From: a virus
Strand: one strand, 5' to 3'
IMG/VR virus record: IMGVR_UViG_3300028829_005936
Location: 1 to 28,514 of that record
Length of the DNA: 28,514 nt
Shown here: positions 1-28,514 of the stretch, in pieces
How positions within the stretch are numbered: the first letter of the stretch is position 1
Layout: each line of letters starts with the position of its first letter
Made by a program: the position numbers and the translations under genes
Notes under the pieces: model-generated
What the model saw: the letters and a program-made list of their open reading frames with translations, nothing else
The model's database searches: none
What the model was told of the DNA's origin: nothing

Positions 1-1104
1 GAATGCAGAAACATCTTGTGCTAATTCTGGAGACCACTGTGCTCTTAGTTTTCTTTCTGTAACCGATACAGTAACTGCATCAAGGTCGAAAGAAACTTCA
101 CCCATTTGGTCTTCGAATTCTAAGTCAGCATATACTCTGTAAGACGCTGCAACCGTAGGGTTAGCCGCGAATGTAGTACCTGTATAACCATCGATTGAAC
201 AATTAGTACATCCAGTAACAGGTGTTGAAGTATCAACTGATAAATAAATTACACCGTCAGCAGTACAAATATCATCATACTTACCACCTGGTCCTGTATA
301 GGTTCCTGGAGGGAAGTTAGTTTGAGCTTCGTTACCGTATTGAACGATACCTTTACCATACTTCTGTGTTACCACATTAAAGTTATAGAAAACACTACCT
401 ATTTGTACTTCTAATGACGCTAAGAAATCCTCAGTGTCTTGTTCGTTACCTGTAGGTCCGATTAATTTACCTTGACCTGCAGATGCAAATCCTGATAATG
501 CAACTAAAAGTGTTCTTTGGTTACCTGCGTAATCACCAGCAGCCGCAACTACTAATGATGAACCATCCCATTTTACTAATGTAGTATTCGCAGCAATTCC
601 TGAAAACGCTCCTTTAGAGTAATCGAATAACCCAGCTGGGTCTGAATTCGGTGCAGAACCTTCGTAAAATCTATCATAAAGGTTTTTACCACCATCATAG
701 TTTTCTTCAGGACTTGCTGGTCCATTAGGTGCTCCGAAAGGTGCAACATGTGTTCCATCAGCATTTCTGTTCTGAATTTTAGGTACAAAGTAGAATAATT
801 TACCGATTGGTAAGTTCATCGCTTGTACTGATACGATATCATTAGCTAATAATTTAGAGAATACTCTTCTAATGATAGGGAAGACTACTGTTTCAAATGA
901 ACCTGAGTTATCTGAAGCAGATGCTTCGTTAATTAAGTGAGACGCTTGGTTTTCATATAATTGTGCCATGTTCTCTTTTACGTGACCTTTAAGACCCTCT
1001 AGGAATCCTAATTTGTCCCATTTGTTGATTGTGTCTTCTTTGATAACTTTAAGGTGTTTTAACCCAATATTACCAACAAGACCCGATTCTAATAATGCTC
1101 CCAT
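1..1104 (-). CDS. Major capsid protein, T4 gp23-like (C-terminus outside window)
   Basis: Builds the hexameric shell of the phage head. The frame is open from the ATG at 1104 to base 1, giving 368 residues with the C-terminus missing. Residues about 75-110 (VFPIIRRVF, then NDIVSVQAMNLPIGKLFYF) match the gp23 segment around 'VQPMN.P.G..F'. Residues near the window edge (TERKLRAQWSPELAQD) match the gp23 'ALKAEYSIELAQD' segment. Residues 58-61 read I-N-E-A, at nearly the same distance from the N-terminus as the T4 gp23 maturation site (L-T-E|A after residue 65), so about 60 residues are probably removed by the prohead protease. The start lies 24 bases after the scaffold stop with no Shine-Dalgarno sequence, only an A-rich leader. 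C-ending codons are commoner than in neighbouring genes, as expected for a highly expressed protein. Family identification is by remembered motifs, not by a search. Confidence 0.93.
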   Translation of the reverse strand, partial: MGALLESGLVGNIGLKHLKVIKEDTINKWDKLGFLEGLKGHVKENMAQLYENQASHLINEASASDNSGSFETVVFPIIRRVFSKLLANDIVSVQAMNLPIGKLFYFVPKIQNRNADGTHVAPFGAPNGPASPEENYDGGKNLYDRFYEGSAPNSDPAGLFDYSKGAFSGIAANTTLVKWDGSSLVVAAAGDYAGNQRTLLVALSGFASAGQGKLIGPTGNEQDTEDFLASLEVQIGSVFYNFNVVTQKYGKGIVQYGNEAQTNFPPGTYTGPGGKYDDICTADGVIYLSVDTSTPVTGCTNCSIDGYTGTTFAANPTVAASYRVYADLEFEDQMGEVSFDLDAVTVSVTERKLRAQWSPELAQDVSAF

Positions 1105-1128
1105 TTTAGTATTTGTTTTTTTTAAATT

Positions 1129-2661
1129 TTATTTTTGAAGTTTACCCATTAAATCCTTCATTCTCATGAACTGAGGATTTTCGTAGGTTTTACTTTCGAT
1201 AAGATTTGTAGCAGAACCTTTAGATGGTGATTTCTGTACTTTAGATGCAACTGATTCAGTTACAACTGCAGAACTTCCTTTCGAGTCTAAATCTTCCTTT
1301 ACAGTCTTATAAAGACTTTTCGATTCTTTGATTGTTTCAGCAGAATCAAAACGTCTTAAAATGTTTATTTTTTCTTGTTTTGTTGTCGAATGCTCAGTAA
1401 ACAGTCGAGTAGCGTATGCTAGATTTGAATTGAAAACAGCAACTTCATTAAGTTTTTCTTTAAAGATGTTAAGTGCCTTACGGTACTCTTCATTTTTTTC
1501 TCTTAATTGTTTTACTTCTTTCTCAAGTGATTCATTGTACCTCGCTCTATTAGGAATAGAATGTGGTTTTGCAAGTCCTTTAGATTTATCAGAAGACGCT
1601 TTCTGTCCAGCAGCGTGACTTCTCACCATACCTTCTTTAGCCTCTTCGTAATCTTTGTGTGATTTTGAATCATCACCTTTTTTACCTCCGAACTCTTCAT
1701 TAGATTCTTCATAATCCTTGTGAGATTTTGAATCGTCTCCTTTTTTACCACCATACTCTTCGTAATGTTCCTCTTTGTGATGTTCTTCAGCATCGTGGTG
1801 TGCGTCTTTTTCCAACTTCTCAATTTGTGAGTAGTCGTCTTCAGCTGCGTCACCATAATAGTTTCCGTCATCCTCTCCGAGTTCAATTTCATAAACTACT
1901 TCGTCTCCTTCGTTAGATTCTTCATAATCCTTGTGAGATTTTGAATCATCACCTTTCTTACCTCCGTATTCTTCATTTGATTCTTCATAATCTTTGTGAG
2001 ATTTTGAATCATCGCCTTTCTTACCTCCGTATTCTTCGTTAGATTCTTCGTAGTCTTTATGAGATTTAGAGTCATCACCTTTTTTACCTCCGAATTCCTC
2101 CATTTGAATTTGATATTCAACATCAGCCTCATCATCTTTAAGTGTGATTTCGTCACCGTCTTGTGTAACAACGATTCCGTCTTCTTCACCCATAGCTTTA
2201 AAGACCTTAAGGATTTCTTCGTCAGATGCACCTGTAAGGTCGAGTGGTAAAAGAATTTCTTCTTCGTCATCCACTTCTAACTCATCACCTGGTAAATCCA
2301 TCATAAGCATATCATCAGTATCAATTTCTATATCATCCTCATCCTCATCGGATTCGTCTTCAATGTCCATGTCAACATCTAGTTCCATGTCGTCTTCAAT
2401 GTCAAGTTCGTCTTGTTCTTTTGTTTCGTGCTTTACAGATTTCTCTATATCGTCACCTTCTTCCATTTTTTCACCTTCCATTGCTTCAACAGACACTTCG
2501 TCTTCAATCTCTTCTTCACTTAGAGATTCTTTTACTAATTCACTGATTTCTTCCTTCATAGTAGAAGCAAGTATTCCTTTTGCATTCTCCGTAACGGCTT
2601 CCTTCAAATTTTCCATTTGTAGTAGCGCTTCTTCAACTAAGTTTTGTTTTTTTTGTGCCAT
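1129..2661 (-). CDS. Prohead core scaffold protein, gp22-like, with 21-residue repeats
   Basis: Internal scaffold on which the capsid protein assembles; normally degraded by the prohead protease. It is 510 residues and lies directly upstream of the capsid gene, the T4 gene-22 position. Residues 1-60 are helical and acidic, 60-190 are very acidic (D/E runs), and five copies of a 21-residue repeat lie at 188-250 and 301-342. The C-terminal third is a coiled coil followed by 'AVFNSNLAYATRLF ... QEKINILRRFDSAETIKESKSLYKTV', which resembles the conserved C-terminal region of T4-type core proteins (pattern NxxLxYxxxLF ... FDxAxTxxExKxxY). Several (L/I)-x-E sites are present, such as I-K-E-S and L-I-E-S. 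The repeat-rich middle is atypical for gp22. The role is well supported by position and the C-terminal pattern, less so for the N-terminal half. Confidence 0.8.
   Translation of the reverse strand: MAQKKQNLVEEALLQMENLKEAVTENAKGILASTMKEEISELVKESLSEEEIEDEVSVEAMEGEKMEEGDDIEKSVKHETKEQDELDIEDDMELDVDMDIEDESDEDEDDIEIDTDDMLMMDLPGDELEVDDEEEILLPLDLTGASDEEILKVFKAMGEEDGIVVTQDGDEITLKDDEADVEYQIQMEEFGGKKGDDSKSHKDYEESNEEYGGKKGDDSKSHKDYEESNEEYGGKKGDDSKSHKDYEESNEGDEVVYEIELGEDDGNYYGDAAEDDYSQIEKLEKDAHHDAEEHHKEEHYEEYGGKKGDDSKSHKDYEESNEEFGGKKGDDSKSHKDYEEAKEGMVRSHAAGQKASSDKSKGLAKPHSIPNRARYNESLEKEVKQLREKNEEYRKALNIFKEKLNEVAVFNSNLAYATRLFTEHSTTKQEKINILRRFDSAETIKESKSLYKTVKEDLDSKGSSAVVTESVASKVQKSPSKGSATNLIESKTYENPQFMRMKDLMGKLQK
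1636..1761 (-). repeat. Two further tandem copies of the same 63-bp repeat
   Basis: Encodes residues 301-342 of the scaffold protein with the same 21-residue unit; the last copy ends EEAKEG instead of EESNEE. A non-repeated acidic and histidine-rich spacer of about 50 residues separates it from the three-copy block. Confidence 0.95.
1912..2100 (-). repeat. Three tandem 63-bp in-frame repeats in the scaffold gene
   Basis: Three contiguous copies encode residues 188-250 with the unit E-E-[F/Y]-GGKKGDDSKSHKDYEESN. Copies differ mostly at synonymous positions. The unit mixes basic (KK, HK) and acidic (DD, EE) patches. Confidence 0.95.
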
Positions 2662-2695
2662 TTTAGTTATTTTTTTGCAAAATGTTTATTTATAG

Positions 2696-2710
2696 TTTTT
2701 ATAATAAATA
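2696..2710 (-). promoter_or_regulatory. Late-promoter-like motif before the scaffold gene
   Basis: Reads TATTTATTATAAAAA on the minus strand, about 35 bases before the scaffold ATG. Member of a motif family seen at more than ten starts in this window. A second element, ACTATAAATA, lies just downstream of it. Confidence 0.55.
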
Positions 2711-2750
2711 TACACGAATTAAAAAAAAATCACTTTATAAAACAATAGGC

Positions 2751-2778
2751 AAAAAAAAATCGGGGTTTACCCGATTTT
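2751..2778 (-). terminator. Rho-independent terminator after the DUF4494-like gene
   Basis: A nine-pair stem (core ATCGGG / CCCGAT, loop at 2765-2769) is followed on the minus strand by a run of T. It separates the protease/2804-3013 unit from the scaffold/capsid unit, which has its own motif at 2696. Confidence 0.8.
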
Positions 2779-2803
2779 AATTTTATAATATGTATGTGAA
2801 GTA

Positions 2804-3013
2804 TTACTCGATTACTTCATCAATTTTACTTTCGACACACGCAGATATTCTCCAATCGTGAGTAAACCCCTCAAAGGCTTTAGTAACTTTAGCCTCAACA
2901 TCTGTTACGTTAAAACCTTTAACTAATTTTTCTTCTCTGATTTTTTTAATTTTACCTGAATGCTCGTCTGGCATATCATACTGAATTTTTGCTACAAAAT
3001 ACTTTTCTTCCAT
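2804..3013 (-). CDS. Small DUF4494-like protein
   Basis: A 69-residue protein with the pattern 'YFVAKIQYDMPDEHSGKIKKIREEKLVKGFNVTDVEAKV'. It resembles the Bacteroidota family DUF4494, remembered as WFE.KV.Y....E.G..KKV.E.YLV.A..FTEAEAR. Function is unknown. It lies 24 bases after the prohead protease stop and is followed by a terminator, so it is probably the last gene of that transcript. The family match is from memory and should be treated as tentative. If right, it suggests a gene exchanged with Bacteroidota hosts. Confidence 0.6.
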   Translation of the reverse strand: MEEKYFVAKIQYDMPDEHSGKIKKIREEKLVKGFNVTDVEAKVTKAFEGFTHDWRISACVESKIDEVIE

Positions 3014-3037
3014 TTTATTTTTTTTTCTTAGTTTTAA

Positions 3038-3760
3038 TTAATATCCTAAATAATCGGTTAATTTTTTCATTAAGTCAAGCGATTTGTCTAAACCTTTTTC
3101 AGGTTCACCATTTACACTTCTTTGTTTTGTTTCCTCTTCAATGTTCTCATCGTACTTCATTCTATCATCTTGATTAAGGAATAAGTAAGCTCCTGGTGTT
3201 GATGGTGAGGATACTAAATCAAAACAAATTAATTCGAAATCATCCTGTACCTCATTTCTTTCACCTTTTTTAACTAAAGAACCTACACCACGAGATGATA
3301 CTCCCATAGTAACTCCTTGTCTCATAAGGTTAGCCGCTTGGTCCCCTGGACATGATACAACACCTGTTTTATGAAAACCTGGTGATGTTAATAATTTTAT
3401 TTTACCCATTAGAACATTACCTTCCCACCACATATCAGTTATTAAGTGTGATACACGGTCTAAGTCGATAAGTGACGATTCAGGGTGATTAAGTTCTGAT
3501 ATCGACAATCCTTTCTTTATAGCCTCTTGGTATTTTTCACCTTCTCTCCTTAATATTGGTTCAGGATATATTCTACCATTTCTATTTGGTGTGTCGTATT
3601 TTTGTAATACTGCGTAAAACTCAAAAGGTTTAGAATGGTCTAATTGACCATACGATTCTTTTATAATATCGGAGTTACGTTTATCGTTTGGGTTTATAAA
3701 ACCGGCATCCCACTCAATTAAAATCCCTTTACCCGTATCATTTGGTCCTAATATTTTCAT
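3038..3760 (-). CDS. Prohead protease, T4 gp21-like (peptidase family S77)
   Basis: Serine protease that sits in the prohead core, cleaves the capsid and core proteins after (L/I)-x-E, and then destroys itself. It is 240 residues. Family landmarks are visible: NRNGRIYP at 59-66, the catalytic-type histidine in ELNHPE at 89-94 (H92), VSHLI followed by W and a small-residue stretch at 103-125, the serine in VSSRG at 154-158, and DDFELICFDLVSSPSTPGAYL at 173-193. Position between portal and scaffold is as in T4. A late-like motif ends three bases before the ATG. The C-terminal 45 residues are charged and probably are the core-binding or self-cleaved tail (inference). Confidence 0.92.
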   Translation of the reverse strand: MKILGPNDTGKGILIEWDAGFINPNDKRNSDIIKESYGQLDHSKPFEFYAVLQKYDTPNRNGRIYPEPILRREGEKYQEAIKKGLSISELNHPESSLIDLDRVSHLITDMWWEGNVLMGKIKLLTSPGFHKTGVVSCPGDQAANLMRQGVTMGVSSRGVGSLVKKGERNEVQDDFELICFDLVSSPSTPGAYLFLNQDDRMKYDENIEEETKQRSVNGEPEKGLDKSLDLMKKLTDYLGY

Positions 3761-3763
3761 ATC

Positions 3764-3779
3764 TTTTATTTTATAAATA
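3764..3779 (-). promoter_or_regulatory. Late-promoter-like motif before the prohead protease
   Basis: Minus-strand TATTTATAAAATAAAA, ending three bases before the ATG at 3760. If it acts as a -10 element, the mRNA leader would be only a few bases long. Confidence 0.5.
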
Positions 3780-3787
3780 TGCTACGT

Positions 3788-4174
3788 TTAGTATTCCATC
3801 GAGATAAAAACGTCCCATTCACTTATTCTAATTGGAGTTACTCTTAATAATTGATTTATTTTGTTACTAACGAATACCTTATATTCTGTTGTTAAAACAG
3901 AATCGTCACCTTCTCCTGAGAAAAAAACATAGTTATTTGAGAAGTCTGTAACATCCTGTCCTTTATAAATTACTTTACCAATTTCAACCCGAACACTTAT
4001 ATCTTCGTCTTGAATATCACCTTCAATCATAACACTACTTGGTAAAATAAAAGTATCCCCATAACCAAATTCATATATAAATTTTTTAGGGTCTATAAGA
4101 TTATTAAGATTATCTACAAGCGTATTTGCTTCAAATAACCTTAATAATTGACTTTCATTAATTACGACTTTCAT
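3788..4174 (-). CDS. Hypothetical head-region protein with N-terminal VINES site
   Basis: A 128-residue protein I do not recognise. It begins MKVVINESQLLRLFEA. The I-N-E-S at residues 5-8 matches the (I/L)-x-E rule of T4-type prohead proteases and the I-N-E-A site in this phage's capsid protein. An N-terminal peptide of seven residues could therefore be removed in the prohead, as happens to T4 internal proteins. The remainder looks like a beta-rich soluble domain. It lies between the protease and 4199-4636, has its own TATTTATA motif eight bases upstream, and may be packaged in the head (inference). Confidence 0.75.
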   Translation of the reverse strand: MKVVINESQLLRLFEANTLVDNLNNLIDPKKFIYEFGYGDTFILPSSVMIEGDIQDEDISVRVEIGKVIYKGQDVTDFSNNYVFFSGEGDDSVLTTEYKVFVSNKINQLLRVTPIRISEWDVFISMEY

Positions 4175-4181
4175 TTAGTTG

Positions 4182-4196
4182 TTTTAACTATAAATA
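4182..4196 (-). promoter_or_regulatory. Late-promoter-like motif before 3788-4174
   Basis: Minus-strand TATTTATAGTTAAAA, ending seven bases before the ATG at 4174. The TATTTATA core is the exact reverse complement of the T4 late box. Confidence 0.55.
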
Positions 4197-4198
4197 GA

Positions 4199-4636
4199 TT
4201 AAACGGACTGTTTTTTAGTTTTATGTAGTATAAAATATTTTGATTTCATTAACGGATACCCATATAATGTATTAACTATTTGTTTTATCCTGTCTCTAAG
4301 TATCAACGATTTAAAGTCTATTTGTTCTTTCACAAATAATGTTACCTCCAAATTCATAAAACTTCTTTTACCTAATTGTATACCACTACTTCTTAAATCT
4401 AAATCGACAATGTTATGTTTTTCAAATAATAACGGGTCCACCGATTCCAATAAGTGATGTTTAATGTCCCTCTCTAACATACCTGTTGTTCTAACCCAAT
4501 TATGAGATGTTATAGTTGGTTCCACCCAACTTTGTATGAGAATATAAACTGATTTTAATTTTTTTGCATCTACTGTCCCATAACTACATTTCGCGTTTTC
4601 GTATCCCGATAATTGGGATGTTTTTCCTTTTTTCAT
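4199..4636 (-). CDS. Hypothetical protein in the head gene block
   Basis: A 145-residue basic protein without a recognised domain. It has no signal peptide or membrane segment; the middle (WVEPTITSHNWVRTTGML, then a predicted helix-strand mix) suggests a compact alpha/beta fold. It is the first minus-strand gene after the S21 insertion and is preceded by a host-type promoter rather than only the late motif, so it may be expressed earlier than its neighbours. A neck or completion role is possible from position, but no sequence feature shows it. Confidence 0.7.
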   Translation of the reverse strand: MKKGKTSQLSGYENAKCSYGTVDAKKLKSVYILIQSWVEPTITSHNWVRTTGMLERDIKHHLLESVDPLLFEKHNIVDLDLRSSGIQLGKRSFMNLEVTLFVKEQIDFKSLILRDRIKQIVNTLYGYPLMKSKYFILHKTKKQSV

Positions 4637-4672
4637 ATAAATTCATAATATCTAATGTTTATTTGTTCGTTA

Positions 4673-4704
4673 AAAATATAACCATAAAAAGTACGATTGT
4701 CAAA
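4673..4704 (-). promoter_or_regulatory. Host-type promoter for the 4199-4636 gene
   Basis: On the minus strand TTTG, 20 bases, then TATATTTT: a near match to the Bacteroidota TTTG / TAnnTTTG promoter. The same bases also read TTGACA-17-TATATT, the enterobacterial consensus spacing. Predicted leader is about 30 bases. Confidence 0.5.
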
Positions 4705-4722
4705 ATATTGATAAGTTGAATA

Positions 4723-4737
4723 TATTTATTATAATAA
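4723..4737 (+). promoter_or_regulatory. Late-promoter-like motif before the S21 gene
   Basis: Plus-strand TATTTATTATAATAA, seven bases before the ATG at 4745. This is the one clear plus-strand copy of the motif. That it follows the direction of the gene supports the motif being orientation-specific. Confidence 0.6.
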
Positions 4738-4744
4738 GTCATAT

Positions 4745-4936
4745 ATGTTAATAATAGAAATAGGAAAAAAAGAAAATATCGAAAGAGCCTTAAAAAGGTA
4801 TAAGAATAAAGTTTATAAGACTAAACAGTTGAATAGGCTTCGCGAGGAAAAAGAGTTTACTAAGAAATCTACTAAGAGACGTAAACAAAAACAAAAAGCC
4901 ATTTATATCCAAAAAATAAAGGATTCAGAAATCTGA
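4745..4936 (+). CDS. rpsU: Ribosomal protein bS21, phage-encoded
   Basis: A 63-residue small-subunit protein. The pattern IEIGKKENIERALKRYK, then KTKQLNRLREEKEFTK, then KRRKQKQKAIYIQ matches Bacteroidota bS21 along its whole length (host form, from memory: GENIDRALKRYKRKFDKT...LR.R..F.KPS..KR...QKAAYIQ). bS21 binds the 30S platform near the anti-Shine-Dalgarno end of 16S rRNA. In Flavobacterium johnsoniae ribosomes bS21 helps hide that end, and the tyrosine I recall as important (Tyr54) is present here as Y54 in IYIQ. The phage copy could replace host bS21 in new ribosomes and bias initiation (inference). It has a late-type motif, no Shine-Dalgarno sequence, and is the only plus-strand gene in the head block. 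Its stop codon lies inside a terminator stem. Confidence 0.9.
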   Translation: MLIIEIGKKENIERALKRYKNKVYKTKQLNRLREEKEFTKKSTKRRKQKQKAIYIQKIKDSEI

Positions 4937-4946
4937 ATCCTTTTTT
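4918..4946 (+). terminator. Terminator overlapping the end of the S21 gene
   Basis: Stem AAAGGATTCAG / CTGAATCCTTT with a loop of about four bases, then a T run at 4941-4946. The TGA stop of the S21 gene is within the 3' arm. It may also stop minus-strand transcripts, because the minus strand reads the same stem followed by TTT. Confidence 0.8.
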
Positions 4947-4968
4947 AATTTATATATGTAATTTAAAG

Positions 4969-5703
4969 TTATAAACCGTGTTCTAATTGTTTTAACTTAT
5001 AAAGTGAAGTTAATGAAATTTCGGACTCATTAATATGACTTATAGTCTGATTTACTTTTTCATGTAAATCTTCATCATTCGATTCATTAATTTTTTCAGT
5101 TAATTTTTCTAATACAATACTTTTAGAATTTACAATCTCTTCAGCTAATTCAGTTTTAGAGAGTGATAAAAGAGCCTTTAATTCTTTTTTATCTTCCTCA
5201 CTGATATCACCATATTCCTTATTAAAAGTGTTTGTTGCTATTTTTAACATAGAACTTAAAGGAATGTTAACTGATTCGTTAATTTTCACATCCTCTTTAT
5301 TTTCACCTAATAACTTTTTTATATTATTTTTACACTCTAAAACTTCTTCTAAGTTTCTAACCGAGTTATTATAAACTACAGTATCAATATCGGTATAGTT
5401 GTTATCTGAATTATTTTTTAATCCTTCAGAAACCCACATATTTATTTCTTTAATTTTTTTATCCTCAGTAGTTAATATATCTTTTATTGTTTCAATACAT
5501 TCATTTACGTAGTCATCAACAATTTCTTTGGATAAACCTTTTTTCTTGGAAAGTTCATCATAAAGAAAATATGCTTCAGCAAGTTTCTCGTTCTCAATTA
5601 CATGATTTTTAAATGACTTCATATTGGTTTTAAACGAATTTTTACCATATGACTTAGTCATTAAAGATTCTATATTTGATTTTATTTGTCCGAATTTATT
5701 CAT
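4969..5703 (-). CDS. Putative head core protein with three I-N-E-S sites
   Basis: A 244-residue, highly charged, mostly helical protein with no recognised domain. I place the start at 5703 (MNKFGQ), not at the in-frame ATG at 5730. The upstream ATG would overlap the portal gene, and the late-like motif at 5708-5722 would then lie inside the coding sequence. The sequence contains I-N-E-S three times, at residues 141-144, 205-208 and 224-227. These match the candidate prohead protease site in the capsid protein. Location after the portal corresponds to where T4 carries its small core proteins (genes 67 and 68), so a scaffold/core role is plausible but inferred. Confidence 0.75.
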   Translation of the reverse strand: MNKFGQIKSNIESLMTKSYGKNSFKTNMKSFKNHVIENEKLAEAYFLYDELSKKKGLSKEIVDDYVNECIETIKDILTTEDKKIKEINMWVSEGLKNNSDNNYTDIDTVVYNNSVRNLEEVLECKNNIKKLLGENKEDVKINESVNIPLSSMLKIATNTFNKEYGDISEEDKKELKALLSLSKTELAEEIVNSKSIVLEKLTEKINESNDEDLHEKVNQTISHINESEISLTSLYKLKQLEHGL

Positions 5704-5707
5704 AACG

Positions 5708-5722
5708 TTTTTATTATAAATA
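5708..5722 (-). promoter_or_regulatory. Late-promoter-like motif before the 4969-5703 gene
   Basis: Minus-strand TATTTATAATAAAAA, ending four bases before the ATG at 5703. It overlaps nothing if the shorter start is used and starts immediately after the portal stop codon. Confidence 0.6.
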
Positions 5723-7591
5723 TTAGTCATCTAGTAATGTTCTTAGTTCATCTTCAATTTTACCTAAAGAAGCTCTTCCTTTTGATAGGTCAATTTCAGA
5801 TATACCGTTAATCATATCATTTTCTAATATCATATTTAAATCTTTTTCTGAAGTACTTTCCGGTGTAACCTCAGCCGTAGTGTCACCACCCGTATCCGTA
5901 CCACTATCACCTAAATCACCACCTAAATCACCACCTAAATCACCACCTAAATCACCACCTAAGTCACCTCCAAAATCACTTCCACCACCACCAAATCCGG
6001 TGTCAGAAGGTTCTGTAACCTCACCTTCAGGTGCTCCACCTTCTCCAGGTTTATCACCATATAATTTATCTATATTAGCGAAAATACCTGTTTTACTAAT
6101 CGTTTCAGAGGTTTTTTCAAGTTCCGCACCAACAGCCTTTTCGATTCTTTGTTGTTGTAAATCTAATTTAATTTCTTCATCTGAGAAACCAAGAATATGT
6201 TTTTTAGCCCAAGAAGATGAAACAGGTTGTATACCATTACCTGGGTCAGAAACCGCATCACGGTAAAGTGCCACCTTTTGTTGCCATTGTTCAACTTTAA
6301 GTAAGTCCGCTTGTGTTGATGGGTTGGTAAGTCCTAATGTGAAATTATTTAATTCATCTTCAAACCCTAATAGGTATAAATGAATTATAGCAATTTTATT
6401 TAACTCTTGAATCATAGACTTTTGAATTCTATTGATTGTTCGAGCAAATCTTATATCTTGTAACGCTAAGTTTTTACCATCACCAACAACCTCTTCAAAC
6501 CCTAAAAATGCTTTAGGTACTCTAAGTGCGGTTAATAATTTCTTTTGTATATATTCAATATCAGCAATTTCTGATAAGTTTTGTGCTCCTGGTAATGTGT
6601 CGATAGGGTTAGGTGCGTTAGCATCTCTAACGGGTATGAAGTAATCTTGGTCAACCGCCATTTGATTATATCTTAAATCTACATTACCGTTATTAGAGTC
6701 CACAATTTGGTCTCTTTTAAATTTGTTAGCAACTCTTTGTACGTAAGGTTCGACATCTTTATCATCCATGTTACCTACAAAAACTTTGAATACTCGTCTT
6801 TCAGGTGCTCTTGATGTTCTATAGACTAACATAGCATCTTCAGATAAGATAAGTTGTTTCCATATTCTTCTCGCCTTTTCTAACATAGAAGTACCATAAG
6901 GTAATTTACGGTCATCACCTAATAATCTAAAGTGTGCAACTTCCCACGTATTTAATACCATATCTTTGTTTTGCCATAAGAATTTTAAAGCATCATTATC
7001 GGTATCTGTACTATTTTTTTCAGGTTTAATTTTCATTCCTCGTTCTTGACGAGTAATTTCAATATTAGGTAGTTGTTGTACCCCCATAACCCCTTTCTCA
7101 GGGTCTAATTTTAGATAAACGAAGTTATCCCCATACTTACAAGTATTTCTCGTCCACATAGGTAGATTAGTACTAATATCGAGTCTATTGTTAAATAAAT
7201 CCCCAAGTACTGACTTAATTCGTTTACTTTCTGAGTAAATCTGTAATATAAATCCATCTTCATTTGCTGTTGTTGATTCTTCCCCATATATATCTAACGC
7301 TGCAGATATTTCGGGTGTATATTCCATGCTTTCATAATCATAAAATGAAGCTAGTCTAGTCGGTTCATAATATACCGCTTGAGTATATAAGTTGTTCTCT
7401 ACCTTCTGCCATTGTTGACCGAGATAGAGTGTTTGTTGGGCTTGAAGTTTTTCTCTTTCATACTCCTTCTTATCAGGAGTTTTTAAAAGTTCTTTCTTAT
7501 CAAACTTAAATACGGGAGCTTGTTGGTCTAACGTTGAGTCAGGACCAAATACCTTAGTAAGTCGTTGCCATATAGTATAATTTTCTGCCAT
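5723..7591 (-). CDS. Portal protein, T4 gp20-like
   Basis: Forms the dodecameric DNA entry ring at the head vertex and nucleates head assembly. It is 622 residues. Landmarks include YEPTRLASFYDYESMEYTPEISAALDIY at 75-102, RAPERRVF followed by VGNM at 261-275, a basic helix, QDYFIPVR at 315-322, and DTLPGAQNLSEIADIEYIQKKL at 331-352. These match the gp20 signature 'RAPERR.F..D.GN' and 'TLPGG.NLGE..D..YF..KL'. The last 110 residues form an unusual tail: P/G-rich, then a tandem GGDL repeat (about 541-561), then an acidic end. The late-like motif ends five bases before the ATG. The gene follows the terminase, as expected for a packaging block. Confidence 0.93.
   Translation of the reverse strand: MAENYTIWQRLTKVFGPDSTLDQQAPVFKFDKKELLKTPDKKEYEREKLQAQQTLYLGQQWQKVENNLYTQAVYYEPTRLASFYDYESMEYTPEISAALDIYGEESTTANEDGFILQIYSESKRIKSVLGDLFNNRLDISTNLPMWTRNTCKYGDNFVYLKLDPEKGVMGVQQLPNIEITRQERGMKIKPEKNSTDTDNDALKFLWQNKDMVLNTWEVAHFRLLGDDRKLPYGTSMLEKARRIWKQLILSEDAMLVYRTSRAPERRVFKVFVGNMDDKDVEPYVQRVANKFKRDQIVDSNNGNVDLRYNQMAVDQDYFIPVRDANAPNPIDTLPGAQNLSEIADIEYIQKKLLTALRVPKAFLGFEEVVGDGKNLALQDIRFARTINRIQKSMIQELNKIAIIHLYLLGFEDELNNFTLGLTNPSTQADLLKVEQWQQKVALYRDAVSDPGNGIQPVSSSWAKKHILGFSDEEIKLDLQQQRIEKAVGAELEKTSETISKTGIFANIDKLYGDKPGEGGAPEGEVTEPSDTGFGGGGSDFGGDLGGDLGGDLGGDLGGDLGDSGTDTGGDTTAEVTPESTSEKDLNMILENDMINGISEIDLSKGRASLGKIEDELRTLLDD
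5910..5969 (-). repeat. 12-bp tandem repeat encoding GGDL units in the portal tail
   Basis: Four identical copies and a fifth with two base changes. On the protein they give about five GGDL units, a flexible linker. Slippage between copies could change its length by steps of four residues without breaking the frame. Confidence 0.9.
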
Positions 7592-7596
7592 ACTTC

Positions 7597-7611
7597 TTTT
7601 TTAGATAAATA
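7597..7611 (-). promoter_or_regulatory. Late-promoter-like motif before the portal gene
   Basis: Minus-strand TATTTATCTAAAAAA, ending five bases before the portal ATG at 7591. It lies in the 48-base gap after the terminase gene. Confidence 0.5.
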
Positions 7612-7639
7612 GTAACATTATTTGAATTAAACTAAACAT

Positions 7640-9412
7640 TTAAAACTTTCCAAATAACCAAGAATTATCTTGATAGTCTTGTTTAGTTGCCTGTCCTCTA
7701 TGTCTATTGTGGTTTATTCCCCCCGGTAATGCAGATAAACTTGGATGAAAATCGTTAGAGGTATTTTTGACGGGAGTTTCGTTAACTAACCAACTTTCCA
7801 TCATGGCTTTAGTTTGTTCTGTGACTTTTTCTAATTGAGTAAATGAATTTTCTCCAACATAAATCGCCATAGCTATAGCCATAATTAAATCATCATGTTG
7901 TCCTTTTTGGTGGTCGGGTCTACCGTTAATATAAACAAAAGTGTTTAATTCATTTAATAACCTTGTTGACCTTATTTCAAAATTATGCCTTAACGCCTCT
8001 TCAAATGACGCTACAATCTGTACTCTTTTATTATTAAAATTTAATCCAGGAATCTTATCTAAAGTTTTAGGATTATATTTCCATTTGTCAGCGGCATTAA
8101 CACCTTCAACATATAAATTTTTATATCCCAATTCTTGTAGTTTTCTTGATGTAGATACTCCCATACCACCTGTAATATCAATTACAATGAATGCTGAATA
8201 CATTGTCGCCCATTTAAAAGCTATTTCTGCGACGACATCTGGTGGTACCTTACCTAAGTACTCAAGAACTTGTTCTCTCGTTTCAAAATCTATTATAGTA
8301 AATGTAGTATAATCTTCGCTATCACCACGAGAAACATCAATACCCATAATGTATTTATGACCTTGTACTGGTTCTTTCCATTGCCACAATGAACCACCTA
8401 TAAATTTATTTATTGGTTCTTGTATGAAGTTTTGTTTAATAATTTCAATCGTACTACTTGGGATGACGTTATCCCCTGAACCCAAGAAGTTACACTCCAA
8501 TTCCTGTGAGATTTTTCTTCTATCGAATTTAAGTTTTTTAGCCATACCTTCGAACCATGAAGAATAAACTTTGTATCCATTTGATAATTTTTCTTTAATT
8601 TCTTCGTAATCCCTTTCACGGGGGTCGATATCACCATATTTGATTATTATTTTACTGTCATCATAATCTTCACGGTTTAACATATAATGTATAATGTCGT
8701 TACATTTGATGAGTTGTAAGTCTTTAGCGTAACGAGGGTCACGATACCAATACATTTCAGTTATCTTAAAATCGTTCATACCCCTTAAGGCTTGGTCATA
8801 TATAGTATAATAAATTGGGTCAAAACCATTAGGTGTTGAAATTACAATAACTTTACCACCTGTAGAAAGTGACGCCATACACGCAGACCAAAAGTCATCA
8901 TCAGCGTCAATAAACGCCGCCTCGTCAAAAATAAGTATTGTTGGTGTATACCCACGAAGTGCATCTTTTGAGGTTGCAACGGCTTTAACTTCACAACCAT
9001 TTGATAATTTAAAATGTCTTTGAGAATTTTTTTCGTTAGAATAAGATATCCCAAACCATGTAGGCCATTGGTCAATAAAACTTCTAACCTTATTAGCGAA
9101 TTCTTGTGATGTATCTAATTTGTTTGCAATTATTAGTACCTTTTCAGGTTTTCTTTTAGATGCGGTAACCACTTTTTTTGATGCCCAAGCCGCGGTAACT
9201 GTAGAAACACCCGCTTGTCTATACTTTAAGGCGATATTTTCCTCATAAGTATCATAATCATTAATTAATGTTTTTTGGTCTGAAAATAATTCTAAAGGTA
9301 CGTACTGTGATTGCGTATTATCGTAGGTTTGTAGATAAGTTTTTAATGCGTAAGGGGTATCTTTTACACACCTAGCATATTCCAATAAAACTTGCTCTCT
9401 TGATAGTCCCAT
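7640..9412 (-). CDS. Terminase large subunit, T4 gp17-like
   Basis: DNA-packaging motor ATPase and headful nuclease acting at the portal. It is 590 residues. ATPase part: a Walker A-type region KYRQAGVSTV at 63-72, where the usual lysine of G-K-S/T is valine and an upstream lysine (K63) could take its place, as in other deviant terminase P-loops. Walker B is ILIFDEAAF at 159-167, and the coupling motif STPNG is at 192-196. Nuclease part: RNase H-like acids D359 (MGIDVSRGDSED), D412 (VIDITGG) and D507/D508 (QHDDLIMA). The C-terminus is low in charge and probably portal-binding. It is followed by the portal gene and sits 20 bases after 9433-10704, with which it is likely co-transcribed. Confidence 0.95.
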   Translation of the reverse strand: MGLSREQVLLEYARCVKDTPYALKTYLQTYDNTQSQYVPLELFSDQKTLINDYDTYEENIALKYRQAGVSTVTAAWASKKVVTASKRKPEKVLIIANKLDTSQEFANKVRSFIDQWPTWFGISYSNEKNSQRHFKLSNGCEVKAVATSKDALRGYTPTILIFDEAAFIDADDDFWSACMASLSTGGKVIVISTPNGFDPIYYTIYDQALRGMNDFKITEMYWYRDPRYAKDLQLIKCNDIIHYMLNREDYDDSKIIIKYGDIDPRERDYEEIKEKLSNGYKVYSSWFEGMAKKLKFDRRKISQELECNFLGSGDNVIPSSTIEIIKQNFIQEPINKFIGGSLWQWKEPVQGHKYIMGIDVSRGDSEDYTTFTIIDFETREQVLEYLGKVPPDVVAEIAFKWATMYSAFIVIDITGGMGVSTSRKLQELGYKNLYVEGVNAADKWKYNPKTLDKIPGLNFNNKRVQIVASFEEALRHNFEIRSTRLLNELNTFVYINGRPDHQKGQHDDLIMAIAMAIYVGENSFTQLEKVTEQTKAMMESWLVNETPVKNTSNDFHPSLSALPGGINHNRHRGQATKQDYQDNSWLFGKF

Positions 9413-9432
9413 CTATACATAATAAGTTTTTT

Positions 9433-10704
9433 TTATGATAAAGAAATACCCAACCCGTCTAAAAGACCTGAAAGGTCATCATCATCGTCATCATCGTCAT
9501 CGTCATACTGTGATATTGCATCTTCATAATCTTGAGACTTTAATTCTTCTATAATCTCATCCACCATTTTAGCTACAATTTTTTTACCATCATCAGAGCC
9601 AGACATAATCATTTTAGCAACATCAAAAAACTCATCAGTAGTTAATGAAGAAAATCGTGAAAATAAATAATTTTGTATTTCTCTTAAATCGTCATCGTAT
9701 AATTTTTCAGGATATGATGCCATAAATTTTTCCCAAATTACCGGACCTAAACGTAAATCCCATATTTCGTAAGGTAATGTATCTTGTGAAGCCATAACCA
9801 TTTCGGCCGCTTTAGGGTCATCAGGTAATCCTTGAGTCCCTAATACTTCGTATACTCCTTTTAGTAATTCATGAACCAATATAGGGAAAAATAATCCTTT
9901 GGCTTTTATTGTTGGTGGGTCAGTAGTTTCATCAACTTCTTCTTTACCTTCCATACCTTGTCCGCTTTCTGCAGCCATCATAACCATTTGGTCAGGTAAA
10001 ATCCAATAAAGTAAATCGTTTACTGACATTAAAACACCATAAAGATTTAATAGTTTAGGATTTATATTTTCTAATTCATCCTTAACTAAGTGGAACATAT
10101 AATGACCTTTTTTAGACGCCCCTTGAATAAGTGAATTAATAAATCTCCTTTTAGCCTTTTCTAAATCAAATTTTTCAAAAGCGGCCATGAAGTTTTCTAA
10201 ATCATCCTCAGCTTCATCTTCACTAACACCAAATTTTTCAATAACATCTTCATCTTCAGGCTCTTCTGAATCTTTTTTCATTCCTGACATGTCAATTTGA
10301 CCTGGCATCGATGTTAATTCTACATCGTATTGAAATGCGTCATCAGGTAACGATAATTCTTTCTTAATAAGTTCAACCGCTAATTGTTCTAAATAACCTT
10401 CATTATTTGATTCAATTTGTTTTACTTGTTGTACGGCCTGCATCATCATTCCTTGAAGATTCATCAGTTGATTTTGAGTTACTTCTTGTACACCGGTGTA
10501 TCTTTTAACTTTCTCAACAACATCACGAAATCTTTTTGATGCAATTAATTGTTCAAATGAATTATCAAATTCATCATCATCTTTTCTAGGTAATGCTGGA
10601 TTATCAGATAGTGGAGTTTCCCCTTTTTCTAATTTTGATTGAATTCCTTGGTCCATTCTTTCAGGTCCATCATATTCGATTTGTTCTTTAATTTTTTTCT
10701 TCAT
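9433..10704 (-). CDS. Acidic protein of unknown function upstream of terminase
   Basis: A 423-residue acidic protein that I do not recognise. Residues 1-50 are charged, 50-110 helical with a coiled-coil look, and 150-175 acidic. Residues 190-400 form a helical domain with hydrophobic patches (LLYWILPDQMVMM, LFFPILVHELLKGVYEVL). A run of ten aspartates precedes the C-terminal LSGLLDGLGISLS. The N-terminal 17 bases overlap the end of 10688-11839, so the two are likely translationally coupled. Its position before the terminase would suit a small-terminase or neck partner, but the size is wrong for a small terminase and there is no direct evidence. Confidence 0.75.
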   Translation of the reverse strand: MKKKIKEQIEYDGPERMDQGIQSKLEKGETPLSDNPALPRKDDDEFDNSFEQLIASKRFRDVVEKVKRYTGVQEVTQNQLMNLQGMMMQAVQQVKQIESNNEGYLEQLAVELIKKELSLPDDAFQYDVELTSMPGQIDMSGMKKDSEEPEDEDVIEKFGVSEDEAEDDLENFMAAFEKFDLEKAKRRFINSLIQGASKKGHYMFHLVKDELENINPKLLNLYGVLMSVNDLLYWILPDQMVMMAAESGQGMEGKEEVDETTDPPTIKAKGLFFPILVHELLKGVYEVLGTQGLPDDPKAAEMVMASQDTLPYEIWDLRLGPVIWEKFMASYPEKLYDDDLREIQNYLFSRFSSLTTDEFFDVAKMIMSGSDDGKKIVAKMVDEIIEELKSQDYEDAISQYDDDDDDDDDDLSGLLDGLGISLS

Positions 10705-11839
10705 CTTTAAATGATATATTTAGATTGTCAAATTTAAGAAAATCTGGTAAGTCTTTATCCTCCACCTTAGCTTTAGGTGCTGGTTTATGTTTCGGTTGAT
10801 AAGGATTTTTTCTTTTTGGTTTTGTACGAGTAGGTGTCTTCACAGGAGCTTCTTTAGTTCCTGGTCCTTGTTCAATAATATCCATTAAATCTTTTTTAGT
10901 CATAGAAGGTTTATTTACATCTTTTATCAAAGATACAATACTTTCTTCAATTTTTCTAATATTTTCTTTACGTTCCTTAATTTGTTTACCAACAGAACTA
11001 ACACATGCATCAAATTTCTTTTCAGCATTTTTCTTCCAAGTTTTTTTAGGACCGTACTTACCTTGTATACTATCCATACAAATAGCATACTCACTATCCT
11101 CTTCAAACATACCTAAAGTAGTCATAACAGGACGTATAATAGTATCATCTACCTTTTTACTTTTCTTCTTTTTCTTTTTACCCTTCTCTTCCGCAATACC
11201 CATACCATCACCACCAGCTTTAGGATTAACCCCATAATTAGCAGGTCCGTCATCATTACCGACACTATTACCATCATAAGGATTATAACCTGATTCTTTT
11301 TCTAATGAATTATCAGCATCTTTATCTTCTAATAGTTCATTATCATCATCATGTAACTCATCGGCAGGTTCAAACATTTTAACTAACATTTCAAAATTAT
11401 CTCTAAAGTAACTTCTTAAATAAGCTCTTTTACCATGTACTATTAAACCGTCTCTATCTGTTTGATATTCTTCCCAATCGTCCCAATAGAAATCAACTGC
11501 GTCTTCGACAGCGTCTTCTAATTCACGACTAAAAGGACTTGGCATTTTTTCGGGTTCACCTAATTGTTTGTGAATTGATTGATTGAAGAAATGTTGGTCA
11601 GAACTACCCCACTCATTTAATTCTTCCTCACCTAATTCATTAGAAAGTTGTTGTGCGGACTGGTTAGCCATTGCAAGGTCATTTTTTATTTTTTCTGTCT
11701 TCTCGCTAGTAGTGTCTTGTTCATTAACTAATTTCTTATGTAAAACACTAATTTGTTTACCGTCTAATTTCTTAAGGGTATTTAATTTAAATCCCTCCCT
11801 TAATAAGTCCATTATTTTAAATTTACTTTTCATCTTCAA
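10688..11839 (-). CDS. Hypothetical charged protein with N-terminal LLREG site
   Basis: A 383-residue protein without a recognised domain. It starts MKMKSKFKIMDLLREGF; L-R-E-G at residues 13-16 fits the prohead protease rule, so it may be a packaged head protein. The middle has an acidic stretch, a lysine-rich stretch (GKKKKKKSKK) and a segment with two cysteines (YAICMDSIQGKYG ... FDACVSSVGKQI). The C-terminus is proline- and lysine-rich. The second ATG at 11833 is an equally possible start; both overlap the stop of 11823-12233. It sits in the operon-like run from 13617 down to the portal. Confidence 0.7.
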   Translation of the reverse strand: MKMKSKFKIMDLLREGFKLNTLKKLDGKQISVLHKKLVNEQDTTSEKTEKIKNDLAMANQSAQQLSNELGEEELNEWGSSDQHFFNQSIHKQLGEPEKMPSPFSRELEDAVEDAVDFYWDDWEEYQTDRDGLIVHGKRAYLRSYFRDNFEMLVKMFEPADELHDDDNELLEDKDADNSLEKESGYNPYDGNSVGNDDGPANYGVNPKAGGDGMGIAEEKGKKKKKKSKKVDDTIIRPVMTTLGMFEEDSEYAICMDSIQGKYGPKKTWKKNAEKKFDACVSSVGKQIKERKENIRKIEESIVSLIKDVNKPSMTKKDLMDIIEQGPGTKEAPVKTPTRTKPKRKNPYQPKHKPAPKAKVEDKDLPDFLKFDNLNISFKDEEKN

Positions 11840-12233
11840 TAAAACTTTTTTCGTAACTTAATACGATATCTCTTTCATATAGTTTATCTTCTACAGATTT
11901 AACACTATCTCCGTAACCGAAAACTAACCTTTTAAATTTATCATTTATAATCGAGTCACTATCTTCATTTTCCCATGCTAAAGATATAACTCCATCAATC
12001 GAATCGTATACACCAAAAAAGTCAGAATCTTGTATTAAATGTAAATCAATGTTTACGTTTCTTAAAACACCAACTTTCTTTATATATTGAATATGGGGTG
12101 GTGAAGGGTTACCATTAGCTGGTTGTGCATCCCATTCATCACCCCATACATCGTCTACATCTGAAAAGATGAATTCGTATATATTATCCCCTTTATAATT
12201 GGGACCTAATTCATTTATATAAACTAATTTCAT
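11823..12233 (-). CDS. Hypothetical acidic protein, N-terminal YINELG
   Basis: A 136-residue protein. I recall similar proteins in uncultured phages (a start like MKLVYINELGPNYKGDNIYEFIFS, then DVWGDEWD, then PSPPHI), but no function. It has I-N-E at residues 6-8. The ATG overlaps the TGA of 12230-13429 as ATGA, indicating translational coupling. No membrane segments or catalytic motif are visible. Confidence 0.7.
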   Translation of the reverse strand: MKLVYINELGPNYKGDNIYEFIFSDVDDVWGDEWDAQPANGNPSPPHIQYIKKVGVLRNVNIDLHLIQDSDFFGVYDSIDGVISLAWENEDSDSIINDKFKRLVFGYGDSVKSVEDKLYERDIVLSYEKSFIEDEK

Positions 12234-13429
12234 AGTAACTCACCTTTAGAAGTTACTTTAAATTGTTTTTTACCAGATTCAAAAATTAAATTTCCTTTAT
12301 TAGTTTTACCTAAAAATTTAATATTAGTATTTTCTTTAAGTATAAACTCTGAAGTTAATTCCTGTTCAATACTTTCTGATAATCTTTTTATTTCTTTTTT
12401 AACCGATATAGTGTTAACTTTCTCAGCTAAGAATTTCTTAATTTTTTTAGATTCTGTAATCTTTTTTTCACCATCGGTAACTACAAAGTACTTTTCTAAT
12501 ACCTTATCAACTTTTGACTCACCAAATATTTCATCAACCATAGATTTCATAGAATCACCTTCAGCCATTTCACCTTCAGGTTCTTCCATATCCATATCTA
12601 AGTCTAAATCTAAATCTAATTCATCATCACCAGATTCAACATCAATATCAACTTCACCTTCCATATCATAATCAGTTTCATCTTCTTCAAAATTAGCTAA
12701 AATATCTTCTTTATCTTCTTCAGAAAGTTTGTCTAATTCAACTGCAGATATAATTGAATTTAAAACGTACTTAATATCTTCAGAGGATAGTCCTTGATTT
12801 TTATCGTAAGTTCTTAGTTTCTGTCCTATTTTACCTGTTAATTTTTGAATTACCTTGAATGAACTCTCTTCATCTTCAACCTCAACCTCAACTTCTTCTT
12901 CAGTATCATCTAAATCTAAATCCATATCTAAATCATCAACACTTTCTTCAGAATCCATATCAACATCCATATCAACATCCATATCTAAATCCGCTTCAGG
13001 TTCTATTGATGGTTCATCAACATCGATATCAACGTCAACTTTAGGTTCTGGTGTTTTTAAAACAAATTTCTTTTGTTCACCTATAATGTTAACTCCTTGA
13101 GTATTTTCATGTATTCTATTAAGTTCACCAGCAATAAGATTCACTTTTTTCATTGCTTGAGAAAATGATTTGTAATGTTTACGGTTCTGCATTGGTTCGT
13201 TATAATCAAGTTCTGATTCACTTATACCAACTTTTACTACGTATCCTGTTTTTTCTTTTACAATTCCGTAGTACTTTCCATCGGCCATCTGAATTGAATA
13301 GTCGGCTTTGGAGTTTTTGTTTTCACTTAAAGTAGTGGGTTTTGAACCATAATTAGAAATCTCAAGAATTCTACTAATTTGTTCTTGACCTTCTAATTTC
13401 TCACTACCTAGAGGTTTTAAATCTGCCAT
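12230..13429 (-). CDS. Very acidic putative core/structural protein
   Basis: A 399-residue protein with three parts. The N-terminal domain (about 1-120) contains 'ADYSIQMADGKYYGIVKEKTGYVVKVGISESELDYN' and looks like a small beta domain. The central 130-290 region is built of D/E/M/L-rich repeats such as DVDMDVDMD and LDLDLDMDMEE, split by a helical segment at about 190-245. The C-terminal 100 residues are basic and helical and end with a small beta stretch. Several (I/L)-x-E sites occur (I-S-E-S, L-S-E-N, I-T-E-S, L-S-E-S, I-F-E-S). Composition resembles the phage scaffold at 1129-2661, so it may be a second core protein; this is inference. It follows the 52-aa gene by 29 bases. Confidence 0.72.
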   Translation of the reverse strand: MADLKPLGSEKLEGQEQISRILEISNYGSKPTTLSENKNSKADYSIQMADGKYYGIVKEKTGYVVKVGISESELDYNEPMQNRKHYKSFSQAMKKVNLIAGELNRIHENTQGVNIIGEQKKFVLKTPEPKVDVDIDVDEPSIEPEADLDMDVDMDVDMDSEESVDDLDMDLDLDDTEEEVEVEVEDEESSFKVIQKLTGKIGQKLRTYDKNQGLSSEDIKYVLNSIISAVELDKLSEEDKEDILANFEEDETDYDMEGEVDIDVESGDDELDLDLDLDMDMEEPEGEMAEGDSMKSMVDEIFGESKVDKVLEKYFVVTDGEKKITESKKIKKFLAEKVNTISVKKEIKRLSESIEQELTSEFILKENTNIKFLGKTNKGNLIFESGKKQFKVTSKGELL

Positions 13430-13458
13430 ATCTCTATATTTTTAATATTTTTTAATTT

Positions 13459-13617
13459 TTAATTATATAAACCATTAACTCCGCCCAATCTAACAGTGTC
13501 GCACTGAGTAATTGATTGGTTTTTATCGTTCACATATGTAGCATGCATTGGTGTAAATGAGGTTGTCCCACTCACAGGTATTGTGTATTGTGTCGATGTA
13601 CATCCAGTTTGTGCCAT
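13459..13617 (-). CDS. Small 52-residue ORF with two cysteines
   Basis: A short gene that starts at the ATG at 13617 and ends TAA at 13459. The protein begins MAQTGCTSTQYTIPVSG and has cysteines at 6 and 39. It is Thr/Ser-rich, with no helix-forming or membrane segment, and ends LGGVNGLYN. It is supported by a strong late-like motif five bases upstream and by tight spacing (29 bases) to the acidic protein downstream. It could be a small virion decoration or tail-tip protein, but nothing in the sequence settles this. Confidence 0.6.
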   Translation of the reverse strand: MAQTGCTSTQYTIPVSGTTSFTPMHATYVNDKNQSITQCDTVRLGGVNGLYN

Positions 13618-13622
13618 AATAG

Positions 13623-13638
13623 TTTTTTATAATAAATA
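13623..13638 (-). promoter_or_regulatory. Late-promoter-like motif heading the packaging operon
   Basis: Minus-strand TATTTATTATAAAAAA, five bases before the ATG at 13617. No other copy is seen between here and the portal start, so this motif may drive 13617 to 7640. Confidence 0.6.
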
Positions 13639-13690
13639 TACCGTAAGTTAAGAATTTCCATTTTTTCTTAGCCTACGTTATAATTATAGT

Positions 13691-14434
13691 TTATTTTTGC
13701 TCAGATAATGAAAGACGATTATCAATAACATCATTCTGAAAATCGAATAGTTTCTGTATATATCCATTCCTTCTTAGATATTTAAAAACTAAATTCTCAT
13801 AAGAGTATTCACCCTCTTTTTCTAAACCACAACCTCTATATTTTTTTAACTTGTCTTTTACTTTTTGTATTTTCTCTAAAGAAGTCTCTAAATCGTCATC
13901 AGATTCTTCAACATCATCAATCACTAAATCTATTATGTCTTCCCATTGTTCAACCTTATCAGTAATTATTTTTTTATTAATATTAACCTCTTCTTTAGTA
14001 GGTTCAACTAACCATTCATTAAATAATACTGAATACACTCCTGTTGATATATGTGGTTCATTTATATCTTGAACATAAAGTTCAACTTCATAACCTTTAA
14101 CAGTAATGTCGTGTGTGGAGTTAAATAATGTTTTTTTTAATTTAAATAAGTCCTTATAAAGTTCCTTTTCATTTCCCGACTCATTAAAGTCATACATAAT
14201 GTGTAAATCTATATCAGAAAATTCGGACCAATTGTAATTAGATAGTGACCCAGTCATTGTTATATCTTGTATAAAAATGTCGTAATCTAAAAACTCAATA
14301 AATTTATTAGCGATTTCGATTAGCTGTAAACGAATATCTTCTTTCATTACGGCATTTGTAGGGTCGTCAGGATTATCCCAAATAGTGGGATTTAACTCAT
14401 CTTTTACATCAAAACTAGAAATTATATTATCCAT
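13691..14434 (-). CDS. Nucleotidyltransferase-fold protein (pol-beta superfamily)
   Basis: A 247-residue protein. The nucleotidyltransferase signature is clear: TGSLSNYNWSEFSDIDLHI at 61-79, i.e. G-S followed by D74-x-D76, with a possible third acid in VELYVQD (E118 or D123). The C-terminal half is helical and acidic, perhaps substrate-binding. Such enzymes transfer NMP to RNA, antibiotics or proteins (AMPylation); the substrate here cannot be told. It starts one base after a TATTTATA motif and ends 73 bases before the 52-aa ORF. Possibly a modifier of a host or virion target expressed late (inference). Confidence 0.8.
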   Translation of the reverse strand: MDNIISSFDVKDELNPTIWDNPDDPTNAVMKEDIRLQLIEIANKFIEFLDYDIFIQDITMTGSLSNYNWSEFSDIDLHIMYDFNESGNEKELYKDLFKLKKTLFNSTHDITVKGYEVELYVQDINEPHISTGVYSVLFNEWLVEPTKEEVNINKKIITDKVEQWEDIIDLVIDDVEESDDDLETSLEKIQKVKDKLKKYRGCGLEKEGEYSYENLVFKYLRRNGYIQKLFDFQNDVIDNRLSLSEQK

Positions 14435-14435
14435 G

Positions 14436-14445
14436 TTTATAAATA
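14436..14445 (-). promoter_or_regulatory. Late-promoter-like motif adjacent to the nucleotidyltransferase start
   Basis: Minus-strand TATTTATAAA, ending one base before the ATG at 14434. If it acts as a -10 box, transcription would start within or after the ATG, so the true start or the role of the motif needs care. Confidence 0.4.
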
Positions 14446-14455
14446 GTGAGTTTTA

Positions 14456-14704
14456 TTACTTTGTTAATTTTTTATATTTGTATTTCCTACCTATCTCTTT
14501 ATTAAAGAACCCTCCTTGAGATTCTGCCATTCTAAATTTAGTATACATTGAGTGTGGTACTTTTTCGTATTCATACTCCATACCATTTTTAAATGTTACC
14601 ACTAACTTCTCATTAGAGGTATTATAAACTGTCTTTTTTAAGTTAGATGAGTCAATTTCATTTATGATTAATTTCCCTTCTATTTTTTCATTTTTAATTG
14701 CCAT
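14456..14704 (-). CDS. KTSC-domain protein
   Basis: An 82-residue protein. Residues 17-78 fit the KTSC domain: SSNLKKTVYN, LVVTFKNGMEYEYEKVP, then MYTKFRMAESQGGFFNKEIGRKY. The family is small, widespread in bacteria and phages, sometimes fused to lysyl-tRNA-synthetase-like or regulatory proteins, and without known activity. It also has I-I-N-E at 13-16. It lies 21 bases before the nucleotidyltransferase, so the two may share a transcript. Confidence 0.8.
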   Translation of the reverse strand: MAIKNEKIEGKLIINEIDSSNLKKTVYNTSNEKLVVTFKNGMEYEYEKVPHSMYTKFRMAESQGGFFNKEIGRKYKYKKLTK

Positions 14705-14743
14705 AATATATTTTTTTAATAAGTATAGGAATAATATATAAAT

Positions 14744-14767
14744 AAAAAACCCTCCGTATGGAGGGTT
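14744..14767 (-). terminator. Terminator after the UVR-motif gene
   Basis: Eight-pair stem AACCCTCC / GGAGGGTT with tetraloop gtat, then six T on the minus strand. It ends the 14773-15126 transcript before the KTSC gene. Confidence 0.85.
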
Positions 14768-14772
14768 CTTTA

Positions 14773-15126
14773 TTACTTTCTTAAGTTTTTAATTTTATCC
14801 CTAAGTTTAATCGATTCTTCAAAATTCTCTTCAGTAATAGAAATGCCTAATTTTTCTTTTAAGTCTTTTATTTCTTTTCCATTTTTTTCTAAGTTTTTGA
14901 TTTTGTCTCTAAGCTCAACCGCTAATTCAAAATTTTCTTCCGATATCGCATTATCTAATTCTTTTTTTAATTGATTCGTATTATTATCGGTAGTACTCGT
15001 AGTCGATTTACTATCGTAATAAAAAATGTATCCATTAGGTCCTACTTTATAGTAAGTTGGTTTTATCTCATTAAAGAATGAGTCAAACTCATCGAATAGT
15101 TCATTAAATTTTCTTTTTCCAAACAT
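14773..15126 (-). CDS. Tandem UVR-motif protein, possible Clp adaptor
   Basis: A 117-residue protein with two UVR motifs in its C-terminal half, ISEENFELAVELRDKIKNLE and ITEENFEESIKLRDKIKNLR. UVR motifs mediate protein contacts in UvrB/UvrC, in the ClpC middle region and in the ClpC adaptor McsA. The N-terminal part (MFGKRKFNELFDEFDSFF, then KPTYYKVGPNGYIFYYDS) has no zinc-binding cysteines, unlike McsA. I use the ATG at 15126; the in-frame ATG at 15171 would read through the divergent promoter region. The gene is divergent from, and about 210 bases from, a ClpC-like gene that itself carries a UVR-like motif, so an adaptor or inhibitor of Clp is a reasonable guess. Confidence 0.75.
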   Translation of the reverse strand: MFGKRKFNELFDEFDSFFNEIKPTYYKVGPNGYIFYYDSKSTTSTTDNNTNQLKKELDNAISEENFELAVELRDKIKNLEKNGKEIKDLKEKLGISITEENFEESIKLRDKIKNLRK

Positions 15127-15153
15127 ATTATTAGTTTTTTTTATTTTATTGTT

Positions 15154-15161
15154 TATCTTTG
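15154..15161 (+). promoter_or_regulatory. Host-type -7 element TATCTTTG in the clp upstream region
   Basis: Exact TAnnTTTG element, followed by GTAC and ACAAATG, a pattern shared with 17391 and 22339. The -33 element is weak. It would give a roughly 170-base leader before the ClpC gene, with a possible 6-codon ORF (MAKNVP) at 15172. Confidence 0.45.
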
Positions 15162-15233
15162 TACTTAACAAATGGCAAAAAACGTACCATAAGTTATATA
15201 ATGTCTTTATGACTCACCATTGTGGATGAATAA

Positions 15234-15277
15234 TGACATAATGACAGTTAACCTAAATTTAATATGACAAAATGTCA
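15234..15277. promoter_or_regulatory. Cluster of TGACA boxes, candidate operator
   Basis: TGACA occurs at 15234, 15242 and 15265. The last forms an inverted repeat with TGTCA at 15273 (TGACA-AAA-TGTCA). The cluster sits between two candidate promoters of the ClpC gene, where a repressor or activator would act. No regulator gene is visible in the window. Confidence 0.45.
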
Positions 15278-15281
15278 AGTA

Positions 15282-15312
15282 GTTGATAAACGAACAATTT
15301 TTGTTATATTAG
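15282..15312 (+). promoter_or_regulatory. Candidate host-type promoter of the ClpC-like gene
   Basis: GTTG, 19 bases, then TATATTAG: one mismatch to each half of TTTG / TAnnTTTG with proper spacing. Predicted leader is about 20 bases. It lies just downstream of the TGACA cluster. Confidence 0.45.
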
Positions 15313-15336
15313 TAATGATAAATTAATTAATATAAT

Positions 15337-17355
15337 ATGATAGAAGAAGTAGACCCAAACGAAAAGGGTGGTCGTAACCCTAAAGAAGTGAGTAACTCTA
15401 AAACACCTGTGTTAGATAATTTTTCTCGTGACCTAATTAAACATGCTGAACAAGGTAAACTTGACCCTGTTGTTGGTCGTGAGAGAGAAATTAATCGTAT
15501 CGCACAAATCCTTTCCCGTAGAAAGAAAAACAATCCAATTATCATTGGTGAACCAGGAGCGGGTAAAACTGCCATAGTAGAAGGTTTAGCTATGAAAATT
15601 TTTGAAGGTGATTGTCCTCAAAACTTATGTGATAAAAGAATAGTATCATTAGATATGACATCTATTGTTGCTGGAACTAAATATCGTGGACAATTTGAAG
15701 AAAGATTAAAAGTTATTTTAGATGAGTTATATGAAAACCCTGATATAATTGTCTTCATTGATGAGATACACACTATTATTGGTGCAGGTAACTCTTCAGG
15801 TTCGTTAGATGCTTCTAATATATTTAAACCAGCATTAGCAAGAGGTGAACTCCAATGTATTGGGGCGACAACTCTTGATGAGTACCGAGAGAATATTGAA
15901 AAAGATGGGGCACTTGAGCGTCGTTTTCAGAAAGTAGTAGTTGACGGTGCAACACCTAAAGAGACATTAATAATTTTACAGAATTTAAAATCAAGGTATG
16001 AATTTCACCATAAAGTAAGTTATAGTGATGAATCATTAAAGGCTTGTGTAACCTTAGCCGATAGATATATTACTGATAGAGAATTTCCTGATAAGGCAAT
16101 TGATATTATGGATGAGGTAGGTGCCAGTGCACAAATCAATGTTAAATTACCTGAAGTTATTGAAAAGTTGAAGGAACAAGCATCATCTATAAAAGATGAG
16201 AAAATACAAGTCGTGAAATCTCAACAATATGAGAAAGCTGCAGAACTTAGGGATAAGGAGAAAAAGATTCTAAAGAAATTAGATTCGGAAAAGGTTAAGT
16301 TTGAAAAACAAAAGGATGTTACACGTAAACCAATAACTGAAGATATGGTTTATACTGTAGTAGCGACTATGACTAAAATTCCAGTTAGTCGTTTAAACAA
16401 TGATGAAAAAGAATCTTTACTAAATCTTGAAGATAATCTCAATACCACAGTAATTGGTCAAGAATTGGCGGTTCAAAAGATTTCAAAGGCGATACGTAGA
16501 AATCGTGTAGGAATTAAAGACCCAAATAGACCAATAGGTTCTTTTATCTTCTTAGGCTCTACCGGTATAGGTAAAACTCATTTAGCTAAACAATTAGCTA
16601 AAGAAATTTTTGGAGATGAGGACGCGTTAATAAGAATGGATATGTCTGAATATCAAGAAAAATATACGATGTCTAGACTTATTGGTTCACCTCCGGGATA
16701 TGTCGGTCATGACCAAGGAGGACAATTAACCGAAGCAGTTAAGAATAAACCATATTCCGTAGTTTTGTTTGATGAAATTGAAAAGGCTAATAAAGATATA
16801 TTCTCACTACTTTTACAAATGATGGATGATGGTCACCTTACAGATAGTTTCGGTCGTAAAATAAATTTCAAAAATTGTTTGATAATTATGACTTCTAACT
16901 TAGGTGTTAAAAAACTTCAAGATTTCGGTACAGGTGTTGGTTTTGAAACAACAAACAGAATGTCGAATAATGAAGAAATGAAAAAAGCTCTCCTTCAAAA
17001 AGAGTTAAAAAATCATTTTACTCCTGAATTTTTAAATCGTGTTGACGAAGTGGTGGTATTTAACCCACTAAAAGAAAAAGAAGTTTCACAAATTGTTGAG
17101 ATTGAATTACTAAAATTAACAACACGTTTAGAAGATATGAACTACAATATCACTATTAGTGATACGGTTAAGGAATTTATTTCAAATGTTGGGTTTGATG
17201 AAAAATATGGGGCACGTCCGATTAAAAGAGCAATTCAAGAAAAGATTGAAGACTTAATATCTGAAGAAGTTTTACGTGGTACAATCACTGAAGACAAACC
17301 ATTTGTTCTTGATATGAAAGATGAAGAAGAACTTATTGTAAAGAAAGGGAATTAA
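15337..17355 (+). CDS. ClpC/ClpA-like AAA+ unfoldase lacking the N-domain
   Basis: ATP-driven protein unfoldase of 672 residues with two AAA+ modules. D1: Walker A GEPGAGKT (71-78), pore loop KYRG (115-118), Walker B VFIDEIH (139-145). A UVR-like middle segment (about 286-312, [13 protein letters not shown]) is typical of ClpC. D2: Walker A GSTGIGKT (407-414), pore loop GYVG (454-457), Walker [10 protein letters not shown] (475-483), sensor-2 GARPIKR (625-631). The ClpP-docking loop is present as VGF at 534-536, so it could feed host ClpP; no phage ClpP is seen in the window. Host ClpC is about 840 residues; the adaptor- and substrate-binding N-domain is absent, only '[27 protein letters not shown]' remaining before D1. 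The proline usual in Walker A2 is serine. It is followed by a terminator and a peptidase gene. Confidence 0.93.
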
Positions 17356-17373
17356 TTTTCCCTTTTCTTTTTT
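17344..17373 (+). terminator. Terminator overlapping the ClpC stop codon
   Basis: Eight-pair stem AAAGGGAA / TTCCCTTT with a six-base loop that contains the TAA stop, followed by a T-rich tract. It separates the ClpC transcript from the peptidase, which has its own -7 element. Confidence 0.75.
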
Positions 17374-17390
17374 ATTTGAAGAATAAATTG

Positions 17391-17398
17391 TATATTTG
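17391..17398 (+). promoter_or_regulatory. Host-type -7 element TATATTTG before the peptidase
   Basis: Exact TAnnTTTG, 19 bases before the ATG at 17418. TTTG at 17375 is closer than the usual -33 spacing. The downstream bases GTAC...AACAAATG match those at 15154 and 22339. Confidence 0.55.
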
Positions 17399-17417
17399 TA
17401 CTCTAAATAATAAACAA

Positions 17418-18530
17418 ATGGATAATACACGACTCAATAGACTAAAAGAAGTACTATCAGTACCAACAAAAACGTATCAGGAAGAAAATATGGTACAATA
17501 CCTACGCGACGTATTGGATGCAATGCCCGATGTTGAGTATTATACTGACGACATGAATAATGTCTACGCCACTAAAGGTATTTTAAATGAGGGTGAGTAT
17601 TATCCAATGTTTATTGCCCACACAGACACAGTACATAGTTTGGTCGATGAAATAGTTGTTCAAGAAGAATCACTTATCAAACCCAACACCTTTGGACATA
17701 CTTACGGTGATGAAGAATTTCTATCCTTAAAGGGTTATACACCAAATGGTAGTCCAACAGGTATTGGTGGAGATGATAAGTGTGGCGTTTTTATCGCATT
17801 AGAACTTTTAAGAACCCTACCCAAAGTTAAAGTCGGACTATTCGTGTCCGAAGAAACTGGGTGTCACGGTTCAAGTAAATGTGATATTAACTTCTTGAAC
17901 GATGTGGGTTACGCGGTTCAATTCGATGCACCTGGAAATAACTTAATTACTGAGGTGTGTTCAGGAACAAGATTGTACGAAAAGGATGGGGATTTTATTA
18001 ATAAAGCTTTACCACTTTTTAATGAAATTATGGGGGTTAATGCCGACCCACAATCTCACCCATATACTGATGTCTCTCAGATTAAACGTAAAGGGGATTT
18101 TAGTTGTATTAATTTCTCATGTGGTTATTACAATATGCACACAGAGAATGAATTTGTAGTTGTAGATGATGTTAACAGGGCGATAGAATTTTCTATTAAA
18201 CTAGTTAACAGACTTGAAAATAAGAAATATGTCTATGAGTATAAAAAACCTAATTATAACGACTACGGAACTCTATTTGACGTTAATGATGATGTTTTAG
18301 GTGAATGGGACGACCCTGAAGAAGATATCTATGATTTAGAAAATATCAAGGTAACCGATTACAGAGAAGGGTTATCAATTGAATCTAAATTTACTGGTGA
18401 CGTTATCTATATGGATGAAAGTGAAGTGGGGGAACTCTATGAAATTTTAAGAGAAAAGCTATTGTCAATGGACCATCAATATGAACTCGATAAAGCTTCG
18501 GAAGAAGGTTCTACAAGATTTTTTAACTAA
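17418..18530 (+). CDS. Di-zinc peptidase, M20/M28-like (peptidase T-like)
   Basis: Predicted metal-dependent exopeptidase or amidohydrolase of 370 residues. Co-catalytic metal ligands are in the expected order: H68-T-D70 in FIAHTDTVH, D119/D120 in GIGGDDKCG, the general-base pair E145-E146 in SEETG, D170 in QFDAPG, and H241 in NMHTENE. The lid region (about 185-230) is short. The last 100 residues are acidic and not typical of the family. The start is the ATG at 17418, after a TATATTTG element; the frame is open further upstream but would run through the promoter. Following the unfoldase, it could trim peptides released by ClpCP into amino acids (inference). Zinc exopeptidases are uncommon in phages. 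The 3' end overlaps the convergent 18527-20443 gene by four bases. Confidence 0.85.
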   Translation: MDNTRLNRLKEVLSVPTKTYQEENMVQYLRDVLDAMPDVEYYTDDMNNVYATKGILNEGEYYPMFIAHTDTVHSLVDEIVVQEESLIKPNTFGHTYGDEEFLSLKGYTPNGSPTGIGGDDKCGVFIALELLRTLPKVKVGLFVSEETGCHGSSKCDINFLNDVGYAVQFDAPGNNLITEVCSGTRLYEKDGDFINKALPLFNEIMGVNADPQSHPYTDVSQIKRKGDFSCINFSCGYYNMHTENEFVVVDDVNRAIEFSIKLVNRLENKKYVYEYKKPNYNDYGTLFDVNDDVLGEWDDPEEDIYDLENIKVTDYREGLSIESKFTGDVIYMDESEVGELYEILREKLLSMDHQYELDKASEEGSTRFFN

Positions 18531-20443
18531 TCCTCAAAAGGGTCAAATAATTGATAATTAGAAATTAACTTCTCTATTGTCGATAATTTGGCTCTTCCTT
18601 TTTTAATTTTCCATTCAGGATTATTTCTACGTAGTTCAAAATCTATTTTATTATCTTCAGGTTTTATTCCCGTTATTTCTATCGTAACATTACCCTTAGG
18701 ACCATTTAAAGTTTCAACTTCTATTTTTTCGTTAAAACCAAACTTTTTTTCTACCACATTAAAAATTCTTTTATATTCCTCAATATCTACATAATCATCA
18801 GACTCCTCAATTTTTTCAAGTAAATCATCTAAAGCCGAGTCCATAGGACTATTAAAATAATATTTAAAGGTTTCATCATCTATGTGCTCATACGCCATAT
18901 TGTGAGGTTCTTCGACATTCATACTGATATTTTCATCCATATACCATTCTAACATTTCTTTTAAACTCAAAGATTTACTGTACTCGATATTACTGTCATA
19001 CATTTTTATTAAATCATCAATTGAAACTGAATATTTATAGAAACATGTATCTTCTAGTTTAAACCCTTCAGGTTCATATAAGTTACACAACTCATCTGTA
19101 AGTGCCTTTTGGACACCTATTTTCATAGATTCGTCTTGAGCTTGACCATACGCATCATCAAAACTTTCGTAGAAATCACTATCAAAATTCCTTAAAAACT
19201 TACCCATATCGGATAGAGGAAAATTATCAGTATCAACTAATGATAAATCGTATAACTCATAGTAATCTTTTAAATCTTTACCTAACTCTTTGAATTTTTT
19301 TAATTTTTCTCTTGATACGTTTGGAGAAGTTTTGAATGAACCTTTAAACTTATCACCAAGTAATTCAAATATTTTTTTTAATGTTTTTAGATGTGATGAA
19401 TTAAGTGAGTACAAAGGGTACCCTTCTTTGATGTCATCTTCAAAATTATAACGGTCATAGTAATAATTATCCATACCGTAAGGTAGTTCAATTGCGTTTG
19501 AGTAACTATTAAGTTCATATTCTTCTAACTGTTCGTTCATTATAGAAAGAAACTCTTCAGCCCCTTCAAATCTAAGGTATACCTGCTCAGTATCCATATA
19601 ATTAAAATATGGTGCGGTAAGCGTTTGTAATGAAGCCTTTAATTTACCCTCTTTAACTTTAATTAATTTTTCATAATCAGTATTACCTTTAAGTATTTTT
19701 TTAAGTACTTCAGAAATCGGCTCAAATCTGTCAAGTAAAAAATCTTCACTCCTTTGATTATCTTTTTGGTCGTAAATCCAAATAGTACCATTTTCATTAA
19801 TATTAATGGCCATTTTACCTAAAGTTTCGTCACTAGACTGTTTATCAATTACATAAACTAATACACCAGAATCACCATATCGATTAAAATAACTTCGATT
19901 ATCTTTAGATGCCGTACACCATTTAGTATTTGCACCATAGTAACATGACGCATCATGACTATAAGGTCTTACTACTAAAAATCTACTATCCTCATAAAGT
20001 TTATCAGTATCTTTTATGGCCTCTCTTTCTAATTTCCTATCTTTTTTCTTTTTGTCCATTGCAGATAAGACCGTTTGTAACTCCCAATATGACTTATATC
20101 TGTGTATATCTTTAGGAGCACCTTTTATATATGTGTCATTAATACCTGAATGTAATTTTTTAGCTAAATCAATATCTTTATCAGTAATTGTTAATGATAA
20201 GTCGTGGAAAGTATTAATTAAATCTGTAATTTGAGTGATAACATCAGGAAGTGACGCACCATCATTAATTTTCATGAATTCAATTACTTGTTTAATGGTC
20301 CATTCAGAATACTTCTTAGTACTCGATGGGTCACTATCAATAATCTTAGATATTAAATCATTATCTTTATATATTGACTCATCACCATACTTAGAAATAA
20401 GATTCTCTTTTTTACCTTCGTTTAATAATGTGCTGAATTTCAT
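18527..20443 (-). CDS. Large phage protein with YGANTKWCTAS motif, function unknown
   Basis: A 638-residue protein. Residues 150-215 carry 'LVVRPYSHDASCYYGANTKWCTAS ... YFNRYGDSGVLVYVID', a pattern I recall in hypothetical proteins of many large phages and in some mobile elements, with no assigned activity. The conserved W-C-T and the nearby acidic and histidine residues could be an active site, but this is speculation. The remaining 400 residues are acidic, Tyr-rich and helical. It starts MKFSTLLNEG, with L-N-E at residues 7-9, so it may be a packaged protein with an N-terminal peptide cut by the prohead protease. A strong late-like motif lies six bases upstream. The size and late motif fit an injected or virion protein. 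Confidence 0.75.
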   Translation of the reverse strand: MKFSTLLNEGKKENLISKYGDESIYKDNDLISKIIDSDPSSTKKYSEWTIKQVIEFMKINDGASLPDVITQITDLINTFHDLSLTITDKDIDLAKKLHSGINDTYIKGAPKDIHRYKSYWELQTVLSAMDKKKKDRKLEREAIKDTDKLYEDSRFLVVRPYSHDASCYYGANTKWCTASKDNRSYFNRYGDSGVLVYVIDKQSSDETLGKMAININENGTIWIYDQKDNQRSEDFLLDRFEPISEVLKKILKGNTDYEKLIKVKEGKLKASLQTLTAPYFNYMDTEQVYLRFEGAEEFLSIMNEQLEEYELNSYSNAIELPYGMDNYYYDRYNFEDDIKEGYPLYSLNSSHLKTLKKIFELLGDKFKGSFKTSPNVSREKLKKFKELGKDLKDYYELYDLSLVDTDNFPLSDMGKFLRNFDSDFYESFDDAYGQAQDESMKIGVQKALTDELCNLYEPEGFKLEDTCFYKYSVSIDDLIKMYDSNIEYSKSLSLKEMLEWYMDENISMNVEEPHNMAYEHIDDETFKYYFNSPMDSALDDLLEKIEESDDYVDIEEYKRIFNVVEKKFGFNEKIEVETLNGPKGNVTIEITGIKPEDNKIDFELRRNNPEWKIKKGRAKLSTIEKLISNYQLFDPFED

Positions 20444-20449
20444 TTAAAA

Positions 20450-20464
20450 CTTTTATAATAAATA
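20450..20464 (-). promoter_or_regulatory. Late-promoter-like motif before the TKWCTA gene
   Basis: Minus-strand TATTTATTATAAAAG, ending six bases before the ATG at 20443. It is divergent from the host-type promoter at 20497. Confidence 0.6.
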
Positions 20465-20496
20465 GTATATTAATAGGATAATTGGTTTTAAAGGCT

Positions 20497-20504
20497 TATA
20501 TTTG
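20497..20504 (+). promoter_or_regulatory. Host-type -7 element TATATTTG before the CAP gene
   Basis: Exact TAnnTTTG only four bases from the ATG at 20509, so the transcript should be nearly or fully leaderless. The preceding bases AAAGGCT are shared with the promoter at 22831. Confidence 0.55.
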
Positions 20505-20508
20505 TTAT

Positions 20509-21039
20509 ATGAAAAAGATACTACTAATATTACTAACACTTATTTCTATCGTAAGTCACTCACAGGACTTAGGTAAAATACAAAGACATTTACTGAATTT
20601 AGTAAATGAAGAAAGAGGTAATAGAGGTTTAAGTACTTTTGTAACTGACACACTAATAAATGATGGGGCTAAAATACAAGCTAATTATTTAAGTACAATA
20701 AGAAGTTATAAACAAGTATCCCATACTAACCCTAACTTAAAATATAAAACTCCATCTGATAGAATTAAAATTACGAGTGATTCAAAATATAATATATCAT
20801 CGGAAAATGTGACTATATTTACCTACGACTCATCTAAAACAGATTTAGAAATAGCCACACAAGCACATAATAATTTTATGAATTCAAAATACCATAAAAT
20901 GAATGTTTTAACGGAAAATGGTGACTACTTTAATAGTGGTACTATCTTACCAAGGTACTATGGTCACTATGTAGTTTACAATAAAAGACTGAATGCAATT
21001 ATTGTAGTTCAAATGTTTCCACGTCCAAATTATAATTAA
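20509..21039 (+). CDS. Secreted CAP (SCP/PR-1) domain protein
   Basis: A 176-residue exported protein. Residues 1-19 form a Sec signal peptide (KK, then LLILLTLISIV), with likely cleavage before or after SQ|D, common in Bacteroidota. Residues 24-170 fit the CAP fold: HLLNLVNEERGNRGL at 27-41, SHTNP at 71-75 (H72), SSENV at 97-101 (E99), NNFMNSKYH at 121-129 (H129), and a final strand IIVVQMF. The His-Glu-His cavity residues are therefore present. Bacterial CAP proteins are variously linked to envelope or sporulation functions, and activity is usually unknown. In a phage it might act in the host envelope, for example in superinfection exclusion (inference). The start is chosen to begin the signal peptide. 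The 3' end overlaps the convergent gene by four bases. Confidence 0.85.
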   Translation: MKKILLILLTLISIVSHSQDLGKIQRHLLNLVNEERGNRGLSTFVTDTLINDGAKIQANYLSTIRSYKQVSHTNPNLKYKTPSDRIKITSDSKYNISSENVTIFTYDSSKTDLEIATQAHNNFMNSKYHKMNVLTENGDYFNSGTILPRYYGHYVVYNKRLNAIIVVQMFPRPNYN

Positions 21040-22289
21040 CCCCTTCTTTGATTAGAGAACGTAAAGATTATATCTTTTAAATAAGCGACTTTAATCTTCT
21101 CACCATCCACCACTGTAGTTCTAACGGCAGATTTAGTAGTGATTTTTGGGGAATAGTAACTTATTGGACCATCAGTTGCTGGATTTGGATTACTAGTCCC
21201 TATCATAGGTTCTTTAGTACCTAATATACCAACTAACTTTCCATCAACTATGAAACCACTATCGGTAAGTTTAGCGTCTAAGACACCTTTAAATGACCAA
21301 TCAATACCTAACTCGTCAGCACGTTCAACACTAAGTGCCATGTACCAAGTACCGTTACCATAACTGTCCCAAACTCTATAACCTTCTCTATATTTACCCA
21401 CTCCGTCAGTATAAACAGGAACCATCCACTTTGTCGACTCATTCTTAATCTTTTTACCGGGTGTTTTTGTTCCATCAATTTTTAATTCATTTTTTACTTC
21501 ATGTTCTTCAGCGTTTGGTTCTAAAGTAATTTTTCTGAACTCCTCACCTCTTTTACCTTCACCTTGACCATAGAAGTTATCTCCCTTTTTTACTATTATT
21601 TTTAAATCAAATCCCGTTTTTTCTTTAATTGCGTTAATTAAAGCCTGTGCGTATTGGTTAGCTCTCATATCAGCCAAATACTGATTCATTTCTTTAGGGT
21701 CAGTTTTACCGTTATATGGTTTTGCACTTGGATGGTCTAATTTAGAATACCCGCTTGGTACCTTTAACGTAGGTGTACCTGAATCGGCACTACCTTTAAT
21801 TGTTACGTTAGTTAACTTATCACCTCCGCCCGCATTGATATATTCCTTAAATGTCTCAACAATTTCTGTGAATTGTTGTTTGGCATCAGGGTACTTATCA
21901 AAGTAAGGCATAACCATATTATCCGCATATGGAAGACTACCCCCTTCTATATTATATCTTGGAATAGTAACCATTACGTTAGGTGGTGTTTCTTTACCAG
22001 GCATTTCCTTACCCCCACCGACTAATTTAGTTATGTATCTAATGTCATACTCACCTTCACCTACATTTACGGCTAATGGGTTTGTAGGGTTAACATCAAA
22101 GTTAAGTGGACCGGAAACTTTCTGATTCCAATTTTCGGACCTACCCTTCTGTTCATATTTCTTTCGGTCTCGATTAGTGAACTTTTTTTTCTTTCCGTAA
22201 CCCAAGTCACCTCTTTTTTGTTCTTCAATTACTTTTTTTACGATATTTTCAATATCACCTTCCGTTAACTTTATATTCTTTTTATCCAT
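21036..22289 (-). CDS. Putative virion protein with OmpA-like region
   Basis: A 417-residue protein. Residues about 155-258 resemble an OmpA/MotB-type domain: NVTIKGSADSG (161-171), then YLADMRANQYAQALINAIKEKTG (204-226), then FRKITLEPN (251-259), following the 'G.AD..G ... N..LS..RA..V...L ... R.V.I' pattern. This domain usually binds peptidoglycan, though the insertion between the first strand and helix is long. The N-terminus (NIKLTEGDIENIVKKVIEEQ) has L-T-E-G at 8-11, fitting the prohead protease rule. The C-terminal 140 residues contain a WMVPVYTDG ... YRVWDSYGNGTWYMALS segment of unknown type. A late-like motif is ten bases upstream. Binding cell wall during entry or lysis would fit, but is inference. 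Confidence 0.72.
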   Translation of the reverse strand: MDKKNIKLTEGDIENIVKKVIEEQKRGDLGYGKKKKFTNRDRKKYEQKGRSENWNQKVSGPLNFDVNPTNPLAVNVGEGEYDIRYITKLVGGGKEMPGKETPPNVMVTIPRYNIEGGSLPYADNMVMPYFDKYPDAKQQFTEIVETFKEYINAGGGDKLTNVTIKGSADSGTPTLKVPSGYSKLDHPSAKPYNGKTDPKEMNQYLADMRANQYAQALINAIKEKTGFDLKIIVKKGDNFYGQGEGKRGEEFRKITLEPNAEEHEVKNELKIDGTKTPGKKIKNESTKWMVPVYTDGVGKYREGYRVWDSYGNGTWYMALSVERADELGIDWSFKGVLDAKLTDSGFIVDGKLVGILGTKEPMIGTSNPNPATDGPISYYSPKITTKSAVRTTVVDGEKIKVAYLKDIIFTFSNQRRG

Positions 22290-22299
22290 TTTTAATGTA

Positions 22300-22314
22300 T
22301 TTTTACTATAAATA
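22300..22314 (-). promoter_or_regulatory. Late-promoter-like motif before the OmpA-like gene
   Basis: Minus-strand TATTTATAGTAAAAA, ten bases before the ATG at 22289. It sits back-to-back with the tmRNA promoter. Confidence 0.55.
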
Positions 22315-22315
22315 G

Positions 22316-22346
22316 TTTCTTATTAGAAAAAAAGTATTTATATTTG
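22316..22346 (+). promoter_or_regulatory. Host-type promoter of the tmRNA
   Basis: TTTC at 22316-22319, 19 bases, then TATATTTG at 22339-22346. Transcription would begin near 22352, giving a leader of about 25 bases to be removed by host RNase P at 22377. Confidence 0.65.
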
Positions 22347-22376
22347 TACCAAGAAACAAATGTTCTTTGAAAATAT

Positions 22377-22766
22377 GGGGGCGAATGGAATTGATTGGCA
22401 GGGTCAGTTATACAGGGCACGTAGTCAAACTTCATCTATGACTTAAATCTATGATGGAAATTTTTTAGACGGCAACGTACTAAACAAAATGTCAGCTCTA
22501 GGTTTACTTAGAACTGAACAAGTAGCTGTAGCGTAAGACGTTAACAGTGAAGAGGGGTCGGTCAGGACATATACCTTTCAACAGAAGTCCGTTGTGTGGT
22601 GGAAAAACGATTAAACCCTAAATTGAATCGTACATCTATTGTTAGTGGAGGATGTAAAAATTCAACTAAATATTACGGAACATTGTGAACTAATGTTGTC
22701 CTAAACGTGTAGTCCTTTATAGGTGGACTGAACAAGACGCGGGTTCGAATCCCGCCGCCTCCACCA
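22377..22766 (+). ncRNA. ssrA: Phage tmRNA (ssrA) with a 21-codon tag
   Basis: Rescues stalled ribosomes together with SmpB (no smpB gene is seen in this window). It is 390 nt. The acceptor stem pairs GGGGGCG (22377-22383) with CGCCTCC (22756-22762) by seven pairs including one G-U, followed by ACCA. The T-arm at 22739-22755 has a five-pair stem GCGGG/CCCGC and loop TTCGAAT. Before the tag there is a pseudoknot: GTCA 22424 with TGAC 22439, and TTCATC 22431 with GATGGA 22453. The resume context TAGAC|GGC resembles E. coli TAGTC|GCA. The tag frame runs from GGC 22471 to TAA 22534, 21 codons starting GNV and ending EQVAVA. Bacteroidota tags, as I recall them, are about 8-10 codons ending ALAA. 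Promoter and terminator are both present. Confidence 0.95.
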
Positions 22767-22770
22767 ATAG

Positions 22771-22811
22771 ATGCCAATTAATAAATCTAATTTTAATTGG
22801 CATTTTTTTTT
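22771..22811 (+). terminator. Terminator of the tmRNA
   Basis: Perfect 11-pair stem ATGCCAATTAA / TTAATTGGCAT, 11-base loop, then nine T. The end of the T run also forms part of the -33 element of the next promoter. Confidence 0.9.
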
Positions 22812-22838
22812 GCCATTCCATAAAAAGGCTTATCTTTG
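22809..22838 (+). promoter_or_regulatory. Host-type promoter of the DUF6011-like gene
   Basis: TTTG at 22809-22812, 18 bases, then TATCTTTG at 22831-22838: both halves exact. It is the best match to the Bacteroidota consensus in this window. AAAGGCT before the -7 element is shared with 20497. Confidence 0.75.
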
Positions 22839-22878
22839 TAGGGTAATCATCAGTAATCACCATAAAAAAAATATCATC

Positions 22879-23628
22879 ATGACAGTAACAGGAATCAACA
22901 TCGAAGAAAAAGTAAGAAACTACCAAGGAGAAAACACATTCATTCAAAAATTACAACCATCACTTTTAAAGTGGGGTCGTCTAACACCAAAACAATACGC
23001 AGTGGCAGAAAAACTAATCATGAAAGAAGTACGTTTAGGAGAAGTTAAAATTGAAGAACTACCTATGGAGTTAAAGGCTATCGTACAATACACAGGAGAA
23101 TCTAACTTCGTTAATGACCTAAAAGTTAAATACAAAAAATACCGTCAGTTGACTGAAAAACAAGTTTCTGCTGGTTACAAAGCGATTGACCGTGAGATTC
23201 AAAAAGACTCTCAAAAAGAGTTGAACATAAAATTGGTTGGTAACACAATCAAACTCGGTCGCAAAATCGCTCTAAGTATCAAAGAGAACTACGATATGGA
23301 TTTCCACCCAATCTTAGTTGATGTTACAGAAGTGATGACTATCTCTAACAAAGCCTTCAAATTGAAAGCTAAACTCACAAAGGACAACGCAGGTATCTGC
23401 AGATGTTGTGGACGAACTCTTACTGATGAGATGTCCCAAGTTACAGGTATCGGTCCGGTATGTGCAGGGTACGTAGGTGTTAAACACCCAAAGAACTCTA
23501 ACGATGTTGCCAAGTTCAAAGAGGACATGTCCAACAAAATCGATGAAATCGGAGAATTCGAATTCTGGATTCCAAAACGAGCAATCATCGAATGGAAAGG
23601 GACGGCAGGAGTAATGTTGAGATGGTAG
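22879..23628 (+). CDS. DUF6011-like zinc-binding protein, highly biased codons
   Basis: A 249-residue protein. Residues 174-195 hold a small zinc-binding motif, C174-R-C-C177-GRTLTD, then GIGPVC195, which matches my memory of DUF6011 (CxxCGRxLTDxxSxxxGIGPxC). Upstream are two related segments, WGRLTPKQYAVAEKLI (32-47) and YRQLTEKQVSAGYKAI (88-103), a duplicated helical unit. Family function is unknown, but members are common in phage replication regions. The start is the ATG at 22879; the frame extends upstream through the promoter and tmRNA terminator and should not be used. C-ending codons (AAC, ATC, TAC) are much commoner than in most neighbours, as in the capsid gene, suggesting high expression or recent transfer. 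It has the best host-type promoter here. Confidence 0.82.
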   Translation: MTVTGINIEEKVRNYQGENTFIQKLQPSLLKWGRLTPKQYAVAEKLIMKEVRLGEVKIEELPMELKAIVQYTGESNFVNDLKVKYKKYRQLTEKQVSAGYKAIDREIQKDSQKELNIKLVGNTIKLGRKIALSIKENYDMDFHPILVDVTEVMTISNKAFKLKAKLTKDNAGICRCCGRTLTDEMSQVTGIGPVCAGYVGVKHPKNSNDVAKFKEDMSNKIDEIGEFEFWIPKRAIIEWKGTAGVMLRW

Positions 23629-23634
23629 AAAGAG

Positions 23635-23665
23635 TGGGGGGAGTGATGACCCCCCATTTTATTTT
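23635..23665 (+). terminator. Terminator after the DUF6011-like gene
   Basis: Seven-pair stem TGGGGGG / CCCCCCA with an eight-base loop, then TTTTATTTT. It lies between convergent genes; the stop codon of 23659-24408 is inside the T tract. Confidence 0.85.
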
Positions 23666-24408
23666 AAATCCTCTTCAGTAGGTTCTGTTAATGAATTACC
23701 AGCACTCATGTAACGAGTCTGATAAGTATAATCCTCTTTAGTTGCAATAGCATTCAAATTAGACGTGTAGAGCTCTCTTAAATCTTTTCGGGGGTGAGTA
23801 GTCGTAACGGCAGATAAAAACTCGTCAGACACTATTATATTCTTTTTTAGGGTATCTAAATGGTCCTCCACTAACTTCCTTAACCCCTCTTTATTTAATA
23901 TGTAAGTATGTGTGTTATAAAAATAGGAAGGTCTTATAAAATGTTCTTTACCTATTTCGTAAGAACTATGTATATTTGGAAAATTACCATGTAATGGATT
24001 ATGTGACATTAAACATAAGTCCCATTGATAATCTATAAGTTCTTCGAATATAGACCATTGTAATGTACCGTCAGTTTCAAAATCATCCTCAAGTATCATT
24101 ATATTTTCATACCCGTTTAAATAAGCGTCTTCCCAACACATAGTATGTGAAATCATACCACCAGCCTCACCATACGTAGTGGGTCTTTCCCACCAATGCC
24201 AATTAGGATTTAAATCTGAAATGTCCCAATTACGGTATAACTCATAACCTAAATCAGTTTCAGTTTTTAAACGAGTACCTAAAAATGCGTCAATAATGAA
24301 TACAGGTGTATCGTAAGGTAAAGGTATTTTACTTAACCTGTTGTATAGGTCTTGTATATATTCTTCACTGTGGTCTAAGGAAATAACATAAACTTGGTCT
24401 AATTTCAT
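23659..24408 (-). CDS. GT25-like glycosyltransferase
   Basis: A 249-residue predicted sugar transferase of the glycosyltransferase family 25 type. It starts KLDQVYVISLDHS (2-14), then has GEAGGMISHTMCWEDAY (80-96), the metal/nucleotide-sugar motif IMILEDDF (103-110) and VSDEF (about 193-197). These match the GT25 layout 'VI.LD ... GE.G...SH...W..A ... ILEDD ... D.F'. The acceptor is unknown; in phages such enzymes may modify virion proteins, host LPS or DNA bases. A variant late-like motif at 24416 suggests late expression. No membrane segment is visible, so it should be cytoplasmic. Confidence 0.82.
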   Translation of the reverse strand: MKLDQVYVISLDHSEEYIQDLYNRLSKIPLPYDTPVFIIDAFLGTRLKTETDLGYELYRNWDISDLNPNWHWWERPTTYGEAGGMISHTMCWEDAYLNGYENIMILEDDFETDGTLQWSIFEELIDYQWDLCLMSHNPLHGNFPNIHSSYEIGKEHFIRPSYFYNTHTYILNKEGLRKLVEDHLDTLKKNIIVSDEFLSAVTTTHPRKDLRELYTSNLNAIATKEDYTYQTRYMSAGNSLTEPTEEDLK

Positions 24409-24415
24409 AAGAATA

Positions 24416-24434
24416 CTTTTTATTATAAAATATA
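24416..24434 (-). promoter_or_regulatory. Variant late-promoter-like motif before the glycosyltransferase
   Basis: Minus-strand TATATTTTATAATAAAAAG, about seven bases before the ATG at 24408. It has one extra T within the TATTTATA core, so it is a weaker member of the family. Confidence 0.35.
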
Positions 24435-24482
24435 TTACTTATTATTAAATTCAATAATTACCGAATATAAAATAACAAATTA

Positions 24483-24977
24483 ATGAGTTCAGTATTAGTT
24501 TTAAACTCAGACTACTCCCCACTCAACGTAACATCACTTAAAAGGGGATTCGTATTAGTAGATAAGGGTAAGGCAGAAATCATAAAAAAGGGGGAGACCG
24601 ACATCATTACAACGATTGGTAACTTCGCACGTCCAATAATTATTAGACTTTTAGATTACATAAAATATCGACCTAAGACTATTAAAGTTAATAGAAAGAA
24701 AATATTAAAAAGAGATAGATACACATGTCAATACTGTGGTTCTAAAAGAAATCTAACAATAGACCATGTAATACCACGTTCAAAAGGAGGTAAAAATACT
24801 TGGAGTAATTTAGTGAGTTGTTGTTTCAGGTGTAATTCTAAGAAAGGTGATAAAACACTGTCAGAATCAGGTATGAAGTTAAAATCTAAACCATATACTC
24901 CAAATTTATTTTCTAATATTGTAAATGAAGATGTCGAAAATATATGGAATGACTTTATTAAAAAAATCTATAAATAA
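24483..24977 (+). CDS. HNH endonuclease
   Basis: A 164-residue nuclease. The N-terminal 60 residues (VLVLNSDYSPLNVTSLKRGFVLVDKGKAEII) are the typical lead-in of a common HNH family. The HNH core is C82-QY-C85, LTIDHVIPRSKGG (D94-H95), WSNLVSCC (N109) and C117-NSKKGD, with four zinc-ligand cysteines of treble-clef type. It could be a homing-type or host-DNA-cutting enzyme, or part of packaging; free-standing HNH genes near phage structural genes are common. No clear promoter is seen. The end lies just before a terminator. Confidence 0.9.
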   Translation: MSSVLVLNSDYSPLNVTSLKRGFVLVDKGKAEIIKKGETDIITTIGNFARPIIIRLLDYIKYRPKTIKVNRKKILKRDRYTCQYCGSKRNLTIDHVIPRSKGGKNTWSNLVSCCFRCNSKKGDKTLSESGMKLKSKPYTPNLFSNIVNEDVENIWNDFIKKIYK

Positions 24978-25003
24978 AAAAAGGTACCGTTTCCGATACC
25001 TTT
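24974..25003 (-). terminator. Terminator for the minus-strand block ending at 25039
   Basis: Stem AAAGGTATCG / CGGTACCTTT with GAAA tetraloop on the minus-strand RNA, followed by a T run. One pair is G-U on the minus strand but C-A on the plus strand, and the minus T run is longer, so it is optimised for minus-strand transcripts. Confidence 0.85.
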
Positions 25004-25038
25004 TAGTAGATTGAATTACCCCCTTTTTCTTAAAAAGT

Positions 25039-25641
25039 TTATGAAAGCATATTATCTCTAATGTCTTTCAACTTTAATTCCATTTTGGAATTAACGTCCC
25101 CTATAACAGGCTTCAACTTATCGACAAATGTGTCTTCAAGTTTTTTGACCATATCTGAGTTGTCTGTACTCACCATTGAATATTTACTACCCATATCTTC
25201 GGAGTATGCTTGGGATATTTTCTGAGCCAAAAATCTTGGGTCATTAAATAATTCCGATACTTCGTCCATTTCAGTGTTACCTATAGCACTAACTAATATT
25301 TCTTGTTCAATATCAGTAAGTTGTAACTTACTTTTTAAGTATTCAGCCAATTTTTCTTTAACTATGTCAAGAAAACGAGGACCTTCCTCATCAAACATTT
25401 GACTTAATACTTGAACCATATTTTCATTAATTACTTTCTGGTTAATACCATGAGACTTTAATGTTCTCACTTCATTAAACAGTACATTAAACGTTTTATT
25501 ATTTTGTATTGTGGAGTGTTTATTTATATTTTTAGGTACCATAGAGAATCTACCCTTAACTATTTTTTCTTCAGTTAACGATACCTTTTTTTCTTCTTGT
25601 AAAATTTGAATGTTTCTTCTTATTGAATCTTGTATACCCAT
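25039..25641 (-). CDS. Hypothetical helical protein
   Basis: A 200-residue protein, mostly helical and charged, without a recognised domain. I use the ATG at 25641 (MGIQDSIRRNIQIL), four bases after the upstream stop; the ATG at 25668 would overlap the previous gene by 23 bases. (L/I)-x-E sites occur at the N-terminal third (L-T-E-E, I-N-E-N), so it could be a head or core protein, but this is weak. It is last in a minus-strand block and followed by a terminator. Confidence 0.7.
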   Translation of the reverse strand: MGIQDSIRRNIQILQEEKKVSLTEEKIVKGRFSMVPKNINKHSTIQNNKTFNVLFNEVRTLKSHGINQKVINENMVQVLSQMFDEEGPRFLDIVKEKLAEYLKSKLQLTDIEQEILVSAIGNTEMDEVSELFNDPRFLAQKISQAYSEDMGSKYSMVSTDNSDMVKKLEDTFVDKLKPVIGDVNSKMELKLKDIRDNMLS

Positions 25642-25645
25642 TTTA

Positions 25646-26293
25646 TTAATCTTGTTTTTTCCAAACATGAAACGTTTCTGTAAATTCGGAACTTTTCACT
25701 TTTGTCTTTTTATAGTTTGAGTCTTCAACAGGTCTCTTAAATAAATATCCCTGACCTTTAAGTTTTTCTAATATCTCTTTTTGTTTTTTTGTAAAATCAT
25801 TACCAACCTCATCAGAACTAACCAAAGATGCTAACCCTTTAAGTTCTTTTTGTTTCATAACTTCCTCATAAGGTTCTTCTTTAACTGGTTGATTAACTAC
25901 TAATTTAGGTTCTTCTACCTCAACCTCCTTTTTAAATTCAATATCTTTATTGATATCTCCTTTAACTATTTCAAAATCCCTATCATCAGGACCATCGTTA
26001 TTTTTAATTGAGAAGTACTGTGTCCCTACAAGACCACCTAATCCTTTTTCCTCACCAAACCCTAAATTAACATTAGAATCTTTTGGATATGAACCTAATT
26101 TAATTAGTTGACCATCTTCTTTATCGGAACCCTTAGCTCTTACTACGGCCATAACAAAACCTCTGTCACCAACAATATTTTGACTATGTAAGTCTTTCAA
26201 ATGTTGTTCGATATCTCTTTTATCTTGTAAATCAAATATTACTCTTTCTTTACCTTTTTCTGAAACAGTATAAAAATATATGTCTCTTAACAT
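25646..26293 (-). CDS. Hypothetical protein
   Basis: A 215-residue protein I do not recognise. Residues 1-110 look like a compact domain (MLRDIYFYTVSEKGKERVIFDL, then VGDRGFVMAVVRAKG, then GGLVGTQYFSI). Residues 110-155 are an acidic and proline-containing linker (VEVEEPKLVVNQPVKEEPYEE), and the C-terminal 50 residues are basic. Its start codon lies within the 3' remnant of the upstream broken gene, with 44 bases of overlap in another frame, suggesting tight translational coupling before the upstream gene was disrupted. Confidence 0.7.
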   Translation of the reverse strand: MLRDIYFYTVSEKGKERVIFDLQDKRDIEQHLKDLHSQNIVGDRGFVMAVVRAKGSDKEDGQLIKLGSYPKDSNVNLGFGEEKGLGGLVGTQYFSIKNNDGPDDRDFEIVKGDINKDIEFKKEVEVEEPKLVVNQPVKEEPYEEVMKQKELKGLASLVSSDEVGNDFTKKQKEILEKLKGQGYLFKRPVEDSNYKKTKVKSSEFTETFHVWKKQD

Positions 26294-26567
26294 GTAAAGA
26301 TGTTGTGAAGTATTCTGTTAGTTTAATCCATCCTGATTGACCACCTTCCTTTTCGTCATCATAAAAAAACCATTCACCATTTTCTTTCTTTAATTTAAAT
26401 GGTTTATATTTACCATTTTCAACTCTACTTTCACCCTGAAAAAATAATTCACCATTATTATCAAATAACGAGTCTTTAATTATTTTAGGTTGAGTATCAC
26501 CTGATTTATTTTTCCATATTGGAAAATCATCTATAATGGCACTTTTTTTAAATTTAGTACATATACC
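26250..26567 (-). pseudogene. Detached 3' part of the 26531-27124 gene
   Basis: This 105-codon stretch is open to TAA at 26250. It continues the protein of 26531-27124 in its original frame if one copy of the 65-bp repeat is removed. It reads on from IWKNKSG to 'LFFQGESRVENG ... GEWFFYDDEKEGGQSGWIKL', clearly protein-like, with no start codon of its own near its beginning. It is either dead or reached by a -1 frameshift at the A7 run in the repeat. Without the duplication the whole protein would be 269 residues. Confidence 0.7.
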
Positions 26568-26632
26568 GATTTATTTTTCCATATTGGAAAATCATCTATA
26601 ATGGCACTTTTTTTAAATTTAGTACATATACC
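26503..26632. repeat. Exact 65-bp tandem duplication that shifts the frame
   Basis: Copies at 26503-26567 and 26568-26632 are identical. Since 65 is not a multiple of three, the second copy in translation is read out of frame and ends at TAG 26531. Each copy contains a run of seven A on the minus strand (26543-26549 and 26608-26614). Exact identity means a recent event or an assembly error. Confidence 0.97.
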
Positions 26633-27124
26633 ACCATTTTCTATTACGGGTTTACAGAATTTTAAACTGGCTTTGGTTGACGTTATACTACCTTCACTGT
26701 CGGTACATGCAATACAAAAATTAGATTTCCAATTAGTAGTTGAAGAATTATCATCATTTTCATCATTGTCATCATTGTCATCATTAGGAGTGGGAGGTGG
26801 CGTGGGAGTCGTGTCATCACTTATATCAAATATACCCTCACATGCCACTAATTTGGCAGAACGTTGGCAACATGTCCAATACCCAATTTTCTCTGAATCC
26901 ATGTTTTTACCCTCCCCATGGATTACTTTTCCTGATGAGAGTGTTACTGGTTTATCATAAACGGTGAATTCGTATTTTTTTCCATTATTTTTTCCAATTG
27001 CCGTAATCTTTTCGTTACCTGCACCACCTACAACCTTCATATCCTTATACTGGATACAATTATTATCAATTGCGTACTGTAACCTCTTCGCCTTGATAGT
27101 TGTTTCTTGTTCTTGTATATTCAT
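26531..27124 (-). CDS. Truncated protein of unknown function
   Basis: A 197-residue product whose C-terminus is replaced by an out-of-frame VYVLNLKKVPL after a tandem duplication. Residues 1-105 form a domain with IDNNCIQYKDMKV, VTLSSGKVIHGEGK and YWTCCQRSAKLVACEGIF. Residues 108-130 are a linker of TPTPPPTP followed by an N/D-rich run. From about 131 there is a second cysteine-containing domain (NFCIACTDSEG, then FCKPVIENGGICTKF) that continued into the detached 3' part. Linked domains and a low-complexity hinge suggest a virion surface or tail-associated protein, but the family is unknown. It starts 11 bases after the upstream stop and is co-transcribed with 27135-28514. Confidence 0.65.
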   Translation of the reverse strand: MNIQEQETTIKAKRLQYAIDNNCIQYKDMKVVGGAGNEKITAIGKNNGKKYEFTVYDKPVTLSSGKVIHGEGKNMDSEKIGYWTCCQRSAKLVACEGIFDISDDTTPTPPPTPNDDNDDNDENDDNSSTTNWKSNFCIACTDSEGSITSTKASLKFCKPVIENGGICTKFKKSAIIDDFPIWKNKSVYVLNLKKVPL

Positions 27125-27134
27125 ATTATTATTA

Positions 27135-28514
27135 TTAAAATTCTACAGTTCCTGCATCAGCATTTTCTATCTCTGCAAGAGCTTTATTTAACCTTTCCAT
27201 AATAGTTTCATCACTATCTAAAATGTAACCTAAGTATTTTTCCACAACACCCTCAGCATCCTTTTGTACTTGGTTTAACATTTTTAATCTCTCCTCAGAG
27301 GACGCGTTTTTGAACTCATCACTTTCTCTTATTGTATTAATTCTTTCAAATTGTTGTTTAAAGTAATCAGCACCACCACCAGTTTTTGAGGTTTCGTCCA
27401 AAACTTGCTTTACCGCCCATATAGGTACGGTAACATCAAATCTTTTAAGAGTATTATTAAGAAGATTAGCTAAAAAATCCACACTCCAATGGAGACTATC
27501 GTAATCTTTATAGTCACCCGCCCCTCCTACTCCTAAAATTCCAGGGTTCTGCATAGTTTTAGCTAATTCAGGATGGTCCTCAAGCCATTGTGGGGTTATT
27601 TCGGTCGTAGGATTACTTGTCATCGAACTATAGTCCACAAGGGATTCAAACATACCGAGAACTAAAGGTAAACCCAACAATCTTGACCCAATCTCAGTAC
27701 TTAGAATACGACCTAACTTTTTTGGGCTGTTGTAGAGTTTTTTAATTACTTGTACTACATCACCAGTCATAAGTCTAAAAAACGCGTTACCATATCCAAG
27801 TTTTTTTATTCTTGCTTTAGCAACATCACTTCTTAAAATTGACGCTTTCTCAGGCCAGAATTTTCTGAAAGCATCAACTCTTCGGTTACGTAAATCAAGT
27901 ATTTCCTTTAAGTAACTTTCTTCAGGCTTATACGAACCATCAGGTAAATAATCAAGTATACTAAGAACATCGGCATCTCCTGATTTTAATTTTGTAATAA
28001 CACCATTGAGTTTTACTCTTTCAGGTGATTTTTTAGGTAACTTGTTACTTTTCTCACTAAGTTCTTCTATTAAAGCACTTATAGCTTCTTTATTTTTTCT
28101 ATTTAAAATACCTAAATTCATTTCCATTCGTTGCACAAATCTATTGGCCTTTGTTATAGCATTCATTTTAGCTTGTCCTGTTAATTTACTGGCCTCTTTT
28201 CTTAAAGCGATATAACTATCAACATCTTTTATTATATTTTCACTATATTTTGAATATCTTTTAAGATAACTGATTAATACTTCTTTAAATTTAACCAATT
28301 TACCTATAGTTCCACCTTCTTTAGATATTTTTGTAACGGCAACTTCTAATGCTTCTTTAAATTGATTTTTTGAAAACCCAGGGATGGACTTAAAGAAATA
28401 CTCGTCTTTTATGAAACGTTCAAGTGACTCATCCCCCCATTTAGCAATTTTTTTAAACTCTTTGTCAAAGTATCCTGCCGCAGCGATTGTTTGGTCGTTT
28501 TTTACTAAACTTTC
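27135..28514 (-). CDS. Large hypothetical phage protein (N-terminus outside window)
   Basis: The frame is open from the window end to TAA at 27135, giving 459 visible residues. No in-frame ATG is seen in the 5' part, and a TTG at 28298 is only an internal leucine, so the gene starts beyond 28514. The sequence is helical and charged, with a basic segment, one hydrophobic stretch (IGSRLLGLPLVLGMFESLV, about two thirds along) that might be a membrane helix or buried helix, and a coiled C-terminus. I do not recognise a domain. Length, helical content and one hydrophobic helix would suit an ejected internal virion protein, which is inference only. Confidence 0.75.
   Translation of the reverse strand, partial: ESLVKNDQTIAAAGYFDKEFKKIAKWGDESLERFIKDEYFFKSIPGFSKNQFKEALEVAVTKISKEGGTIGKLVKFKEVLISYLKRYSKYSENIIKDVDSYIALRKEASKLTGQAKMNAITKANRFVQRMEMNLGILNRKNKEAISALIEELSEKSNKLPKKSPERVKLNGVITKLKSGDADVLSILDYLPDGSYKPEESYLKEILDLRNRRVDAFRKFWPEKASILRSDVAKARIKKLGYGNAFFRLMTGDVVQVIKKLYNSPKKLGRILSTEIGSRLLGLPLVLGMFESLVDYSSMTSNPTTEITPQWLEDHPELAKTMQNPGILGVGGAGDYKDYDSLHWSVDFLANLLNNTLKRFDVTVPIWAVKQVLDETSKTGGGADYFKQQFERINTIRESDEFKNASSEERLKMLNQVQKDAEGVVEKYLGYILDSDETIMERLNKALAEIENADAGTVEF

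Follow-up and report, generated by a model that had tools for sequence, protein, structure and literature searches.

A recent tandem duplication and a deletion have probably disrupted an uncharacterized gene in what we read as a T4-like phage, and the slippery run of adenines associated with the duplication is probably incidental. Under this reading, a 65-bp tandem duplication would shift the frame of the gene so that its protein ends at 197 aa, and a 59-bp deletion nearby, in the same gene and on the same contig, would cut the gene a second time. Together the lesions would disrupt what is a single gene of 355-470 aa in relatives. They would leave a shortened N-terminal protein and, apart from it, a 215-aa C-terminal open reading frame (ORF); the deletion puts an ATG in frame with this ORF, from which it may or may not be translated. 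The A7 heptamer would be an ancestral lysine-coding sequence that the duplication put into slip phase by happenstance. If the lesions are real, this phage either can do without the gene or tolerates its being split, and they would be informative about an uncharacterized conserved family in T4-like environmental phages. The case is additionally an example of how comparison with relatives alters a reading.

The phage fragment and its relatives

The window, meaning the whole stretch of DNA analyzed, is a 28,514-base (28.5 kb) fragment from an IMG/VR virus record. Its genes include those for a major head protein, a large terminase subunit and a Peptidase_S77 head maturation protease, which is why we take it to be part of a T4-like phage. 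The best-ranked records for the terminase are Flavobacterium phages at just 26% identity, which makes the host no more than a guess. Neither half of the broken gene has a match in Pfam, and PHROGs gave weak matches of unknown function alone (the best being phrog_5337, E 0.0054, for the 197-aa ORF). The C-terminal domain matched nothing among 50,697 phage records or in genome_contigs, and the broken gene had no DNA-level match in the phage records. An AlphaFold2 prediction of the C-terminal domain from five sequences was poor, with a mean pLDDT of 46 and a pTM of 0.31.

Three protein queries located relatives on five contigs: 3300037631_005014 (G001), 3300048113_001121 (G002), 3300047380_001399 (G003), 3300027813_000005 (L022) and 3300018876_000008 (L018/L023). 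G001-G003 were found by all three queries and L018/L023 by the middle and C-terminal queries; only the C-terminal query detected L022. Over 37.5 kb, G002 and G003 share 99.97% identity and are almost one phage, so the five contigs represent four lineages. An alignment query for distant relatives of the C-terminal domain returned the same five contigs and found no free-standing form of the domain.

From base 1 up to about 26786, the window and G001-G003 are collinear, with identities mostly in the range of 94-98%. Each of the five contigs carries the gene as one ORF, 355-470 aa long when counted from the first methionine, that holds one copy of the 65-bp unit, lacks the deletion, and passes through a linker into the equivalent of the next ORF of the window at 25646-26293. 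Uninterrupted homologues in the relatives and frame-breaking lesions in the window, the marks of a disrupted gene, are thus both present. The initial annotation had proposed that the duplication breaks a gene, and the relatives bear this out. Its predicted protein of 269 residues, reached with one copy of the unit, was a correct calculation from the ORF coordinates, as were its 197 residues for the truncated form and 291 for the product of a -1 slip; the 269-residue protein is nevertheless not the original gene, which in the relatives runs on into the next ORF.

Homology to the three near relatives breaks off partway through the gene, near 26786, where it encodes an acidic linker of NDDNDD type. 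The upstream gene at 27135-28514 resembles, by eye, one in L018/L023 and is unlike that of G001-G003. Because homology to the near relatives ends at about 26786 and the upstream gene resembles that of L018/L023, the N-terminal module of the gene seems to have been exchanged by recombination. The truncated 197-aa ORF lies at 26531-27124 on the minus strand, and it opens with this module, absent from the three near relatives, which occupies the part beyond about 26786.

Two lesions within one gene

The 65-bp tandem duplication reported by the initial annotation at 26503-26632 is present: bases 26503-26567 and 26568-26632 are identical over all 65 bp, and the period-65 identity ends sharply at the boundaries 26503 and 26632. 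On the minus strand, along which the gene runs, the copy at 26568-26632 is read first and the copy at 26503-26567 second. The unit amounts to 21 codons plus 2 bases. When we scanned for exact tandem duplications with periods of 20-300 and a match run of at least 0.9 of the period, the window yielded two, the 65-bp duplication and a codon array of 24-bp period at 5908-5962. The same scan yielded none in 50.3 kb of G001, 60 kb of G002, 40 kb of G003, or the loci L018 and L023, and one short duplication of period 21 in L022. The 65-bp duplication is not a chance repeat, because exact tandem duplications are nearly absent from the scanned window and relatives. Both copies share a window-private base (an ATA to AAA codon change in the ancestral frame) that G001 and G002 lack. 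Because this base sits in both copies, the duplication postdates the substitution and is young, in agreement with the young mutation suggested at first.

After the duplication, the ancestral frame, which is not that of the 197-aa ORF, continues at 26250-26570 (minus strand), and this continuation is 96-97% identical to the three near relatives and 57% identical to L018. It ends at 26250 owing to a second lesion that was invisible to the initial annotation. At 26290/26291 (minus strand) the window lacks 59 bp found in every relative located, which removes a linker reading ENKLFEQKEMKSISDKIEEK or near-identical in the relatives. The deletion lies 212 bp downstream of the second-read copy in the direction of the gene, which places the two lesions 277 bp apart. 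Their sum, +65 and -59, is a multiple of three, and the stretch between them soon meets a stop in the frame read. Comparison with sister genomes, which the initial annotation had proposed as a check, confirmed the break through the single copy in all five contigs and also exposed the lesion that undoes rescue by a slip or by loss of a copy.

Compared with G002, every other coding indel in bases 1-26786 is a multiple of three, belongs to a compensating pair (10128/10134 and 21863/21868) or lies at a gene end (5712, 21020/21024 and 22787), so that the +65 and -59 changes are the only internal uncompensated ones over 26.8 kb. The gene at 21036-22289 has diverged too far from G001 for its indels to be counted. 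We infer that both lesions are real mutations that inactivate or split the gene; their proximity would be understandable because, once a gene has been damaged, further damage to it is tolerated. The gene resembles a phage pseudogene produced by tandem duplication plus deletion, in that it carries frame-breaking lesions and is uninterrupted in all five relative contigs. It differs in that the lesions differ by 6 bp and leave the net frame unchanged with an unreadable stretch between them, and in that the C-terminal ORF stays open with an ATG of its own.

An unlikely but appreciable alternative is a local assembly artefact, in which the sampled phage would have a single copy and no deletion, mixed strains having been mis-joined at this place by the assembler. 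Two frame-breaking lesions in so short a distance, on a contig otherwise without internal uncompensated breaks relative to G002, would fit such an error, and the module boundary near 26786 is just upstream; strain mixtures are hard to assemble at such boundaries. Both junctions lack flanking microhomology, a less common situation in duplications and deletions that arise spontaneously and one that counts against real lesions. Neither junction was found in any other viral_contigs record, in a search that may leave out records very near the window, and this too weighs against lesions carried by a phage population. On the other side, both junctions are clean, the surrounding sequence is free of errors, and the flanks of the deletion are 97-98% identical to the relatives. 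A k-mer size of 65 is not known to be a default of common assemblers, which also speaks against an artefact.

The C-terminal domain

The 215-aa ORF at 25646-26293 (minus strand) encodes what was, in the ancestral gene, the conserved C-terminal domain, and is opened by an existing ATG that the deletion brought into frame. This domain is the most conserved part of the gene, and the sequences of four relatives are 86-99% identical to that of the window. Because the codon changes found only in the window comprise 9 synonymous and 1 non-synonymous in this domain, it appears to have been under selection until recently, or to be so still. Between the lesions there are 1 synonymous and 2 non-synonymous changes of this kind. 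As a gauge of relaxed selection following the break, the changes in both stretches are too few, and they may predate the lesions. The upstream context of the new ATG is middling, with a score of -1.6 that 16% of 1033 window ATGs equal or exceed. Only 6 of 21 window start codons have so much as a loose Shine-Dalgarno match upstream.

These observations bear on an adaptive fission of the gene, in which the C-terminal domain acquires a start codon through the deletion and each half functions as a protein by itself. This overlaps with the reading we prefer, recent gene damage, which allows for translation of the C-terminal ORF or its absence. Fission is favored by the in-frame ATG, which stands immediately ahead of the most conserved domain, and by the excess of synonymous changes in that domain, although the purifying selection may wholly predate the deletion, the start context is unexceptional, and the first half is still truncated by the upstream duplication. 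The lost linker, TTSLHENKLFEQKEMKSISDKIEEKLRDIYF and close variants in the relatives (L015:4278-4336 and homologues), carries the motif [LI]xEQ in all five relatives, and the window has a Peptidase_S77 gene. T4-like prohead proteases cut after a glutamyl residue, and [LI]xEQ resembles such sites (PMC9026906). The idea of cleavage is one of motif resemblance, and on balance we consider fission improbable.

Peptides of the [LI]xEQ type also occur near the N-terminus of several neighboring ORFs in the window and its relatives (LMEQ and LFEQ). As a lead from motif resemblance, such peptides may be a sign of processing by the prohead protease. A fuller scheme can be drawn in which a proteolysis-like linker was lost, the C-terminal domain gained its own start, and an A7 slip yields a minor, longer first half, the protein of the relatives being perhaps cut by the prohead protease; we hold this combination to be more doubtful still than fission as such.

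The slippery A7 run

In the second-read copy, the A7 run at 26543-26549 (minus strand) begins at a third codon position of the 197-aa frame, TTA AAA AAA GTG, and with the following G (26549-26542) is phased as A_AAA_AAA_G, as the initial annotation had stated. The corresponding run of the first-read copy, at 26608-26614 (minus strand), has the computed phase TTT AAA AAA AGT. The single copy in the three near relatives holds the same A7, which there codes for lysine in a different, non-slip phase. We simulated 20,000 duplications of 65 bp over the 22 listed window ORFs, two of which were shorter than 400 bases and were weighted zero; 6.4% yielded A_AAA_AAR before a stop and 14% any X_XXY_YYZ. 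In-frame A_AAA_AAR occurs 18 times in the 7,367 codons of these ORFs. The slippery site is unremarkable because 6.4% of simulated duplications in this AT-rich window produce one, and the data are compatible with an ordinary by-product of duplication that arose by chance and is possibly weakly slippery. It is a small example of how readily an indel in AT-rich phage DNA makes a 'slippery' site by chance.

Some low-level slippage at A7 is likely on general grounds. It was first proposed that a -1 slip returns ribosomes to the original frame, and this holds up to the deletion at 26290/26291; beyond it the product acquires a short foreign tail and stops at 26250, before the conserved 215-aa domain. 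Slippage at A7 therefore cannot rebuild the ancestral protein.

We regard programmed or otherwise useful -1 slippage that rescues the gene as very improbable. An X_XXY_YYZ heptamer stands in the 0 frame ahead of the stop, with the correct phase, and the 110 nt from A7 onward fold somewhat better than shuffled sequences (z -2.2 against 200 shuffles, 6/200 as good; -2.0 in a repeat), but a z as low as this was reached by 8 of 150 coding segments drawn at random from the window. The product does not restore the conserved protein, and the site is not conserved, all five relative contigs having one copy and an uninterrupted ORF. A programmed frameshift was rejected as the main reading on account of the second lesion, the null model and this absence of conservation.

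Ribosomal -1 frameshifting at A_AAA_AAR is known from dnaX. The same heptamer and phase are used by insertion sequences, among which a proven A_AAA_AAA case is mentioned, and A_AA.A_AA.G is placed among the most efficient motifs in E. coli when a stimulator is present (PMC4066793), which counts for a rescue. In contrast to the insertion-sequence and dnaX systems, the window offers no convincing stimulator and no conservation, and the product falls short of the conserved domain. Slippage that compensates an indel (PMC5009743; PMC4256274, tssM of Citrobacter rodentium) likewise involves a frame-breaking change followed by an A run, but here a second lesion lies downstream and one slip fails to recover the gene.

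Recombination or slippage can remove a tandem copy, and the initial annotation had suggested a phase-variation-like switch in which loss of one 65-bp copy restores the gene. A switch of this kind, worked by gain and loss of the copy, is scarcely credible: the 59-bp deletion would remain after copy loss, with the same end at 26250 and the C-terminal domain missing, the copy number is constant at one in all five relative contigs, and the further viral_contigs records with the junction that it predicts were not found. These same points, the second lesion, the constant copy number and the absence of the junction elsewhere in viral_contigs, led to its rejection as the main reading. The precedent for it, a reversible duplication plus inversion within agrC of S. 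aureus, shares a duplication inside a coding gene (PMC6686034), and differs in that here no sign of reversal was seen and copy loss would leave the gene unrestored.

Elsewhere in the window, an HNH endonuclease gene at 24483-24977 (PF14279, PF01844) is replaced in G001-G003 by an unrelated 60-bp stretch, and a very similar HNH gene stands at the corresponding place in the more distant L018/L023. Because it is replaced in the near relatives yet present in the more distant ones, this distribution suggests a mobile or lost endonuclease. At 1624-2097, in-frame 63-bp repeat arrays (KKGDDSKSHKDYEESNEE-like) form part of an acidic protein whose gene lies between those for the head protein and the head maturation protease. 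In the ORF at 5723-7591, in-frame 12-bp repeats at 5908-5993 encode a GGDLGGDL stretch, and G001-G003 have one such unit fewer than the window.
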